A stretch of DNA of 64,000 nucleotides from Megasphaera micronuciformis F0359 (lineage in GTDB: Bacteria; Bacillota; Negativicutes; Veillonellales; Megasphaeraceae), in contig NZ_GL538177.1 of NCBI RefSeq assembly GCF_000165735.1, forward strand, positions 62,001-126,000, given 5' to 3'. The notes under the pieces are model-generated. The model was given only the letters and a program-made list of their open reading frames with translations. It ran no database searches and had not been told where the DNA came from. The position numbers and the translations under genes are program-made. Below are positions 1 through 64,000 of the stretch, piece by piece; the stretch's first letter is position 1; each line of letters opens with the position of its first letter.

Positions 1-111
1 TATAAAGTAGAACTTCCCATAAGCCGGACTGTTTATGAAATTACACATAAGGGAATCGATCCTAAAGCCGGTTTGGAAAGCCTCTTTTTACGTTCCTTAA
101 AAGATGAATAA
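1..111 (+). CDS. gpsA: Glycerol-3-phosphate dehydrogenase [NAD(P)+], C-terminal end (partial)
   Basis: Only the last 36 codons are present; the gene enters from the left edge in the frame beginning at base 1 and ends with TAA at 109-111. The tail reads LPISRTVYEITHKGIDPK then LESLFLRSLKDE. This matches the usual GpsA C-terminus (a 'MPI...VY.vL.eG.dp...v..Lm.R.lK.E' pattern). The enzyme reduces dihydroxyacetone phosphate to sn-glycerol 3-phosphate for phospholipid synthesis in the cytoplasm. The assignment rests on this short tail alone, so it is likely but not certain. Confidence 0.7.
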   Translation, partial: YKVELPISRTVYEITHKGIDPKAGLESLFLRSLKDE

Positions 112-133
112 ACCGATAATTCTATTAAAAACA

Positions 134-165
134 GCACTGAAGATTTACTTCAGTGCCGTTTTTTT
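134..165. terminator. Bidirectional rho-independent terminator
   Basis: A 9-bp perfect stem (GCACTGAAG 134-142, CTTCAGTGC 148-156, loop of 5) is followed by a T-tract at 159-165 on the plus strand. An A-run at 127-131 supplies the T-tract for the minus strand. It separates gpsA from the convergent CBS-domain gene. Confidence 0.85.
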
Positions 166-1525
166 ATGTATTTTCTTCATTCTCTTCTTCAGGAGTATGC
201 GTAACTAATATTTTATCGACTCGTAAGTTATCCATATCAACAACTTCAAAACGGTAGTTTTTCCACTCATATACATCCGTTTCTCTCGGAATTCTGCCTA
301 CTCCGTAGACAACCAATCCACCCAAAGTTTTATAAAGATCTTCCTCTTCACCGGGAAGATCCTCATCAATTTTGAAAAAGTCTTTAAACTCCTCAATAGG
401 AATCAATCCGTCAATCAACCACTCATTGACAGCCCGTTGAACGATTTTATTAGCTTCTTCCGCCTTTTCTTCTTCACCGACAGGCATAATACCTACAAGT
501 TTTTCCAAAATATCATGAACTGATAAGATACCGCTTAAATTACCGTATTCATCCAAAACGGCTGCTTCATGGATTCCTTTTTCCTGAAACAGGTGAACTA
601 CCTTCATGATATCCATCGATTCAGGAATATATTCGGGACTACGACTTGTGTGCTCTAAAATAGAACGGATGGATACATTTTTCTTTAACAGAACGGCCCG
701 ATAGTATTGATTAAATACTTTATTTAAGGAAACAATGCCTACAAACTCATCTATGGAACCGCGGCATACGGGCACATTTATATGGTGAAAAGAGAGGAGA
801 TCGTTCATGATCTGTCCCTCTTCATCTTCCAAATCAATCCAATCCATCTGTGTCCGGTTTGTCATAATATCGCCTGCATCCATATCGGATAAGCGAAAAA
901 CACGTTCGACAAGCTTAGGTTCTTCTTTGTCAAAGGCTCCCGATTCAGCCCCTTGTTCCAACAGCAAACGTATTTCATCGGCCGTAACGGGTAATACTTC
1001 CGGATTATCGGCACCGATAATTTTTGTAACAAAGGATGTAGATGCCGATAGGATCCAAACTAAGGGGGTACATATCTTAGAAAAACACAGCATAGGTCTT
1101 GCTAAAAGACAGGCTATTTTTTCAGGACTGTCAATAGCAATACGCTTAGGTACCAATTCACCGAGAATCAAAGTTAAATACGTAATAACAACGACAATGG
1201 TTACCATACTGATTGTATAAGCATAGGGCTCCAATCCGGGTACCATCTTTACATATTGAGACAGGGGTCCGGCCATTTCCGTCCCGCCGTAAACACCTGT
1301 CAATAAACTTACAAGCGTCATACCGAACTGAACGGTCGAAAACATCTTATTCGGGTTTTCTCTTAATTTTAAAACAATTTTCGCCGATTTATTGCCTTCT
1401 TCGGCCATGGATTCCAATCTTGACTGATGGCTGCTGACAATAGACATTTCCAGCATAGAAAAGATACCGTTACCGACAGTCAGTAATAAAATTACCAAAA
1501 ACTGTTTATATAAGGAAATTTCCAA
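164..1525 (-). CDS. CNNM/HlyC-CorC-type membrane protein with CBS domains
   Basis: A 453-residue protein of the DUF21-CBS-CorC_HlyC family (TlyC/YtfL/YhdP-like, often annotated hemolysin or magnesium/cobalt efflux protein). The first ~190 residues form the DUF21 membrane domain with several hydrophobic segments (VILLLTVGNGIFSMLEMSIV near the start, later ISMVTIVVVITYLTLILGELVPKR). A CBS pair follows (around 205-340), then a C-terminal CorC_HlyC transporter-associated domain ending in a Glu-rich tail. The start is TTG at 1525: GGGAGAG lies about 9 bases upstream, and the ATG at 1545 is out of frame. The family acts in divalent cation export; the exact substrate cannot be read from sequence. 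It is the last gene of the leftward block and shares its terminator with gpsA. Confidence 0.88.
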   Translation of the reverse strand: MEISLYKQFLVILLLTVGNGIFSMLEMSIVSSHQSRLESMAEEGNKSAKIVLKLRENPNKMFSTVQFGMTLVSLLTGVYGGTEMAGPLSQYVKMVPGLEPYAYTISMVTIVVVITYLTLILGELVPKRIAIDSPEKIACLLARPMLCFSKICTPLVWILSASTSFVTKIIGADNPEVLPVTADEIRLLLEQGAESGAFDKEEPKLVERVFRLSDMDAGDIMTNRTQMDWIDLEDEEGQIMNDLLSFHHINVPVCRGSIDEFVGIVSLNKVFNQYYRAVLLKKNVSIRSILEHTSRSPEYIPESMDIMKVVHLFQEKGIHEAAVLDEYGNLSGILSVHDILEKLVGIMPVGEEEKAEEANKIVQRAVNEWLIDGLIPIEEFKDFFKIDEDLPGEEEDLYKTLGGLVVYGVGRIPRETDVYEWKNYRFEVVDMDNLRVDKILVTHTPEEENEENT

Positions 1526-1546
1526 AAAGAATCACTCTCTCCCATC

Positions 1547-2287
1547 TTACCAATCACCGAATCCGATACCGATACCACTACGAGAATGTCCACCTATCCC
1601 GATGCCTATGCCAATACCGATTCGCCCGTTTCCTGTACCGGTATAAGCCCGAGACGAAACAGTAACTGTCTTTTCAAACTGTCGTTCTTCCTTACCGATT
1701 CGTATGGTTAATAATGCTTTTGTTCTTCCTTCGGAAACAGCTTTAACGGCGTTCTTTTCTCCTATTTTTGCAATAGCTGTATTAATTGTTTCACCCGTAA
1801 GCGTATAGGGAATAAAGGCCGGCAAATTTACATAAAAGGTTCCCGTATCATTCACACCCAATACAGCAGGATACAAATCAATTCTCGTACGTTTCAATAA
1901 ACTTTGAACATTACCGTATATAAGAACGGCCTTTTCTCCCGTATGCAAGATCCAAACATTGCTTTTATCCCTTGCTACGGCATACTCACGAATAAGTTCA
2001 GAACTTTGTTTATCATATTCTGTTATACGATAAAAATATCCGTTCATCATATCTTTATCGACAAGAAAATATGTGTGTTTTCTTTCTTTTACATCGATAG
2101 ATGAAATAAAGGCCGTCAAGTCTTCAAACTTTCTTCCTTTTGTAAGATAGTATGAATCATTTTTTTCTTTTACGGTAGCAGTAACCGGTATCACTGCTGT
2201 ATCCGTTACCGATTCCGTAGCTCCGACACTCATCAAAGAAAAAACAAATATAAGTGTTGCAAGGACCGTAATTTTTTTATTCATCAT
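1547..2287 (-). CDS. Secreted protein of unknown function with Gly-Ile-rich C-terminus
   Basis: About 246 residues; I do not recognise a family. The reading frame is open from a TTG at 2302, but GTGGAG sits just before two adjacent ATGs (2287 and 2284), so the protein most likely starts MMNKK or MNKK. A clear signal peptide follows (lysines, then VLATLIFVFSLMSVGA). The mature part is rich in Thr, Lys and beta-branched residues. It ends in a low-complexity tail of alternating Gly and Ile (RIGIGIGIGIGG, then GIGIGFGDW). No lipobox is evident. It lies between the aminotransferase (16 bases away) and the CBS protein (about 20 bases), so it is probably co-transcribed with them. An exported, envelope-associated role is inference. 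Confidence 0.7.
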   Translation of the reverse strand: MMNKKITVLATLIFVFSLMSVGATESVTDTAVIPVTATVKEKNDSYYLTKGRKFEDLTAFISSIDVKERKHTYFLVDKDMMNGYFYRITEYDKQSSELIREYAVARDKSNVWILHTGEKAVLIYGNVQSLLKRTRIDLYPAVLGVNDTGTFYVNLPAFIPYTLTGETINTAIAKIGEKNAVKAVSEGRTKALLTIRIGKEERQFEKTVTVSSRAYTGTGNGRIGIGIGIGIGGHSRSGIGIGFGDW

Positions 2288-2303
2288 AAAATCTCCACTC
2301 AAT

Positions 2304-3467
2304 CTATCGAGACAACTTACTTCTTATGCTTTCCAAACGATTGAGGGCCGCATAAAGGGTCTCATTATTGACGGCAAAATGAAGACGTACGTATTTTTGT
2401 ACATCTTCAGCAAAAAAGGTAGACCCGGGAACAGATCCGACACCTACTTTACGAACTAAATCTTCACAGAACTCCGTATCTTTTTCATAACCGAATTCAG
2501 AAATATCGACGAGTAAATAAAAAGCTCCTTGAGGAATATTGTGTTTTAACCCCAGGTCATCAAGCCCCTTCATCAAAATATCTCTCTTTTCCGTATACGT
2601 TTTTACGAGGCCGTCATAATAATCACCGCCAAAACGAAGTCCCGTAACCGCCGCCTCTTGTAAAGGGCTGGGAGCGCTGATAGTAAAGAAAGTATGGACC
2701 TTCTTTATTTCATCAATAACAGCTTCAGGTCCGAGAATATAACCTACTCGCCAACCTGTAATAGAATAAGTCTTGGACAGAGAGCCTACGCAAATCGTAC
2801 GATCATGCATATGCGGTAATTCAGAAAAATACGTATATGTATAGGGTTTATAAATAATTTGTGAATATACTTCATCTACAATCACAAAGGTATCATATTT
2901 TTCGGCATAAGCGGCTATAATGCCCAATTCTTCCCGCGTAAAAACCTTGCCGCACGGATTTGACGGATCACACAAAAGAACAGCCTTCGGACGTTCTTTA
3001 AAAGCTTTTTCCATTTCATCTTCATTAAAAGTAAAATCATCGCCACGAAGAGAAACAAAAATAGGCTCTCCTCCCGCCAATTTTACGTCAACGCTGTAAG
3101 CATCATAGTAAGGAGAGAAGATAATAACCTTATCACCCTTATCAACAACTGTCATAATCGTTGATATAAGAGCTTCCGTACCACCGCAAGTAGCAATCAA
3201 CTCTTTTTTTGTATCAGGTTTGCGTCCCGTACATTTAAAACGAAATTCCGCCAAAGCATGCCTGAAGTTTTCCGAACCGGCATCCAAACTATATTGATGG
3301 GGTCCTTCATCGGCAATCTGTTTCAAAGAGTCAAGAATAGGTCGAGGCGGAGGAAAGTCGGGAAAGCCTGCAGATAAGTTAACAGCACCGTATTGTTCCG
3401 ATAAGACGGACATTTTTGCAATAGGTGAATCTGTAAAAAGGTTAGTACGTTCTGATAATGCAGGCAT
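2304..3467 (-). CDS. PLP-dependent class I/II aminotransferase
   Basis: A 387-residue fold-type I aminotransferase. Visible features: the substrate/PLP loop LSAGFPDFP near residue 31, SPYYDAY at 118-124, the SNPCGKVF motif near 169-176, the VIVDEVYS segment at about 195-202, and the SLSKTYSITGWRVGY motif, in which Lys232 should hold PLP. The C-terminal Arg that binds the substrate carboxylate is probably in KYVRLHFAV. The closest families are aspartate/aromatic or methionine (kynurenine-type) aminotransferases; specificity cannot be decided here. The start ATG at 3467 follows a short gap after gyrB (10 bases). This places an amino acid enzyme where gyrA often sits in other Firmicutes. Confidence 0.88.
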   Translation of the reverse strand: MPALSERTNLFTDSPIAKMSVLSEQYGAVNLSAGFPDFPPPRPILDSLKQIADEGPHQYSLDAGSENFRHALAEFRFKCTGRKPDTKKELIATCGGTEALISTIMTVVDKGDKVIIFSPYYDAYSVDVKLAGGEPIFVSLRGDDFTFNEDEMEKAFKERPKAVLLCDPSNPCGKVFTREELGIIAAYAEKYDTFVIVDEVYSQIIYKPYTYTYFSELPHMHDRTICVGSLSKTYSITGWRVGYILGPEAVIDEIKKVHTFFTISAPSPLQEAAVTGLRFGGDYYDGLVKTYTEKRDILMKGLDDLGLKHNIPQGAFYLLVDISEFGYEKDTEFCEDLVRKVGVGSVPGSTFFAEDVQKYVRLHFAVNNETLYAALNRLESIRSKLSR

Positions 3468-3477
3468 AATGCCCTCC

Positions 3478-5453
<1,976 letters not shown>

Positions 5454-5484
5454 TCAAGGAGTTTTTAAGTCTAATTAAATTCTT

Positions 5485-6348
5485 TTAAGCATTATTCCTA
5501 TACTTATTAACTAAATTGATGATAAATCTATCTGTTAACTCATGGGGCTTTTTTCTTGTAATAAAAATGGATAAAAATAAGTCATCCTCTTTTGTATCCG
5601 CATTATGATAAACTTTTTCTATTAACCTGTAAATACAATTCCGACGAACTTCATCATACTGTTTCTCCTGAAAGCTTTCTCTTTGATACAAGGATTGAAC
5701 GTCCTCCCAAGTTAGCCAAGGCATTTCATTCAAAATTGCCGTTAATTTTACTTTTTTTTCTTGATTCTTTTCAGATAGACAATGTTCACAATCCTTATTT
5801 TTTTGTATCCACCTACCGCAACCCGAACAAGGTATATATCCTTCAGCTTCATAGGCTTTGCTTCTTCGTTTTGCCGCTACTTGCAAACGAAATATTTTTT
5901 CTTTTAATCCTTCCTGACACTTATCGGAAACTTGTTTTATTGTATTTACCGTTTCTTCTGCCAAAACAATTTCTGCCGGTTTTATCTTCAAAACAAATTC
6001 ATGATCATCTGCAAGGTTTATCATTCTTTTTTCAGGAAATTTTGAAGCACTTACAAATTTTATATCACTTACATACTTTTCACCCAGGAAATCATTAATT
6101 TTTTCTTCAATATTATTCTTATACATGAATAACTGATTCATCCATGCAGAATTGAATACCCCTATTGTAATGACTCCTTCTCGTATATCTTTTATATAAG
6201 AATACTTTCCTATTCGATTGCCCATTAAAGAGGACCACTTTTTTTTCAATTCATAATGGCGATAAGGTTTCAATAAGTTATTATGTTCCAACACTTCTTG
6301 TATCAAATCACCGGCTTTTTCAGTTGTTCCTCTTCTCATGTTCGTCAT
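5485..6348 (-). CDS. dciA: DciA-like (DUF721) protein with a C-terminal zinc-ribbon-like segment
   Basis: A 287-residue protein. Residues ~8-105 carry the DUF721/DciA domain (GDLIQEVLEHNN, KKWSSLMGNRIGKYSYIKDIREGVITIGVFNSAWMNQL in part). DciA proteins load or recruit the replicative helicase DnaB in many bacteria. The middle part is helical and charged. Around residues 170-190 there is CSGCGRW followed by CEHC, a likely zinc knuckle that plain DciA proteins lack. ATG 6348 has AAGGAAAGG upstream and overlaps the end of recF by 29 bases, so the two are translationally coupled. Its place beside recF and gyrB fits the usual position of DUF721 genes. Function by homology; the zinc segment has no known role. 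Confidence 0.78.
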   Translation of the reverse strand: MTNMRRGTTEKAGDLIQEVLEHNNLLKPYRHYELKKKWSSLMGNRIGKYSYIKDIREGVITIGVFNSAWMNQLFMYKNNIEEKINDFLGEKYVSDIKFVSASKFPEKRMINLADDHEFVLKIKPAEIVLAEETVNTIKQVSDKCQEGLKEKIFRLQVAAKRRSKAYEAEGYIPCSGCGRWIQKNKDCEHCLSEKNQEKKVKLTAILNEMPWLTWEDVQSLYQRESFQEKQYDEVRRNCIYRLIEKVYHNADTKEDDLFLSIFITRKKPHELTDRFIINLVNKYRNNA

Positions 6349-7432
6349 ATCGAACCTTTCCTTTTTCTACATAAAGAAACGAATATTCCTTTTCCTTACG
6401 AAAAAAAGAATCATCCGTTGTCGTAATAAAAGTTTGAACCTTTCCTTGCACAAAAGAAAGCAAAGCATTTCTTCGTTCTTCATCTAATTCACTCATAACA
6501 TCATCAAGCAATAAAATCGGATATTCTCCGTTCTCTTTTTTTATAAATTCCAACTCCGCCATTTTCAATGCTAAAACAGCAGTCCGTTGTTGTCCTTGAG
6601 ACCCGAATTTTTTCAATTCCCCCAAATCATTTTCCACAACGAAATCATCTCTATGAGGACCTATAGACGTAGACTGACGATAAATATCTTTTTCCCTATT
6701 TTTCCGTAATAATTCATAATAAACGTCTTCCGTATCCTCTACCGTCGAACCCTTATATGGCTGAATGTATGTCAATTTTACTATCTCTTTTTCACTCGTT
6801 AAGTTCCTGTATATTTCCTTTACGACAACAGATATCTTCTCTAAAGATTCTTTTCTTTTATTAACTATATAGGCTGCCAGACGTGCTAACTGGAGATCCC
6901 ATTCATGAAGAGATATATCTTTTTCATATTTCATCCGCTTTAAAAGTATATTTCTTTGAGATACAGCCTTATTATACTGTAATAGCATCTTATAATAGGA
7001 CGGATTGGTTTGAGATATTTCCATATCCAGAAAACGTCGTCTTAATGCCGGATTTCCTTTTATTAGTTGTAAATCCTCAGGTGAAAACATAACTTCTTGA
7101 AGTATACCGAAAAGTTCTCTCGTTCTTACCTTCGTATCATTTACGGACACGCGCTTTTTTTCATGAAGAGAAAAAACAATTTTAATATTTTGTTCTGTTT
7201 TATTCCTTATAAAATCGATAATAACGCTTCCGTTTGTAGCGGATTTTCTCAACAAATCCACATCTGTAACACCTCTATACGATTTACCTATACATCCGGT
7301 ATATAAGGCTTCCAACAAATTAGTTTTTCCTTGACCGTTATTACCATATAAAACAATAACGGTCGCAGGAAAAGATATATCCGCTTCTTCATAGTTTCTT
7401 ATATTAAGTAAGCGAATTCTCGATATATTCAT
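6320..7432 (-). CDS. recF: DNA replication/repair protein RecF
   Basis: An SMC-like ATPase of recombinational gap repair that loads RecA with RecO and RecR. The 370 residues show Walker A GNNGQGKT at 30-37, a signature motif FGSQGQQRTAVLALKMAE near 275-290, and Walker B ILLLDDVMSELDEERR. Length and order are typical. The start ATG at 7432 has GGAG about 11 bases upstream. It sits in the canonical dnaA-dnaN-rlbA-recF order and overlaps dciA downstream. Confidence 0.96.
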   Translation of the reverse strand: MNISRIRLLNIRNYEEADISFPATVIVLYGNNGQGKTNLLEALYTGCIGKSYRGVTDVDLLRKSATNGSVIIDFIRNKTEQNIKIVFSLHEKKRVSVNDTKVRTRELFGILQEVMFSPEDLQLIKGNPALRRRFLDMEISQTNPSYYKMLLQYNKAVSQRNILLKRMKYEKDISLHEWDLQLARLAAYIVNKRKESLEKISVVVKEIYRNLTSEKEIVKLTYIQPYKGSTVEDTEDVYYELLRKNREKDIYRQSTSIGPHRDDFVVENDLGELKKFGSQGQQRTAVLALKMAELEFIKKENGEYPILLLDDVMSELDEERRNALLSFVQGKVQTFITTTDDSFFRKEKEYSFLYVEKGKVRYDEHEKRNN

Positions 7433-7435
7433 TAC

Positions 7436-7654
7436 TTACTGTTCTCCGACAACTCTAAACTGCCCTACATTTTCTACCTTCACTATATCATTAGGATAAA
7501 GTTTCTTTCTTTTTACAGTACAACTTTCACCGTTTACAAAAATCATTTTATTGGCAATAAGCATACTCGTTTGACCGCCACTTTCCGTAATATCGGCCCA
7601 CTTTAAGAACTGATCCAATTGTATCGTTTCTGTCTGAATCTTTATTTCTTTCAT
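7436..7654 (-). CDS. rlbA: S4-domain RNA-binding protein RlbA/YaaA
   Basis: A 72-residue protein that is almost entirely one S4 domain (LDQFLKWADITESGGQTSMLIANKMIFVNGE). The family is the small S4 protein encoded between dnaN and recF in most Firmicutes (YaaA in Bacillus), thought to act on ribosomal or other structured RNA. The frame is open upstream to 7690, but AGGAG before ATG 7654 decides the start (MKEIKIQ). It lies 7 bases after dnaN and 3 before recF. Confidence 0.9.
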   Translation of the reverse strand: MKEIKIQTETIQLDQFLKWADITESGGQTSMLIANKMIFVNGESCTVKRKKLYPNDIVKVENVGQFRVVGEQ

Positions 7655-7661
7655 GTTGCTC

Positions 7662-8780
7662 CTATCTTGCACGCATAGGCGTAACAACAAATACGCAATT
7701 TCCCGTATCCTTATCTTGTATCAACATAGGACTGTTTTCACGGCATTTAAGAAAAATTTCATCCTTACTGCAATGTTTTAATACATCAAGAATAAAACGT
7801 CCATTAAAAGATATGGACAAAGGATTTCCGCCGGACATGATACATTCAACCGAATCTTCTACAACACCGTGATCCGGGTCCTGACTATTCATGTGAATCT
7901 GATTATCCGCCATATCAAAGTTAATAACATTATATTGAGCATCTTTGGCGACAATTGAAATTCTTTCAACGGCAGCTGTAAAGTCACTGCGTCTTATAGT
8001 AATAATATTGCTGAATTCCGTCGGAATAACTCGTTTGTAATCAGGGAAGGTTCCCTCTATAAGACGTGTACGGATATATACATTACCGAATTGAATAGCC
8101 AAATAATTTCTTACAGCCGTAATCTTTACGACAACGGGAACATCTGTCGGTAACTGTCGGGCTACTTCAGATAATAATCTACCGGGAATAATAGCTTGAA
8201 TATCTCCTGTTGACGGTTGATCCAATGTAACTGATTTTAAAGCCAAACGATGGGTATCCGTTGCAACCATAGATAAAGATTTTCCGGAAACATCTAAAAA
8301 AGTACCTGTAAACACGGGGCGGGATGTATCTGTTGCGCATGCATAAGAAGTATTGTCGATTAAATCTTTAAGGATAACACTGTCTGTTGTGAAGGAAGCA
8401 TATCCCTGTTCAACAACTTCGACTTCATTAAAGTCCTCAGTATTCATAGTCATATATCTATATTTAAGCTTACCGCCCTCAATAGACATTTGTGAATCCG
8501 AATCACTTTTGGTCAGTATAATTTCTTCAGATGCTATACGTCTTGTTAATTCTGACAAATGAGGATCCCATAAAAATACTTCACCGGATTCTTCAATGAT
8601 ACCGGGAATGGTTGTTTTGATTCCCATATCATAGTCGTTGGCCTGAATTTCAATATTATCATTTATAGCTTTGATTAGAAGACCGTTTTCACTGGATAAG
8701 TTATTACTTTTATTGGATGCTACTTTTTGCACCGACTGTAAGGCACGTGTAAAGTCTTCTTTTTGAATTTTCAGTTTCAT
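7662..8780 (-). CDS. dnaN: DNA polymerase III beta subunit (sliding clamp)
   Basis: A 372-residue sliding clamp, the ring that tethers polymerase III to DNA. Three repeated clamp domains are spread over the full length, with typical segments such as ATDTHRLAL near residue 175 and the C-terminal VVTPMR ending that helps form the partner-binding pocket. ATG 8780 follows a GGAGAAT ribosome site. It comes 219 bases after dnaA; that gap holds the probable unwinding part of oriC. Confidence 0.97.
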   Translation of the reverse strand: MKLKIQKEDFTRALQSVQKVASNKSNNLSSENGLLIKAINDNIEIQANDYDMGIKTTIPGIIEESGEVFLWDPHLSELTRRIASEEIILTKSDSDSQMSIEGGKLKYRYMTMNTEDFNEVEVVEQGYASFTTDSVILKDLIDNTSYACATDTSRPVFTGTFLDVSGKSLSMVATDTHRLALKSVTLDQPSTGDIQAIIPGRLLSEVARQLPTDVPVVVKITAVRNYLAIQFGNVYIRTRLIEGTFPDYKRVIPTEFSNIITIRRSDFTAAVERISIVAKDAQYNVINFDMADNQIHMNSQDPDHGVVEDSVECIMSGGNPLSISFNGRFILDVLKHCSKDEIFLKCRENSPMLIQDKDTGNCVFVVTPMRAR

Positions 8781-8828
8781 GGTATTCTCCTTTTTATATG
8801 AATATGAACTTAATTGGAGCTTATTAAA

Positions 8829-9012
8829 TAGTAATAATAGTAATAGGGGGTGTGGATTTGTAAAAAAGTCTTTTAAAAGTGTAAGTTATCTTGTTTACCC
8901 GTGTTTATAAAAAGTGGATAAGTAAAATCGGATTATTCACAATTTTACAGGAAAATTACTTATTCACTTTTATAGAAAGGATATATACAACATATAAACC
9001 TATTTATCCACA
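8829..9012. other. oriC, downstream part: DnaA-trio-like unwinding element and DnaA boxes
   Basis: Between dnaA and dnaN the plus strand reads six TAG/TAA triplets (8829-8846), then GGGG, then TGTGGATTT (8851-8859). This is the box/GC-cluster/DnaA-trio layout described as the basal unwinding system of bacterial origins. DnaA-box matches follow: AGTGGATAA 8913-8921, TTATTCACA 8933-8941, TTATTCACT 8960-8968 and a perfect TTATCCACA at 9004-9012, inside the last dnaA codons. Leftward and rightward gene blocks diverge around this locus, which supports an origin here. The assignment is by pattern, not experiment. Confidence 0.8.
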
Positions 9013-10517
9013 AGGATAATTGAATTTTTTATTTGTTCAACAGCTTTTCGCAGAGACTCGTCTTTTTTGATCTCTTTAGAAATTTTATTAACCGCATATA
9101 TGACTGTTGTATGGTCTCTGTCATTAAAAGCGACACCGATATGAGGATATGTGTGCTCTGTTAATTCACGGCATAAATACATGGCTATTTGACGAGGAAA
9201 AGCTATTTTTTTGAGTTTAGTTTTACTCATTAAGTCTTCATATTTTATTTTATAATATGAGCATACATGTTTAGTTATTTCATCAATAGTAATATATTTT
9301 TTTTCCTGTTTTGTTTTGACCAGCTCTTGAAGAGCCCTTTGTGTTACTTCCAGTGTAATGGGAGAGTTTTCGACAGATGCCTGCATTTGAGCTCGAATAA
9401 AGGCTCCTTCAAGTTCGCGAATGTTTTCGCTCACATTGGAAGCTATATAGTCGATGGCTTCTTTATCAATAGGTAGATGTTCGATTTTGGCCCGATTTCT
9501 TAAAATCGCTGTTCTCGTTTCCAAATCGGGAGGATCAATATTTACAACAGTTCCGCCTTGAAAACGGGATCGAAGCCTATCTTCCAGTTTTTTTATATTC
9601 TGTGGAGGTCGATCGCTTGTAAAAACCATTTGTTTATGGTCTTTGTAGAGTTTATTGAAGGTGTGGAAAAACTCTTCTTGTGTATGTTCTTTACTTTCTA
9701 AAAACTGAATATCATCGACGAGAAGGACATCTATATTTCTGTATCGTTGACGAAAACTTTCAGGGTTTTTATCCTGGATGGATTGAATGAGTTCATTGGC
9801 AAAATCTTCACTTGTAATACAGCGTAGTCGTAAATGAGGATAATGTTTTAATATATAATGACCGATAGCGTGCATCAAATGTGTTTTGCCCAGACCGCTG
9901 TCACCGTATATAAAAAAGGGAGAATATTTTGTCATAGGCGATTCGGCTATGGACATAGCCGCTGCATGAGCCAATCGATTACTGTTGCCTACAACAAAAG
10001 TATCAAAGGTATAAGCGTCGTTTAAAGTGGAGGCCCCTGTTTGTAAAATATCATCCTTTTCGTCAGAAAAAGGTCCGGATTGTTTTATATCCGGAGTATA
10101 AGTAGGTTCTGAACCTGTCTGTACCTGTTCCGTATGGGGGGGAACCGATTCCGTTGTTTCATGAGTTTTTAAACTTTCAATAGTATATACGTTGTTGGCA
10201 TATATATCTTGAGACTCTTCTTTTTTTTGAGTATTTGACTGTCCCATATCGGAAAGATCTCCGGCACTGTGAATAAGACGAACTTTAATCTCTTGATCGG
10301 CCACGGATGAAGCCGTCGTTTCCAATAGGTGTGTATATTTTTTTGTAATGTAAGAACAGATAAAATTAGTAGTTGTATCGAGGGTAAACGTATTGTTTTC
10401 AAGAGAATAAGGTATTAAGGATGTTTCTATCCACGTGTTGTAAATTTGCGGTGGCAATGATTGTTTTAACTTTTCCAACATGCGAATCCAAAGTTCCGTA
10501 ATATCAATAGTTTCCAT
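9000..10517 (-). CDS. dnaA: Chromosomal replication initiator DnaA
   Basis: A 505-residue initiator ATPase. Domain I is at 1-85 (LWIRMLEKLKQSLPPQIYNTW), followed by a long, poorly conserved Thr/Ser/Glu-rich linker (~90-165). Domain III is an AAA+ module with Walker A GDSGLGKTH near 205, Walker B VLLVDDIQFL and the RLRSRFQGG sensor region. Domain IV has the DNA-binding signature DRDHTTVIYAVNKI. The frame extends to 10541, but GAGAGG before ATG 10517 (METIDITELW) marks the start. DnaA boxes on both sides suggest autoregulation. Confidence 0.97.
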   Translation of the reverse strand: METIDITELWIRMLEKLKQSLPPQIYNTWIETSLIPYSLENNTFTLDTTTNFICSYITKKYTHLLETTASSVADQEIKVRLIHSAGDLSDMGQSNTQKKEESQDIYANNVYTIESLKTHETTESVPPHTEQVQTGSEPTYTPDIKQSGPFSDEKDDILQTGASTLNDAYTFDTFVVGNSNRLAHAAAMSIAESPMTKYSPFFIYGDSGLGKTHLMHAIGHYILKHYPHLRLRCITSEDFANELIQSIQDKNPESFRQRYRNIDVLLVDDIQFLESKEHTQEEFFHTFNKLYKDHKQMVFTSDRPPQNIKKLEDRLRSRFQGGTVVNIDPPDLETRTAILRNRAKIEHLPIDKEAIDYIASNVSENIRELEGAFIRAQMQASVENSPITLEVTQRALQELVKTKQEKKYITIDEITKHVCSYYKIKYEDLMSKTKLKKIAFPRQIAMYLCRELTEHTYPHIGVAFNDRDHTTVIYAVNKISKEIKKDESLRKAVEQIKNSIILVDK

Positions 10518-10571
10518 AAGAGACCTCTCTTTAAAATGCATGTGTATATACGAGTAATTGTTGTGATATAA

Positions 10572-10701
10572 TGTGTATAACTGTGTAGATAAAACTCTTT
10601 TTCTTACGATAAATATCGAAAAGAGAAAGAAAAAAGAAAGTTATCAACAATTGTTGATAATATGTTGATAACTTTCTTTTTATATATGTCATCTATCCAC
10701 A
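10572..10701. other. oriC, upstream part: DnaA-box variants and 19-bp inverted repeat
   Basis: The 336-base gap between dnaA and rpmH holds several one-mismatch DnaA boxes: TGTGTATAA 10572-10580, TGTAGATAA 10584-10592, TTATCAACA 10641-10649, TGTTGATAA 10652-10660 and 10663-10671, and CTATCCACA 10693-10701. Bases 10631-10649 and 10663-10681 form a perfect 19-bp inverted repeat with a 13-base spacer. Each arm carries one box and the spacer carries a third. The rpmH promoter is to the right. With the dnaA-dnaN gap this makes a two-part origin like that of Bacillus. Confidence 0.7.
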
Positions 10702-10771
10702 TTTTACACCAAAAAAGGTATGAATGGAATAGACCGACCTATTTACTTATAAATCTTATATATCCTCTTCA

Positions 10772-10800
10772 TTGACAGTATATGGCCTATTGAGTATAAT
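10772..10800 (+). promoter_or_regulatory. Strong sigma-70 promoter of rpmH-rnpA
   Basis: Consensus TTGACA (10772-10777) and TATAAT (10795-10800) with 17 bases between them, 53 bases before the rpmH start codon. Confidence 0.85.
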
Positions 10801-10853
10801 TACACTGTTATGGTGTAAGCTCAAAGTATTATGTGTAAAAGGAGGTGCTTCAC

Positions 10854-10988
10854 TTGAAACAGACATTTCAACCGAATAACTTGTGGAAGAAAAGAACGCA
10901 CGGCTTCCGTGAAAGAATGAAAACTAAAGGCGGTCGTATGGTTTTAAAAAAACGCCGCATGAAAGGTAGAAAGAAACTTTCTGCTTAA
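10854..10988 (+). CDS. rpmH: Ribosomal protein L34
   Basis: A 44-residue basic protein of the large ribosomal subunit. It starts KQTFQPNN, continues with [20 protein letters not shown] and ends GRKKLSA, which is nearly invariant for L34. The start is TTG at 10854; GGAGG lies 8 bases upstream and no ATG is available. It opens the rightward operon-like series rpmH-rnpA-yidD-yidC-jag and has a consensus promoter. Confidence 0.96.
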
Positions 10989-11000
10989 TAACAATTACGA

Positions 11001-11040
11001 GATGAACAGAAAAATTCCTTGAGGGATTTTTCTGTTCATC
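11001..11040 (+). other. 18-bp RNA hairpin between rpmH and rnpA
   Basis: Bases 11001-11018 and 11023-11040 pair over 18 positions (one G-U) around a TTGA loop. No T-tract follows, so it is not a standard terminator. It may be an RNase processing site or an mRNA stabiliser that sets the L34 to RnpA ratio; that is inference. Confidence 0.65.
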
Positions 11041-11062
11041 TGCCATTATCAGGATAATCGTT

Positions 11063-11416
11063 ATGTATGAGTTGAAAAAAAAAGACCGCTTATGCAAAAA
11101 TCGAGAATATCAGCTCGTATATCGTCACGGTAAGTCATATGTGGCCAGATCCGTCGTTTTATATATTATGAAACGATCGCCGCAACAACCGATTCGATCG
11201 GGATTTGTGACGGGAAAAAAAGTAGGTTGTGCCGTCGAGCGCAATTACTGCAGGCGTTTAATGAAGGAAGTATATCGCCTACATCGGTCTGAACTGATAA
11301 GCGGATATGACTTGGTACTAATCGGCAGAAGCCGTATGAAGTACGGTACTTACGCAGATGCGGAAAAGACGATTATGAAGCTTTTTAAACAGGCCGGTCT
11401 TTTGAAAAAGGCTTAG
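11063..11416 (+). CDS. rnpA: Ribonuclease P protein component
   Basis: The 117-residue basic protein cofactor of RNase P, which matures tRNA 5' ends with the catalytic RNA. It shows the conserved [22 protein letters not shown]-terminal region and the RNR-type motif [19 protein letters not shown] (around residues 50-70). It starts at ATG 11063, 22 bases after the rpmH hairpin. yidD begins 2 bases after its stop. Confidence 0.94.
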
Positions 11417-11418
11417 TT

Positions 11419-11628
11419 ATGAAATATATACTTATATTTTTTGTGAAAGTATATAGAATATGTGTATCTCCGTTGGGGTTACCTTGTTGTCGATTTTACC
11501 CTACTTGTTCTGCTTATGCCATTGAAGCCTTACAAAAATACGGTGCAGTAAAAGGGTCGGTTCTCGCTGTTAAGAGAATTTTAAAATGCCATCCTTTGCA
11601 TAAGGGCGGTTATGACCCGTTGCCGTAA
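11419..11628 (+). CDS. yidD: Membrane protein insertion efficiency factor YidD
   Basis: A 69-residue DUF37/YidD protein. It has an N-terminal hydrophobic/amphipathic stretch ([17 protein letters not shown]), the family signature [16 protein letters not shown] and a C-terminal [15 protein letters not shown]. It helps insertion of inner-membrane proteins with YidC. Start ATG 11419 is coupled to rnpA (2-base gap). Order rnpA-yidD-yidC is standard. Confidence 0.95.
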
Positions 11629-11629
11629 C

Positions 11630-11667
11630 GGGACGGATGAAATTAAGGCCTGTCCCCGGATTTTTTT
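11630..11667 (+). terminator. Weak terminator or attenuator before yidC
   Basis: GGGAC (11630-11634) can pair with GTCCC (11652-11656), with GG/CC extension and a bulge, and seven T follow at 11661-11667. The stem is weak; it may only reduce read-through into yidC. Confidence 0.35.
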
Positions 11668-11690
11668 ATACTTGATAGGAGTTGAGATTT

Positions 11691-12365
11691 TTGGGCTTTT
11701 TCAGCGGAATTATGGATGTATTGAGCGGCATTATGTCAACCTTCTTGGACTATTGCTACGCCTTTACTCAATCAGTGGGATACCCCAGTTACGGTATTGC
11801 CATTATAATGCTTACAATTATTATTAAGCTGGTACTCAGTCCGTTGACGGCAAAACAGATTCGTTCTATGGAAGGAATGCAACTGTTACAGCCGAAAATA
11901 AAAGAATTACAGAAAAAATATAAGGGCAACCAGAAGAAGATGCAGGAAGAAATGAGTAAGCTTTATCGTGAAATGGGTGTGAATCCCCTTTCGGGATGTT
12001 TGCCTATTTTAATCCAAATGCCTTTCCTCGTATCTATCTTCTATGCGTTGCGATCCTATCCGTATGATCCTGCATATGAAAGCTTTTTGTGGCTTTCCAG
12101 TTTGGGTCAGCCTGATGAAACCTATATTTTGCCGGTCTTGTCGGCTCTTTCTACCTTCCTTATACAAAAGCAAATGACAGGTGCACAGCCTGATGCTGAA
12201 GGTCCGCAGGCTATGCAACAAAAGATTATGAAGGTAGCTATGCCCCTTTTTATAGGTTGGATTAGCTTGACATTCCCGAGCGGCTTGGTTATTTACTGGA
12301 TTATTTCCAATGTTTTCCAAGGAGCTCAGCAGATGATTATGGGACGTCTCAAAAAGGAGAATTAA
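11691..12365 (+). CDS. yidC: Membrane protein insertase YidC/Oxa1
   Basis: A 224-residue short-form insertase that folds proteins into the inner membrane, alone or with SecYEG. The hydrophobic segments fit the five-helix Oxa1 core: ~20-45 (GIAIIMLTIIIKLVLSPLT), ~95-115 (SGCLPILIQMPFLVSIFYAL), ~140-155 and ~180-210 (AMPLFIGWISLTFPSGLVIYW). The charged KELQKKYKGNQKKMQEE hairpin lies between. An upstream TTG at 11682 directly abuts the AGGAG at 11677-11681. TTG 11691 has 9-base spacing, so MGFFSG is the likely start. There is no lipobox and no large periplasmic domain, as in Gram-positive YidC. Confidence 0.93.
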   Translation: MGFFSGIMDVLSGIMSTFLDYCYAFTQSVGYPSYGIAIIMLTIIIKLVLSPLTAKQIRSMEGMQLLQPKIKELQKKYKGNQKKMQEEMSKLYREMGVNPLSGCLPILIQMPFLVSIFYALRSYPYDPAYESFLWLSSLGQPDETYILPVLSALSTFLIQKQMTGAQPDAEGPQAMQQKIMKVAMPLFIGWISLTFPSGLVIYWIISNVFQGAQQMIMGRLKKEN

Positions 12366-12366
12366 C

Positions 12367-13086
12367 ATGATGATTATCGAAGCTACGGGAAAAACTATTG
12401 AAGAAGCGATTGAATCGGGTCTTAAAGAACTGGGAAAAGATATATCCGAAGTGGAAACGGAAGTATTGGTTCAGCCCAGTAGCGGTATTTTGGGTTTCGG
12501 TAAAAAAGAGGCCAAGGTTCGCCTTACGGTAATTGAGAAACAGGTTGAAGAAGTACCTGTTGAAGCTATACAAGTTGAAGAAGTTTCCGTAGAAGTAAAG
12601 CCCGTTGAATTAGATGGGGAAGAAGCGCGTAATGATGCTGAGGAAATCGCGGCTGATGCGAAAGAATTCCTGAATACAATTCTTGAAAAAATGGGAATTT
12701 CGGCTGTTATCGAAAAGATGATAAAGGCTGATAGAATTACACTTCACATACACGGCGACGACTTAGGAGTTCTTATAGGAAAACACGGGCAGACATTGGA
12801 TGCCTTGCAATATATCATTAATTTGAAAGCTAATAAAGGCAAAGAAAATCGTTTCTTCATTATGCTTGATGTAGAAAACTACCGGGCTCGTCGTGAAGAA
12901 ACGTTAAAAAACTTGGCTCATCGTTTGGCAAGTCGAGTTAAACGCAATCGTAACAAGGTTGTTCTTGAACCGATGAACGGGTTTGAGCGGAAAATTATTC
13001 ACGTAGCCCTTCAGGACACGGAACATGTACGGACGGAAAGTGAAGGCCAGGACCCGTATCGTCATGTAGTTATTTATTACCAATAA
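12367..13086 (+). CDS. jag: RNA-binding protein Jag/KhpB
   Basis: A 239-residue protein with Jag_N at the start (IIEATGKTIEEAIESGLKELG), a Glu/Val-rich linker (about 58-90), a KH domain (LGVLIGKHGQTLDALQYI, around 140-157) and a C-terminal R3H domain (RREETLKNLAHRLASRVKRN then PMNGFERKIIH). KhpB with KhpA binds RNA and affects cell elongation and division in Firmicutes. GGAG precedes ATG 12367; a second ATG follows at 12370. It lies one base after yidC. Confidence 0.94.
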   Translation: MMIIEATGKTIEEAIESGLKELGKDISEVETEVLVQPSSGILGFGKKEAKVRLTVIEKQVEEVPVEAIQVEEVSVEVKPVELDGEEARNDAEEIAADAKEFLNTILEKMGISAVIEKMIKADRITLHIHGDDLGVLIGKHGQTLDALQYIINLKANKGKENRFFIMLDVENYRARREETLKNLAHRLASRVKRNRNKVVLEPMNGFERKIIHVALQDTEHVRTESEGQDPYRHVVIYYQ

Positions 13087-13093
13087 TAGAGGG

Positions 13094-13118
13094 CCCGGTG
13101 CATTGCACCGGGTTCTTT
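13094..13118 (+). terminator. Terminator after jag
   Basis: CCCGGTGC/GCACCGGG stem (8 bp, loop of 3) followed by the T-rich TTCTTTT, between jag and mnmE. Confidence 0.75.
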
Positions 13119-13140
13119 TCCTATATGAAGGAGAAGTTCT

Positions 13141-14520
13141 ATGATTTACGATTTGTCACATACCATTGCGGCTATTGCTACGGCAACGGGAGAAAGCGGT
13201 GTCGGCATTATTCGTATAAGCGGTACTGAAGCCTATAACATCGGTGAAAAGATTTTTCGCAGTAAGGGGAAGACGCGGTTCAAGGATTTTAAAGACAGAA
13301 CGATTCATTTCGGTACTATTGTTGATGAAAAAGGCCGTGAAATTGACGAAGCTCTTGTACTTATCATGAAGAGGCCTCATTCTTATACGGCGGAAGATGT
13401 TTTGGAAATACAATGTCACGGCGGTCGTCAATCTGTTTCGGGTATTTTAAAACTCGTACTTCGAAGCGGTGCTCGTCTGGCTCGTGCGGGAGAATTTACT
13501 CAAAGGGCCTTTATGAACGGCCGTATCGATTTGGTGCAAGCCGAAGCGGTCATGGATGTTATTCAGGCCAAAAGTTCGAAGGGATTAAGTACGGCTCTAA
13601 GCCAATTGGAAGGTCGGCTTTCAGGTATTGTGGCTGCCATGAGGACTGAATTGACGGATTTTATTACACGTCTGGAAGTAACGGTAGATTATCCGGAAGA
13701 AGATTTGGAAGATATTGTCGTTCATGACTTGGAAAAGACTATGAGATGTATGATGGAGCGGATGGAACAAATGCTGAAGGATTCGTCTAAAGGACGGATT
13801 ATTCGTGACGGCATGACGGTGGCCATTGCCGGGGCTCCCAATGCAGGAAAATCCAGCCTACTGAATTATTTACTTGCAGAAGATCGAGCCATTGTGACGG
13901 ATATTCCGGGAACGACGAGAGATGCTCTGGAGGAATGGGTATCTATACAGGGAATTCCATTTCGTCTTGTCGATACGGCGGGAATCAGAGAAACGACAGA
14001 TACGGTTGAAGCTATCGGTGTAACTAAGGCCAGAAATTATATAGAAACTGCTGATACGGTTCTAATTTTGAAAGACAGGACGCAGCCGTTTAGTGATGAG
14101 GACAAGGCTTTGATAAACTCTGTCCCTGACGGTAAGGGTGCTATTGTTCTGACAAAGTCGGATTTAAAGCCTCTTCTGGAATGTAAAGATTTAGAAGTGT
14201 ACGGCCTTCCTGTTTTTTCACTGTCGTCCAAGACAGGAGACGGTATAAGTTTATTGGAAGAGTACTTGGTTTCCCGTTCGGGAGAAAGCGGTGCGGGAGA
14301 GAATGAAGTTCTCTTATCCAATATGAGACATATTGAACTGATGAGGCAAAGTTTGAATGCTCTGAAAAGGGCTGAAGAAACGATGTATGCCGGCATGCCG
14401 ACGGACTTAATACTCGTTGATTTACGTGAGGCCTGGGAGTTATTGGGTGCGGTCACGGGAGAGACGGTTCAAGACGATATGGTCGGTGAAATATTCAGTC
14501 GTTTTTGTTTGGGAAAATAG
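13141..14520 (+). CDS. mnmE: tRNA uridine-5-carboxymethylaminomethyl modification GTPase MnmE
   Basis: A 459-residue GTPase that works with MnmG to modify the wobble uridine (U34) of certain tRNAs. It has the N-terminal folate-binding domain (1-120), a helical domain, and an inserted G domain with G1 [13 protein letters not shown]3 DTAGIRET and G4 TKSD. The C-terminal CLGK supplies the family's conserved cysteine motif. ATG 13141 has an AAGGAGAAG site. The end overlaps the open frame of mnmG, but the chosen mnmG start lies 11 bases after the stop. Confidence 0.96.
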
Positions 14521-14531
14521 GAGGTTCTGTT

Positions 14532-16424
14532 GTGTTTGTTGCCGGAACTTACGATGTAATCGTTGTCGGTGCAGGACATGCGGGTTGTGAAGCGGCTTTG
14601 GCCGCTGCTCGCATGAAAATGCATACCTTATTGATTACGCTTAATTTAGATAATATAGCTTTAATGCCCTGTAATCCCGCTATAGGCGGTCCGGGTAAAA
14701 GTCACCTCGTTAAAGAAATTGATGCTTTAGGCGGTCAGATGGGTTTGGTAGCCGATAACACGGCTATACAAATGCGTATGTTGAATACGGGCAAAGGTCC
14801 TGCAGTTTACTCTTTGCGTGCTCAATCGGATAAAAAAGCATATCAGTCTGAAATGACACATATCTTGGAAAATGAAGCCAATCTGGATGTGAAACAACTG
14901 ACCGTTACGGATCTTATCGTAGAAGATAAGATTGTAAAGGGTGTCTATACGGAATTGGGTGAAACCTTTTTGGCTAAAGCGGTCATTTTGGCAACCGGAA
15001 CATATTTAAAGGGGCGTATCATTATCGGAACAACCGTACTTGAGTCAGGTCCCATAGGACAACGATCGGCCGAAGCATTATCCGATTCTTTGAAAAAATA
15101 CGGGATTTCATTAATGCGTTTTAAGACAGGAACTCCGGCTCGGATAGACAGCCGTACGTTGCGAACCGACTCTATGGAAAAGCAGGAAGGAGATAATGAA
15201 GGACATGCCTTTTCTTTTCTGTCTGAACGGTTAAATCGTAATAAGGTTTGTTGTTGGCTTACCTATACGAACGAGAGAACTCATGAGATTATTCGATCCA
15301 ATCTGGATCGGGCACCTATGTGCAACGGAGTTATTGAAGGTATCGGGCCCAGATATTGTCCGTCTATTGAATCTAAAATTCTTCGTTTTGCCGATAAGAA
15401 GAGACACCAGCTTTTTGTTGAACCGGAAGGATTAAAAACGGAAGAAATGTATGTTCAGGGAATGAGTACCAGCTTGCCCATGGATGTACAGTATGAATTT
15501 TTAAAGACCATTCCCGGCTTGGAAGATGTGAAAATAATGCGACCCGGATATGCTATCGAGTATGATTGTCTCGACCCTTTGCAACTCTTGCCTACTTTGG
15601 AAGTCAAGAAGATAAGAGGATTGTATTCGGCCGGTCAGGCAAACGGAACGAGCGGTTATGAAGAGGCGGCGGCACAAGGGCTGATAGCAGGTATTAATGC
15701 GGCACTGAAGATACAGAAAAAAGATCCCTTTGTATTGACACGGGCGGAAGCCTATATAGGTGTTCTTATAGATGATTTGGTTACAAAGGGTACAAACGAG
15801 CCGTATCGTATGATGACCAGCCGATCCGAATATCGTTTAATTCTAAGACAAGATAATGCGGATATGCGATTGACGGAAAAAGGCCGTGAATTAGGGCTTG
15901 TAACCGATGAGAGATATGCAGCCTTTTGTAAGAAAAAAGAGGAAGTTGATGAGCTTCTTTCTGTCTTAAAAAAATTGTCCGTTACGCCGACGACCCGGAC
16001 TAATGAACTTCTCGAGTCGGTAGGGTCGGCTCCTTTAAAAACGGGAATCAAGGGCGTCGACTTGTTACGTCGTCAAGAAATGACCTATTCTTTAATGAAA
16101 AAGCTATTTAGTGAACTTAAAGACTATCCTCTTGATGTAACGGAAGAAGTGGAGATTACGGTTAAGTATGAAGGCTATATTGAACGTCAGCGGGAACAGG
16201 TAGCAAAGATGAATAAGTTGGAACAGCGTCTTTTACCCGATTCTATTGACTACGAAGCGATCGATACAATCTCTTCCGAGGGTCGACAAAAGCTTTCCGA
16301 TATTCGGCCGCGCTCATTAGGACAGGCTTCGCGTATATCCGGAGTTTCACCGGCAGATATTACGGCGTTATTGATTTATACTGAGCAGATGAGACGGGAG
16401 GGGAAAGGTAATGTTTCCATGTAA
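14532..16424 (+). CDS. mnmG: tRNA uridine-5-carboxymethylaminomethyl modification enzyme MnmG (GidA)
   Basis: A 630-residue FAD enzyme, partner of MnmE. It has the dinucleotide-binding [10 protein letters not shown] motif near residue 14, the [21 protein letters not shown] motif, the second family signature ([21 protein letters not shown]) near 370-390, and a C-terminal helical tRNA/MnmE-binding domain. The frame opens earlier at TTG 14505. AGGAGG at 14519-14524 is 7 bases before GTG 14532, so GTG (MFVAGTYDV) is the start. Its end overlaps rsmG by 14 bases. Confidence 0.96.
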
Positions 16425-17124
16425 GGGAGATGAGCTTTTCCGTCTTGCCTATCCGAACATAACGGATGATGAGCTGGAAAAATTCAAAATCTTTGCCGGG
16501 TTATTGGAAGAAAAAAATAAGGTTATGAACTTAACAGCCATTACCGATGCCGACGAAGTGACGGTAAAGCACTTTATTGACAGCTTAAGTTGTTATGATG
16601 AGCGCTTCTTTTTCACCGGGGCTAAGGTATTGGATTTGGGTACGGGTGCCGGGTTTCCCGGAATTCCCCTGGCTATTATGCACGACGATTTGAAGATTAC
16701 CTTCTTCGACAGCCTTCAAAAGCGGTTAACCTTTTTAAAGGAAGTGACAACGACTCTTTCATATAAGCAGGCCGAGTTTTTGCACGGGCGAGCTGAAGAA
16801 GAGGCTCATAAAGATATATATCGGGAAGCCTTCGATATAGTTACGACTCGAGCTGTAGCCAGACTCCCTGTTTTAGTTGAATGGGCCTTGCCGTATGTAA
16901 AAACGGGAGGTTATTTCGTAGCTCTTAAAGGGGCGGCCTATGCAGAAGAAATTGAAGAATCGAAAAATGCGTTGAAAATTCTCGGGGGTATGGTGGAAGT
17001 CGTCGAGCCTAAGAAATTGCCCGGTCTTGAAGATAAGAGAGCCGTTTTATATATTAAAAAGGTTAAAAACAGCCCGGTGAAATATCCTCGCAAGCCGAAA
17101 GTGGCTGTAAAGAATCCGTTATAA
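16411..17124 (+). CDS. rsmG: 16S rRNA (guanine527-N7)-methyltransferase RsmG (GidB)
   Basis: A 237-residue SAM-dependent methyltransferase. The fold markers are [17 protein letters not shown] (SAM-binding loop, about residues 70-86), the FDSLQKR strand and the [24 protein letters not shown] segment. It methylates G527 of 16S rRNA. The C-terminus ends in a Lys/Pro-rich tail. ATG 16411 overlaps the end of mnmG, giving translational coupling, in the usual mnmE-mnmG-rsmG order. Confidence 0.95.
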
Positions 17125-17140
17125 AGAAAGGATGAGCTTT

Positions 17141-18112
17141 ATGAAGATGAAAAAACTGGCCCTTTGTGCTATGGTATGGTGTCTCGGATTGGCCTCATCG
17201 TTTGCCGTTTCCGATGGGGAGATTCATGCCCGGGCAGCCGTTCTGATGGATGCTCAGACAGGAGAAGTACTGTATTCGAAAAACGGTGATGAAAAGCTGT
17301 ATCCCGGCGGGACGACTATGATTATGACGGCCCTTTTAGGGGCCGAAGCGGGCGATACAGTATTGGACGGAGCCGTTCATTTTTCCGATGATGTAACTAA
17401 ATTGGATAGAGACGTAGCCGTTTTGGGAATTTCCGCAGATCACCCCGTTACGCTTCGCAATGCCCTTACGGCTATGATGACCTATACGGGTTGTGATGCG
17501 GCCTTGGATACGGCTGTCACGGTAGCTCCTTCCGTAGCGGACTTTGTGCATATGATGAATGATAAGGCTGTCGCTATAGGTGCTACGAATACTCATTTTA
17601 CGAATCCTCACGGATTGCCGGATGCAAACCATGTTTCGACGGCTAAAGATTTAGCTAAGATAGCTGTATATGCTATGCAAAATCAGACTTTTAAATCTTT
17701 TACGGGACGTACGAGTTTTGTCATGCCGTATACAAACGGCGGGTCCCAAGAAGTTTTTTCCATGAATGAGTTTCTCAATTCAGGATATAAGGGTGCTAAC
17801 GGCATTAAAACCGGTGCCACCGACTACGGCGGAGCGACCTTGGTTGCATCGGCTACGCGCGGGGATAAGACTTATGTGGTCAGCATTTTAAACTCGGATA
17901 ACCGTAGTGGTGATGCAAAGCTGTTGATGGACTTTGCCTTTGCTGAGACCACTGCAATCGATGCGGTGAGCAAAGAGGACGGAAAATCAGCGGTGGCAGA
18001 AAAGAAGGAAAATAAGACGACTCCTGAAGAGGATGCCGAAGCCTATACTTTACGAGATGCGCCGGAAGGGCAAACGTTGACGGGTATTGCAGCACAACAT
18101 ATTTCTAAATAA
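17141..18112 (+). CDS. Exported DacA/PBP5-like protein lacking the catalytic motifs (pseudoenzyme)
   Basis: A 323-residue homologue of peptidase S11 D-Ala-D-Ala carboxypeptidases. A signal peptide (KKLALCAMVWCLGLASSFA) is followed by ARAAVLMDAQTGEVLYSKNG, clearly S11-like. The SxxK motif, usually PASxTK, reads PGGTTM, so Ser is Gly57 and Lys is Met60. The SxN motif reads T116-G117-C118 instead of S-G-N. Only KTG (223-225) remains. The C-terminal PBP5_C domain and membrane anchor are replaced by a charged Lys/Glu-rich tail. The frame is intact and the fold-defining residues are kept, so this is a maintained gene, not a decayed one. AAAGG before ATG 17141 fixes the start; ATG 17132 touches the Shine-Dalgarno. 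Peptidoglycan binding or regulation without hydrolysis is inference. Confidence 0.82.
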   Translation: MKMKKLALCAMVWCLGLASSFAVSDGEIHARAAVLMDAQTGEVLYSKNGDEKLYPGGTTMIMTALLGAEAGDTVLDGAVHFSDDVTKLDRDVAVLGISADHPVTLRNALTAMMTYTGCDAALDTAVTVAPSVADFVHMMNDKAVAIGATNTHFTNPHGLPDANHVSTAKDLAKIAVYAMQNQTFKSFTGRTSFVMPYTNGGSQEVFSMNEFLNSGYKGANGIKTGATDYGGATLVASATRGDKTYVVSILNSDNRSGDAKLLMDFAFAETTAIDAVSKEDGKSAVAEKKENKTTPEEDAEAYTLRDAPEGQTLTGIAAQHISK

Positions 18113-18140
18113 GTATAAATAGCATAATGGTGGATATAAA

Positions 18141-18169
18141 ACCGCTTCCTGTTAGGAAGCGGTTTTTTT
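18141..18169 (+). terminator. Terminator after the DacA-like gene
   Basis: A 10-bp stem (ACCGCTTCCT/AGGAAGCGGT, loop GTT) followed by seven T at 18163-18169. Confidence 0.9.
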
Positions 18170-18245
18170 CATAAACCATACTATAATTATGATATTTAAT
18201 CATTTTGGACATTCGTGCATATTCGTTTAGAATAATGAACGTTTT

Positions 18246-18277
18246 TGATTGATTATTATTGTTTGTGATTGTATACT
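18246..18277 (+). promoter_or_regulatory. Promoter and possible FruR operator of the fructose operon
   Basis: TTGATT (18249-18254) and TATACT (18272-18277) are spaced by 17 bases, 34 bases before fruR. TGATTG occurs twice, at 18246-18251 and 18266-18271, exactly 20 bases apart (two helical turns) and overlapping the promoter. That is what an operator of the DeoR-family repressor encoded next could look like. The promoter is well supported; the operator is inference. Confidence 0.65.
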
Positions 18278-18310
18278 AAGGGCGAAATTTACTTTCAGGA
18301 GGTACTCATT

Positions 18311-19069
18311 ATGTTGACCGAAGAACGACAGAGAGACATAGCACGGCTTGTAATGATTGAAAGAGCCGTAACGGTACAGCAGTTGTCGGAGCGGTACGGG
18401 ATCTCGGAATCGACGGCCAGACGGGATTTACTTACCTTACAAAAGATGGGCCTTGTCAATCGGGTTCATGGTGGAGCCACGGTTGTAGACGAAGTGGATG
18501 AATATAATGTCAATTCTGAAAGTATTCAGCAGAAATATGCCTATCACGTAGAAGAAAAGAGAAAAATAGCCGCTTATGCCGCTACTTTGATAGAAGAACA
18601 GGATTTTATTTATATAGACGGCGGTTCGACGACGGAACAAATGGGCGACTTTTTGACGTCACATGATATTTCAATTGTTACAAACAGTCTTCCCTTGGCA
18701 CAAAAACTGGCTGCACGGGGGCTACAAGTAAGTATACTTCCCGGGACGGTTAAAGGATCGACTGAATCGGTTATCGGAGGAGACATGAGAGATATGCTCA
18801 GACGTTACCACTTCACGAAGGGTTTTTTCGGTACAAACGGGATTGATCTTCGTTTCGGGTATACGACCCCCGATCAGGAAGAGGCGGCCTGTAAGACGGC
18901 TGCACTTAAACAGTGTACCAAGGCGTATGTTTTGGCAGATACGAGTAAATTCGGTCGTTCGTCACACGTAACATTTGCGACTCTTGCGGAGGTCGCAATT
19001 ATTACGGCAGGCAAGAAGGATTTAGATGTTTCCGTATACGGTGAGCAAACGGAGGTGTGTATGCTTTGA
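18311..19069 (+). CDS. fruR: DeoR-family transcriptional regulator of the fructose operon
   Basis: A 252-residue DeoR-family repressor. The N-terminal winged helix-turn-helix (RQRDIARLVMIERAVTVQQLSERYGISESTARRDL in part, residues ~5-40, with RVHGG at the wing) is followed by a sugar-phosphate sensor domain with YIDGGSTTEQMGDFL and the NGID segment. Regulators of this family next to fruK-fruA usually respond to fructose 1-phosphate. The frame opens at 18269, but AGGAGG before ATG 18311 (MLTEERQ) decides the start. Its TGA overlaps the TTG start of fruK. Confidence 0.92.
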   Translation: MLTEERQRDIARLVMIERAVTVQQLSERYGISESTARRDLLTLQKMGLVNRVHGGATVVDEVDEYNVNSESIQQKYAYHVEEKRKIAAYAATLIEEQDFIYIDGGSTTEQMGDFLTSHDISIVTNSLPLAQKLAARGLQVSILPGTVKGSTESVIGGDMRDMLRRYHFTKGFFGTNGIDLRFGYTTPDQEEAACKTAALKQCTKAYVLADTSKFGRSSHVTFATLAEVAIITAGKKDLDVSVYGEQTEVCML

Positions 19070-19977
19070 TTTACACGATTACGTTCAATCCGTCCTTAGA
19101 CTATGTTGTTCATACGACGGATTTTTCTACCGGTAATATTAATCGGGCAGAGGCGGAAGCCATATATCCTGGAGGTAAGGGAATTAACGTATCCCTTGTA
19201 TTACAAGCCTTGGGAACCCGAAGCAAGGCCTTGGGCTTTGTAGCCGGTTTTACCGGCCGGGAAATAGAGCGTCTTTGCGTGAATGCCGGTGTACAATGTG
19301 ATTTTCTTTATTTACGAGAAGGTAATTCTCGCATTAACGTAAAGGTTATCAGCCATGAAGAAACGGCACTTAACGGAATGGGGCCGCTTATAGGTCAAGA
19401 GGATATTAATCACCTGAAAAAAATAATAGGGTCTCTAAGCTCCGATGATGTACTGGTTCTTGCCGGAAGCATACCGGCAGGTATAGACAACCGTATATAT
19501 GAACAGTTATTGGCGTCCGTAGCAGCTAAAGGCGTCAAAACCGTTGTCGATGCGACAGGCGAGCTTTTACGTAATGTATTGAAGTATAAACCCTTTTTGA
19601 TTAAACCCAACCGAGAAGAACTGGAAGAATTATTCGATATAAAATTAAGGACAGATGAAGACATTATTTTTCAGGCACGGAAACTCCAAGAAGAAGGGGC
19701 ACAAAACGTACTTGTATCCCTCGGCGGTGACGGTGCCGTATTAATCGGTGAAGATAATGAAATATATAAGGTAAAAACGCCCGAAGGAACGCTCGTCAAC
19801 TCCGTGGGTGCCGGAGACAGTATGGTAGCCGGATTTATTTCGGCTTATATGAAATACGGGGGGAACTTGAGCGAGGCATTACGTTGGGGGATTGCAGCCG
19901 GAAGTGCTACGGCTTTTCATGAATGGCTGGCAACGGGCCGACAAATTAAAGATATGTATGAAGCTGTTTGGTTATAG
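19066..19977 (+). CDS. fruK: 1-phosphofructokinase
   Basis: A 303-residue PfkB-family kinase that phosphorylates fructose 1-phosphate to fructose 1,6-bisphosphate. It has the MIYTITFNPSLDYVV start, PGGKGINVS (both PfkB signature and substrate loop), and the C-terminal signature SVGAGDSMVAGF with the catalytic Asp. The frame can start at GTG 19057, but that is 1 base from the GGAGG. TTG 19066 is 10 bases away and gives the family's typical N-terminus. TTG overlaps the stop of fruR (TTGA). Confidence 0.96.
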   Translation: MIYTITFNPSLDYVVHTTDFSTGNINRAEAEAIYPGGKGINVSLVLQALGTRSKALGFVAGFTGREIERLCVNAGVQCDFLYLREGNSRINVKVISHEETALNGMGPLIGQEDINHLKKIIGSLSSDDVLVLAGSIPAGIDNRIYEQLLASVAAKGVKTVVDATGELLRNVLKYKPFLIKPNREELEELFDIKLRTDEDIIFQARKLQEEGAQNVLVSLGGDGAVLIGEDNEIYKVKTPEGTLVNSVGAGDSMVAGFISAYMKYGGNLSEALRWGIAAGSATAFHEWLATGRQIKDMYEAVWL

Positions 19978-19988
19978 GGGGAACCGTT

Positions 19989-21899
19989 ATGAAAATTACG
20001 GATTTATTGAAAGTTGAAAGTATCGATTTACAGGCAGAGGTTGTCGATAAACGAGGCGCTGTTAATAGGTTAGTAGATTTAATGGAAAAAAGCGGTTGTT
20101 TAAAAGATAAAGAAGCGTATAAGGCCGCAGTCTTAAAGCGTGAAGGCGAAGGAAGTACGGGAATCGGTGAGGGTATTGCCATTCCTCATGCCAAGACAGA
20201 TGCGGTTGTAAAGCCCGCACTGGCATCTATGATTGTTCGCACCGGTGTCGATTATGAAAGTCTTGATGATGAGCCGGCTCACCTTTTCTTTATGATTGCC
20301 GCACCGGCGGACGGTGCCGATGTTCATTTGGAAGTCCTTAGCCGTCTCAGCAGAATGCTTATGGATGACGACTTTAGAGAGGCTTTGATGTCGGCTCCCG
20401 ATAGAGAAACGTATTTAAAAATTATTGATAATGCGGAGCAAGCCTTGGCAGTCGAAGATTCTGGAGAAGCCGGTCAAGCGGCAGTCTCAGCTGATGTGAC
20501 GGAAAGACCGTTTGTCGTTGCCGTAACGGCTTGCCCTACAGGAATTGCTCATACATACATGGCTGCCGAAGCCTTAGAGAACAAGGGTAGCGACATGGGT
20601 ATTGATATTAAAGTAGAAACAAACGGTAGCGGCGGAGTCAAAAATGCTTTGACTGCCGATGATATAAAACGGGCTGTAGGTGTTATTGTGGCAGCCGATA
20701 AGGACGTGCCGGTCGAACGATTTAAAGGAAAACACGTCGCTTTCGTTAAGGTGGCGGAGGGCATTAAGAATCCTGCCGGTTTGATTGAAGGCGCCTTGCA
20801 ACAGACGGCTCCCGTATTTAACGGAAGCGGCAGTAAAAGTGAAGAAAGTACCTCCGGTGAAGGGACGGAAAGCACGGGTCGACGTGTTTATAAGCACTTA
20901 ATGAACGGCGTTTCACATATGCTTCCTTTCGTTATCGGCGGCGGTATTTTAATTGCTTTGGCCTTCCTTTTTGACATGAATAATGCCGGGACGGCCACTT
21001 TCGGTTCGGGAACGCCTGTAGCAGCTTTTTTGAAAGATATCGGCGGTTTGGCATTCAGTATGATGATGCCTATTTTAGCCGGATATATTGCCGTCAGCAT
21101 AGGTGAACGACCGGCATTGATGCCCGGTATTATCGGCGGTTTTTTGGCAACTAACGGAGGATCGGGATTTTTCGGAGCCCTTTTTGCCGGATTTATTGCG
21201 GGGTATGTCGTTATCTTTTTAAAGAAGGTTTTTGCTAAACTGCCTCAAGCCTTGGAGGGTACTAAGCCCGTATTACTTTATCCCGTTTTCGGGCTTATTC
21301 TCATAGGTCTTATTATGGTTTTTGTTGTTAATCCGCCTACGGCCGTATTCAACCAATGGCTGTCGTTTACTCTGGCCGGTATGACTGCGACCAGCAAGAT
21401 TTTCTTGGGCCTTATTTTAGGCGGCATGATGTCTATCGACTTCGGCGGTCCTATTAATAAAGCAGCCTATGTTTTCGGAACGGCTTCATTAGTCGATGCG
21501 TCGGGAACAGCTGTCAGCTCCGGTATCATGGCTTCCGTCATGATCGGAGGTATGGTGCCTCCCATTGCAATTGCTTTGGCGATGCTTGTTTTTAAGGGCA
21601 AGTTTACAGAGAAAGAGCGACAATCTACACTTACGAATTTTATTATGGGGTTATCTTTTATTACGGAAGGAGCTATTCCTTTCGCCGCCTCCGATCCGGT
21701 TCATGTCATACCCTCGTGTGCCGTCGGTTCGGCTGTAGCCGGGGCTCTGTCCATGTTTTTTAATTGTACCGTTCCGGCCCCTCACGGCGGGATTTTCGTA
21801 TTCGGTGTCGTTACGAACTGGCCCATGTACTTGGCAGCTCTTTTTGCCGGTGCCGTAGTGGCGGCTCTCTTGTTGGGATTAACGAGAAAGAATGCTTAG
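19989..21899 (+). CDS. fruA: PTS fructose transporter EIIABC
   Basis: A 636-residue fused permease that imports fructose and phosphorylates it to fructose 1-phosphate. EIIA (1-150) has GIAIPHAKT with phospho-site His67. EIIB (~175-275) has VTACPTGIAHTYMAAEAL with phospho-Cys182. EIIC (~300-636) is a membrane domain rich in Gly and hydrophobic helices (LPFVIGGGILIALAFLF; GLSFITEGAIPFAA). A Ser/Glu/Gly-rich linker at about 275-300 joins EIIB to EIIC. AGGGGG before ATG 19989 sets the start over the earlier frame opening at 19968. Confidence 0.97.
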   Translation: MKITDLLKVESIDLQAEVVDKRGAVNRLVDLMEKSGCLKDKEAYKAAVLKREGEGSTGIGEGIAIPHAKTDAVVKPALASMIVRTGVDYESLDDEPAHLFFMIAAPADGADVHLEVLSRLSRMLMDDDFREALMSAPDRETYLKIIDNAEQALAVEDSGEAGQAAVSADVTERPFVVAVTACPTGIAHTYMAAEALENKGSDMGIDIKVETNGSGGVKNALTADDIKRAVGVIVAADKDVPVERFKGKHVAFVKVAEGIKNPAGLIEGALQQTAPVFNGSGSKSEESTSGEGTESTGRRVYKHLMNGVSHMLPFVIGGGILIALAFLFDMNNAGTATFGSGTPVAAFLKDIGGLAFSMMMPILAGYIAVSIGERPALMPGIIGGFLATNGGSGFFGALFAGFIAGYVVIFLKKVFAKLPQALEGTKPVLLYPVFGLILIGLIMVFVVNPPTAVFNQWLSFTLAGMTATSKIFLGLILGGMMSIDFGGPINKAAYVFGTASLVDASGTAVSSGIMASVMIGGMVPPIAIALAMLVFKGKFTEKERQSTLTNFIMGLSFITEGAIPFAASDPVHVIPSCAVGSAVAGALSMFFNCTVPAPHGGIFVFGVVTNWPMYLAALFAGAVVAALLLGLTRKNA

Positions 21900-21971
21900 A
21901 CTATTGTTTTTCTTATAAAAGTACGTTAAAGTAAAGAATACTGATTAAGTTGATTTTAAGGAGGCATTAAA

Positions 21972-22229
21972 ATGAAAGAGTTTACATATACAATAACGGA
22001 TCCCCAAGGGATTCATGCGCGTCCGGCTGGATTGGCCGTTAAGGAAGCTAAAAAATTTGAATCAAAGATTACTATTGAAAAAGGGTCTAAAAAAGGTGAC
22101 TTGAAAAAGATTTTTACGGTCATGGCTCTGGGCGTGAAACAAGGTGAAGAAATAAAAGTTACTGTAGACGGTTCAGATGAAGAACATGCTGTACATGAAA
22201 TAGAAAAATTCTTTAAAGAAAATTTCTAA
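21972..22229 (+). CDS. ptsH: Phosphocarrier protein HPr, Ser46 replaced by Lys
   Basis: An 85-residue HPr carrying phosphate from enzyme I to EIIA. The active-site motif is GIHARPAG with His15. The regulatory region, LKSIMGVMSLG in Bacillus HPr, reads LKKIFTVMALG here. Residue 46 is therefore Lys, and the Ser phosphorylated by HPr kinase for CcpA-type catabolite control is absent. AAGGAGG precedes ATG 21972. It lies 72 bases after fruA and 11 before ptsI, so the general PTS proteins belong to the fructose operon, suggesting a dedicated system. Confidence 0.95.
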   Translation: MKEFTYTITDPQGIHARPAGLAVKEAKKFESKITIEKGSKKGDLKKIFTVMALGVKQGEEIKVTVDGSDEEHAVHEIEKFFKENF

Positions 22230-22240
22230 AGGAGGTATTC

Positions 22241-23872
22241 ATGCTAGTTGTAAAGGGAAAATCGGTTTTTTCCGGCATTACAATGGGTCCCCTTGCTTTG
22301 TTCCATAGAAATACCGTATCTACGGCCAGACGACGTATAAAGGATACGGATGCAGAAGTGGAACGCTTTCAAGAAGCTCGTTTAGCATCTATTGAACAGT
22401 TGAAAGACATGTATGAGAAGGCGGTTCAAAAGGTTGGTGAAGAGGAAGCGGCCGTATTTGAAGTTCATCAGATGATGCTTGATGATGACGATTATATTGA
22501 TAATATAGTTACTTTAATTTCTCAAAAAAAAATAAATGCCGAAGCAGCTGTAGAAGAAACGGCGCAGCAGTTTTCCGAAATGTTCCGCTCCATGGATGAT
22601 GCGTATATGAAGGAACGGGCAGCCGACGTATTGGATATATCAAGACGTATACAAGTACAGCTTTGTGGCGGTGAAGCCAATGATTTCTCGGCATACGACG
22701 GGGTTTTTTTGGCCGCCGACGACTTAGCTCCCAGTGAAACGCTACAACTCGATACGGATAAGATTCTGGGCTTTGTTACCTCCGGCGGGAGCACGAACTC
22801 CCACACGGCTATTTTGGCTCGTACACTGGGAATTACAGCCGTAGTCAATACGGGAACGCAATTGCATACGGATGTGGAAGGCAAGACGGTTATTGTTGAC
22901 GGCTTTACGGGAACCGTATATTTGGATCCCGATTCGGCTACGTTGGATAAGATGAAGAAAAAACAGGCAGAGGCTGAGGAACGTAAAATTCGTTTAGAAG
23001 CATATCGAGGTAAGGAATCCGTTACGGTAGACGGTTATAAGGTCAACGTTTTCGCGAATATCGGAAATCCTGATAATGTACCTCAAGCCTTGGCTAATGA
23101 TGCGGAAGGGATCGGCCTTTTCCGTAGCGAATTCCTATATTTGGAAAATGCTACCTATCCGACGGAAGAGCAGCAGTTTGAAGCTTATAAAAAGACGGTC
23201 GAAATGATGGAAGGCAAAACGGTTGTTATCCGTACCCTGGATATAGGAGCGGATAAGAAGGTGGATTACTTCGATTTAAAGGCTGAAGAAAATCCGGCTA
23301 TGGGCATGCGTGCTATTCGTATTTGCTTAACTCGACCGACTCTTTTTAAAACACAGTTGCGAGCTTTGTGTAGAGCCAGTGCGTACGGAAAGATTGCCAT
23401 TATGTTTCCCATGATTATTTCCGTTGATGAAGTGCGTCGCAGTCGAGAGTTATTGAAACAAGTGCAGAACGAGCTGAGACATGAAGGAATTGCTTTTGAT
23501 GAATCGATGGAAGTGGGAATTATGATAGAAACGCCCGCAGCGGCTCTCATTAGTGACGAGTTGGCTAAAGAAGTGGATTTCTTCAGCATCGGTTCCAATG
23601 ACTTGACCCAGTATACCTTGGCTATCGATCGACAACAGACGGACTTGGATAATTTCTTTAACCCCCACCATCCCGCACTTCTCAAACTTATTGAAATGAC
23701 GGTTAAAAACGGTCATAAAGAAGGTATTTGGGTAGGTATTTGCGGTGAACTCGGTGCAGACTTAAGTCTTACGGAAGACTTCCTGCGTATGGGCGTAGAT
23801 GAACTTTCTGTGAGCCCGCCGGCAGTTCTGCCCTTACGTGAGAAAATAGGATCTATTGATTTAAGTAAATAA
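22241..23872 (+). CDS. ptsI: PTS enzyme I (phosphoenolpyruvate-protein phosphotransferase)
   Basis: A 543-residue enzyme I that takes phosphate from PEP and passes it to HPr. The swivelling His domain has GGSTNSHTAILART with His188. The C-terminal PEP-binding barrel has EGIGLFRSEFLYL, GMRAIRICL and the DFFSIGSNDLTQYTLAIDR signature, with GICGELGAD near the end. GGAGG precedes ATG 22241. It is the last gene of fruR-fruK-fruA-ptsH-ptsI. Confidence 0.97.
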   Translation: MLVVKGKSVFSGITMGPLALFHRNTVSTARRRIKDTDAEVERFQEARLASIEQLKDMYEKAVQKVGEEEAAVFEVHQMMLDDDDYIDNIVTLISQKKINAEAAVEETAQQFSEMFRSMDDAYMKERAADVLDISRRIQVQLCGGEANDFSAYDGVFLAADDLAPSETLQLDTDKILGFVTSGGSTNSHTAILARTLGITAVVNTGTQLHTDVEGKTVIVDGFTGTVYLDPDSATLDKMKKKQAEAEERKIRLEAYRGKESVTVDGYKVNVFANIGNPDNVPQALANDAEGIGLFRSEFLYLENATYPTEEQQFEAYKKTVEMMEGKTVVIRTLDIGADKKVDYFDLKAEENPAMGMRAIRICLTRPTLFKTQLRALCRASAYGKIAIMFPMIISVDEVRRSRELLKQVQNELRHEGIAFDESMEVGIMIETPAAALISDELAKEVDFFSIGSNDLTQYTLAIDRQQTDLDNFFNPHHPALLKLIEMTVKNGHKEGIWVGICGELGADLSLTEDFLRMGVDELSVSPPAVLPLREKIGSIDLSK

Positions 23873-23890
23873 CGTATAAGAGGTGTGAAG

Positions 23891-23923
23891 GACCTGCTGC
23901 CCTTGCGGTTGGCAGGTTCTTTT
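23891..23923 (+). terminator. Terminator after ptsI
   Basis: ACCTGC (23892-23897) pairs with GCAGGT (23912-23917), with additional inner pairing, followed by TTCTTTT. The stem is short. Confidence 0.5.
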
Positions 23924-24004
23924 ATAAATGAGCTGAAATACTCTCTATACGGTTATCGTATACATAAAAGGCTTATAAAATATAGGTTTAAATAGCTGTT
24001 TCTC

Positions 24005-24033
24005 TTTACAATTATACCCCACCGGGGTATAAT
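24005..24033 (+). promoter_or_regulatory. Promoter with overlapping CsoR-type copper operator
   Basis: TTTACA (24005-24010) and TATAAT (24028-24033) are 17 bases apart. The spacer and -10 contain TATACCCC-ACC-GGGGTATA (24013-24031), a perfect GC-tract palindrome of the CsoR operator type. The same palindrome with a one-base difference in the centre lies at the csoR promoter (28563-28581). Copper-released repression of the next gene follows from this. Confidence 0.88.
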
Positions 24034-24065
24034 GAGTCAGACAAATTAATAAGGGGGAATTTACT

Positions 24066-24734
24066 ATGGTAATGTCTAACTATATGGATTTACTGGGTAT
24101 GTATGCACCGTGGTTTTTAATTCTTTTCATGGTAGTGCCTATGACCTTAGCCGAGCTGGTTCTTTGTTCGGAAATCTTTTCACTGCTTAACAAAGAAAAA
24201 GCAGAGAACTCATGGCCCGGTTTACGAAAAGGGGCATCTATTTGTTTAAGTATTATTTTTATTTTCTTGTTTATTTATCTTGTTGTCGCATATATACCGA
24301 CAGTTGCTTGGAAGGGACCCTTGGATCGCCTGTCTATCTACTCCTTCTTAGCAGCTATTATTCCGGCCGTCTATTTACTTTTTATAGAAATCGGCATTGT
24401 AGGTAAGGCCTGGAATGAACATACCAAAGTTGTTCGTCATGCATTGACCGTATTTCTTTTTGTGGCACTTACCCACTTGGCTATGGTATTCGGCATGATT
24501 GATCCGCAATTAGGCGGGTATGTTCCGCCTCAAGGCCAAATGAATATGCATATGAATATGAACGGTAACAATCAAGGACATATGCATATGAACGGGAATC
24601 AGATGCCGGATAACTGCCCGGGAAATGCAGATAATCATATGCAAGGTAACGGGAATATGCAAATGAACGGTAATAATCAATCCATGTCGGGTCAGCATAA
24701 CGGTCATGAAATGAATATGGAAAGCAACAAATAA
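24066..24734 (+). CDS. Four-helix membrane protein with Met/His/Asn-rich tail, copper-regulated
   Basis: A 222-residue protein I cannot place in a named family. Four hydrophobic segments are visible: about 13-38, 58-82, 93-118 and 125-148. The last ~65 residues are almost only Asn, Met, Gly, His and Gln, with about 13 Met and 6 His in short patterns such as NMHMNMN and GHMHMNGN, which resemble Cu(I)-binding Met motifs. AAGGGGG stands 8 bases before ATG 24066. The promoter overlaps a CsoR-type operator, so expression should rise with copper. A role in copper binding, storage or export is a reasoned inference from the tail and operator; no enzymatic motif is seen. Confidence 0.75.
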   Translation: MVMSNYMDLLGMYAPWFLILFMVVPMTLAELVLCSEIFSLLNKEKAENSWPGLRKGASICLSIIFIFLFIYLVVAYIPTVAWKGPLDRLSIYSFLAAIIPAVYLLFIEIGIVGKAWNEHTKVVRHALTVFLFVALTHLAMVFGMIDPQLGGYVPPQGQMNMHMNMNGNNQGHMHMNGNQMPDNCPGNADNHMQGNGNMQMNGNNQSMSGQHNGHEMNMESNK

Positions 24735-24770
24735 GATAAACGACTACTCATTAGAATACTTTTTGGTAAA

Positions 24771-24803
24771 GAGGATTGTTTCACAAGAAACAGTCCTCTT
24801 TTT
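24771..24803 (+). terminator. Terminator whose stem contains a parS-like sequence
   Basis: GAGGATTGTTTC (24771-24782) pairs with GAAACAGTCCTC (24787-24798) with one G-U pair, followed by five T. The centre reads TGTTTCACAAGAAACA, two mismatches from the parS consensus. Confidence 0.8.
24777..24792. other. parS-like site 1 (degenerate)
   Basis: TGTTTCACAAGAAACA, two mismatches from the parS consensus TGTTTCACGTGAAACA. It is part of a terminator stem, so the match could partly be coincidence. Confidence 0.4.
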
Positions 24804-24978
24804 ATCTTTACTACAGTTTTTGTTAAATGAATGAAAGAGATAGAACTACGAATGGTGATATAAAAAAGACAAGAAGATAAAAGTAAACTTTTGCCTTCAA
24901 GATGACAATGGTAGAATGACTATAGTATAGGAAATAGGGTACTAAAATAAATAGTATATCTTAATTAAGAGGTGATAC

Positions 24979-25317
24979 ATGATGGAAGAAAATGTAAGCC
25001 AACGGATTAACAGATTAAGAGAGCAAGAAGAGCTCGGCGTTTATGAATTAGCTCGTATGGTAAATGTATCGGCCAGAACTGTATATGAGTGGGAAAAGGG
25101 AGTCGTAGACACTGTAGAAGAAGCTGTCTTAACCCGATTAGCTCCTGTTTTAGGCGTAACGAAATATTATTTGAGAACGGGAGTTCATAGAGATCTTCTT
25201 TCGCCGGAAGTAGAAGCCTGGTTACGTAAACCTGAAAACATGGAAAAATTTATGAACTTTTATTATAAAGAATTAGGCAAAGAAAGTTGTAATCATGTGA
25301 ATAGGCCGACACTTTAA
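24979..25317 (+). CDS. XRE-type helix-turn-helix protein
   Basis: A 112-residue protein with a Cro/C1-type helix-turn-helix in residues ~8-62 (INRLREQEELGVYELARMV then VSARTVYEWEKG, a textbook recognition helix). The C-terminal ~45 residues (VEAWLRKPENMEKFMNFYYKEL) are predicted helical and of unknown role. AGAGGTG precedes two ATGs (24979, 24982). It stands alone between the copper membrane gene and the convergent copA, with a terminator on each side. Two parS-like sites flank it. Targets cannot be inferred. Confidence 0.85.
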   Translation: MMEENVSQRINRLREQEELGVYELARMVNVSARTVYEWEKGVVDTVEEAVLTRLAPVLGVTKYYLRTGVHRDLLSPEVEAWLRKPENMEKFMNFYYKELGKESCNHVNRPTL

Positions 25318-25356
25318 GGTATAGTATTTCAATGGTGTCGGTTAATATAATATGGT

Positions 25357-25372
25357 AGTTTCACATGAAACA
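25357..25372. other. parS-like site 2
   Basis: AGTTTCACATGAAACA, two mismatches from the ParB-binding consensus, in the gap between the HTH gene and copA. Confidence 0.5.
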
Positions 25373-25383
25373 TTTTCACATAG

Positions 25384-25420
25384 AAAAAAGTCCCGTCTCA
25401 TAAAAGAGACGGGACTTTTT
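25384..25420. terminator. Bidirectional terminator between the HTH gene and copA
   Basis: A 10-bp stem GTCCCGTCTC/GAGACGGGAC (25390-25399, 25406-25415) with T5 to the right and A6 to the left. Confidence 0.9.
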
Positions 25421-25425
25421 CTGTG

Positions 25426-25629
25426 TTATTTTACGAGTTCATAACCTGCATCAGCAATGACTTTTGAGAATTGGTCTGTTGAAATTTCTTTGTTTGTTGT
25501 AACTGTTGCTTTCTTACCTTCTAAATCAACGGTTACAGATGTTACCCCGTCCATGGCAGAGAGGGCTTCTTCTACATGTTTTTGGCAATGGCCGCACATC
25601 ATACCTTCAATTTTTAACACTTGTTCCAT
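25426..25629 (-). CDS. Possible internally initiated CopZ-like copper chaperone within copA
   Basis: The last 67 codons of copA form a complete HMA domain, starting MEQVLKIEGMMCGHCQKH. AAGGAGG at 25644-25638 on the minus strand lies 8 bases before the in-frame ATG at 25629, as good as any ribosome binding site in the window. It is spelled within codons for PKEEKK. A separate CopZ-sized product (about 7 kDa) could therefore be made from the same message. This recalls E. coli copA, where a frameshift yields a free chaperone, though the mechanism here would differ. Actual internal initiation is inference. Confidence 0.55.
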   Translation of the reverse strand: MEQVLKIEGMMCGHCQKHVEEALSAMDGVTSVTVDLEGKKATVTTNKEISTDQFSKVIADAGYELVK

Positions 25630-28200
25630 TTTCTTTTCCTCCTTAGGAGATATTAATATATAGCCGGCATCTGTAATTACACGATTGAATTCAGATGCGG
25701 GTATATTCTGCTTACTTTCGACAATAGCCGTATTTGTGGATAAATCTACAGTTGCAGAGACGACACCGGGAATTGCTGTAAGAGCATCTTCTACACGTTT
25801 TTGACAATGGGCACACGTCATGCCGTCAACAACTAATGTTGTAGAAACAGTATGAGTTTGTGCATCTTTCGAGTTTGTTTCACGTGAAACATCCCCGTGT
25901 TCTACTTTAAAGAAGCGAAGCCTCAATGCATTCATGACGACGCAGAAGCTACTGAGACTCATTGCGCCTGCACCGATAATGGGGCTGAGTTTGATACCGA
26001 ATAAGGGATAGAGGACTCCGGCAGCCAAGGGAATACCGATGACATTGTAAAAGAAAGCCCAGAAAAGATTTTCTTTAATGTTGCGAATAACGGCCTTACT
26101 AAGTTTTACAGCTGTTACGGCATCGAGAAGATCATTTTTCATAAGAACGGCATCGGCACTTTCAATGGCTACATCTGTGCCGGCGCCGATGGCAATACCC
26201 AGATCGGCCTTCATAAGTGCCGGTGCATCGTTAATACCGTCGCCGATCATGGCTACTCGATGTCCTTCCGCCTGTAAGGCTGAAATATGTTTTTCTTTAT
26301 CTTGGGGTAATACTTCGGCAATAACTTTGGGAATCTGTAATCGCTGTTGTACCGCTTTAGCTGTGCGTTCATTATCGCCTGTGAGCATGACTACTTGAAT
26401 ACCCATATGGCGGAAGAGAGCAATGGCTTTGGCGCTGGATTCTTTTTCCATGTCGGCAACGGCAATGATTCCTTCTATTGCTTTGTCTGTTGCAAAGAGT
26501 AGGGGGGTCTTACCTTCATCGCCTAAGCGATTCAAGGTGTTGATAACAGAAGTCGTATCAATTCCTACGTCTTCCAATAAGCGGCGATTTCCGGCATACC
26601 AAGCCGTACCGTTTACAGTGGCCCGAATACCCTTGCCGAAAATGGCGGTAAAGTCCGATACGGGAGCGGGAACAATATTTTTATCTTTACCGTATTGAAC
26701 AATGGCGGCACCTAAAGGATGTTCACTTTTATTTTCCAAGCCTACGGCAACGGAAAGAAGGTTATGAAGCTCCGTATTCAAAGGGAGGACATCTGTTACA
26801 CCGGGTTTTCCTTCCGTAATAGTCCCGGTTTTGTCCATTACGACTGTGTCAATGGAATGAGCCGACTCAAGAGCTTCTCCCGATTTGATAAGAATTCCGT
26901 TTTCAGCCCCCTTGCCCGTACCGACCATGATGGCAACCGGCGTTGCCAGTCCGAGTGCACAAGGGCAAGAAATAACAAGAACGGAAATGCCGAGAGAAAA
27001 TGCGAATTCAAGGGAAGCCCCCATTAAGAAATACCATACGGCTGCCGTAATAATGGCAATTGTAATAACTGTAGGGACAAAAACGCCTGCAATTTTATCA
27101 GCTGTTTTGGCAATAGGAGCCTTACTGCTACTTGCTTCATCGACGAGACGGATAATCTGACTGATAGTCATATCATCACCGATTCGTTTTGCTGTCATAT
27201 GAATGGATCCGGCCTTATTCATAGTAGCGGCTGTAACGGTGTCACCGACTTGCTTGTCAACGGGAATGCTTTCACCCGTAAGGGCTGATTCATCAATACT
27301 TGTCGTACCTTCGGAAATGACTCCGTCAGCAGGAATACTTTCACCGGGGCGAACGATGATTTCATCCCCGATTTGGAGCTGACTTACCGGAATTGTTGAT
27401 TCTTTGCCGTTACGAATAACTCGTGCTTCCTTAGGGGCTAAATCCATAAGTTTTTCGATAGCTTGGCTTGTTTTTCCTTTCGCACGAGCTTCCATGTATT
27501 TACCTACTGTGATTAAGGTAACAATCATACCGGCCGACTCAAAATATAAGTTTGTACTGTATGATTCGACTAAGACTAAATCATTGTGACCGAGTCCCCA
27601 AGCGATACGAAATATAGCGAAAATACCGAAAAGGGCGGAAGCCGCTGAGCCGAGGCCGACGAGGCTGTCCATATTGGGGGCCCCTTTAAAGAGATTGCGG
27701 AAGCCGTTAATATAGTAATGGCGATTTAAATAAATAATGGGCAAGACCAGGACAAATTGAGCAAATGCATAAATCATGGCATTTTCCGGACCGTCGAAAA
27801 TACGGGCGACTGCATCCGGAACAGGTAAACCGAAGACGGCTTTAAATAGGCCGTGCGATGATACATACATTGTGGGAATGAGGAAAAGAACGGATAGGAT
27901 TAGCCGTTTTTTCATGGCGTTTAGAGCATCAACTATTGTTGAAGATCCGCCGGTCGGTGGAGTAGCAACATTCTCAGCTTGTTGTTGGTCGGAGGATGAG
28001 GCTCCGTAACCGGCACCGATAACGGCATCAACAATATCTTGGGAGGATAGTTTTGTTTCGTCGTAATCCACTTGCATGCTGTTGGTCAGTAAATTAACGC
28101 TGGCTTTTTCCATGCCTTCTAATTGGGAAACCGTCTTTTCGACACGACTGGAGCAGGCAGAGCAGGTCATACCTGTTACAATAAACTTTTCATGTTTCAT
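25426..28200 (-). CDS. copA: Copper-exporting P1B-type ATPase with one N-terminal and two C-terminal HMA domains
   Basis: A 924-residue Cu(I) export ATPase of the inner membrane. HMA1 is at 1-67 (GMTCSAC, CxxC at 13-16). Membrane helices follow from ~100, then the TGES actuator loop near 308, the CPC metal site (412-414) in SCPCALGLATP, the DKTGT phosphorylation loop with Asp456, SEHPLG and the GDGINDAPAL hinge. Unusually, two more HMA domains follow the last helices: 787-852 (GMTCAHC) and 858-924 (GMMCGHC). The last one has its own ribosome binding site (see the internal CopZ entry). The linker near residues 770-785 is encoded by a perfect parS sequence. It follows csoR by 8 bases, so the two share the CsoR-controlled promoter. 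Confidence 0.96.
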   Translation of the reverse strand: MKHEKFIVTGMTCSACSSRVEKTVSQLEGMEKASVNLLTNSMQVDYDETKLSSQDIVDAVIGAGYGASSSDQQQAENVATPPTGGSSTIVDALNAMKKRLILSVLFLIPTMYVSSHGLFKAVFGLPVPDAVARIFDGPENAMIYAFAQFVLVLPIIYLNRHYYINGFRNLFKGAPNMDSLVGLGSAASALFGIFAIFRIAWGLGHNDLVLVESYSTNLYFESAGMIVTLITVGKYMEARAKGKTSQAIEKLMDLAPKEARVIRNGKESTIPVSQLQIGDEIIVRPGESIPADGVISEGTTSIDESALTGESIPVDKQVGDTVTAATMNKAGSIHMTAKRIGDDMTISQIIRLVDEASSSKAPIAKTADKIAGVFVPTVITIAIITAAVWYFLMGASLEFAFSLGISVLVISCPCALGLATPVAIMVGTGKGAENGILIKSGEALESAHSIDTVVMDKTGTITEGKPGVTDVLPLNTELHNLLSVAVGLENKSEHPLGAAIVQYGKDKNIVPAPVSDFTAIFGKGIRATVNGTAWYAGNRRLLEDVGIDTTSVINTLNRLGDEGKTPLLFATDKAIEGIIAVADMEKESSAKAIALFRHMGIQVVMLTGDNERTAKAVQQRLQIPKVIAEVLPQDKEKHISALQAEGHRVAMIGDGINDAPALMKADLGIAIGAGTDVAIESADAVLMKNDLLDAVTAVKLSKAVIRNIKENLFWAFFYNVIGIPLAAGVLYPLFGIKLSPIIGAGAMSLSSFCVVMNALRLRFFKVEHGDVSRETNSKDAQTHTVSTTLVVDGMTCAHCQKRVEDALTAIPGVVSATVDLSTNTAIVESKQNIPASEFNRVITDAGYILISPKEEKKMEQVLKIEGMMCGHCQKHVEEALSAMDGVTSVTVDLEGKKATVTTNKEISTDQFSKVIADAGYELVK
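25876..25891. other. parS: parS centromere site 3 (perfect consensus)
   Basis: TGTTTCACGTGAAACA matches the bacterial parS consensus at all 16 positions. It lies inside copA and encodes part of a non-conserved linker between the ATPase and the C-terminal HMA domains. parA/parB are 8 kb to the right; the origin is 15 kb to the left. Confidence 0.88.
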
Positions 28201-28208
28201 ATAATCAC

Positions 28209-28523
28209 CTACTTCATCATTTTTTGCAGTAATGAGACCAGCTCGTCTACAACTTCGTCATTCCCCTGTCGAATATCGTTGACTACACAAGTCTTTATAT
28301 GCTCGCCTAAGAGTTCTTTATTGAAGGCATTCAATGCCGACTGGACGGCACTGACCTGTGTCAGTATGTCCACACAGTATCGTTCCTCTTCCAACATTTT
28401 TTTGATACCCCTGACTTGGCCTTCAATTCGATTAAGGCGACAGACTAACTGTTTATACTCTTGTTCTTCTCTGTGCTTATGTTTTATATCAGCCATGCAT
28501 GAGCAAGATTTTTTCTCTGTCAT
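28209..28523 (-). CDS. csoR: CsoR-family copper-sensing repressor
   Basis: A 104-residue all-helical DUF156/CsoR repressor. The Cu(I) ligand set Cys-His-Cys is present: C50 in YCVDILTQ, and H75 and C79 in LLGEHIKTCV. The N-terminal RLNRIEGQVRGIKKMLEE helix is typical and basic. An extra short N-terminus carries CSCM. GGGAGG precedes ATG 28523. The first gene of csoR-copA; its promoter and that of the membrane protein at 24066 contain the same palindrome. The ~200 bases between this promoter and skp hold nothing I recognise beyond the skp terminator and two copies of CGAAAAATGA. Confidence 0.95.
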   Translation of the reverse strand: MTEKKSCSCMADIKHKHREEQEYKQLVCRLNRIEGQVRGIKKMLEEERYCVDILTQVSAVQSALNAFNKELLGEHIKTCVVNDIRQGNDEVVDELVSLLQKMMK

Positions 28524-28558
28524 GTGAACCTCCCAAACATATATTTAAGAATAATAAT

Positions 28559-28587
28559 ATAATATACCCCACTGGGGTATATGTCAA
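28559..28587 (-). promoter_or_regulatory. csoR-copA promoter with CsoR operator in the spacer
   Basis: Minus strand TTGACA (28587-28582) and TATTAT (28564-28559) are 17 bases apart. The spacer is filled by the palindrome TATACCCC-ACT-GGGGTATA (28563-28581). Its placement between the two hexamers predicts autorepression relieved by copper. Confidence 0.9.
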
Positions 28588-28746
28588 TAATTATTTTCAA
28601 AAAATGGAAAAGGGCGAAAAATGACCTTATTTTGCGTTTAAACGAAAAATGATACTTTTTCATATAAATGGATTTAAAATTAAAAATAAGGGCTTATAAT
28701 CCATTTTACGAAGGGCGATTTTCGAGTCAAAAATATAAAATCGGTA

Positions 28747-28785
28747 AATAAAAAAGCATGACGAAATGATTCGTCATGCTTTTAA
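28747..28785 (-). terminator. Terminator of skp
   Basis: AGCATGACGA/TCGTCATGCT stem (28755-28764, 28771-28780), extended by A-T pairs; the A-run to the left gives a T-tract on the minus strand. Confidence 0.85.
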
Positions 28786-28794
28786 TGAAATTTC

Positions 28795-29223
28795 TTATTT
28801 CAGCAATGCGGCAACTGCCTGTGTTTCGTCAACCGCTTTGTCGGCACCGGCAATGATGGATCCCTGAACAACGATAGCATCCAAACCTTTTGCCTGGCGA
28901 TCTTGTTCAACCTTATCCTGAATATCTTTCTGAATAGGGTTGAGCAAATCAAATTCCAACTTATTGAGGTCTTGGCTGAGTTTGTTGCCAAGTTCCTGTC
29001 TCTGTTGGTCGGTTGTCATTTTTGCACTCTTGCTCTTATATTCATCCTGAGCTTTTTTAACGGCATTTTGCATTTGAGCCGTAGCTTTCGGATAGTTTTT
29101 GTGAGCCTGTATTAATGCATCAAAGTTTACATAGCCTACGCCGGCTGCGAACGCGGAAGTTGCGGCAGCAACGCCGAGCATACCGACTACAGCAAAAGAT
29201 GCAAGTTGTTTTTTCAAATTCAT
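28795..29223 (-). CDS. skp: Periplasmic chaperone Skp/OmpH-like
   Basis: A 142-residue exported protein with a signal peptide (KKQLASFAVVGMLGVAAATSAFA) followed by the OmpH/Skp pattern VGYVNFDALIQAHK, a helical charged arm region (~45-105) and a C-terminal strand. Skp escorts outer-membrane proteins through the periplasm, so its presence supports a two-membrane cell. It appears monocistronic, with its own terminator; an AGGAGG lies upstream of ATG 29223. Confidence 0.88.
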   Translation of the reverse strand: MNLKKQLASFAVVGMLGVAAATSAFAAGVGYVNFDALIQAHKNYPKATAQMQNAVKKAQDEYKSKSAKMTTDQQRQELGNKLSQDLNKLEFDLLNPIQKDIQDKVEQDRQAKGLDAIVVQGSIIAGADKAVDETQAVAALLK

Positions 29224-29328
29224 ATTCCTATACCTCCTGAAACGAAAGATTGTCTTTCATTTGCCCATTATAACAAAGAACGGTGAAAAGCACAATGGAT
29301 TTTGGTACTTTGTAACACGATAGAGTTT

Positions 29329-29748
29329 TTAATGTGCTTCTTCATCCTTATTAGGCGCTTCCATGTCCGTTTCTTCATCGTCTTTAATATATATATATTT
29401 GTCTTTCTTCATCTTTTCAATAATTTCCGGAGCCATGGTTAAGAGTTTTTCGAACCCCGATGCATGATACCCGTCTTGTTTAATAGAGAACATTTCGACA
29501 CGATCTCCTTTAATGACCAGAATCGCCGTAGGTTCCAGCTTAGCGCCTCCTCCTCCGCCGGCACTTTCGTGAGCGGTATCGCCTTTACCGCCGAAACCGC
29601 CGGAGCCGAATCCGAAGGTTACGTCTACAAAGGGGACGAGGATGGCATCACCGATATGCAGGGCTTCACCGACGACTGTTTCAACTTTAATCATTTCCTG
29701 GAAACTTTGAAAAATAGATTCAAGATTGGTCTTTACTTCGTTGGACAT
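29329..29748 (-). CDS. ytfJ: GerW/YtfJ-family protein
   Basis: A 139-residue member of the GerW (YtfJ) family. It has the typical core VVGEALHIGDAILVPFVDVTFGFGSG, a Gly-rich loop with GGGGGAKLEPTAILVI, and a charged C-terminal tail. In Bacillus YtfJ is a spore protein, but homologues occur in non-spore-forming Firmicutes with unknown role. It overlaps the upstream DUF2953 gene by 29 bases, the same pairing as ytfI-ytfJ in Bacillus. It ends 31 bases before the promoter region facing skp. The symbol is by homology. Confidence 0.85.
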   Translation of the reverse strand: MSNEVKTNLESIFQSFQEMIKVETVVGEALHIGDAILVPFVDVTFGFGSGGFGGKGDTAHESAGGGGGAKLEPTAILVIKGDRVEMFSIKQDGYHASGFEKLLTMAPEIIEKMKKDKYIYIKDDEETDMEAPNKDEEAH

Positions 29749-30469
29749 GATTGTATTTACCTCCGAGTGTAATATAAGTACGTATAATACGGCGTACAGG
29801 TTGTGAGAATATAAAAGGCAGTACGCAGAAAATCAGGATAAGCGGAATAATGCGTCCACTGGAGGTAAGACGGGCATTATACTCTTTTTCCAAATAGTTG
29901 AATTGTAGTTCGTGAATACTCTGCGGGATAGTTGCATAAAGCCATCCGGCTAAGATTCCCGTTTCGTGAGGACTGCCTATGCCTATAGTACCGTTTGCAG
30001 TAAAAGTTCGCAAGCGGGAGTGATGAAGTATGTGACCGATCAAAAGCAGGACTTGGACGGCAAATTCTCGATTGAGTAGAAGCGGACGAAGGTGCACATG
30101 TATTTGCGAGACTTTTTTTGCCGCACCGGCATTGTCATCTTCGTTCCTTACAGTTGCCTGAACGGCCCTTTCTACCGCATCCGTTTCGCTCGTTTCAGCA
30201 TCATTTTTCAGTAGTTCCGAATCTTGATTTATATCCGGTTCAGCAAGGGGCGAGCGGTGTCGCGCCCTTTTTATATATAAGCGCAGAAGCGGAGCTTTTC
30301 CGAGAACATAACGGAAGGAAAACAAAAAGACCCGTCCTGACCAGTTTACAGTTGCTGTCGCCTTAAAGGGCGAGGTTATATATAGACGAACTGTATAGGT
30401 CAGCGGTATGGAGAGTATCGTTACGATAAGCATTAACAGCAGTGTAATAATAATCAACAAAACCGCCAT
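29720..30469 (-). CDS. DUF2953 (YtfI-like) membrane protein
   Basis: A 249-residue DUF2953 protein. It has an N-terminal membrane helix (VLLIIITLLLMLIVTILSIPLTYTV), a beta-rich middle with an acidic insertion (~75-115), and a second hydrophobic segment near 210-225 (IIPLILIFCVLPFIF). The function is unknown; in Bacillus the orthologue is expressed with ytfJ. ATG 30469 follows GGAGG. Together with ytfJ it is a remnant of a spore-associated pair in an organism with no other spore genes in this window. Confidence 0.78.
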   Translation of the reverse strand: MAVLLIIITLLLMLIVTILSIPLTYTVRLYITSPFKATATVNWSGRVFLFSFRYVLGKAPLLRLYIKRARHRSPLAEPDINQDSELLKNDAETSETDAVERAVQATVRNEDDNAGAAKKVSQIHVHLRPLLLNREFAVQVLLLIGHILHHSRLRTFTANGTIGIGSPHETGILAGWLYATIPQSIHELQFNYLEKEYNARLTSSGRIIPLILIFCVLPFIFSQPVRRIIRTYITLGGKYNHVQRSKDQS

Positions 30470-30520
30470 AAGACGAGCCTCCTCTTACGGTATGAAAAGT
30501 ATCGGCAGAAATAAATCGGT

Positions 30521-31627
30521 TTAGTTGTCGGCCGCTTTTTCGTTAAAGATACAGTCTACGTTTTCCGCTTTAAAACAGCGAGAGCAGGAAATACACAGAG
30601 CCGGATCTTGAGAGCCGGCTCTCCAACGACGAGGTAAATCGGGTTCGCGAAGTAAGGGTCGACTTAAGGAGATAAAGGATATGTCCGTAGACTCAAGACA
30701 GGTTTCCATATCACTTACGTTGCGGAAACCGCCGACAACACCGACGTCGGCCTTACCTTTTAATACGGTAGCTGCTTCTGCGGCATAAGAAGCAAAATAC
30801 ATGGGTTCCTTCGTGCGACGAATAGCACGAATCGGGCCTTGGCGCGGTAAAGACGCCGTATTTCCGCCACTTACTTCAATGGCATTAATTCCTGAAGATA
30901 CGGCCATAGACATGACTTCCTTGCTTTCTTCGAAGGTCATGCCACCCTCTTCCATGTAATCGGCACTGTTTAATTTAAGCCACAGGGGATAGTCGGGGCC
31001 TACGACAGTTCGAGCCGCCATAATACATTCGATAAGAAAACGAGCTCGATTCTCTAAACTGCCGCCGTATTCATCGGTTCTATGATTAAAGTAAGGCGTT
31101 AGAAATTTACTTGCCAAGTAACCGTGGGCACCATGAATCTGAATGCCGTCAAAACCGGCTTTACGAGCACGAACGACAGCCTTTGCCATGTCTTGTACGA
31201 GCTGTTTTATTTCTTTTGTTTCCAATATATGCAAAGGGCCTTCCGTCGTTACCACTTTTTCTTGAATTCCGCTGGGGCTTATGGCTTTTACAGAACCCTC
31301 CGGTAATGCGATGGCGGAACCCATGACAACTAATTGTGCTACTACTTTACCGCCGTGTTCGTGTACACAGGTAGTAAGCTTTTGTAACGGTTCGATACAA
31401 TTATCCGAACTGATTCGAATTTGGCTGTGTTGATGCGGCTCCATCGGGCTGACTGCCATCATTCCCGTAATGATGATTCCGCTCCCGCCATCGGCTAAGG
31501 TAGCATAATTTTGAAGTAGCCGTTCCGTCGGGAATCCGTTGGTATCGGCCATACCCTCAAAAGTAGCGGAACGAATGATGCGGCACTTCGCATCAATACC
31601 GCCGATTTGAGTTTTATCAAATAACAT
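30521..31627 (-). CDS. Old yellow enzyme-type NADH:flavin oxidoreductase with C-terminal Cys cluster
   Basis: A 368-residue FMN-dependent TIM-barrel oxidoreductase. It shows RIIRSATFEGMAD at the start, FDGIQIHGAHGYLASKFLTPYFNHRTDEYGGSLENRARFL (FMN/substrate residues, around 160-200; quoted as the family landmark) and VGVVGGFR near the FMN phosphate. The C-terminus has CISCSRC then C six residues later, resembling the Fe-S cluster site of 2,4-dienoyl-CoA reductase, but the second FAD/NAD domain is absent. Start ATG 31627 is set by AAGGAGAG; the earlier frame start at 31675 lacks one. Substrate unknown. Confidence 0.85.
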   Translation of the reverse strand: MLFDKTQIGGIDAKCRIIRSATFEGMADTNGFPTERLLQNYATLADGGSGIIITGMMAVSPMEPHQHSQIRISSDNCIEPLQKLTTCVHEHGGKVVAQLVVMGSAIALPEGSVKAISPSGIQEKVVTTEGPLHILETKEIKQLVQDMAKAVVRARKAGFDGIQIHGAHGYLASKFLTPYFNHRTDEYGGSLENRARFLIECIMAARTVVGPDYPLWLKLNSADYMEEGGMTFEESKEVMSMAVSSGINAIEVSGGNTASLPRQGPIRAIRRTKEPMYFASYAAEAATVLKGKADVGVVGGFRNVSDMETCLESTDISFISLSRPLLREPDLPRRWRAGSQDPALCISCSRCFKAENVDCIFNEKAADN

Positions 31628-31852
31628 AATGGTTCTCTCCTTAGACCGCAAAATTATAGCAATACGTTTATCCATTATAGCGTAAATGATTGCAAAAAGC
31701 TAATAATATAAGGGAAAATTCATTGTAAGCACGGGAACAGCTCTTCTGTGGAGGTCGGGGCCTGTAAATAAGGTATGAATTTACAAACTTTTAATGTATA
31801 ATACTAAGTGTTTGATATAGTGAACATATACACTTGAAGGGATGTTGAATAG

Positions 31853-33136
<1,284 letters not shown>

Positions 33137-33143
33137 GGATGCA

Positions 33144-33197
33144 AAAAGCATCTCTTGCAAGACGGCACAAAGTATGCCGCCGGCAAGAGATGCTTTT
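33144..33197. terminator. Long nested hairpin terminator between purA and the MetH-activation gene
   Basis: A perfect 15-bp outer stem (33144-33158 with 33183-33197) encloses a second hairpin CGGCA/TGCCG. A-runs and T-runs are within the outer arms, so it can serve both convergent genes. Confidence 0.8.
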
Positions 33198-33198
33198 A

Positions 33199-33855
33199 TT
33201 ATTCTTCGCCGCAGGCACTGCAACCGTTACAAGAGCCGCTGCAGGAACTGCATCCTCCTTGTAATGAGCGAAGGCCGGCCAAGGCTGTTAAGGTTTTACG
33301 CGGACTGATCATGCGTCCCGGTGAGACGGTGACTCCGATTTCTTCGGACTGTAGAGAGGCTAGAATTTCGATTTGTTGTGACAGGGGGAAATCACCTTCA
33401 CCCGGGCAAATACGCCAAGCTGTTTTCAATTCATCGCGAGAATACGTGATATCAATGATTTCCGTCAATCTATTTAAAAGCGTATCCAGAGCTGCGGCAG
33501 CTGTGCAGTCGGCGAGCATGCCGGTAGCAAAATCTCCGGAAGTAAAAAATTTGTCGATGTAATCATCAATGTCTTTGCCCAAGGTGACGGACATGGCTAT
33601 AATTGTTTCCGCTTGCTGCAGGAAAGGAATAATTTGTTCTCCTTCTACGGCAAAAGGTGCTTTTCCGCCAAAGCTGTCGGTGCATAAGTCGTAAGGGAGT
33701 TCATCATAGATTCCTTTTGCATTTATAAGAGGGAGAAGGGTTTGAACCGCCGTTTTTATAGTGGAAGTATCAAGACCTGTAAGGTTTCGTTCCGACAGGC
33801 GATATTGGAGACGTTTTTCGTCGACTGTATCTATATGAAGTGCTGTTGTTACCAT
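33199..33855 (-). CDS. Stand-alone vitamin B12-dependent methionine synthase activation-domain protein
   Basis: A 218-residue protein resembling the reactivation domain of cobalamin-dependent methionine synthase (MetH). The clearest match is RICPGEGDFPLSQQIEIL followed by IGVTVSPGRMISPRKTLTALAG, corresponding to the domain's SPGYGD...PxKS segment that binds SAM. In some Firmicutes this domain is separate from MetH. The C-terminus is a short Cys-rich tail (CSSCSGSCNGCSACGEE) that could bind metal or an Fe-S cluster; that is inference. AAAGGAG precedes ATG 33855. It faces purA and is divergent from parA. Confidence 0.78.
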   Translation of the reverse strand: MVTTALHIDTVDEKRLQYRLSERNLTGLDTSTIKTAVQTLLPLINAKGIYDELPYDLCTDSFGGKAPFAVEGEQIIPFLQQAETIIAMSVTLGKDIDDYIDKFFTSGDFATGMLADCTAAAALDTLLNRLTEIIDITYSRDELKTAWRICPGEGDFPLSQQIEILASLQSEEIGVTVSPGRMISPRKTLTALAGLRSLQGGCSSCSGSCNGCSACGEE

Positions 33856-33929
33856 AGTAATCTCCTTTCAATACATATATATATTTGTATTATAGCATTG
33901 TAGTGAAGTCGGGGGTAGAAGGAGAAAAT

Positions 33930-33970
33930 CTATCGTATAATAAGCGGCTTTATGCTATACTATACGATAG
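33930..33970. repeat. 10-bp inverted repeat upstream of parA
   Basis: CTATCGTATA (33930-33939) and TATACGATAG (33961-33970) are exact inverted copies 21 bases apart, 38 bases before the parA start. They overlap -10-like sequences (TATAAT, TATACT). A binding site for an autoregulator is possible. Confidence 0.55.
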
Positions 33971-34007
33971 ACTGTAGATATGATGTGGGGACAGTGAGGT
34001 GAATCCG

Positions 34008-34784
34008 GTGGCGCGAATAATAGCCGTAACCAACCAAAAAGGCGGCGTTGGTAAGACTACGACAGCCGTTAATGTAAGCGCATGTTTGGCAGAAGCGGGA
34101 AAAAAATCCTTAATTATTGATTTGGATCCCCAAGGGAATGCGACGAGCGGCTTAGGCGTCGATAAAACGACCCTTGACGGGGGAACTTACGATGCATTAA
34201 TCGGCAACCGGACCATGAACGACATTATCGTAAGTACGGATATTAAACGTCTTTTTGTGGCACCTGCAACGATGGACTTGGCCGGTGCTACTGTGGAACT
34301 GGTTAATTTGGAAGAAAGAGAATATATCTTACAAAAAGCCCTACAGGGTGTTGTGACCCCGAAGGGTAAGGATTTCGACTATATTATTATAGATTGTCCG
34401 CCATCTTTGGATTTATTGACTGTTAATGCTCTGGTTGCTGCGGACTTTGTTTTGATTCCCGTGCAATGTGAGTTCTATGCTTTGGAAGGATTGGCACAGC
34501 TGACGGAAACGATTCGACGCATCAGTGCGGATATGAATCGCAGGCTGTCCGTTCTCGGATTGCTTTTAACCATGTATGACGGCAGGACCAACTTATCCTT
34601 ACAAGTAGCCGATGAAGTGCGTAAGTATTTTAAAGACCGTGTATTTAATACAATTATTCCGCGTAATGTTCGTCTCGGCGAAGCACCCAGCTTCGGAGAA
34701 CCCATTACGACTTATGCTCCCTCGTCCAAGGGGGCGGCTGTATATAAGAAGTTGGCTAGAGAGGTGATTAGACGTGTCGGCTAA
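34008..34784 (+). CDS. parA: Chromosome partitioning ATPase ParA/Soj
   Basis: A 258-residue Walker-type ATPase that moves or positions the origin with ParB. It starts ARIIAVTNQKGGVGKTTTAVN (deviant Walker A) and has Walker B IIIDCPPSLDLLT and the DPQGNAT motif. A GTG at 33999 is also in frame, but GAGG at 33996-33999 lies 8 bases before GTG 34008, which also gives the usual short N-terminus. It overlaps parB by 11 bases. Confidence 0.95.
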   Translation: MARIIAVTNQKGGVGKTTTAVNVSACLAEAGKKSLIIDLDPQGNATSGLGVDKTTLDGGTYDALIGNRTMNDIIVSTDIKRLFVAPATMDLAGATVELVNLEEREYILQKALQGVVTPKGKDFDYIIIDCPPSLDLLTVNALVAADFVLIPVQCEFYALEGLAQLTETIRRISADMNRRLSVLGLLLTMYDGRTNLSLQVADEVRKYFKDRVFNTIIPRNVRLGEAPSFGEPITTYAPSSKGAAVYKKLAREVIRRVG

Positions 34785-35676
34785 AAAGGGCGGATTGGGC
34801 AAAGGGGTAAATGCTCTTTTCAGAGATAAGGAGACGAACACGACCTTACACGGTGCCGTTACGGAACTCCCTTTGGCATCTGTTGTGCCGAATTCGCAGC
34901 AGGCACGGCGTATCTTTGATGAGCAGGCTTTACAGGAATTGAGCGAATCTATACGCACATACGGCATTGTACAACCTTTGGTTGTACGCGCTGTCGGAGA
35001 AGGGCGATATGAAATTATTGCCGGAGAACGTCGTTGGCGAGCCGCCAAGGCGGCAGGTCTCACTCAGGTTCCGGTTGTTGTGCGAACATATGAAGACCGT
35101 GTGGCGGCAGAAGTGTCTTTAATTGAAAATATTCAACGCGAAAATCTTAACGTTGTCGAAGAAGCGACTGCCTATAAAGTTCTTATTGATATGAACGGTT
35201 GGACGCAGGAGGAATTGGCGGAGAAGGTCGGTAAGAGTCGCTCGCATGTAGCAAATTTGATGCGGATTTTAGGTCTTTCGCCGGCTGTGCTCAAAGCGGT
35301 GGAGGCCGGGGTACTGACCATGGGGCAAGCACGACCTTTATTGGCCTTGTCGGAAGAAAGTGTGCAAAAGAAGGCGGCTTTACACATTGCTACGGCCGGA
35401 TTGAATGCCCGTCAGGCGGAGCAGTTTGTTAAGCACTTACTGGAAGGTTCCCAAGGACGTTCAGATGTACCGCCGGCCGATGCCCATGTAGAGGCATTGC
35501 GGGATCGACTGAAAATGCACTTCGGTACGAATGTGGCCATTCGTATTAATAAGAAAAATAAAGGGAAAATCGAAATTTCCTTTGCTTCGGAAGCGGAATT
35601 TGAGCGATTAATGTCTCTTTTAACAGAAACCAATACACAGGAAACGATGCAAGACGGCCTCTCTTTTACGGTATAA
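34774..35676 (+). CDS. parB: Chromosome partitioning protein ParB/Spo0J
   Basis: A 300-residue CTP-dependent DNA clamp that loads at parS. It has an N-terminal LGKGVNALF, box I ARRIFDEQALQELSESI, box II EIIAGERRWRAAKAAGL, the SLIENIQRENLN motif and the helix-turn-helix ELAEKVGKSRSHVANLMRIL; a C-terminal dimerisation domain follows. GTG 34774 follows GAGAGGTG. Its likely target is the perfect parS at 25876-25891. Confidence 0.96.
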   Translation: MSAKKGGLGKGVNALFRDKETNTTLHGAVTELPLASVVPNSQQARRIFDEQALQELSESIRTYGIVQPLVVRAVGEGRYEIIAGERRWRAAKAAGLTQVPVVVRTYEDRVAAEVSLIENIQRENLNVVEEATAYKVLIDMNGWTQEELAEKVGKSRSHVANLMRILGLSPAVLKAVEAGVLTMGQARPLLALSEESVQKKAALHIATAGLNARQAEQFVKHLLEGSQGRSDVPPADAHVEALRDRLKMHFGTNVAIRINKKNKGKIEISFASEAEFERLMSLLTETNTQETMQDGLSFTV

Positions 35677-35686
35677 CGTGCATAAG

Positions 35687-35713
35687 ACGGGTCTGTTGCA
35701 GGACCTGTTTTTT
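35687..35713 (+). terminator. Possible terminator after parB
   Basis: ACGGGTC/GACCTGT stem (7 bp with one G-U) and six T at 35708-35713, just before the DUF4446 ribosome binding site. It may only partly separate the genes. Confidence 0.6.
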
Positions 35714-35734
35714 GATATAGGGAGGAAAGAGCTT

Positions 35735-36259
35735 ATGTTTGAAGGATTGGATACGGAAATCTTTTTATGGGCAGGCGGCGGAGCTGTTATCGTACTTTTG
35801 TTGCTCTTACTCATCTACATCGGTCTTTTAAATTATCGTCTTGTGAAATTACAGAAAAAGTACACTTTTTTCATGCAAGATGAGATAGGACAAAGCCTGG
35901 AGGCGAAATTGCATGCAGATGTTGCGGAACTACAGGAGTTGAGAGGGTCTCTGGACTTAATGCACAGTACGCAGAAGGATATCTTATCCATGCAAAATCA
36001 ATGCTTTCGTAAAATCGGCTTTGTTAAATATAATGCTTTTGATAATATAGGTAACAATCTGAGTTTTGCTTTTACTATTTTAGACGGCAAGAATGACGGA
36101 TTCTGCTTGTCGAGTGTATATGGTCGAAATGAGTCGCGTATTTTTGCAAAGCCTATTATTGACGGTAAGTGTCTATACAGCATGAGTGAGGAAGAAAAAG
36201 AAAGCCTTGCCGATGCATTACGTTATACCGGAACGGTCAGTCCGGTACAAAAGGGATAG
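35735..36259 (+). CDS. DUF4446 family protein
   Basis: A 174-residue protein with one N-terminal membrane helix (IFLWAGGGAVIVLLLLLLIYIGLL), a coiled-coil-like stretch (~45-85) and the DUF4446 C-terminal core (FVKYNAFDNIGNNLSFAFTILDG; SSVYGRNESRIFAKPI). The family is commonly encoded beside parA-parB in Firmicutes and has no known function. GGAGG 10 bases before ATG 35735 fixes the start. The M23 peptidase follows 12 bases later. Confidence 0.85.
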   Translation: MFEGLDTEIFLWAGGGAVIVLLLLLLIYIGLLNYRLVKLQKKYTFFMQDEIGQSLEAKLHADVAELQELRGSLDLMHSTQKDILSMQNQCFRKIGFVKYNAFDNIGNNLSFAFTILDGKNDGFCLSSVYGRNESRIFAKPIIDGKCLYSMSEEEKESLADALRYTGTVSPVQKG

Positions 36260-36271
36260 GAAGGCGATTTT

Positions 36272-37234
36272 TTGGACGCTAAGGATAAGGTGGTACAGTT
36301 CATTGAAACCGCAAAGTCTTGCGGGCTCAAAATGAAATTGCGTAGTATGAAGGCGCTGGAAGCTCCGGAAGAGCCGGTAGTTCTTTCGCCTGAACGATAC
36401 AGGAAATATAAAATAACGGCTCTCATAGTTGTTATTGTAGGGGCCGTGCTTCTTATAGCCTTTGTTTTCGGGCTTGTATCATATACGACTATGCGAGAAC
36501 AGGAAGAACTGCATCAACAGCAGTTAGAACTGTTAAGAGATAAGACTACATCACTGGAAGAAAAAATGGATAAAATGGACTCTTTGGATCAAGAGCTCCG
36601 CCAGATGGTTAAAGGCGCCGGCGCCGGTGAATCCCCAAAAGGTGAGGGCAGCGTAGCAGGCCAAAAAAAGAAAAGCGAAGATTTATCACATGCCGGATAT
36701 AATGAATTACTGCACGCTGCCTCCCGTTTGGAAACAAAGAGTAATGCCCGAATTATCAGCTTTATTACGCTAAAAACAGTACTTGGCGATACGGCGGGAC
36801 AGCAAGTTATTCATATGCAGCAGTCGACAAGTAAGTATAGCGCATCTACGTATCCCTCTATTTGGCCTGTAAACGGAACGATTACGTCCCAGTACGGATA
36901 TCGGACAAGCCCTATGGCAGGGGCAAGTTCCTTCCACGAAGGCATCGATATCGGTGTTGAATACGGTACGCCTGTGCGGGCTACGGCATCAGGTAAGGTT
37001 ACGGTTGCCGGCTGGGTTTCAGGTTACGGCAATCTGGTTGAAATCGACCATGGTAACGGAATTGTTACTCGGTACGGACACAACTCTATGCTTCTTGTCG
37101 TAGAAGGGCAGGAAGTAAAGACGGGTGATATTATAGCTCTGGCCGGCAGTACGGGAAACAGCACGGGGCCGCATGTCCATTATGAAGTACGGGTAAACGG
37201 ATCCCCAACTAATCCCATCTTGTTTTTACCGTAA
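36272..37234 (+). CDS. Membrane-anchored M23 peptidase (LytM/NlpD type)
   Basis: A 320-residue protein. An N-terminal cytoplasmic stretch (1-45) is followed by one membrane helix (ITALIVVIVGAVLLIAFVFGLV, about 48-70), a periplasmic coiled coil (~75-115), a low-complexity linker, and a C-terminal M23 domain (~205-318). The Zn ligands are visible: H and D in FHEGIDIG, and HVHYE near the end. It therefore looks active as a peptidoglycan endopeptidase. Start TTG 36272 is used because no ATG precedes the helix. Confidence 0.9.
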   Translation: MDAKDKVVQFIETAKSCGLKMKLRSMKALEAPEEPVVLSPERYRKYKITALIVVIVGAVLLIAFVFGLVSYTTMREQEELHQQQLELLRDKTTSLEEKMDKMDSLDQELRQMVKGAGAGESPKGEGSVAGQKKKSEDLSHAGYNELLHAASRLETKSNARIISFITLKTVLGDTAGQQVIHMQQSTSKYSASTYPSIWPVNGTITSQYGYRTSPMAGASSFHEGIDIGVEYGTPVRATASGKVTVAGWVSGYGNLVEIDHGNGIVTRYGHNSMLLVVEGQEVKTGDIIALAGSTGNSTGPHVHYEVRVNGSPTNPILFLP

Positions 37235-37262
37235 CAGATAATATTTCAGGAGGATTTTTATA

Positions 37263-37739
37263 ATGGAAAAAACATTGTATGCAAAATTTAAAACTAACGA
37301 AGGAGACTTTACAGTAGAACTTTTTGCCGATAAAGCTCCGATTACGGTGGGTAACTTTAAAAAATTGGCAGACAAAAAATTTTATGACGGGACAATTTTC
37401 CATCGTATTATTAAAGACTTTATGATTCAAGGTGGCGATCCTGAAGGAACGGGATTCGGCGGTTCCGATGAAATGATTCCTGACGAATTCGCTCCCGGCC
37501 TTACGTTTGCGGAGCCGGGTATCTTGGCTATGGCCAATGCAGGTCCGAATACGGGAAGCTCACAATTCTTTATTACGGTAGTTCCTACCCCGTGGTTGCA
37601 AAATCACCATTCTATTTTCGGTAAGGTTGTAGAGAATTATGATGTAGTTGAAAAAATCAGCCATGTAAAGACGTCCGGTGCAGATCGTCCGGTACAAGAC
37701 GTTGTTTTGGAATCCGTTATAATTACGGACAGTCTCTAA
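37263..37739 (+). CDS. Cyclophilin-type peptidyl-prolyl isomerase
   Basis: A 158-residue cytoplasmic cyclophilin. Active-site elements are FHRIIKDFMIQGGDP (Arg of the catalytic core), NTGSSQFFI and LQNHHSIFGKVV. There is no signal peptide. AGGAGG precedes ATG 37263. Its TAA overlaps the ATG of the next gene by one base. Confidence 0.95.
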   Translation: MEKTLYAKFKTNEGDFTVELFADKAPITVGNFKKLADKKFYDGTIFHRIIKDFMIQGGDPEGTGFGGSDEMIPDEFAPGLTFAEPGILAMANAGPNTGSSQFFITVVPTPWLQNHHSIFGKVVENYDVVEKISHVKTSGADRPVQDVVLESVIITDSL

Positions 37740-38035
37740 TGCTATATTACACGTATATGCTTCGGTGTGCCGATGGAACCTTTTATACGGGATATACGAC
37801 GGACACAGTACGAAGGATTGCTACTCATAACAGCGGTAAAGGGGCTAAATATACGGCTTCCCGCCGCCCTGTTGAACTGGTGTGGCAAAAGGCTTTTACA
37901 GATAAACACGAAGCTATGCATTGGGAAGCTCGTATTAAGAAATGGCCGAGAAGTAAGAAAGCCAGACTTTTATCACCTACCGGCCGGCAGTTGGAACTGG
38001 CAATGGATCAGACTGATAATAAAGCGCACACATGA
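37739..38035 (+). CDS. GIY-YIG endonuclease-domain protein (YhbQ-like)
   Basis: A 98-residue single-domain GIY-YIG protein, with YYTYMLRCADGTFYTGYTTD (the GIY..YIG equivalent is Y-T-Y and Y-T-G), Arg27-like RRIATHN, and the KWPRSKKARLL C-terminal segment. The family includes small proteins of the UPF0213 group with a predicted, mostly uncharacterised nuclease role. Start overlaps the cyclophilin stop. Confidence 0.88.
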   Translation: MLYYTYMLRCADGTFYTGYTTDTVRRIATHNSGKGAKYTASRRPVELVWQKAFTDKHEAMHWEARIKKWPRSKKARLLSPTGRQLELAMDQTDNKAHT

Positions 38036-38045
38036 GAATATAAAA

Positions 38046-38080
38046 AACAGGTACCTTCTTTGAAGGTACCTGTTCGTTTT
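38046..38080. terminator. Bidirectional terminator between the GIY-YIG gene and cysK
   Basis: A 13-bp stem (38046-38058 with 38062-38074), a TTT loop, and a T-run to 38080; A6 on the left side serves the minus strand. Confidence 0.9.
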
Positions 38081-38087
38081 ATAGTGC

Positions 38088-39023
38088 TTATTCTTCAATA
38101 AAACCGGGGGTGGAGAGATAACGATCTCCACTGTCGGGTAAAACAACGACGATGGTTTTACCGGCATTTTCCGGGCGTTTTGCCAATTCGGTTGCGGCAT
38201 ATACGGCTGCCCCGCCGGAGATGCCGATGAGGAAGCCTTCCGCTTTAATAAATGCTTGAGCCGTTTTGAATGCCGCATCATTGTCGACCGTAACTATTTC
38301 GTCATAAATTTTTGTATCTAAGGTATCGGGAATGAAGTTGGCACCGATACCTTGAATCTTATGAGGGCCGGCATGGCCTTCGGAAAGTAGAGGCGAACCG
38401 GTCGGTTCGACGGCAACGACTTTGACGGCGGGATTTTTGCTCTTTAAGTACTTACCGGTACCTGATAAGGTACCGCCTGTACCGACACCGGCAATGAAGA
38501 TATCTACTTTTCCGTCAGTATCTTCATAAATTTCCGGACCTGTTGTTTCAAAATGAACCTGAGGATTTACGGGATTGGTAAACTGGCCGGGAATAAAGGA
38601 TCCGGGGATTTCTTTTGCCAATTCTGCGGCCTTGTCGACAGCCCCCTGCATTCCTGTAGAACCGGGCGTAAGTACGATTTCGGCGCCGTAAGCGGACATG
38701 AGTTTACGGCGTTCGGCCGACATGGTTTCCGGCATGGTCAAAATGATGCGGTAGCCCTTAGCCGCTGCGACGGCCGCTAAACCGATACCCGTGTTACCAC
38801 TAGTCGGTTCAATGATTACGGAGCCTTCTTTTAGCAGACCTTCTTTTTCAGCCGCTTCAACCATGCCCTTGGCAATACGGTCTTTTACGGAGCCCGCCGG
38901 ATTAAAAGCTTCGGCTTTAACAAGAATTCTGGCAAGGCTTTGAGTTTGTTTGTTATAACGTTGCGGTTCGAGTAAGGGTGTACGTCCGATTAAATCTAAT
39001 GTAGAAGTAGCTATTTTTGTCAT
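38088..39023 (-). CDS. cysK: Cysteine synthase A (O-acetylserine sulfhydrylase)
   Basis: A 311-residue PLP enzyme that makes cysteine from O-acetylserine and sulfide. PLP Lys47 is in NPAGSVKDR; the PTSGNTGIGLA substrate loop and GTGGTLSGTG phosphate-binding loop follow, and the GISGGAA segment is near the C-terminus. It follows cysE on the same strand under a cysteine T-box, separated by a small Cys-rich ORF. GGAGAC before ATG 39023 serves as ribosome site. Confidence 0.96.
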   Translation of the reverse strand: MTKIATSTLDLIGRTPLLEPQRYNKQTQSLARILVKAEAFNPAGSVKDRIAKGMVEAAEKEGLLKEGSVIIEPTSGNTGIGLAAVAAAKGYRIILTMPETMSAERRKLMSAYGAEIVLTPGSTGMQGAVDKAAELAKEIPGSFIPGQFTNPVNPQVHFETTGPEIYEDTDGKVDIFIAGVGTGGTLSGTGKYLKSKNPAVKVVAVEPTGSPLLSEGHAGPHKIQGIGANFIPDTLDTKIYDEIVTVDNDAAFKTAQAFIKAEGFLIGISGGAAVYAATELAKRPENAGKTIVVVLPDSGDRYLSTPGFIEE

Positions 39024-39063
39024 GATAAATGTCTCCTTTTATATCTTAGCGAAATATAGTTAA

Positions 39064-39129
39064 TTATTCTCTGCCTATGAGGCGACAACATCGCTTACAG
39101 AGAATAAATTTTTCAAATAGTTGTTCCAT
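39064..39129 (-). CDS. Cys-rich 21-residue ORF between cysE and cysK
   Basis: ATG at 39129 is preceded by AAGGGGGAAG (11-base spacing). The 21-codon frame ends with TAA at 39064 and contains LCKRCCRLIGRE, so 3 of 21 residues are Cys. The same bases can fold: 39065-39074 and 39099-39108 are a 10-bp inverted repeat, with smaller hairpins GCGA/TCGC and CCT/AGG inside. This could be a leader peptide sensing charged Cys-tRNA, or a small metal-binding peptide. Too short for family recognition. Confidence 0.55.
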   Translation of the reverse strand: MEQLFEKFILCKRCCRLIGRE

Positions 39130-39162
39130 AGTTATCGCTTCCCCCTTGCAATACGATCGGCA

Positions 39163-39858
39163 CTATTGATGATGTGCCGTATTATGACGAATGTTGGCGT
39201 TCCATGAGTCCAAATCATTCAGGCGCTTTTGTAAAAAGCACACTTGTTGCTTCAGCTCGGCAATTTCCTCTTCCAACGGATCGGGAAGACTGGTATGATC
39301 CAAGTCAATATCCTGTTCCGTAAGTACTCGGCGAATTCGCTTGCCCCGCTGTGAAACGATATGCCCCGGAATGCCGACGACTGTTGAATATGGCGGAACC
39401 TCTCTTAAGACGACCGAGCCGGCACCTATTTTTGAGCCTTCTCCGACGGTAAAAGAACCGAGAACCTTAGCTCCGCTGGCAACGACCACACCGTCTTCTA
39501 TGGTCGGGTGCCGTTTCCCCTTTTCCTTGCCTGTGCCGCCGAGGGTAACCCCCTGGTAGAGTGATACATTATTGCCGATAATCGTTGTTTCTCCAATGAC
39601 AATGCCTGTACCGTGATCGATGAAAAGTCCTTCGCCGATGCGGGCACCGGGATGGATTTCGATGCCTGTAAAGAAGCGGGCTATGTTGGAAATAAGGCGA
39701 GCCGTAACAAAATAACCGTGACGGTAAAAAAAATGAGAGAGTCTGTGTGCCCAAATTGCGTGTAGACCGGCGTAACAAAGCAAGATTTCCGCCACGTTTT
39801 TAGCAGCCGGATCTCGATCTTTGATTACTTGAATATCTTTACGTAATCTTGAAAACAC
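39163..39858 (-). CDS. cysE: Serine O-acetyltransferase
   Basis: A 231-residue left-handed beta-helix acetyltransferase making O-acetylserine for CysK. It shows the DPAAKN and LLCYAGLHAIWAHRL N-terminal helices, hexapeptide repeats (IHPGARIGEGLFIDHGTG, IGETTIIGNNVSLYQGVTLGG), and an extended C-terminal coiled segment. The open frame continues to 39966, but AGGAGG before GTG 39858 gives the standard start (VFSRLRKDIQ). The T-box leader is directly upstream. The upstream extension of the frame lies in the T-box and is not translated, by this reading. Confidence 0.94.
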   Translation of the reverse strand: MFSRLRKDIQVIKDRDPAAKNVAEILLCYAGLHAIWAHRLSHFFYRHGYFVTARLISNIARFFTGIEIHPGARIGEGLFIDHGTGIVIGETTIIGNNVSLYQGVTLGGTGKEKGKRHPTIEDGVVVASGAKVLGSFTVGEGSKIGAGSVVLREVPPYSTVVGIPGHIVSQRGKRIRRVLTEQDIDLDHTSLPDPLEEEIAELKQQVCFLQKRLNDLDSWNANIRHNTAHHQ

Positions 39859-39880
39859 GTAGTACAACCTCCTGATAAAA

Positions 39881-40139
39881 GAGTATAAAAAAAGACCCGT
39901 CGTCTCACAGAGACGTCGAATCCGCGGTTCCACTCTGATTGTAATCATATATTGATTACCACTCAAGGACTTGTAACGTCAGTCATACGGGACTATCTAC
40001 TGTTGTTCGATAATCCTGCTCCCGAAGGCATTCGACATAAGTGGGCTGCTGTATCGGTTTTCAGCCGGTGGCCGATACTCTCTGTGTGACCCGTACATAT
40101 GTGTACTTGTTTCGGTCATTGCATGTACTTGTGAAATTA
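39881..40139 (-). promoter_or_regulatory. T-box riboswitch, cysteine-specific, controlling cysE-cysK
   Basis: On the minus strand the leader contains AGAGTGGAACCGCGG (39936-39922), the T-box antiterminator sequence that pairs with the tRNA acceptor end. It is followed by a terminator stem (GACGTCTC/GAGACG) and T7 (39893-39886). In stem I the segment GAATGC (around 40034-40029) offers TGC, a Cys codon, as specifier. Uncharged tRNA-Cys should allow read-through into cysE. The specifier call is by eye from position and sequence. Confidence 0.9.
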
Positions 40140-40145
40140 ACTGTA

Positions 40146-40174
40146 ATTCTATACGTCGTTATAAGAATTGTCAA
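40146..40174 (-). promoter_or_regulatory. Promoter of the T-box/cysE-cysK operon
   Basis: Minus strand TTGACA (40174-40169), 17 bases, TAGAAT (40151-40146), placing the transcript start about 40139. Confidence 0.75.
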
Positions 40175-40305
40175 GAATAAAATATATTTTTATAAATTCA
40201 GTATATTTATAATTTTCTCCTATGCTATGGTAGTTTGTATATCTATTGATTTAGCCTGATTTTTGATGTACGTTATATCTTATAAAGTAATGGAAGGAGA
40301 CAATC

Positions 40306-41004
40306 ATGTTGTCACAAACTGTTTTACGGGCATTACGATTTGCCTTTCCACTAACTGTGCCTATTGCTGCCGGTTTTTTATTTATTGGCCTTACGTACGG
40401 GTTATTTACCGTTTCACAGGGGCTACCTTTAGGGTACCCCCTTATTATGTGTTTGCTTATTTTTGCCGGGTCTATGGAATTTATTACAGTGACGCTGTTA
40501 TTTCAACCCTTTGATCCCGTGGGAGCCTTTATTATGGCTCTTATGGTAAATGGTAGGCATTTATTTTACGCGATCACGATGCTCGGTAAGTATAGGGGAA
40601 AAGGTTGGAAAACACCGTACCTCATTTATGGGATGTGTGATGAAAGCTTTGCTGTTAATGTAACTACGGAGGTCCCTGAAAATATTGATGAAGGTTGGTT
40701 TTATTTTTGGGTTACATTGCTGAATCAGGCATATTGGTTTATGGGTGTTTTAATCGGTTCTATAGCCGGAAGTACACTGACCTTTTTGCCGCTTAAGGGG
40801 ATTGGATTTGTGTTGACAGCTATGTTTGTTGTTCTTTTTTTGGATCTGTGCCGCTCCAAATCGGCAAAATGCGGTATTATGGGGCTGGCTATTACCTTGG
40901 TAGCCCTATTCATATGCGGTCCCGCTTCCTTTCTGATACCGGCTATGGCGGGTATACTTTTTGTGTTTTTACTACGTTACCGCTTAGGGGGGGATTGCTC
41001 ATGA
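40306..41004 (+). CDS. azlC: AzlC-type branched-chain amino acid exporter large subunit
   Basis: A 232-residue membrane protein of the AzlC family. Typical segments are RFAFPLTVPIAAGFLFIGLTYG at the start, LLIFAGSMEFITVTLL near residue 50, and NGRHLFYAITML near 82. Hydrophobic stretches suggest seven or more helices. AzlCD pairs export branched-chain or related amino acids. GGAAGGAG precedes ATG 40306, and its TGA overlaps the azlD start (ATGATGA). Confidence 0.92.
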   Translation: MLSQTVLRALRFAFPLTVPIAAGFLFIGLTYGLFTVSQGLPLGYPLIMCLLIFAGSMEFITVTLLFQPFDPVGAFIMALMVNGRHLFYAITMLGKYRGKGWKTPYLIYGMCDESFAVNVTTEVPENIDEGWFYFWVTLLNQAYWFMGVLIGSIAGSTLTFLPLKGIGFVLTAMFVVLFLDLCRSKSAKCGIMGLAITLVALFICGPASFLIPAMAGILFVFLLRYRLGGDCS

Positions 41005-41339
41005 TGACTAGTGAACAGATGATGTGGACAATCTTTATAGTGGCTTTCGGTACCTGGGTTACACGGTTCTCGCCCTTTTTACTTTTTGCCCATAAACGGG
41101 ACGGGAAGTTGCCTGATGTCGTTACGTATTTAGGAGAGGTGTTGCCCGCCGCTGTTATGGGGATGTTGGTTGTTTATGCGTTGAAGGACGTCAGTCTTAT
41201 GACTTGGCCAAACGGAATTCCTGAAGGGCTGGCACTGATTGTAACCATTGGGGTTCATTTATATAAGAAAAACTTTCTTATCAGCATGTTTGTCGGTACC
41301 TTGTGCTATATGGTATTGGTTCAGACTGTATTTTTATAA
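41001..41339 (+). CDS. azlD: AzlD-type branched-chain amino acid exporter small subunit
   Basis: A 112-residue membrane protein of the AzlD family with three to four hydrophobic segments (MMWTIFIVAFGTWVTRFSPFLLF, VLPAAVMGMLVVYAL, ALIVTIGVHLY). The frame is open upstream, but the first ATG at 41001 overlaps the azlC stop, the usual coupling. Partner of AzlC. Confidence 0.93.
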   Translation: MMTSEQMMWTIFIVAFGTWVTRFSPFLLFAHKRDGKLPDVVTYLGEVLPAAVMGMLVVYALKDVSLMTWPNGIPEGLALIVTIGVHLYKKNFLISMFVGTLCYMVLVQTVFL

Positions 41340-41437
41340 ATAAAAATTTCCGAAGCTTTTTTCGGGAGGGGTGTTTTTAGATATATTCCCAACGAGAAAC
41401 GTCGACAAACTCTCATGTACAGGAATGGGCATAGGTG

Positions 41438-41466
41438 TTGAGTCTTTACATTCTGATTGTTATAAT
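41438..41466 (+). promoter_or_regulatory. Promoter of the metallo-hydrolase gene
   Basis: TTGAGT (41438-41443), 17 bases, TATAAT (41461-41466), 43 bases before the ATG. Confidence 0.65.
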
Positions 41467-41508
41467 ATAGTGATAGTAGCAGGTACTATTTTGATGCCGG
41501 AGGAATTA

Positions 41509-42204
41509 ATGACTTTTGTGAAAGTGTATTATTTGAACCATAGCGGTTTTGCAGTCGAAACGGATACGAAGGTACTGATTTTTGATTATTATAAGGATCC
41601 GGAAAAGGTATTGCCGAGATTACAGGCAGGGGAAAAGCCTTTTTGGTTTTTTGTCAGCCATAGTCATGCCGATCACTTCAATCCGTATATAGTCAATTTT
41701 TCGGATGTGACGGCTCGACGTATTACGGATGCAACCGTACCGTTATCGGCGTGGAAGGACAAAAAAACAGTCGTTCTGAGGCCTTATGAAGAGTGGCGTG
41801 AAGATAATGTATATGTGCATGAGTTCGGCTCTACCGACGAAGGAGGCTCCTTTTATGTAGAAACGGACGGGTTACGAATTTTTCATGCCGGAGATTTGAA
41901 TCACTGGCATTGGGACGGAGATACTGAAGCTGACAGACGAGAAGCGGATAAACTGTTTGCACGGGAAATGAGTCGACTGGATATCGGTGAAACGGATTTG
42001 GCCTTTTTTCCTGTAGACGCACGCTTGGGCCGTACTCGTGAATGGGGTGTTTCAGCCTTTTTAAATCAAGTAAAAGTAGACTTATGCTTGATACCTATGC
42101 ATTATTTCGGAGCCGTGTGGGACCCGTCGGCGGAATTTACCGAGAAGTACGGGAGTACGCCCTTGTGGATACCGCAGAAAGACGGAGACAGCCGTCAGTG
42201 GTAG
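41509..42204 (+). CDS. Metallo-beta-lactamase-fold hydrolase
   Basis: A 231-residue cytoplasmic MBL-fold protein. The metal motif HSHADH (in VSHSHADHFNPY), a later Asp/His in IFHAGDLNHWHW and LIPMHYFG near the C-terminus complete the ligand set. It resembles YtlI/UPF0173-like hydrolases of unknown substrate. GGAGG before ATG 41509 sets the start; the frame opens earlier at 41371 across the promoter. It has its own promoter. Confidence 0.87.
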   Translation: MTFVKVYYLNHSGFAVETDTKVLIFDYYKDPEKVLPRLQAGEKPFWFFVSHSHADHFNPYIVNFSDVTARRITDATVPLSAWKDKKTVVLRPYEEWREDNVYVHEFGSTDEGGSFYVETDGLRIFHAGDLNHWHWDGDTEADRREADKLFAREMSRLDIGETDLAFFPVDARLGRTREWGVSAFLNQVKVDLCLIPMHYFGAVWDPSAEFTEKYGSTPLWIPQKDGDSRQW

Positions 42205-42242
42205 GCACTTGTGGATAGGCAGGCATATGTGAGGAGGATATT

Positions 42243-43508
42243 ATGGCAGAAGAGATACGTCGGCGACGCACGCATATTGCCGATTATATATTGATAGGGG
42301 CGGCACTTTGTTTTCTCATTTCATTTCCTATGGAAGATTTCTTTTGGGGTGGATTGCTTTCTCATTTGAGCGGAGCGGCTCTTATCGGCGGTCTTGCCGA
42401 TTGGTATGCTGTTACGGCCTTGTTTCGCAAGCCTTTGGGCATTTCCTTCAAGACAGCTCTGATTCCTCGCAGTAAGACGCGTATTGCTGAAACGGCCCGA
42501 CATATGATTGTCAGCGAGATTTTGACGGTTTCTAATATGTATTCGGTGCTGAAAAATCATCCTGTATTGGAAGCCAGTTTAACTTATTTACATACAAAAG
42601 AAGGATTTCAGTCGGCTGAACGCGTTTTGGGACAAGTGCTGAACACCTTCTTGTATACCGTTGATTTACGAGCCATTGTCGAAGCATTTTCTCGCTATGG
42701 AGAAGGGGCTATTGAACGGATTCATATTGCGCCCATGATGTCCAAGGCCGTTAAGGCCGGTCTTTCGGGTGAAGCGGGAGATGCTTTTGTGGATTTTGTT
42801 GTTCTCACGGGCGAGCAGTTGACTGAAAGCAAGACTTTACATGCATATATCGGAGATATTTATAAAGAATCATTACATCAATATGAAAAACGGAACTTTG
42901 TCTATGCTCTTGTTGTCAAAGCGGCACTGGCCAGTGATGTATTCAGTCCCGAAAACGTAGCTACGGTTTTGCAACGCAAGCTAAGAGAAAAATTGGCACA
43001 AGTGAAGGTAAAAGGTACGCCTGAGCGAGAAGCGGTTGTAAGCTTTATTTGGAAGCAAGCCGATCGGTTAGAACACAATCAGGAATGGCAAGAACGTATT
43101 GAGGCATATAAGATTCGGTTTTACAGGCATTTAATTTCTCGACCGGATATGAAGGAAGCTTGGCAGCGTTATGTACTGGATGAAGATCGTCAGAGTCGGG
43201 TCTGCTATTCAGCTGCTTCATATGCTATTGAACGGTTGGAGTCGTGGAAATCAAGCCCTGACCAGGTAGATCAGTTAAATCGCTATATTCTGGCTTTAGC
43301 GGCAAGAGAGCTGAAGCGAGTGCAGGAATGGTTCGGTAAGACGGCGGAAGAAGAAATTCTCAAGTATGATACCGGTGTTTTGGCAAAGCAGTTAGAATCC
43401 GGTGTTTGGTATGATTTGCAGATGATACGTATTAACGGCTCTCTGGTAGGGGCTGCTTTGGGAACGCTTATTTATATCGGAATGTTCATTGCGAAGGGAG
43501 GCCAATAG
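42243..43508 (+). CDS. DUF445 family membrane protein (copy 1)
   Basis: A 421-residue DUF445 (YjiN-like) protein. The signature lies in LIGGLADWYAVTALFRKPLGI near residue 45, with hydrophobic segments at the start and end (YILIGAALCFLISFPM; GSLVGAALGTLIYIGMFIA) and a long helical middle. The family is envelope-associated, of unknown function. AGGAGG precedes ATG 42243. A second DUF445 gene follows immediately. Confidence 0.9.
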   Translation: MAEEIRRRRTHIADYILIGAALCFLISFPMEDFFWGGLLSHLSGAALIGGLADWYAVTALFRKPLGISFKTALIPRSKTRIAETARHMIVSEILTVSNMYSVLKNHPVLEASLTYLHTKEGFQSAERVLGQVLNTFLYTVDLRAIVEAFSRYGEGAIERIHIAPMMSKAVKAGLSGEAGDAFVDFVVLTGEQLTESKTLHAYIGDIYKESLHQYEKRNFVYALVVKAALASDVFSPENVATVLQRKLREKLAQVKVKGTPEREAVVSFIWKQADRLEHNQEWQERIEAYKIRFYRHLISRPDMKEAWQRYVLDEDRQSRVCYSAASYAIERLESWKSSPDQVDQLNRYILALAARELKRVQEWFGKTAEEEILKYDTGVLAKQLESGVWYDLQMIRINGSLVGAALGTLIYIGMFIAKGGQ

Positions 43509-43509
43509 T

Positions 43510-44796
43510 ATGAATTATCGTCAACGGGCGGATTTGATTTTGGCCTTGTCTTTCATCTGCTTTTTCGGTGTTTTCTGGTATTGGTGTACCCATGAAGTAA
43601 CACTTGGCATAAAGTTGGCCCTGTTTGTCTTTCAATCGGCTTTAATCGGCAGTATTGCCGACTGGTTTGCCGTTACGGCTTTATTTGAAAAGCCTCTCGG
43701 CTTTCCGTGGCACACGGAATTGGTGCATACACATCGCAATCAAATTATAGACGGCATGACACAAATTGTGTCGGAAAAGCTTTTACAGCCTCATATGTGG
43801 CGTGAAAAATTGTATAAAATCTCCTTTGTCGAAACTTTTAATAAGTGGTTGGATACGACTGAAGGTAGAGAACGGTTTCGTAACCTTCTGTATGAAGGGG
43901 CTAAACAGATTTATACATATACCGGTAAAGAAGATACGCAGGAAACGATTATCCGCCATATTCGCGATTATTTGAAACGGCAACCTTTATTAACTATAGT
44001 GCAGGATCGATTCATAGCCCTGTTAGAAGACGAGCAGAGTCACTTATTGGATGATGGAATAGGCCTATTAAAAGAAGGTGTCGCTACGGACGGATTCAGA
44101 AAAATTTTAGAACAATCGTTAAAGGAATGGCTGAACGAATCGAAGACGACACCTCATGTTATTGTTATGCTTAATCGCTTTACGGGTATGGTCGATATGA
44201 GCAAGATAGCCGCTGATGTACAAAGCGGTCTGTTGGCCTGGCTTACGAGTTGGGAAAAAGCGGATCCTGTTAAACGGCAGTGGTTGTGCCGAAAGCTGGA
44301 AATGCGCCTGTACTCCATGAACGGGCAGCTTACGTATACGGTACAGAGTTGGCAAGATAGATTTGTTGATTCTCTACCCATTGAAAAATGGTTTAAGGCC
44401 ACCTATAAAACCAGTCAGAGCTATTTTGCCACAGGTCCTATAGGTAAGGAAAAGTTGCAGGATTTGTTGGAAAGTGAGTTTATGAATTATTTGGACTACT
44501 GCAATGAACATCCGGAAATCAAGCAATGGCTCGATGATCAGATTCGTCGCTGTGTTGAAGTGGTGCTCGAACACGAACACTCTCTTATCGGTGTCGCCGT
44601 ACGTGAAGTATTGTCGGGGTTTGATAAGCGTAAATTCAACGAATTCTTGGAAAATAAAGTTGGTGAAGATTTGGCGTGGATTCGCATTAACGGGGCCCTG
44701 GTAGGCTCAGTTATCGGCCTTCTGGTCTTCGGCTTTGTAGAAGGTCTTTATGCTCCTCACGTAGCCCCTTTTATCCGAGCGTTCTTCCTTTCATAA
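43510..44796 (+). CDS. DUF445 family membrane protein (copy 2)
   Basis: A 428-residue paralogue with the same layout: LIGSIADWFAVTALFEKPLGF near residue 50, a helical middle and a C-terminal hydrophobic segment (GALVGSVIGLLVFGFVEGLY). The start ATG 43510 comes one base after the stop of copy 1, with GGGAGG overlapping the end of that gene; the open frame from 43489 is not needed. Outside the signature the two copies differ greatly, so the duplication is old. Confidence 0.9.
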   Translation: MNYRQRADLILALSFICFFGVFWYWCTHEVTLGIKLALFVFQSALIGSIADWFAVTALFEKPLGFPWHTELVHTHRNQIIDGMTQIVSEKLLQPHMWREKLYKISFVETFNKWLDTTEGRERFRNLLYEGAKQIYTYTGKEDTQETIIRHIRDYLKRQPLLTIVQDRFIALLEDEQSHLLDDGIGLLKEGVATDGFRKILEQSLKEWLNESKTTPHVIVMLNRFTGMVDMSKIAADVQSGLLAWLTSWEKADPVKRQWLCRKLEMRLYSMNGQLTYTVQSWQDRFVDSLPIEKWFKATYKTSQSYFATGPIGKEKLQDLLESEFMNYLDYCNEHPEIKQWLDDQIRRCVEVVLEHEHSLIGVAVREVLSGFDKRKFNEFLENKVGEDLAWIRINGALVGSVIGLLVFGFVEGLYAPHVAPFIRAFFLS

Positions 44797-44798
44797 GA

Positions 44799-44826
44799 AA
44801 AAGCCATGGAAAAATCCATGGCTTTT
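44799..44826. terminator. Bidirectional terminator between DUF445 copy 2 and puuD-like gene
   Basis: A perfect 12-bp stem AAAAGCCATGGA/TCCATGGCTTTT with an AAAA loop; A- and T-runs at the two ends serve both convergent genes. Confidence 0.88.
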
Positions 44827-44829
44827 CTG

Positions 44830-45567
44830 TTATTTAAGAGGACTGATCATATATTTAGCAGACTCTTTTATGAAATCATAAAAGAGTTGTTTGGCGAAGT
44901 AGTTGGAGGCATACATTTCTTCAGGATGAAATTGATAGGCTTGTAAATAAGGATAGTCTTGCAGCTCCAAAGCTTCTACTACATCGTCTTTGGCTCGGGC
45001 CGTTACGACCAGACCTTTGCCGACCTCTTTTACGGCTTGATGATGTAGCGAATTGACAGACCATTCCGTCTTTTTTAAAATGTCTTGTAATCGAGAGTGG
45101 GCTTCAATCATTATGGTATGTGCCGGAAGATCTCGATTTCCTTTTAAATTATGGGCAACGGATTCTTCGGGCATATAGGAGATATCTTGATACAAGTTAC
45201 CGCCGTGGAAGACGTTCACAACTTGTAGGCCGCGGCAAATTGCCAGAATCGGTAGCTTTCTCTTTTCTGCCGATTCAAGGAGCAGAAAGTCAAAGCGATC
45301 ATTTCCGGGATTTAGGGGTCCGCATTTCGGTAATACATCTTCACCGTAGCGGGGAGGATAGATATCTTGCCCACCTGATAAAAGCAGTCCGTCTAAATGA
45401 GATATCATATTTTCCACAGCTTCCGTATCATCCGTATACGGGAGGATAAAGGGTGTACCGCCGGCATCGGTAACTGCACGGATATAGGCATCGTTAACAC
45501 CTGAACGAAGGGGATCTGGGCGGGTGTCAAAACAATTTCCGCTAATTCCGATAAGGGGTCTTAACAT
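44830..45567 (-). CDS. Gamma-glutamyl-gamma-aminobutyrate hydrolase-like class I glutamine amidotransferase
   Basis: A 245-residue peptidase C26 protein (PuuD type). Nucleophile Cys111 is in LPILAICRGLQVVNVFHGG; the catalytic His-x-Glu is in YQFHPEEMY near residue 219; SGGQDIYPPRYGE marks the substrate loop. The family hydrolyses gamma-glutamyl amides such as gamma-glutamyl-GABA. The substrate is not determined here, as no polyamine genes are nearby. AGGCG before ATG 45567 is a weak ribosome site. Confidence 0.88.
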   Translation of the reverse strand: MLRPLIGISGNCFDTRPDPLRSGVNDAYIRAVTDAGGTPFILPYTDDTEAVENMISHLDGLLLSGGQDIYPPRYGEDVLPKCGPLNPGNDRFDFLLLESAEKRKLPILAICRGLQVVNVFHGGNLYQDISYMPEESVAHNLKGNRDLPAHTIMIEAHSRLQDILKKTEWSVNSLHHQAVKEVGKGLVVTARAKDDVVEALELQDYPYLQAYQFHPEEMYASNYFAKQLFYDFIKESAKYMISPLK

Positions 45568-45655
45568 ATGAATCGCCTCGTTTCAATTAATTTACAGTGT
45601 CAGTGATTCTAGCATAGGCTCAGGCCGTGTGTCAATGTAATAAAGGGGGAAAATC

Positions 45656-47062
45656 ATGCAAACCTATACGGTTGTGAATGAGAATATAATTAAGGACTTG
45701 GTCGCTATTGTAGGGAATAAGTATGTGCTGACGGAAAAGGACAGACTTGTCTTGTACGGTCAAGATGAGGGGGCGGAGCGTAAAGCTTATAGATTGCCCG
45801 AAGCCGTGGTATTACCGGCCACGACAGAAGAGGTAGCCGCTGTGATGCAAATGGCTGTCAAATACCATATAGCCGTCATTCCCCGCGGTGCCGGAACAGG
45901 TCTTGAAGGCGGGGCTGTGGCTAATAAATATGGAGGCATTATATTGTCGACAGAACGCATGAATGCCGTTTTGGAAATTAATGACGAGTGCCTGTATGCA
46001 CGTGTCGAAGCAGGGGTTATTACAGCGGATTTGCAGAGAATGGCCGCTGCAAAGGGACTTCTTTATGCCGGGGATCCCTGTAGCGGTGACAGTTGCTTTA
46101 TAGGCGGTAATGCGGCTACAAATGCCGGCGGCAATCGTGCCGTAAAGTACGGGACGACACGAGATCAGGTTTATGCTGTTAAAATGGTAACGCCTAAAGG
46201 GGAGATTGTCGAATTGGGCGGTCGCCTGAAAAAGTCCTCTACCGGATATGCTTTAGAAAAAGTTGTTATCGGAGCTGAAGGGACTTTGGGAATTATTACG
46301 GAAGTTACTGTCCGGCTGGTTCCCTTGCCCCCTGTAAGCGTCCATATACTGTCTGTTTTTTCATCGGCACAGGAGGCGTTGTCACTGGTAACCGTCTTAC
46401 CTAAAAATCGGATAGAGACAACTTGTCTGGAATTTATGGATAATGAATCGATACGGGCCGTAGAGCGTTTTACAGGAGAGCGACAAGTAGCGTCTGAAAA
46501 GGGTAATTATATGATCATTCAGATAGATTGCCGTAATGAAGATGAGGCTGACGCTATTTGTATGCAAGTTGATGAAATATGCCGGACCTGCGGGGCCACA
46601 GATGTTTTTATGGCCGATGCCGATAAAATTTGGAGGGCACGAAAAATTTTTTCCGAAGCCTCCGGGGCAGAAGGGCCTGTCGCTATGGAAGACTTTGTTG
46701 TCCCTCCGGATTGTATTGCAGAGCTTCTTCAGGAAGTGCAGAATATCGGTGAACGTACGGGGTTGTGTTTTCGCGGCGTAAGTCATGCGGGAGACGGCAA
46801 TATTCATTTGGATATTTTAAGAAACGGACTGACTGATGCAGAATGGGAACGACGTTTGGCAGAATACGAAAAAGAAGCTTATACCGCCGTCTATGCCAAA
46901 GGTGGTAAGATTTCAGGAGAGCACGGTATAGGAACTGTCAGAAAGGGCTTTATGTTAACGTATACGGACCCTGTGGAGCTTGAATTAATGAGGGCTCTGA
47001 AAAAGGCTTGGGATCCGGATTTAATTTTGAACCCCGGAAAAATTTTTGATATTGATGGATAA
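45656..47062 (+). CDS. FAD-linked oxidase, D-lactate dehydrogenase/GlcD type
   Basis: A 468-residue flavoprotein. The N-terminal FAD-binding domain has PRGAGTGLEGGAV (residues ~79-91) and GDPCSGDSCFIGGNAATNAGG in part. The C-terminal oxidase domain has the GDGNIHLDI and GEHGIGTVRKGF motifs. It is close in size and layout to ETF-linked D-lactate dehydrogenases of Negativicutes and to GlcD. Lactate oxidation would fit this group of bacteria; glycolate or 2-hydroxyglutarate cannot be excluded. No etfAB genes are nearby. ATG 45656 follows AAGGGGG. Confidence 0.88.
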   Translation: MQTYTVVNENIIKDLVAIVGNKYVLTEKDRLVLYGQDEGAERKAYRLPEAVVLPATTEEVAAVMQMAVKYHIAVIPRGAGTGLEGGAVANKYGGIILSTERMNAVLEINDECLYARVEAGVITADLQRMAAAKGLLYAGDPCSGDSCFIGGNAATNAGGNRAVKYGTTRDQVYAVKMVTPKGEIVELGGRLKKSSTGYALEKVVIGAEGTLGIITEVTVRLVPLPPVSVHILSVFSSAQEALSLVTVLPKNRIETTCLEFMDNESIRAVERFTGERQVASEKGNYMIIQIDCRNEDEADAICMQVDEICRTCGATDVFMADADKIWRARKIFSEASGAEGPVAMEDFVVPPDCIAELLQEVQNIGERTGLCFRGVSHAGDGNIHLDILRNGLTDAEWERRLAEYEKEAYTAVYAKGGKISGEHGIGTVRKGFMLTYTDPVELELMRALKKAWDPDLILNPGKIFDIDG

Positions 47063-47063
47063 A

Positions 47064-47109
47064 AAAGGTAGCCCTTGCAGTATGAGTGTGTGGGCTGCCC
47101 TTTATTTTG
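47064..47109. terminator. Terminator between the lactate-dehydrogenase-like and radical SAM genes
   Basis: GGTAGCCC/GGGCTGCC (47067-47074, 47092-47099, one G-U) with T-rich DNA to 47109 and A6 on the left. Confidence 0.8.
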
Positions 47110-48022
47110 CAGGGACGCCTGTGCCGTCAAACTTCGGAATGAAGCGACTGTCGGCACTTTCTTCTTCCTGTACAAAGCCGTCTTCAATGGCCGTCGAAAA
47201 CAAGTATTGTTCTACTTGTTTGTATTCGGCAGTTGTCAAAGGATGAGCGATTTCCGGATACTCATGAGCCTTACCGTGCGGTGTGTACTGGCGCATAAGG
47301 CTGAATAGGACCTGGCCTTCTGAAAAGTTGTTTTCCACCCAATCTATGACTCGTTTGGAGTTTTCCGTGTTTCCCGGCAAAATAAGGTGCCGAATAATAA
47401 TGCCACGCGTCAACAATCCCCGGTCATCCATCTCAAAGGGTCCGGTTTGTTCGTACATTTCTTTGATAGCTCTTGTAGCTACCCGGGGATAGTCGGAAGC
47501 GGCACCATAGCGAGTGGCTACAGCCTCGTCTAGATACTTTAAGTCGGGTAGCCAAATTTGAATTTTGTCTTTTAAAAGACGTATGGTTTCAATCTTTTCA
47601 TAACCGCCACAATTATAGATCACCGGAACCGACAAGTGGGTATCCAGACTTTCGGTTACGGCTCGTATGTAATGAGTCGGTGTGACCAGATTGATATTAT
47701 GTGCTCCTTGAGAGATGAGATCGGTATAGATCTTTTTTAGGATTTCAGGGGTTACGGCAATGCCTGAATCTTGATGACTGATTTCCGCATTTTGACAAAA
47801 AACGCATTGTAAGTTGCACCCTCCGAAAAAAACGGCACCCGATCCGTTTGTGCCGCTAATGCACGGTTCTTCCCAATGATGCAGTGCGGCTCTGGCCACA
47901 GTAGGTTGAAAGGCTTTACGGCAAAACCCTGTTTTCAGCGGCACGGCATTTGCGTAGAGGGAACGTGCCATATTACAATTTCGGGGGCAATCATTACAAA
48001 TTAAGGTCTGAGAATCTTCCAT
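47102..48022 (-). CDS. Radical SAM protein, PflA-like
   Basis: A 306-residue radical SAM enzyme similar to the PflA-type activases and AmmeMemoRadiSam-like stand-alone proteins. The [4Fe-4S]-SAM motif is GGCNLQCVFCQN (C69, C73, C76). An N-terminal CNDCPRNC cluster and C34/C54 may bind a second cluster, as in the pyruvate-formate-lyase activase-related family. The open frame runs to 48112, but that region holds the cstA terminator. ATG 48022 after GGATAGG is the likely start. The target protein is unknown, with no glycyl radical enzyme adjacent. Confidence 0.83.
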   Translation of the reverse strand: MEDSQTLICNDCPRNCNMARSLYANAVPLKTGFCRKAFQPTVARAALHHWEEPCISGTNGSGAVFFGGCNLQCVFCQNAEISHQDSGIAVTPEILKKIYTDLISQGAHNINLVTPTHYIRAVTESLDTHLSVPVIYNCGGYEKIETIRLLKDKIQIWLPDLKYLDEAVATRYGAASDYPRVATRAIKEMYEQTGPFEMDDRGLLTRGIIIRHLILPGNTENSKRVIDWVENNFSEGQVLFSLMRQYTPHGKAHEYPEIAHPLTTAEYKQVEQYLFSTAIEDGFVQEEESADSRFIPKFDGTGVPAK

Positions 48023-48069
48023 GGTCTTACCTATCCTTGTTAGCTGGTTTTCATGTTTTTTCATAAAAG

Positions 48070-48102
48070 AAGAGGTCGACCTTAGTATAAGGTCGACCTC
48101 TT
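48070..48102 (-). terminator. Terminator of cstA
   Basis: A perfect inverted repeat of at least 13 bp (48072-48084, 48088-48100) with a 3-base loop and TTTT downstream on the minus strand. The T-tract is short, so some read-through into the radical SAM gene is possible. Confidence 0.8.
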
Positions 48103-48129
48103 TCAGATGCAAGGTAGTCGTATAACGAA

Positions 48130-50007
48130 TTAGTGTACTTCTACCGTTTCTTCATCAAAGTGTTTAGCAGCAGGATCGCTGTTTTCCATTTCCTTCAAAC
48201 GTTTGAGTTCGACAGCTTCTACTGTTTCTGTAGTATCATAGCTTGCCGGAACTGTCTTAGCGAGGTAGATACATTTACGAATCGAAGCAATGCTGATGAT
48301 AATAACGAAGACAGCCATGATTGCAGATACGCTAAAGAGCAACCATTCACCCTTCGGTAAGTAGATTTCAAACATGTTCAGGAAGTCTGCGTAGAAGATA
48401 ACAACCGTGAGGAATACCCAGGGGATAATCGTTACCCAGAGGTAGCGTGCCTTACCCATGCTGCAGATAACAACAGAGGATACGGCAAGGGTAATGATGG
48501 CCAGCAACTGGTTCGATACACCGAAAATCGGCCAAATGGTGGATAAGTTACCTTGAAGTACAATGTAGCCCCAAGCACCGGAGATGAGAGCGGATGCAAT
48601 CAATGCACCGGGGAGCCAGTGGGGGTCGGCAAACTTCGGAACTACGCGACCGATAAGTTCTTGCAACATGTAACGACCGACACGAGTACCGGCATCGAGG
48701 ATTGTCATAATGAACAATGCTTCGAACATGATACAGAAGTGATACCAGTAGTTCATGAGGTGATCAAGACCGGGAATGCTGGAGAAGATGAATGCCATGC
48801 CGACTGCCAAGGAAACGGCACCGCCCGGACGATGAGCAACGTCTTCACCGACCATATGGCTGAGCTGAGGCAAATCAACTACAGGCATGTTGAGTGCTGC
48901 AAAGTGTTCTGCTGTCGAGTTGATTGCAAAGTAGTCGTTAGGAATTAAGCTTGTTGCCGCGATTAATGCCATCATGCCGACAAAACATTCCGTAAGCATA
49001 GCACCGTAGCCGACAGGCAGGATGGAACGTTCGTTCATGAGCATCTTCGGTGTCGTACCTGTACTGATCATGCAGTGGAATCCGGAAATAGCACCGCAAG
49101 CGATGGTAATAAAGATGTACGGAATAACAGGACCCGTAATAACAGGGCCGCCGCCGGAAACAAACTGTGTTACAGCCGGCATTTGGATGGTCGGCATAAC
49201 GATGATAATGCCGAGAGCCAAAGCACCGATAGTACCGATTTTCATGTACGTAGACAAGTAGTCACGCGGAGCCAGTAATATCCAAACCGGCATTGCGGCA
49301 GCGACAAAGCCGTAGATAATGAGTAATACGCCAATGCCGTGAGCACTGATTGTAAAGAGAGGCGCCAAAGTGGGGCTGGCAGCTACAGACGGGCCGAGGA
49401 CAACGGCGAGTAAGGTAAGAACGACACCGATAACCGTACCTTCACGGATTTTACCGGGACGTAAATAATGCATGTAAATACCGATAAATACAGCGATAGG
49501 AATCGTCATACCGATAGTAAACGTACCCCAAGGGCTGTCATGCAAAGCATTAACGATAACAACGGCCATACCTGCCATAGCCAGGATGTTAAGGAAGAGT
49601 ACGGCAAGAGACGTTACCAAACCGATACTGCCGCCCATTTGGTGTTTAGCAATTTCGGCAATGGATTTACCGTCATAACGCATAGATGCAAAAAGAATAA
49701 CCATGTCATGAACACTACCGGCTAAAACGCCGCCGATAAGAATCCACAATGCGCCGGGTAAGTACCCGAACTGAGCAGCAATGACAGGACCGACCAAAGG
49801 ACCGGCACCGGCAATGGCTGCGAAGTGATGACCGAAAACAACGTATTTGTTTGTCGGTACGTAGTCATGACCGTCTTCAAAACGGAATGCAGGAGTTACT
49901 TTATATTGGTTTACTGCAAGCACTTTAGTTGCAATGAATGCACCGTAGAAACGGTATGCCAATACAAAGACTAATGCTGAAATAATGACTAGAAACAAGC
50001 CGTTCAT
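48130..50007 (-). CDS. cstA: Carbon starvation protein CstA family transporter
   Basis: A 625-residue multi-pass membrane protein. CstA landmarks are YGAFIATKVLAV at the N-terminus, DGHDYVPTNKYVVFGHHFAAIAGAGPLVGPVIAAQ (quoted as the family signature around residue 45-80) and FHCMISTGTTPKM. At least 14 hydrophobic segments are visible; the last ~40 residues are a charged tail. CstA proteins import peptides or pyruvate; which applies here is open. AGGAGG precedes ATG 50007. Codons and bases look like the neighbours. Confidence 0.95.
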   Translation of the reverse strand: MNGLFLVIISALVFVLAYRFYGAFIATKVLAVNQYKVTPAFRFEDGHDYVPTNKYVVFGHHFAAIAGAGPLVGPVIAAQFGYLPGALWILIGGVLAGSVHDMVILFASMRYDGKSIAEIAKHQMGGSIGLVTSLAVLFLNILAMAGMAVVIVNALHDSPWGTFTIGMTIPIAVFIGIYMHYLRPGKIREGTVIGVVLTLLAVVLGPSVAASPTLAPLFTISAHGIGVLLIIYGFVAAAMPVWILLAPRDYLSTYMKIGTIGALALGIIIVMPTIQMPAVTQFVSGGGPVITGPVIPYIFITIACGAISGFHCMISTGTTPKMLMNERSILPVGYGAMLTECFVGMMALIAATSLIPNDYFAINSTAEHFAALNMPVVDLPQLSHMVGEDVAHRPGGAVSLAVGMAFIFSSIPGLDHLMNYWYHFCIMFEALFIMTILDAGTRVGRYMLQELIGRVVPKFADPHWLPGALIASALISGAWGYIVLQGNLSTIWPIFGVSNQLLAIITLAVSSVVICSMGKARYLWVTIIPWVFLTVVIFYADFLNMFEIYLPKGEWLLFSVSAIMAVFVIIISIASIRKCIYLAKTVPASYDTTETVEAVELKRLKEMENSDPAAKHFDEETVEVH

Positions 50008-50341
50008 ATTAAGTGAACCTCCTTCTGAAAATACATATATATGTTACATTAACTATATATATCAGCTATATTATATACTACCGCCCTGAAAAGACAAGTG
50101 AAAGATAGTACGAAAGGCGACTAAAAGAGGTAATGCCACATTAAATATACCATATATTGTATATAGTAATAAGAACAGGGGCGAAATTAACGATAGTGAT
50201 TTGATATAATTGTATATTCCTAATGCATACGTAAGTGGATTTGTGGGAATTCCGCATAGATGGTGTACAAAAAAGGTATGGTTTGTGCTATAATAACCAC
50301 AACGGCCAGTCTATTATTATTGTATTGAAGGAGATTGTAAT
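50008..50341. other. Intergenic region between cstA and the thioredoxin gene (two divergent promoters)
   Basis: A 334-base AT-rich gap. Leftward, TTGTCT (50097-50092) and TATAAT (50075-50070) with 16 bases between form a likely cstA promoter. Rightward, TGCTATAAT (50286-50294) is an extended -10 element 47 bases before the thioredoxin gene. I see no gene, RNA or strong hairpin in the rest. Confidence 0.6.
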
Positions 50342-50665
50342 ATGATAACGAAAGTAAACAGTACAAACTATAAAGAAGTTGTAGAAAACTCAAACGTTCC
50401 CGTCCTATTGGATTTCAGTGCCGAATGGTGCCCCCATTGCCAAGCTCTTTTGCCGGTACTTAACGGCTTATCCGAAAAATTAGTGGGCAAGGTGGCATTT
50501 GTAGCGATTGACACGGATGAAAGCCCCGAGTTGGCCCAAGCAAGGAGCATTGAATATATCCCGGCTCTCTTCGTTTATAATGAGGGAAAATACAGCGACA
50601 TGCTGATTGCACCTAAAACGGAAGGAGAAGTAGAAGACTTTTTGAAGAAGAACGGCGCTTTATAG
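50342..50665 (+). CDS. Thioredoxin-like protein with CPHC active site
   Basis: A 107-residue cytoplasmic thioredoxin-fold protein. The active site WCPHC (C30, C33) replaces the classic WCGPC; a cis-Pro is present in IEYIPALFVYNEG. A His between the cysteines (CPHC resembles the DsbA motif) tends to make a more oxidising protein. There is no signal peptide. AAGGAG precedes ATG 50342. Monocistronic between a promoter and a terminator. It could be a general reductase or a dedicated partner; no neighbour indicates which. Confidence 0.9.
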   Translation: MITKVNSTNYKEVVENSNVPVLLDFSAEWCPHCQALLPVLNGLSEKLVGKVAFVAIDTDESPELAQARSIEYIPALFVYNEGKYSDMLIAPKTEGEVEDFLKKNGAL

Positions 50666-50686
50666 GGGCGGTGGAAGTACAACATA

Positions 50687-50723
50687 AAAGAGGGTCTGCA
50701 GTTTAAAATTGCAGACCCTCTTT
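50687..50723 (+). terminator. Terminator after the thioredoxin gene
   Basis: AAAGAGGGTCTGCA/TGCAGACCCTCTTT, a 14-bp stem (50687-50700, 50710-50723) with a 9-base loop. Confidence 0.9.
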
Positions 50724-50841
50724 GCATGAGTATTTTATTAAAAGCCATTGTTTTTAAAATGCCTTAGAACTTCGAGAAAAAGCAGATTCAGAGAAGGCTG
50801 GATTATGGTATAATATGCCGTAATATTAAGGAGGAGATGGG

Positions 50842-51846
50842 ATGGAAAGGCTTATGGAAGAATTACGGGCTCGTATTGTCGCCCCGCAACGAAGCTTTGA
50901 AGTGCGAGTTCAAGACGAGTTGAAATATGGAGATATAAATAATCACGACTTAATCCGGACAGCAGCGCGTCTGGCCGGAATTTTCGGCTCTGTAAAACCA
51001 CAACCTTTGCAAAAAGGATTGGTTATTTTTGCCGCCGACCATGCTGTAAACGGAGCGGAAAATAAGACGAAAGGGGCGGATAGCCATACAGAAGCAGAAC
51101 GGATTGCAACCGGGAAGGATGAGTTGAACAAGGCGGCTCATAAGGCGGGAGTCGGAGTCCTTTTGTTGGATATGGGGTTACAAAAACCCTTGACTGAATC
51201 TCCGGGTGTTCAGTCATTGCGAGTAGCGGCAGGGAGTCGTTATTTTGCTCAAGGGACGGCGATGACGAGACAGGCGACGGAAGATGCCTTTATGATCGGT
51301 GTAGATATTGCACAACGTTTGGCAGATGAAGGCTATACGGCACTGGGCATGGGGAATGTAGGCGAACGCTGGCCGTTGACGGCTTTGGCCGTAACGGCTG
51401 TATTTTTCCGAAACCGACTTGTGACGGAACCGGAATCAACGAAACAGCGTGAAGCGGCTGAGAGATTTTTATCTCTTATAGATGAAACGGGTGTCGTAGC
51501 AGATCGACCGATTCAACTGCTGGAGCGAATCGGATCTCCCGATTTGGCGGCTATGACCGGATTTATCCTTTCGGCAGCAGAACGAAAAATACCCGTTGTT
51601 TTGGACAATGCATTGACCGTTGCGGCCTTTTTAATAGGAGAGGCTATTTGTGAAGGTGTGCGTGATTATGTGTTTACATCCGTAGCCTATGATGAGCCTG
51701 TACAGGTTATGCAGTTTAAAGGAGCCGGATTACAGGCACCGCTTGCGGGCAAGGGACTGTGTGATCGAGGAATGGGGAGTGTAGCCGGTTTGTCGTACTT
51801 GGAAAGTGCCGTAACAATTTTGCATGAACAGGGGTGTAAGCAATAA
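50842..51846 (+). CDS. Divergent CobT-type nicotinate mononucleotide phosphoribosyltransferase homologue
   Basis: A 334-residue protein of the CobT fold, which normally activates the lower ligand of cobamides. Landmarks are LVIFAADHAVNGA near residue 60 and AAGSRYFAQGTAMTRQATEDAFMIGVDIAQ (family region ~130-160). The two loops that carry catalytic Glu in CobT differ: GEMGIGNTT is LGMGNVGERWPLTA here, and the EGTGA loop reads RGMGSVAG. Negativicutes can make phenolic or other cobamides through CobT relatives (ArsAB), so altered ligand choice is possible; loss of activity is the alternative. AGGAG precedes ATG 50842. No other cobamide synthesis gene is adjacent. Confidence 0.75.
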   Translation: MERLMEELRARIVAPQRSFEVRVQDELKYGDINNHDLIRTAARLAGIFGSVKPQPLQKGLVIFAADHAVNGAENKTKGADSHTEAERIATGKDELNKAAHKAGVGVLLLDMGLQKPLTESPGVQSLRVAAGSRYFAQGTAMTRQATEDAFMIGVDIAQRLADEGYTALGMGNVGERWPLTALAVTAVFFRNRLVTEPESTKQREAAERFLSLIDETGVVADRPIQLLERIGSPDLAAMTGFILSAAERKIPVVLDNALTVAAFLIGEAICEGVRDYVFTSVAYDEPVQVMQFKGAGLQAPLAGKGLCDRGMGSVAGLSYLESAVTILHEQGCKQ

Positions 51847-51897
51847 TAACAATCATTCGACCAAATCCCTTGCGGATGACGGGATAAAGTGGCTGAG

Positions 51898-51931
51898 ACG
51901 GCGGTATTACTGGACTTTGCCGCCGTTTTTT
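51898..51931 (+). terminator. Terminator after the CobT-like gene
   Basis: ACGGCGG/CCGCCGT stem (51898-51904, 51920-51926) followed by six T. Confidence 0.85.
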
Positions 51932-51970
51932 CATATAATAAATTAGATATGTATATTTAGGGAGGGCCTT

Positions 51971-52963
51971 ATGGCGGATAGGGCGTTTTTTGATGAACTC
52001 ATCGGTCATGAACAACTGAAAAAACGCTGGATTCACCTTATCGAGGAAGGTCGAGTACCACACGCTTCTATTTTTTCCGGCCCGGCAGGGACGGGGAAAA
52101 CCGTGGCAGCAGTGGCTCTTGCGTCGGCTCTTGTAGGACGAAAAGTATTGCAACACATTGATTTTTCAGCACCTGACAGTATGATCCATGACGGGGAAGA
52201 TGTATTTTATATAGGGCCTGAAAAATCTATGCTGAAAACCGCTCAGTTTCGGGATTTGCAGGAAATTATTTCTTTGCGGGGCAGTGCACAGGATATACGT
52301 GTTTTTATTATCGACCATGTAGAAACCATGAATGCCGAATTTGCGAATCGTATGTTGAAGACCTTGGAAGAGCCGGCAGAGGGTATCGTGTTTATTTTGA
52401 TTACAGATAAACCCGCGGCCTTATTGCCTACAGTTGTGTCGCGTTGCGTCATGTTTAGGTTCGATTCGGTAGGAACGGATGAACTTACGGCAGCTTTGAA
52501 GACTCGCTATAAAGGGGATGAGGGACTTTGTGAAGAAGCGGCTTTTTACAGCGGCGGTAATGTTAAGGCGGCATTGGACTATTTGCATGCACGGTCATCT
52601 TTTGCGCCCGAGCGGGCATTTTATTTTTTGAAGACCGTTAAAGAAAGCCCCGTGCCTTTTGCCGAATGGTCTGCGTATACGGTGTCATTTCATGAATCCG
52701 AGTCTGTAGAGGTCATGCAATTTATATTGCGTATTTTACGGGATCTCTTGTTGTTGAGAGTCGGTGTCTCCATAGAAAAAATACAGTTAAAACGCTATGC
52801 CTCGGAGTTGTCGGTAATTGTATTACAATGGCCTGAGGATGAAATACAGCAGGGTATCAAGGTTGTAGAAGAGGGGCTTGAAGGCGTTTCCAGATATGTG
52901 AATATACATTTGATTTGGGATTATATTTGTCTCACATTTCTCCAAGGAAGGGGATTGTATTAG
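51971..52963 (+). CDS. holB: DNA polymerase III delta' subunit
   Basis: A 330-residue clamp-loader subunit of AAA+ fold. A GPAGTGKT Walker A is at 37-44, with SAQDIRVFIIDHVETMNAEFANRMLKTLEEP (delta' region) near 105-135 and the LPTVVSRC sensor motif. The Cys-rich zinc module usual in clamp-loader proteins is absent between residues 45 and 80. The intact Walker A suggests it may still bind ATP. AGGGAGG precedes ATG 51971. It begins the holB-ricT-trmN6-rsmI-metG-tatD series. Confidence 0.92.
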   Translation: MADRAFFDELIGHEQLKKRWIHLIEEGRVPHASIFSGPAGTGKTVAAVALASALVGRKVLQHIDFSAPDSMIHDGEDVFYIGPEKSMLKTAQFRDLQEIISLRGSAQDIRVFIIDHVETMNAEFANRMLKTLEEPAEGIVFILITDKPAALLPTVVSRCVMFRFDSVGTDELTAALKTRYKGDEGLCEEAAFYSGGNVKAALDYLHARSSFAPERAFYFLKTVKESPVPFAEWSAYTVSFHESESVEVMQFILRILRDLLLLRVGVSIEKIQLKRYASELSVIVLQWPEDEIQQGIKVVEEGLEGVSRYVNIHLIWDYICLTFLQGRGLY

Positions 52964-53806
52964 TTGATTGTAGTCGGTATTCGTTTTAAACCGGCCGGGA
53001 AGGTCTATTACTTTGACCCTGCCGGCATAGACCTGGATATACAAGACGGAGTTATAGTTGAAACCGCCAGGGGCACAGAGTTCGGTACGGTAGTTATAGA
53101 GCCGCGTGACGTAGAAGAGTCGGAGGTTGTGCAACCTTTAAAACCCATCGTTCGGCGTGCTACTACCAAGGATTTGCAGCAGGCGTCGAAGAATAAGGAA
53201 CGGGAAAAAAGGGCGTTCGGGATTTGTCTTGAAAAAATTGAGAAGCACAAGTTGCCTATGAAATTAATTGATGTGGATTATACATTTGACATGGGCAAAA
53301 TCATTTTTTTCTTTACGGCTGACGGTCGCATCGATTTTCGAGAGCTTGTGCGTGATTTGGCTTCCGTATTTCGTACTCGGATCGAGTTGCGACAAATCGG
53401 TTTGCGTGACGAAGCAAAGATGATCGGTGGCATGGGATACTGTGGTCGGCCGTTGTGCTGCGCCTCTTTCTTAGGAGATTTCAAGCCCGTGTCCATTCGC
53501 ATGGCAAAGAGTCAAGGCATGTCATTAAACCCCACCAAGATTTCCGGTATTTGCGGTCGGCTCATGTGTTGCCTGCGGTATGAAAATTCGTTGTACACAT
53601 CGGGAGAATTGCAATGTCAGTCCTGTCATAAGTGCGGTGAGCAGCAAAAGCCCCCGACAGTAGGTAAGAGAGTCATTACCGATGAAGGCCTGGGTACGGT
53701 CTTACGAGTTCATGTTAAGACTCATACGGTACGCGTTCAGCTTGAATCGGGACAGACTGTGAATGTAGCATGGAATGATGTGGCGGAACCGGAAAATGAC
53801 GATTAA
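52964..53806 (+). CDS. ricT: PSP1-domain protein RicT/YaaT
   Basis: A 280-residue protein with an N-terminal PSP1 domain. The Cys-rich family signature is present: YCGRPLCCASFL, GICGRLMCCLRYE and CQSCHKCG (residues ~165-225), which in the Bacillus Ric complex help bind Fe-S clusters. RicT works with RicA and RicF in mRNA maturation by RNase Y. TTG 52964 is the first codon after the holB stop (TAGTTG), with GGAAGGGG upstream. It overlaps the next gene. Confidence 0.94.
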   Translation: MIVVGIRFKPAGKVYYFDPAGIDLDIQDGVIVETARGTEFGTVVIEPRDVEESEVVQPLKPIVRRATTKDLQQASKNKEREKRAFGICLEKIEKHKLPMKLIDVDYTFDMGKIIFFFTADGRIDFRELVRDLASVFRTRIELRQIGLRDEAKMIGGMGYCGRPLCCASFLGDFKPVSIRMAKSQGMSLNPTKISGICGRLMCCLRYENSLYTSGELQCQSCHKCGEQQKPPTVGKRVITDEGLGTVLRVHVKTHTVRVQLESGQTVNVAWNDVAEPENDD

Positions 53807-54530
53807 GCTCAATGAAAATGAGCGTCTGGATGACTTAATTCTGGACGGCATGAAACTGATTCAACGAAATGACGAGTTTTGTTTTTCCCTTGATACGGTA
53901 TTATTGGCCCGTTTCGGAGACGTCATAAAGGGTCCGACTTTGGATTTGGGAACGGGGACGGCGGCTATTCCGCTTATCCTGTCGGCTCGCGGAGCTACGG
54001 AGATTACGGCTCTTGAGCTGAATCCCGTCATGGCGGATATTGCGGCACGCAATGTGGTGCTGAACGGAAAAGAGAGCTGTGTTGTTGTTCGCAGAGGCGA
54101 CTATCGCCGCATAGAGGAGCTTTTCCCGGCAGGCAGCTTTTCCGTGGTTTATGCCAATCCGCCGTACCGTGAGTTATTTCGCGGCTCATCAAGCGATAAA
54201 GACGGCGTGCGCAAGGCCAGACATGAGGAGACGGCGACACTTCGCGACGTATTGCGGGCAGCTGCTTACGCCTTGAAATTCCACGGGCGCTTCCGTATGG
54301 TGCACACGGCTCAACGGTTAGCCGAGATTTTAGCGGCTATGCGGGAGGTGGCCATAGAACCGAAGGTGCTTCGTCCCGTATACGGTCGTATTGATAAGGA
54401 TGCCAAGTGCTTCCTCGTAGAAGGGATTCGCGGCGGTAATCCGGGTATGGTGCTGCAAGGCCCCTTGGTAGTACATGAAGCTGACGGGGCCTATACACAA
54501 GAGGTTTTGCATTTTTACGGAAAGGATTGA
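53796..54530 (+). CDS. trmN6: tRNA1(Val) (adenine37-N6)-methyltransferase-like protein
   Basis: A 244-residue class I methyltransferase (YfiC/TrmN6-like). SAM motif I is LDLGTGTAAIPLIL, and NPPY (in VYANPPYRELF) is the catalytic motif of N6-adenine methyltransferases. ERLDDLILDGMKLIQRNDEFCFSLDT is the usual N-terminal segment. ATG 53796 overlaps the ricT stop by 11 bases; the longer frame from 53775 is not needed. Target adenine by homology. Confidence 0.9.
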   Translation: MTIKLNENERLDDLILDGMKLIQRNDEFCFSLDTVLLARFGDVIKGPTLDLGTGTAAIPLILSARGATEITALELNPVMADIAARNVVLNGKESCVVVRRGDYRRIEELFPAGSFSVVYANPPYRELFRGSSSDKDGVRKARHEETATLRDVLRAAAYALKFHGRFRMVHTAQRLAEILAAMREVAIEPKVLRPVYGRIDKDAKCFLVEGIRGGNPGMVLQGPLVVHEADGAYTQEVLHFYGKD

Positions 54531-54535
54531 CGAGG

Positions 54536-55378
54536 ATGGCGGAAGTATTTCAAAAAGGCACCTTGTATTTATGTGCTACGCCTATCGGCAACCTGGAAGA
54601 TATTACGTATCGTACGGTTCGTTGTCTTACGGAAGCGGACATTATTGCGGCTGAGGATACGCGCCATACGCGTCAGTTGCTGTCAGCCTACGGAATTGAG
54701 ACACCATTGACGAGTTATCATGAACACAATAAGGGAGAAAAGGGCCCCCTGTTAATTGAGCGATTGCAGGACGGAGATATGGTAGCCGTTGTCAGTGACG
54801 CAGGATTGCCCGGTATTTGTGACCCGGGCAGCGACTTGGTGCGCGAGGCCTTGGCTGCAAGTATTCCCGTTGTACCCTTACCGGGTGCCAATGCGGGATT
54901 GACCGGTCTGATCGCTTCGGGTCTCGATACGACTCTGTTCACCTTCGTCGGTTTTTTGCCGAAGACGAAACGGCACCGCAGGCCGGTGTTGGAAGGGCTT
55001 AAAGAGTATGGCGGGACCTTGATTTTTTACGAGGCGCCGCATCGCATTGAAGGTGTTTTGGCTGAAATAGAGGAAGTCCTCGGCGACCGGCCTGCCGTCT
55101 TATGCCGTGAACTTACTAAAAAGTACGAAGAATATATTCGCGGGTCCTTGAGTTGTGTGCGACAACGGTTACAGGAGCAAGGGTGTCGCGGTGAATTTGT
55201 TGTTTTAATCGGTGCCGATACGAAGGAAATGGGTGAACTTCGTGCCGACCTTGATTATGAAAGTGTACTTCGGCAACTTTTGGCCGAGGGTACGGATAAA
55301 AAGGATGCCATTCGGATTACTGCCGAGAGGTGTCGTGTTCCGAAACGAGAGGTATATAAAGCGGCCTTACGTTTATAA
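54536..55378 (+). CDS. rsmI: 16S rRNA (cytidine1402-2'-O)-methyltransferase
   Basis: A 280-residue SAM-dependent methyltransferase of the tetrapyrrole-methylase fold. It has GTLYLCATPIGNLEDITYRTV at the start, AEDTRHTRQLL, SDAGLPGICDPGSDLV and PGANAGLTGLIASGL, all typical of RsmI. It methylates C1402 in the decoding centre. Of the in-frame starts, TTG 54527 touches the AAAGG site and ATG 54536 has 10-base spacing, so ATG is preferred. Confidence 0.95.
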   Translation: MAEVFQKGTLYLCATPIGNLEDITYRTVRCLTEADIIAAEDTRHTRQLLSAYGIETPLTSYHEHNKGEKGPLLIERLQDGDMVAVVSDAGLPGICDPGSDLVREALAASIPVVPLPGANAGLTGLIASGLDTTLFTFVGFLPKTKRHRRPVLEGLKEYGGTLIFYEAPHRIEGVLAEIEEVLGDRPAVLCRELTKKYEEYIRGSLSCVRQRLQEQGCRGEFVVLIGADTKEMGELRADLDYESVLRQLLAEGTDKKDAIRITAERCRVPKREVYKAALRL

Positions 55379-55441
55379 GCGTACTATTGCCGTTTCGAAC
55401 AGACTGTCGGCTCATTTGCCGTCAACAGGAGGGATTTATTC

Positions 55442-57388
55442 ATGTCGAATAAAGAAAAGAAAACTTATTATATTACTACCCCTATTTATTATCCCAGTGC
55501 TAAACTGCATATCGGCCATACGTATTGCACGACAATTGCCGATTCCTTGGCCAGATTTCATCGTTTGCGCGGTGACGATACTCTTTTTATAACCGGGTCG
55601 GACGAACACGGTCAAAAAATTCAGCGGGCTGCCGAAGCACAGGGAATGAAGCCCATCGAGTATGTAGACGGCATTGTAGCCTTGTTTAAAGATTTGTGGA
55701 AGCGTCTGAATATATCTAACGATGTTTTTATCAGGACAACAGAGCCGCGCCATGAACGAGTAGTTCAAGATTTGATGCAACGTTCCTTTGATAACGGTGA
55801 TATTTATAAATCCGAATACGAAGGCTGGTATTGTACGCCTGATGAAACCTTCTGGCCGGAAAACAAGTTGCCTGACGGTAAGCACGTCTGCCCCGATTGC
55901 GGACGTCCGTTGGAATTGGTAAAAGAGGAAAGCTACTTCCTGCGCCTTAATAAATATGCCGACAGATGGCTTAAATTCATTGAAGAAAACCCTGATTTCA
56001 TTCAGCCTGAATCGCGTCGCAACGAGATGATTGCTTTCGTTAAGAGCGGCTTGGAAGATCTCAGTATTTCGCGTACATCCTTTGATTGGGGCATTAAGGT
56101 GCCTTGGGATCCGAAGCATGTTGTTTATGTTTGGTTTGATGCCTTGGCTAATTACCTGACAGCGGCCGGGTATTTGGAAGATCCGGAAAATTTTGATAAA
56201 TTTTGGCCGGCATCCTTGCATTTAGTGGGCAAAGAAATTGTGCGATTCCATACGATTATTTGGCCCATTATGCTCATGAGTTGCGGTCTTCCTTTGCCGA
56301 AGAAAGTATTCGGACACGGCTGGCTTATTGTAGACGGCACGAAGATGAGTAAATCATTGGGTAATGTTGTCGACCCCGTACCCTTGATTGAACGGTACGG
56401 AGCCGATGCATTGCGCTACTATTTGCTAAAAGAAGTGCGTTTGGGACAGGACGGGAATTTCTCATTGCCGACCTTTATTAATCGTATAAACGCTGACTTA
56501 GCGAATGATTTGGGTAACTTATTGCAACGTACCTTGGCTATGGTCGAAAAGTATGAAGACGGCGTTGTTGCCGGTCCGACGGATAAAGAAGCGGTCGATG
56601 ACGAATTGGCGGCATTGGCGGTCGAAACGGTTCGCAAGTTCGAAGCTGAAATGGACGATATGAAAATTGATGACGCTTTAAATGATATTTGGGGTCTTAT
56701 CAGACGAAGCAATAAGTATATTGATGAAACCGTGCCGTGGGTTTTGGCTAAAGATGCCGACTGCGTAGGACGATTGCGTACAGTTTTATACAACTTAATG
56801 GAATCGTTACGGATTATTTCCGTTCTTGTCAGTCCTGTTATTCCTGCCAGTGCGGAAAACATGTGGACTCAACTCGGCCTGAAGAATTTTAAAGAGGTTA
56901 AGCTTGCAGATGTGGCTGTATGGGGAGGCTACCCGGTAGGCACACATATAGATAAAGGAGAAGCTCTTTTCCCGCGTTATGACTTGGCGGAAGAAGTGGC
57001 GGAAGCTCCCGTTGATGAAAAGTCGGCTGTCGATGTAGTGCCTGCGGCCAAAGAACCGCTTAAGCCCGAAATCGATATCGATACATTCGGAAAAACGGAT
57101 TTGCGCGTCGGTATTGTTTTGGCTTGTGAAAAGGTGCCTAAGACATCAAAGTTGTTGAAGTTGCAAATTGATTTGGGCACAGAACAGCGGCAAATTGTCA
57201 GCGGCATTGCCAAGTATTATAAACCGGAAGATATGGTAGGTAAACATGTCATCGTCGTTACAAACTTAAAGCCGGCTACTCTTTGCGGAGTTGAATCTTA
57301 CGGTATGCTATTGGCAGCTTCAGACGGCAACGATAATTTACAAGTTATCTTTGCCGACTCCATGGCGGCAGGAAGTCGAGTACGCTAA
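55442..57388 (+). CDS. metG: Methionyl-tRNA synthetase
   Basis: A 648-residue class I synthetase. HIGH-like motif HIGHTYCTT near residue 20, a CPDCGRPLE single zinc knuckle near 146, KMSKSLGNVVDP (catalytic lysines) near 300, the helical anticodon-binding domain, and a C-terminal tRNA-binding domain (TDLRVGIVLACEKVPKTSKLLKLQIDLG, OB fold) that makes it a dimer. AGGAGGG precedes ATG 55442. Its stop shares one base with the tatD start. Confidence 0.97.
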   Translation: MSNKEKKTYYITTPIYYPSAKLHIGHTYCTTIADSLARFHRLRGDDTLFITGSDEHGQKIQRAAEAQGMKPIEYVDGIVALFKDLWKRLNISNDVFIRTTEPRHERVVQDLMQRSFDNGDIYKSEYEGWYCTPDETFWPENKLPDGKHVCPDCGRPLELVKEESYFLRLNKYADRWLKFIEENPDFIQPESRRNEMIAFVKSGLEDLSISRTSFDWGIKVPWDPKHVVYVWFDALANYLTAAGYLEDPENFDKFWPASLHLVGKEIVRFHTIIWPIMLMSCGLPLPKKVFGHGWLIVDGTKMSKSLGNVVDPVPLIERYGADALRYYLLKEVRLGQDGNFSLPTFINRINADLANDLGNLLQRTLAMVEKYEDGVVAGPTDKEAVDDELAALAVETVRKFEAEMDDMKIDDALNDIWGLIRRSNKYIDETVPWVLAKDADCVGRLRTVLYNLMESLRIISVLVSPVIPASAENMWTQLGLKNFKEVKLADVAVWGGYPVGTHIDKGEALFPRYDLAEEVAEAPVDEKSAVDVVPAAKEPLKPEIDIDTFGKTDLRVGIVLACEKVPKTSKLLKLQIDLGTEQRQIVSGIAKYYKPEDMVGKHVIVVTNLKPATLCGVESYGMLLAASDGNDNLQVIFADSMAAGSRVR

Positions 57389-58155
57389 TGCTCTTTGATA
57401 CACATTGCCACATTAACGATGAAGCCTATAAAGATGATCGTGCGGAAATGATGGCACGGGCATTTGAAGCCGGGGTAGGTTGTATGGTTTGCCCCGGCAC
57501 GGGCGTGGACACATCGGCTTCGGCGATTGAATTAGCTCGTGTTTATGATGAGGTTTACGCAGCTGTAGGATATCATCCTGAAGAGGCTGCGGCTGCGACG
57601 GACGAAGGGTTTGCGCAGATGAGGTCATGGCTTTGTCAGGAACCCAAGGTGGTGGCCATCGGCGAAGTCGGCTTGGATTACCATTGGCCCGAACCGTCTC
57701 GACAGATACAACAGAATGTTTTCATTGAACAGGTCAAGATGGCGGCGGAACTGGATGTTCCTTTAATTATTCATGACCGGGAGGCACACGGTGATACGGT
57801 AGATATTTTACGTAAGTACGGAAAGGGTTGTCGCGGTGTTTTTCACTGCTATTCCGGCAGCTATGAAATGGCTAAAGAATTGATAAACATGGGTTTCTAT
57901 CTCGGTTTCGGCGGTACGACGGTATTTCCTAAATCATTAAAATTAAAGGATATTGTTGCACGCCTGCCGGAAGACCGAATTCTGATAGAAACGGATTGTC
58001 CGTATTTGACGCCGCCGCCGTATCGGGGTAAACGTAATGAACCGGCTTATGTCCGTTTTGTAGCTGATGAAATTGCCGTGTTGAGGGGAACGGACAGTGC
58101 ACATATCCGAAAGATGACGTGGGAGAACGGGAAGCGGCTTTTCGGACTTTTGTAG
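57388..58155 (+). CDS. tatD: TatD-family deoxyribonuclease
   Basis: A 255-residue metal-dependent hydrolase. It begins FDTHCHIND (metal-binding HxH), and carries AIGEVGLDYHW (Glu ligand), LIIHDREAHGD, GVFHCYSGS and ETDCPYLTPPPYRGKRN at the C-terminal side. The family has 3'-5' exonuclease activity. ATG 57388 overlaps the metG TAA (TAATG). Confidence 0.95.
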   Translation: MLFDTHCHINDEAYKDDRAEMMARAFEAGVGCMVCPGTGVDTSASAIELARVYDEVYAAVGYHPEEAAAATDEGFAQMRSWLCQEPKVVAIGEVGLDYHWPEPSRQIQQNVFIEQVKMAAELDVPLIIHDREAHGDTVDILRKYGKGCRGVFHCYSGSYEMAKELINMGFYLGFGGTTVFPKSLKLKDIVARLPEDRILIETDCPYLTPPPYRGKRNEPAYVRFVADEIAVLRGTDSAHIRKMTWENGKRLFGLL

Positions 58156-58164
58156 AGGAAAGGT

Positions 58165-58431
58165 ATGAAAAAGAAAGATGTAAAAATTACAATCATCGAT
58201 TCCCTCGGACCTAAAGGTTGTCACAGAGGGCATCGTGTAGGGGATACGTTCAGCTATGATAAGGACCGGGGACGTATTTGTCCTATGGCCATGCATGTCG
58301 CCTTTCCGTATATCGATATTTTGAGATACGGAGGGGCCATACCGGATCAACCGGAAGGAACGGCTGTGTTTTGCTGTCCCGATGTGGACGTTATCCACGT
58401 GTTTAAATTAGAACTTGAATCGAATAAATAA
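58165..58431 (+). CDS. Small conserved protein of the TIGR04076 type
   Basis: An 88-residue protein with the pattern of the TIGR04076 family: KITIIDSLGPKGCHRGHRVGDTF, GRICPMAMHVAFPYIDILRYGG and FCCPDVDVIHVF. The conserved Cys residues (CH, CP, CCPD) suggest a metal site. The function is unknown. AGGAAAGG precedes ATG 58165, 10 bases after tatD, so it probably belongs to the same transcript. Confidence 0.75.
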   Translation: MKKKDVKITIIDSLGPKGCHRGHRVGDTFSYDKDRGRICPMAMHVAFPYIDILRYGGAIPDQPEGTAVFCCPDVDVIHVFKLELESNK

Positions 58432-58438
58432 TAAATTG

Positions 58439-58470
58439 ACGGCGGAAGGTTGAGTCCCTCCGCCGTATTA
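58439..58470 (+). terminator. Terminator at the end of the holB-to-tatD series
   Basis: ACGGCGGA/TCCGCCGT stem (58439-58446, 58459-58466) with a T/A-rich but interrupted tail. Confidence 0.65.
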
Positions 58471-58594
58471 TATTTGTAAATATAATACGCGAAAATGTAA
58501 TAAATGCTTGCAAAAAAGTAATAATAGGGCGTAAAATGAACGTACAGAGACGTGAGGCATAAAGCGAAAATCTTTGGTAAAAGAAGGCGGTTTT

Positions 58595-59479
58595 ATGTTG
58601 GATTTCAGGATGTACACGTTTTTGAGCGTCTGTCGCCACATGAACTTTACGCATGCAGCGTCAGAACTCCATCTTACCCAACCGGCGGTGACACAACAGA
58701 TTCACTGGCTTGAACGCTACTACCGAACTAAACTTTTTTCGTATAACGGGAAAAAGTTGAGCCTTACCGGTGCGGGGAGATTACTCCGTATGGCGGCAAA
58801 GAACGTATATCATGATGATACGGTTGTGAAGCGACAGATCGAGCAATTCCGAACGCATAGTCGCAGTTTGTTGCTCGGCGTGACTCCGACCGTTTCGGAG
58901 CATGATATCGGAGGTAAGCTTATTGAGTTTTTACACCGATCCGGGAAAAAAGGAATTTCAGTTCGTATAGATACGACAGAAGAACTGACAAAGGCCTTGG
59001 AAGTAGGCTTTCTGGATTTTGCCGTTGTCGACGGGCCGGTAGAGGGGGACGGGATCGACAGCATGGCTTTCCATACGGAAAAACTGATTTTATGTTGCGG
59101 TAAAAGTTATGATATAGATAGAAGCATTGACTTGGAAGAGTTGAAAAGACATAAGCTCCTACTTTGCGGCAGTCACCTGGGGGCGCGACGGTTATTTGAG
59201 CAGTGCCTGGCGGAGCAACGACTTACTTTGGAATCGTCTTTTATGTATATTGATTTAGGAACCGATGAGATTGTAAAACGATTTGCTTACGGAAACTGCG
59301 GTATTGCCGTTGTCTATGAAGGGGTTGTTCATGAGGATTTACGGGCTCGGCGATTACGACGCATACGGGTCGTGGGGATTACCGGCAAGGATTCATTCTC
59401 CTTTGTTTGGAAGACGTCTCGGATGAGTCGAGAAGAGATTATGCGTATGTATCAGGGGTATTCGGATTGCGTATGTTGA
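58595..59479 (+). CDS. LysR-family transcriptional regulator (rightward)
   Basis: A 294-residue LysR regulator. The N-terminal winged helix-turn-helix (MYTFLSVCRHMNFTHAASELH then LTQPAVTQQIHWLERYY) is followed by a substrate-binding-like effector domain (~90-290). AAGGCGG precedes ATG 58595. No divergent partner gene is adjacent, so the target is not apparent. It converges with another LysR gene 65 bases away. Confidence 0.9.
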   Translation: MLDFRMYTFLSVCRHMNFTHAASELHLTQPAVTQQIHWLERYYRTKLFSYNGKKLSLTGAGRLLRMAAKNVYHDDTVVKRQIEQFRTHSRSLLLGVTPTVSEHDIGGKLIEFLHRSGKKGISVRIDTTEELTKALEVGFLDFAVVDGPVEGDGIDSMAFHTEKLILCCGKSYDIDRSIDLEELKRHKLLLCGSHLGARRLFEQCLAEQRLTLESSFMYIDLGTDEIVKRFAYGNCGIAVVYEGVVHEDLRARRLRRIRVVGITGKDSFSFVWKTSRMSREEIMRMYQGYSDCVC

Positions 59480-59495
59480 AGGTTGTAAAACAGAA

Positions 59496-59535
59496 AAACC
59501 GCTGTACAGAGGAAATCCGTACAGCGGTTTCTTTA
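59496..59535. terminator. Bidirectional terminator between the two LysR genes
   Basis: AAACCGCTGTAC/GTACAGCGGTTT stem (59496-59507, 59519-59530) with T-rich sequence to the right and A-rich to the left. Confidence 0.88.
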
Positions 59536-59544
59536 TGTGTAAGT

Positions 59545-60438
59545 CTAGTCAGAGTTTTTGTAAAACTCTTTGAAGTATTCGACCCACATGCGAGTGGGAT
59601 GAGAGAGAAAGCCCTTACTTTTCCAAACCATGGCCAAGGTCCACGTAATTTTAGGGTCTACAAGGGGAACGGTTACCAGACGAGTCGGGTCGAGTCTTTT
59701 ACAGATTGATTCGGGCAGCAAGGCAATACCCATTTGGGTATGTACCATTTCCCCCATAAAATCCCAGTGACTGGTTTGGCCTACAATGTTGGGGCGAGCC
59801 GATATTTTTTGATAAAATGAACGAACATAAGAATAAAGAGAGAAGCTTTCAGGATAATAAATCAGCGGTTCGTCTTTAATTTCTTGCAAGGTAATCGCCT
59901 TTTTCTTAGCCAGCGGATGATCGGGCCAAAGGACGACACGCAAATACTCCTGATCGAAAATAAAGAAGTCGTAAGGGGTATCCGCATTAATCGGCAAGGC
60001 TACGAAGCCCGCCTGAATGAGCCCGTTATCGATAGAGGAAATAACATCGTGTGAGCCTACTTCGGCAAGTTCCACTTTGATGTCCGGAAATTTTTCAGAA
60101 AAATGATGGATAAACGGAGATATAAAGGTAGAGCCGATCATAGGCGGTACACCGATGGAAACGGTGCCGGAATTGAATTGGTGCGGGGATCCCAGCTCGT
60201 CGCTGATTTGTGCCAACTGATCGATTACCGATTCCACTTTGGGAAGGAGATAGGCGCCGATTTCCGTTAACTCCACGTGCTTTCCCGTTCGGTTAAACAG
60301 CTGTACTTGCCAGTAGTTTTCCAGGGCCTTGATACCCTTACTGATAGAGGGCTGGCTGATGTGGAGTGAATGGGATGCCTTGGTAAAGCTTTTTTTGTGA
60401 GCTACTTCAATGAAGTAGGTTAATTGGAACAAATCCAT
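59545..60438 (-). CDS. LysR-family transcriptional regulator (leftward)
   Basis: A 297-residue LysR regulator. Helix-turn-helix: FIEVAHKKSFTKASHSLHISQPSISKGIKALE in part (residues ~10-41). The effector domain starts at about 90 (GTVSIGVPPMIGS). It resembles CynR/CidR-type regulators, but the effector is unknown. The sequence is only distantly related to its convergent neighbour. The 171 bases between it and dinB are free of other genes. Confidence 0.9.
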   Translation of the reverse strand: MDLFQLTYFIEVAHKKSFTKASHSLHISQPSISKGIKALENYWQVQLFNRTGKHVELTEIGAYLLPKVESVIDQLAQISDELGSPHQFNSGTVSIGVPPMIGSTFISPFIHHFSEKFPDIKVELAEVGSHDVISSIDNGLIQAGFVALPINADTPYDFFIFDQEYLRVVLWPDHPLAKKKAITLQEIKDEPLIYYPESFSLYSYVRSFYQKISARPNIVGQTSHWDFMGEMVHTQMGIALLPESICKRLDPTRLVTVPLVDPKITWTLAMVWKSKGFLSHPTRMWVEYFKEFYKNSD

Positions 60439-60609
60439 GGACGAATGCCTCGTTTCTAAAATGTTACATTTATACCTAATTTCTTAAAATATTATGCTTA
60501 TACATAGTACCATATTTCATAAGAGAATAGAACAAGAAAATGGCTTTGTCTATATTTATTTTGAACAAAATTGTATAATGTTATAACCGACGGGAAAGGA
60601 GGATGCTTT

Positions 60610-61815
60610 GTGATCAGACGATGGATTATGCACGTCGATATGGATGCTTTCTATGCGTCTGTAGAACAAAGAGATAATCCCGAACTTCGCGGTCGTCCCG
60701 TCATTGTAGGCGGTACAAGTGATCGCGGTGTTGTTGCCACGGCCTCTTATGAAGCGCGAGCTTACGGAGTTCATTCCGCACTCGGTACAAAGAAGGCCAG
60801 ACAATTATGTCCCGATGGGATTTTTTTGCCTCCGCGGATTGCCTATTACCGAACTATCTCCCGTCAAATCAGGAAGATATTCGAAGGTTATTCACCGGAT
60901 ATCGAGCCGCTTTCTTTGGATGAGGCATTTTTAGATATATCGGGATTGCACGGACATTATAAGGATGTTTTGGAAGTCGGGCGGGCTGTAAAGCGGGATA
61001 TTAAAGAGCAGACCGGTCTTGTTGCATCGGCCGGCATCGGCCCGAATAAATTTCTGGCTAAACTGGCATCCGATTTGGACAAGCCCGACGGATTGGTTTG
61101 TATTCCTTACGGTAAAGAAGCGGAAATGTTAGCGCCGTTACCTGTTCGCAAGATTTGGGGTGTCGGCAAGGTAACGGAAAATCGTCTTTTGTCTGCCGGG
61201 TACGATACAATAGGCAGTATTGCGGCTGCTTCTCCCGATAAGTTGCGACCTCTTGTAGGCAATCAGGCTGAGAGACTTTATGAATTGGCTCACGGAAGAG
61301 ATTACAGACGAGTTGAAACGGCTCAGCAAGTGAAATCGATAGGTAATGAACAAACATACGAACAGGACTTGGTCTTACAGGAAGACGTGGATCGGCAGCT
61401 ACGTCTTTTGGCTGAAGAAGTAGCATATCGCTTGCGTAAACACGGGTTAATGGGGCGTACGATGACTTTGAAAATACGGTATAATGATTTTACGACCGAG
61501 ACGAGGTCGGAGTCATCGGAATCCATGGGCCTTTATACAGAAGAACAGCTTTATTTTTCTGCACGAAAGTTATATGCTAAGAAGACGAGAAAGGGTTCCG
61601 TACGGTTACTGGGGGTTACGGTCAGTAAACTGCAGACCGTCATTATCCAGGACTCTCTCTTTGCGGAAGAACCGACAACCAAAAAACGGTTAGCGGAAGA
61701 AAAGGTAACGACGGCTATCGATAAGTTACAGGAACGATTCGGAAGACGTGCTGTTATGAAGGGCTTTTTGTGGGAAGCGGAAAGTAGTGTCAAAGAAGTG
61801 AAAGAAAAGGAGTAA
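60610..61815 (+). CDS. dinB: DNA polymerase IV
   Basis: A 401-residue Y-family translesion polymerase. Catalytic residues lie in HVDMDAFYASVEQRDNP at the start and LSLDEAFLDISG near 100. GIGPNKFLAKLASDLDKPDG and the WGVGKVTENRL helix-hairpin-helix follow, with a C-terminal little finger domain. AGGAGG 7 bases before GTG 60610 decides the start (MIRRWIMHVDMD); the open frame from 60571 is not needed. The protein lacks a clear beta-clamp motif at its very C-terminus, as far as I can see. Confidence 0.96.
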   Translation: MIRRWIMHVDMDAFYASVEQRDNPELRGRPVIVGGTSDRGVVATASYEARAYGVHSALGTKKARQLCPDGIFLPPRIAYYRTISRQIRKIFEGYSPDIEPLSLDEAFLDISGLHGHYKDVLEVGRAVKRDIKEQTGLVASAGIGPNKFLAKLASDLDKPDGLVCIPYGKEAEMLAPLPVRKIWGVGKVTENRLLSAGYDTIGSIAAASPDKLRPLVGNQAERLYELAHGRDYRRVETAQQVKSIGNEQTYEQDLVLQEDVDRQLRLLAEEVAYRLRKHGLMGRTMTLKIRYNDFTTETRSESSESMGLYTEEQLYFSARKLYAKKTRKGSVRLLGVTVSKLQTVIIQDSLFAEEPTTKKRLAEEKVTTAIDKLQERFGRRAVMKGFLWEAESSVKEVKEKE

Positions 61816-61821
61816 TGGTAT

Positions 61822-62109
61822 ATGTCAATGTTTAAAGTAGCGGCACATACAGGAGCCGATAACCAGGGCTGGATCGGGTATAATGAAGAAACGAAGGAAA
61901 TAACGGTCTGTCTTCAAGATGAGGTTTTAAAAAATAAGGCTTATGAATATTTATCTACGCCGAAAGTGCTGAAACGCTTCACCGGGCTTACAGAATTTGA
62001 AGAAGTGTCGGGAATGCCGAATGATAGTTTAGATATGTTCAAACTTGCATTGGGTAAAATTTGGGAGGCGACAACCGTATATATTGACTGGAGTCGTCCG
62101 GTTGAGTAG
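61822..62109 (+). CDS. Conserved-looking hypothetical protein, 95 residues
   Basis: A 95-residue acidic protein I do not recognise. It begins SMFKVAAHTGADNQGWIGYN and includes a central helix-like VLKNKAYEYLSTPKVLKRFTG. There is no signal peptide, membrane helix or Cys motif. GGAG precedes ATG 61822, 6 bases after dinB, so it is probably co-transcribed. A terminator follows (62123-62164). Its codon use is like that of its neighbours, so it is probably a real gene. Confidence 0.7.
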   Translation: MSMFKVAAHTGADNQGWIGYNEETKEITVCLQDEVLKNKAYEYLSTPKVLKRFTGLTEFEEVSGMPNDSLDMFKLALGKIWEATTVYIDWSRPVE

Positions 62110-62112
62110 GAC

Positions 62113-62441
62113 TTATACACAGGTTATGCACATTGTTGAAACATTTATGTGCATAACTTTTTTTATGCCTAAAATAAGCTGTTTTTGGGGCGTATATATT
62201 AGTAGTACTTCGAATAAAATGTGGATAAGTCTAAAATGATAAGGATATAAAACAAAAATATCATTATATAAACGGCATAGATACGCTATTTTATTTCAAT
62301 CTATCTTATTTAAGATAATGTGTATAAAATTCTTTGGAATGGGGATGGTTTGGGTGAATGAGTAATGATAACCGAAAAGAAAATCAATCCTTGCACTCAA
62401 AACCGAGATGAAAACAGGCACGGATCCCTGTATTATCCACA
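62113..62441. other. DnaA-box cluster away from the origin
   Basis: Six DnaA-box matches in 329 bases of AT-rich non-coding DNA: TTATACACA 62113-62121, TTATGCACA 62124-62132, TGTGCATAA 62148-62156, TGTGGATAA 62220-62228 (perfect), TGTGTATAA 62319-62327, TTATCCACA 62433-62441 (perfect). This density rivals that at oriC 51 kb to the left. A DnaA-titrating or DnaA-regulating locus like datA is the leading idea. No coding frame of note lies in 62110-62530. Confidence 0.65.
62123..62164 (+). terminator. Terminator after dinB and the 95-residue gene
   Basis: GTTATGCACAT/ATGTGCATAAC stem (62123-62133, 62147-62157) followed by seven T (62158-62164). The arms are also the DnaA-box-like sequences TTATGCACA and TGTGCATAA. 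Confidence 0.85.
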
Positions 62442-62484
62442 GAAAAGACAGATAGGTCGTACTGTGAACCGAACATGTATTTTA

Positions 62485-62513
62485 TTGACAAGTAAGGATG
62501 ATTCCTGTATGAT
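62485..62513 (+). promoter_or_regulatory. Promoter of the SAM riboswitch/brnQ transcript
   Basis: TTGACA (62485-62490), 17 bases, TATGAT (62508-62513), placing the RNA start near 62520. Confidence 0.8.
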
Positions 62514-62529
62514 TTCAATCAAATAAATA

Positions 62530-62673
62530 ATCATCCAGAGCAGCCGAGGGACTGGCCCGTTGAAGCTGCGGCAACCTTCCGGCAGGAAAGGTGCCAACTC
62601 CAGCGTCACTTGCGGGTGACGGCAGATGATATGGCCTGTAATGAATGCGTCATCTGTCAAGATGACGTTTTTT
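62530..62673 (+). ncRNA. SAM-I (S-box) riboswitch with terminator
   Basis: P1 pairs ATCATC (62530-62535) with GATGAT (62625-62630). Inside are the S-box marks CCGAGGGACTGGCCC, GCGGCAACC and GGTGCCAACTCC in the usual order. A terminator follows: CGTCATCT/AGATGACG (62648-62655, 62660-62667) and six T. GGCAGATGA (62621-62629) can instead pair with TCATCTGTC (62650-62658), so the switch is the classic type that stops transcription when SAM binds. It controls the BrnQ-family gene next to it. Confidence 0.93.
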
Positions 62674-62704
62674 ATATGCTGTTGGAAGGAAGGGGTCGGA
62701 GGCT

Positions 62705-64000
62705 ATGAATGACAGCCGTATTAAGCATAAATCGGTTGCAGTCAAAGATGTGCTGATTTTGGGGTTTGCTTTTTTTGCTACGTATTTTGGAGCGGGGAAT
62801 CTTATTTTTCCACCACAACTGGGGTTTGTCAGCGGGTCGTCTTACGGGCCGGCATTGGTAGGATTGACGTTGTCGGGAATTTTATTGCCTATTTTTGCCC
62901 TTCTTATTATTTCCCGATATGGTGATGTACGCCGTATTACGGAGCGGGTCGGCCCTTATACATATAATATTTTGCTTACCTTATTGATGATTGTTTGTAT
63001 TTTTGTATCTATTCCCCGTACGTGTGCTACGGCTATTCAGTTAGGAATACAGGGAAACTTTCCTAATGTTCCTTTTATTCCCGGAGTCGTTATTTATTTC
63101 TTACTTTCTTATTGGATTACGTCGGATGAAACGAGCGTACTTGATAAGGTAGGCAAATTCTTGACTCCTTTGTTAGCCTTGATTCTGGTGGTTATCGGAG
63201 TGTTAGGAGTAGTAAGCCCCATTGGAACTCCCGCCGAACCGACAGTAGCCAACTCCTTTACCAATGCCTTTTTGGGCGGTTATAATACGGGGGATGTCTT
63301 GGTCAGTTTTATTATGGCGTCCCTATTTATACAGTCCGTTGAGAACAAAGGGTATGTTGAAAGTCGGGATCGTAATCGCATGATGTTTTATTGCGGTGTC
63401 GTATCGGTTATTTTGTTATTTATTATTTACGGTAGCCTCTTGTTTATGGGGGCTTGTGTAAGTGCCGATGTACCGTCGGATACGGGCCGCGCAGAGCTTT
63501 TAGTTCTGGTTATTAAGCGTGTCGGCGGGGCGGTTATGTTACCCATGGGGGTGGCGGTTATCCTTGCGTGCTTAACGACCGCTGTCGGACAGATTGCGGC
63601 TGTTGCCGATTTTTTCCATACGGCGTCGAGTAATCGTGTGAGCTATAAGGTCGTTGCCATTATGACCTGTATACTTTCGGCATTGACCGCGCTTCTCGGT
63701 GTGGACGGTATTGTCGAATATATCGGTTGGATTTTCGGAGTCAGCTATCCGCCGGTTTTGGCACTGATGGTATTGGGAACATTCGCTTCTTTTATTTCTC
63801 ATAATGAAGCCTATAAAGGAGCTACTTATGCCGTTACAGCCTATGCACTTATAGAAGCGTTGCCCGGACTTAGCAGTTTGGAAGCGGCAAAATCCATCGT
63901 TTCCGTCATGCCTTTGTCGGCAGTCGGATTCGGTTGGGTTACTCCGTTTGTAGTCGGTCTTATTGTCGGAAGCGTTGTAGGGCATATGAGAGGACAGAAT
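62705..64000 (+). CDS. brnQ: BrnQ/LIVCS-family amino acid transporter (partial)
   Basis: The frame opens at ATG 62705 and runs past the right edge; 432 codons are visible with no stop. The BrnQ signature FFATYFGAGNLIFPPQLG lies near residue 23, with at least 10-12 hydrophobic helices. BrnQ carriers import leucine, isoleucine and valine with sodium. Here a SAM-I riboswitch governs the gene, which points to methionine or a precursor as the real substrate; that is inference from regulation. A GGAAGG site precedes the ATG. Confidence 0.93.
   Translation, partial: MNDSRIKHKSVAVKDVLILGFAFFATYFGAGNLIFPPQLGFVSGSSYGPALVGLTLSGILLPIFALLIISRYGDVRRITERVGPYTYNILLTLLMIVCIFVSIPRTCATAIQLGIQGNFPNVPFIPGVVIYFLLSYWITSDETSVLDKVGKFLTPLLALILVVIGVLGVVSPIGTPAEPTVANSFTNAFLGGYNTGDVLVSFIMASLFIQSVENKGYVESRDRNRMMFYCGVVSVILLFIIYGSLLFMGACVSADVPSDTGRAELLVLVIKRVGGAVMLPMGVAVILACLTTAVGQIAAVADFFHTASSNRVSYKVVAIMTCILSALTALLGVDGIVEYIGWIFGVSYPPVLALMVLGTFASFISHNEAYKGATYAVTAYALIEALPGLSSLEAAKSIVSVMPLSAVGFGWVTPFVVGLIVGSVVGHMRGQN

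Follow-up and report, generated by a model that had tools for sequence, protein, structure and literature searches.

A retained S11-family pseudoenzyme without the catalytic Ser-Lys dyad lies behind rsmG in Megasphaera micronuciformis

The window, that is, the whole 64,000-nt stretch of Megasphaera micronuciformis F0359 that was analyzed, carries an S11-family pseudoenzyme gene at positions 17141–18112 of the + strand, recognized by its open reading frame, its Pfam match and its orthologs. Its product has 323 amino acids and begins with MKMKKLALCAMVWCLGL. A Shine-Dalgarno sequence, AAAGGA, is read directly from the DNA at 17127–17132 (+), 8 nt before the ATG. The first residues, about 1 to 26 (17141–17218, +), form a likely N-terminal Sec signal segment with a basic n-region followed by a hydrophobic core; we infer cleavage near residue 26, and the predicted structure has a low-pLDDT helix at residues 2–16 within the segment. 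A strong rho-independent terminator hairpin with a U tract follows at 18138–18166 (+, folding z = −5.9). A terminator consensus scan did not pick it up, probably since its U tract is base-paired as part of the stem. The first-pass annotation's description of an intact frame with a good ribosome site and a terminator is therefore borne out.

The conserved upstream neighbor is rsmG (16411–17124, +), the last gene of mnmE-mnmG-rsmG (names assigned from the sequences), which ends 16 nt before the pseudoenzyme's start, so that the cluster reads mnmE-mnmG-rsmG-S11. Directly 3′ of the pseudoenzyme, the window encodes a DeoR-type regulator, a 1-phosphofructokinase-like kinase and a fructose PTS protein (18269–21899); this set keeps its synteny in most of the genus's genomes. 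Several related genomes (L063–L071) have an OFA-type transporter gene between the S11 paralog and this deoR-fruK-fruA operon; the transporter gene is absent from the window at 18112–18269.

A Pfam search of the protein returned a single match, Peptidase_S11 (PF00768), at residues 22–253 with 146.5 bits and an E-value of 1.2e-42, against a curated cut-off of 27.6 bits, which places it in the S11 family. An AlphaFold2 model built with 47 family members (pLDDT 87.7) has a confident S11 domain, and its nearest solved folds in the PDB are S11 enzymes with Z scores of 33–36, led by Bacillus subtilis DacB (3mfd) and Streptomyces K15 and followed by the Escherichia coli PBP5/6 group. The first-pass label 'DacA/PBP5-like' is loose: PBP5-type proteins have a C-terminal beta domain and an amphipathic anchor, both absent here (Pfam gives PF00768 only, and no PBP5_C), and the closest structures are 3mfd and K15. 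The protein ends in a tail of some 40-odd residues that is predicted to be mostly disordered, with disorder in the model at residues 282–302 and then a short C-terminal helix. A motif, YxLRDAPxGQTL, together with the predicted short helix (313–322), is encoded at 18044–18109 (+) and is conserved in orthologs. By eye the tail had seemed LysM-like; a Pfam search of the tail gave no match, and its assignment to a known domain was rejected.

Motif positions were set by alignment to K15 and DacB. Where active S11 DD-peptidases have the SxxK nucleophile Ser and general-base Lys, the window protein has Gly57-Thr-Thr-Met60 (17309–17320, +), with codons GGG at 17309–17311 and ATG at 17318–17320. The KTG motif is intact (Lys223-Thr224-Gly225; 17807–17815, +). 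On both points the first-pass annotation, including its residue numbering, was correct. From the chemistry of the S11 family, we infer that a protein with Gly57 and Met60 has lost the family's acylation activity. The same annotation also took the SxN motif as lost, which is too strong. The SxN position reads Thr116-Gly117-Cys118 (17486–17494, +), and the K15-like SGC found in most orthologs is the usual state of the rsmG-linked paralog, dyad-intact members included, as well as the motif of the active K15 transpeptidase (PMC12073871). The only derived change is Ser116Thr, present in two genomes (the window's and Anaeroglobus), and SxN was accordingly rejected as a third independent hit.

The comparison set comprised the genus, with 15 species-level genomes that include Anaeroglobus geminatus (L033 = G003) and Colibacter massiliensis (L032 = G008). 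The paralog lies directly behind rsmG in 13 of the 15. In the sister genus (G015), an OFA-type transporter gene comes after rsmG and no S11 gene separates the two, and no other S11 locus inspected in the order lies behind rsmG; the rsmG-linked gene thus seems restricted to the Megasphaera genus cluster. All 13 paralog-bearing genomes also have a canonical S11 protein (ASTTK, SGN, KTG). In the window genome it is the sole other S11 (G000:C11:92454-93236), with ASTTK, SGN and KTG intact, and supplies the second S11 protein that the first-pass annotation had proposed to look for. A profile search of the window genome found no S13 protein above the cut-off and three large transpeptidase-domain proteins, its fourth match being the canonical S11 itself. 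One genome of the genus (L031, G002) has a third, divergent S11 protein with ASMTK in a 507-residue open frame. Another, G005 (L073; near-complete at 99%, 1.6 Mb), is the one near-complete genome without the rsmG-linked gene; the canonical gene is missing from it as well, leaving it with no S11 protein, and a chelatase-like ORF, named by eye, comes next at its rsmG locus. This joint loss is a single case, and it fits a dependence between the two proteins.

Among the 13 orthologs, the dyad region is GSTTK in seven, GGTTM in five (the window genome, G003, G008, G014 and G004) and GGTTT in one (G011). The alignment of relatives thus shows the substitutions conserved in five species, while seven orthologs keep the intact form. 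Because Gly and Met recur at these two positions in a further four genomes, a sequencing error is rejected; the first-pass annotation had called one unlikely on the count of three damaged motifs, an argument whose SxN part is wrong. The GGTTM proteins cluster in the tree of the gene itself (support 98/88; 90/80 with G011 added), and in a tree of five neighbor genes their genomes also group (92/94), with G005 inside and G011 elsewhere. When the active-site columns are removed, support for the GGTTM group drops to 70/59, and a grouping of G011 with the intact orthologs is not rejected (p-AU 0.505). A fair reading is that the dyad was lost once, and perhaps a second time in G011.

The seven intact orthologs have 161 invariant columns. 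All five GGTTM proteins retain the residue in 84 of these, 74 show a mixed state, and only three, S57G, K60M and L146I, have switched as a set in all five. If three of the 161 columns were drawn at random, the hand-calculated chance that both catalytic ones would be included is about 2e-4. A maximum-likelihood codon model gives the GGTTM set an omega of 0.135 and the intact orthologs one of 0.122; in the canonical paralogs of the same genomes it is 0.076 and 0.058. Pairwise counts agree (0.10–0.18 where defined); with dS near saturation, these values are approximate and the comparison between groups is rough. Since omega is so similar in the dyad-less and intact sets, selection does not appear markedly relaxed, and the dN/dS check proposed in the first-pass annotation yields purifying selection.

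An early pseudogene, a redundant duplicate in neutral decay whose frame is open by chance, would account for the slightly faster protein evolution of the dyad-less set (median dN relative to the canonical paralog is 2.2, vs 1.7 in the intact orthologs), for the loss of the gene in G005 and for the additional changes at residues 115, 116 and 233. It does not readily account for a frame that stays open in five species at low omega with nearly saturated synonymous sites, or for uniform Gly and Met amid 84 unchanged columns, and we consider it extremely unlikely. Random decay is rejected by omega together with the pattern of switched and unchanged columns; the first-pass annotation had named intact relatives plus random decay as grounds against its reading, and here the relatives exist, but the decay is not random. 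With GGTTM in five species under purifying selection, conserved synteny and an intact paralog in the same genome, the product of 17141–18112 is a retained pseudoenzyme, and neither decay nor sequencing error, as that reading of a kept non-catalytic protein had proposed. Loss of the Ser-Lys dyad with retention of the protein is well supported, its retention being judged from comparative evidence.

Cys118 is invariant in all 13 orthologs, and in the window genome and Anaeroglobus the mature protein has no other Cys, which could suggest that the protein is still an enzyme with another nucleophile, such as Cys118 or Ser/Thr116 with Lys223 as base. However, Cys118 is also present in the intact orthologs and in K15, where the nucleophile is Ser35. 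The other candidate residues vary, with Gly at position 116 in G004 and Arg instead of Lys223 in G014. We know of no S11 enzyme that uses an alternative nucleophile, and consider this explanation very unlikely. Judging from the orthologs, Cys118 is ancestral in the rsmG-linked paralog. K15 (PDB 1skf, 1es2) resembles the window protein in fold (Z about 34, 32% identity), in having SGC instead of SGN, in KTG and in lacking the PBP5 C-terminal domain; unlike the window protein with its Gly and Met, it has a Ser35-Lys38 dyad and acylates. Its Lys38-Cys98 NOS redox bridge (PMC8964421) is impossible in the window protein, which lacks the Lys. The intact orthologs (L008, L010, L012–L016) have the SxxK Lys and the SGC Cys together, the pair that forms this bridge, and by analogy might be redox-switchable. 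DacB (3mfd) and E. coli PBP5/PBP6 share the S11 catalytic-domain fold and KTG, but have an active dyad and SGN where the window protein has Gly/Met and TGC.

The KTG motif survives in four of the five GGTTM proteins. The retained portions of the cleft, namely KTG, the residue 117–119 turn and the NPxGLP segment, are those that hold substrate in active relatives; because these and the tail are preserved, binding without hydrolysis, or scaffolding, is favored. On balance, we think it likely that a duplicate DD-carboxypeptidase/transpeptidase has become a secreted, non-acylating protein that binds peptidoglycan stems or serves as a scaffold. The peptidoglycan-binding or regulatory part put forward in the first-pass annotation would fit such a protein. 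A Megasphaera-specific duplicate of a K15-like, SGC-type DD-carboxypeptidase/transpeptidase would have been placed behind rsmG, and one sub-clade would then have lost the Ser-Lys dyad while keeping the protein as a secreted non-catalytic form. Its cleft, with KTG and SGC or TGC, may still bind D-Ala-ended stems without acylation, and the conserved C-terminal tail may position the protein. The outcome would be that stems are marked or protected, or that the intact S11 paralog or the synthesis machinery is scaffolded and modulated. Two comparisons count against this explanation. The cleft is imperfectly kept, with Arg for the KTG Lys in G014 and Gly for the SxN Ser in G004, and protein divergence is somewhat higher in the dyad-less clade, as the dN ratios indicate.

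Another explanation is a purely structural or assembly partner, for example of the canonical S11, in which the cleft is irrelevant and selection acts on just a surface and the tail. The tail motif is common to dyad-less and intact orthologs and absent from the canonical paralog, both S11 genes are lost from G005, and the motif-adjacent residues 115 and 229 have changed in the dyad-less clade. Against it, T224-G225, T227, N140 and the NPxGLP segment are invariant across that clade, though fold stability could explain this, and we rate a purely structural role as fairly unlikely.

Precedents for non-catalytic roles exist. Active-site mutants of E. coli PBP7 (pbpG, an S11 endopeptidase) still reach midcell, and its C-terminal helix is needed (PMC11586513). 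PBP7 shares a short C-terminal helical tail with the window protein, where it is predicted, and differs in that the wild type is enzymatically active. In Helicobacter pylori, the inactive M23 pseudo-peptidase Csd2 partners the active Csd1 (PMC5053510). Csd2 persists as a cell-wall pseudo-peptidase alongside an active relative, much as the window protein does beside its intact S11; it is of another fold and family, and it is shown to form a complex with Csd1, whereas any complex of the window protein would be hypothetical.

Degenerate S11 proteins also occur elsewhere. The nine-residue PGGTTMIMT is found in L040, which has GGTTM without KTG; this S11 protein comes from a Clostridia MAG, is unrelated and is anchored at its N terminus. 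Since L040 was found by searching with that very string, it demonstrates possibility and not frequency. Its closest homolog (L079) keeps ASTTK and is missing KTG, and a further homolog in this Clostridia family (L098) has AALAM where SxxK is expected. A DNA pattern for the motif occurs in 1 of 398 genomes of the phylum, namely the window's own. Pseudoenzymes thus seem to emerge occasionally in the S11 family. A bolder and somewhat doubtful proposal is that the change from Ser-Lys to Gly-Met created a dedicated, non-hydrolyzing reader of D-Ala-ended peptidoglycan stems that regulates the genome's sole intact S11, and that Clostridia came to the same solution independently at least once.

Pseudoenzymes are already known among cell-wall metallopeptidases; in the open-access literature searched, none is described for S11 proteins or other penicillin-binding proteins. 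The genus offers a natural series, from intact GSTTK through GGTTT and GGTTM to one species without either gene, which lets the catalytic functions of a low-molecular-mass penicillin-binding protein be separated from its non-catalytic ones. It also carries a warning: genes of this kind would receive a carboxypeptidase annotation, yet covalent penicillin binding and wall trimming are not to be expected of their products.
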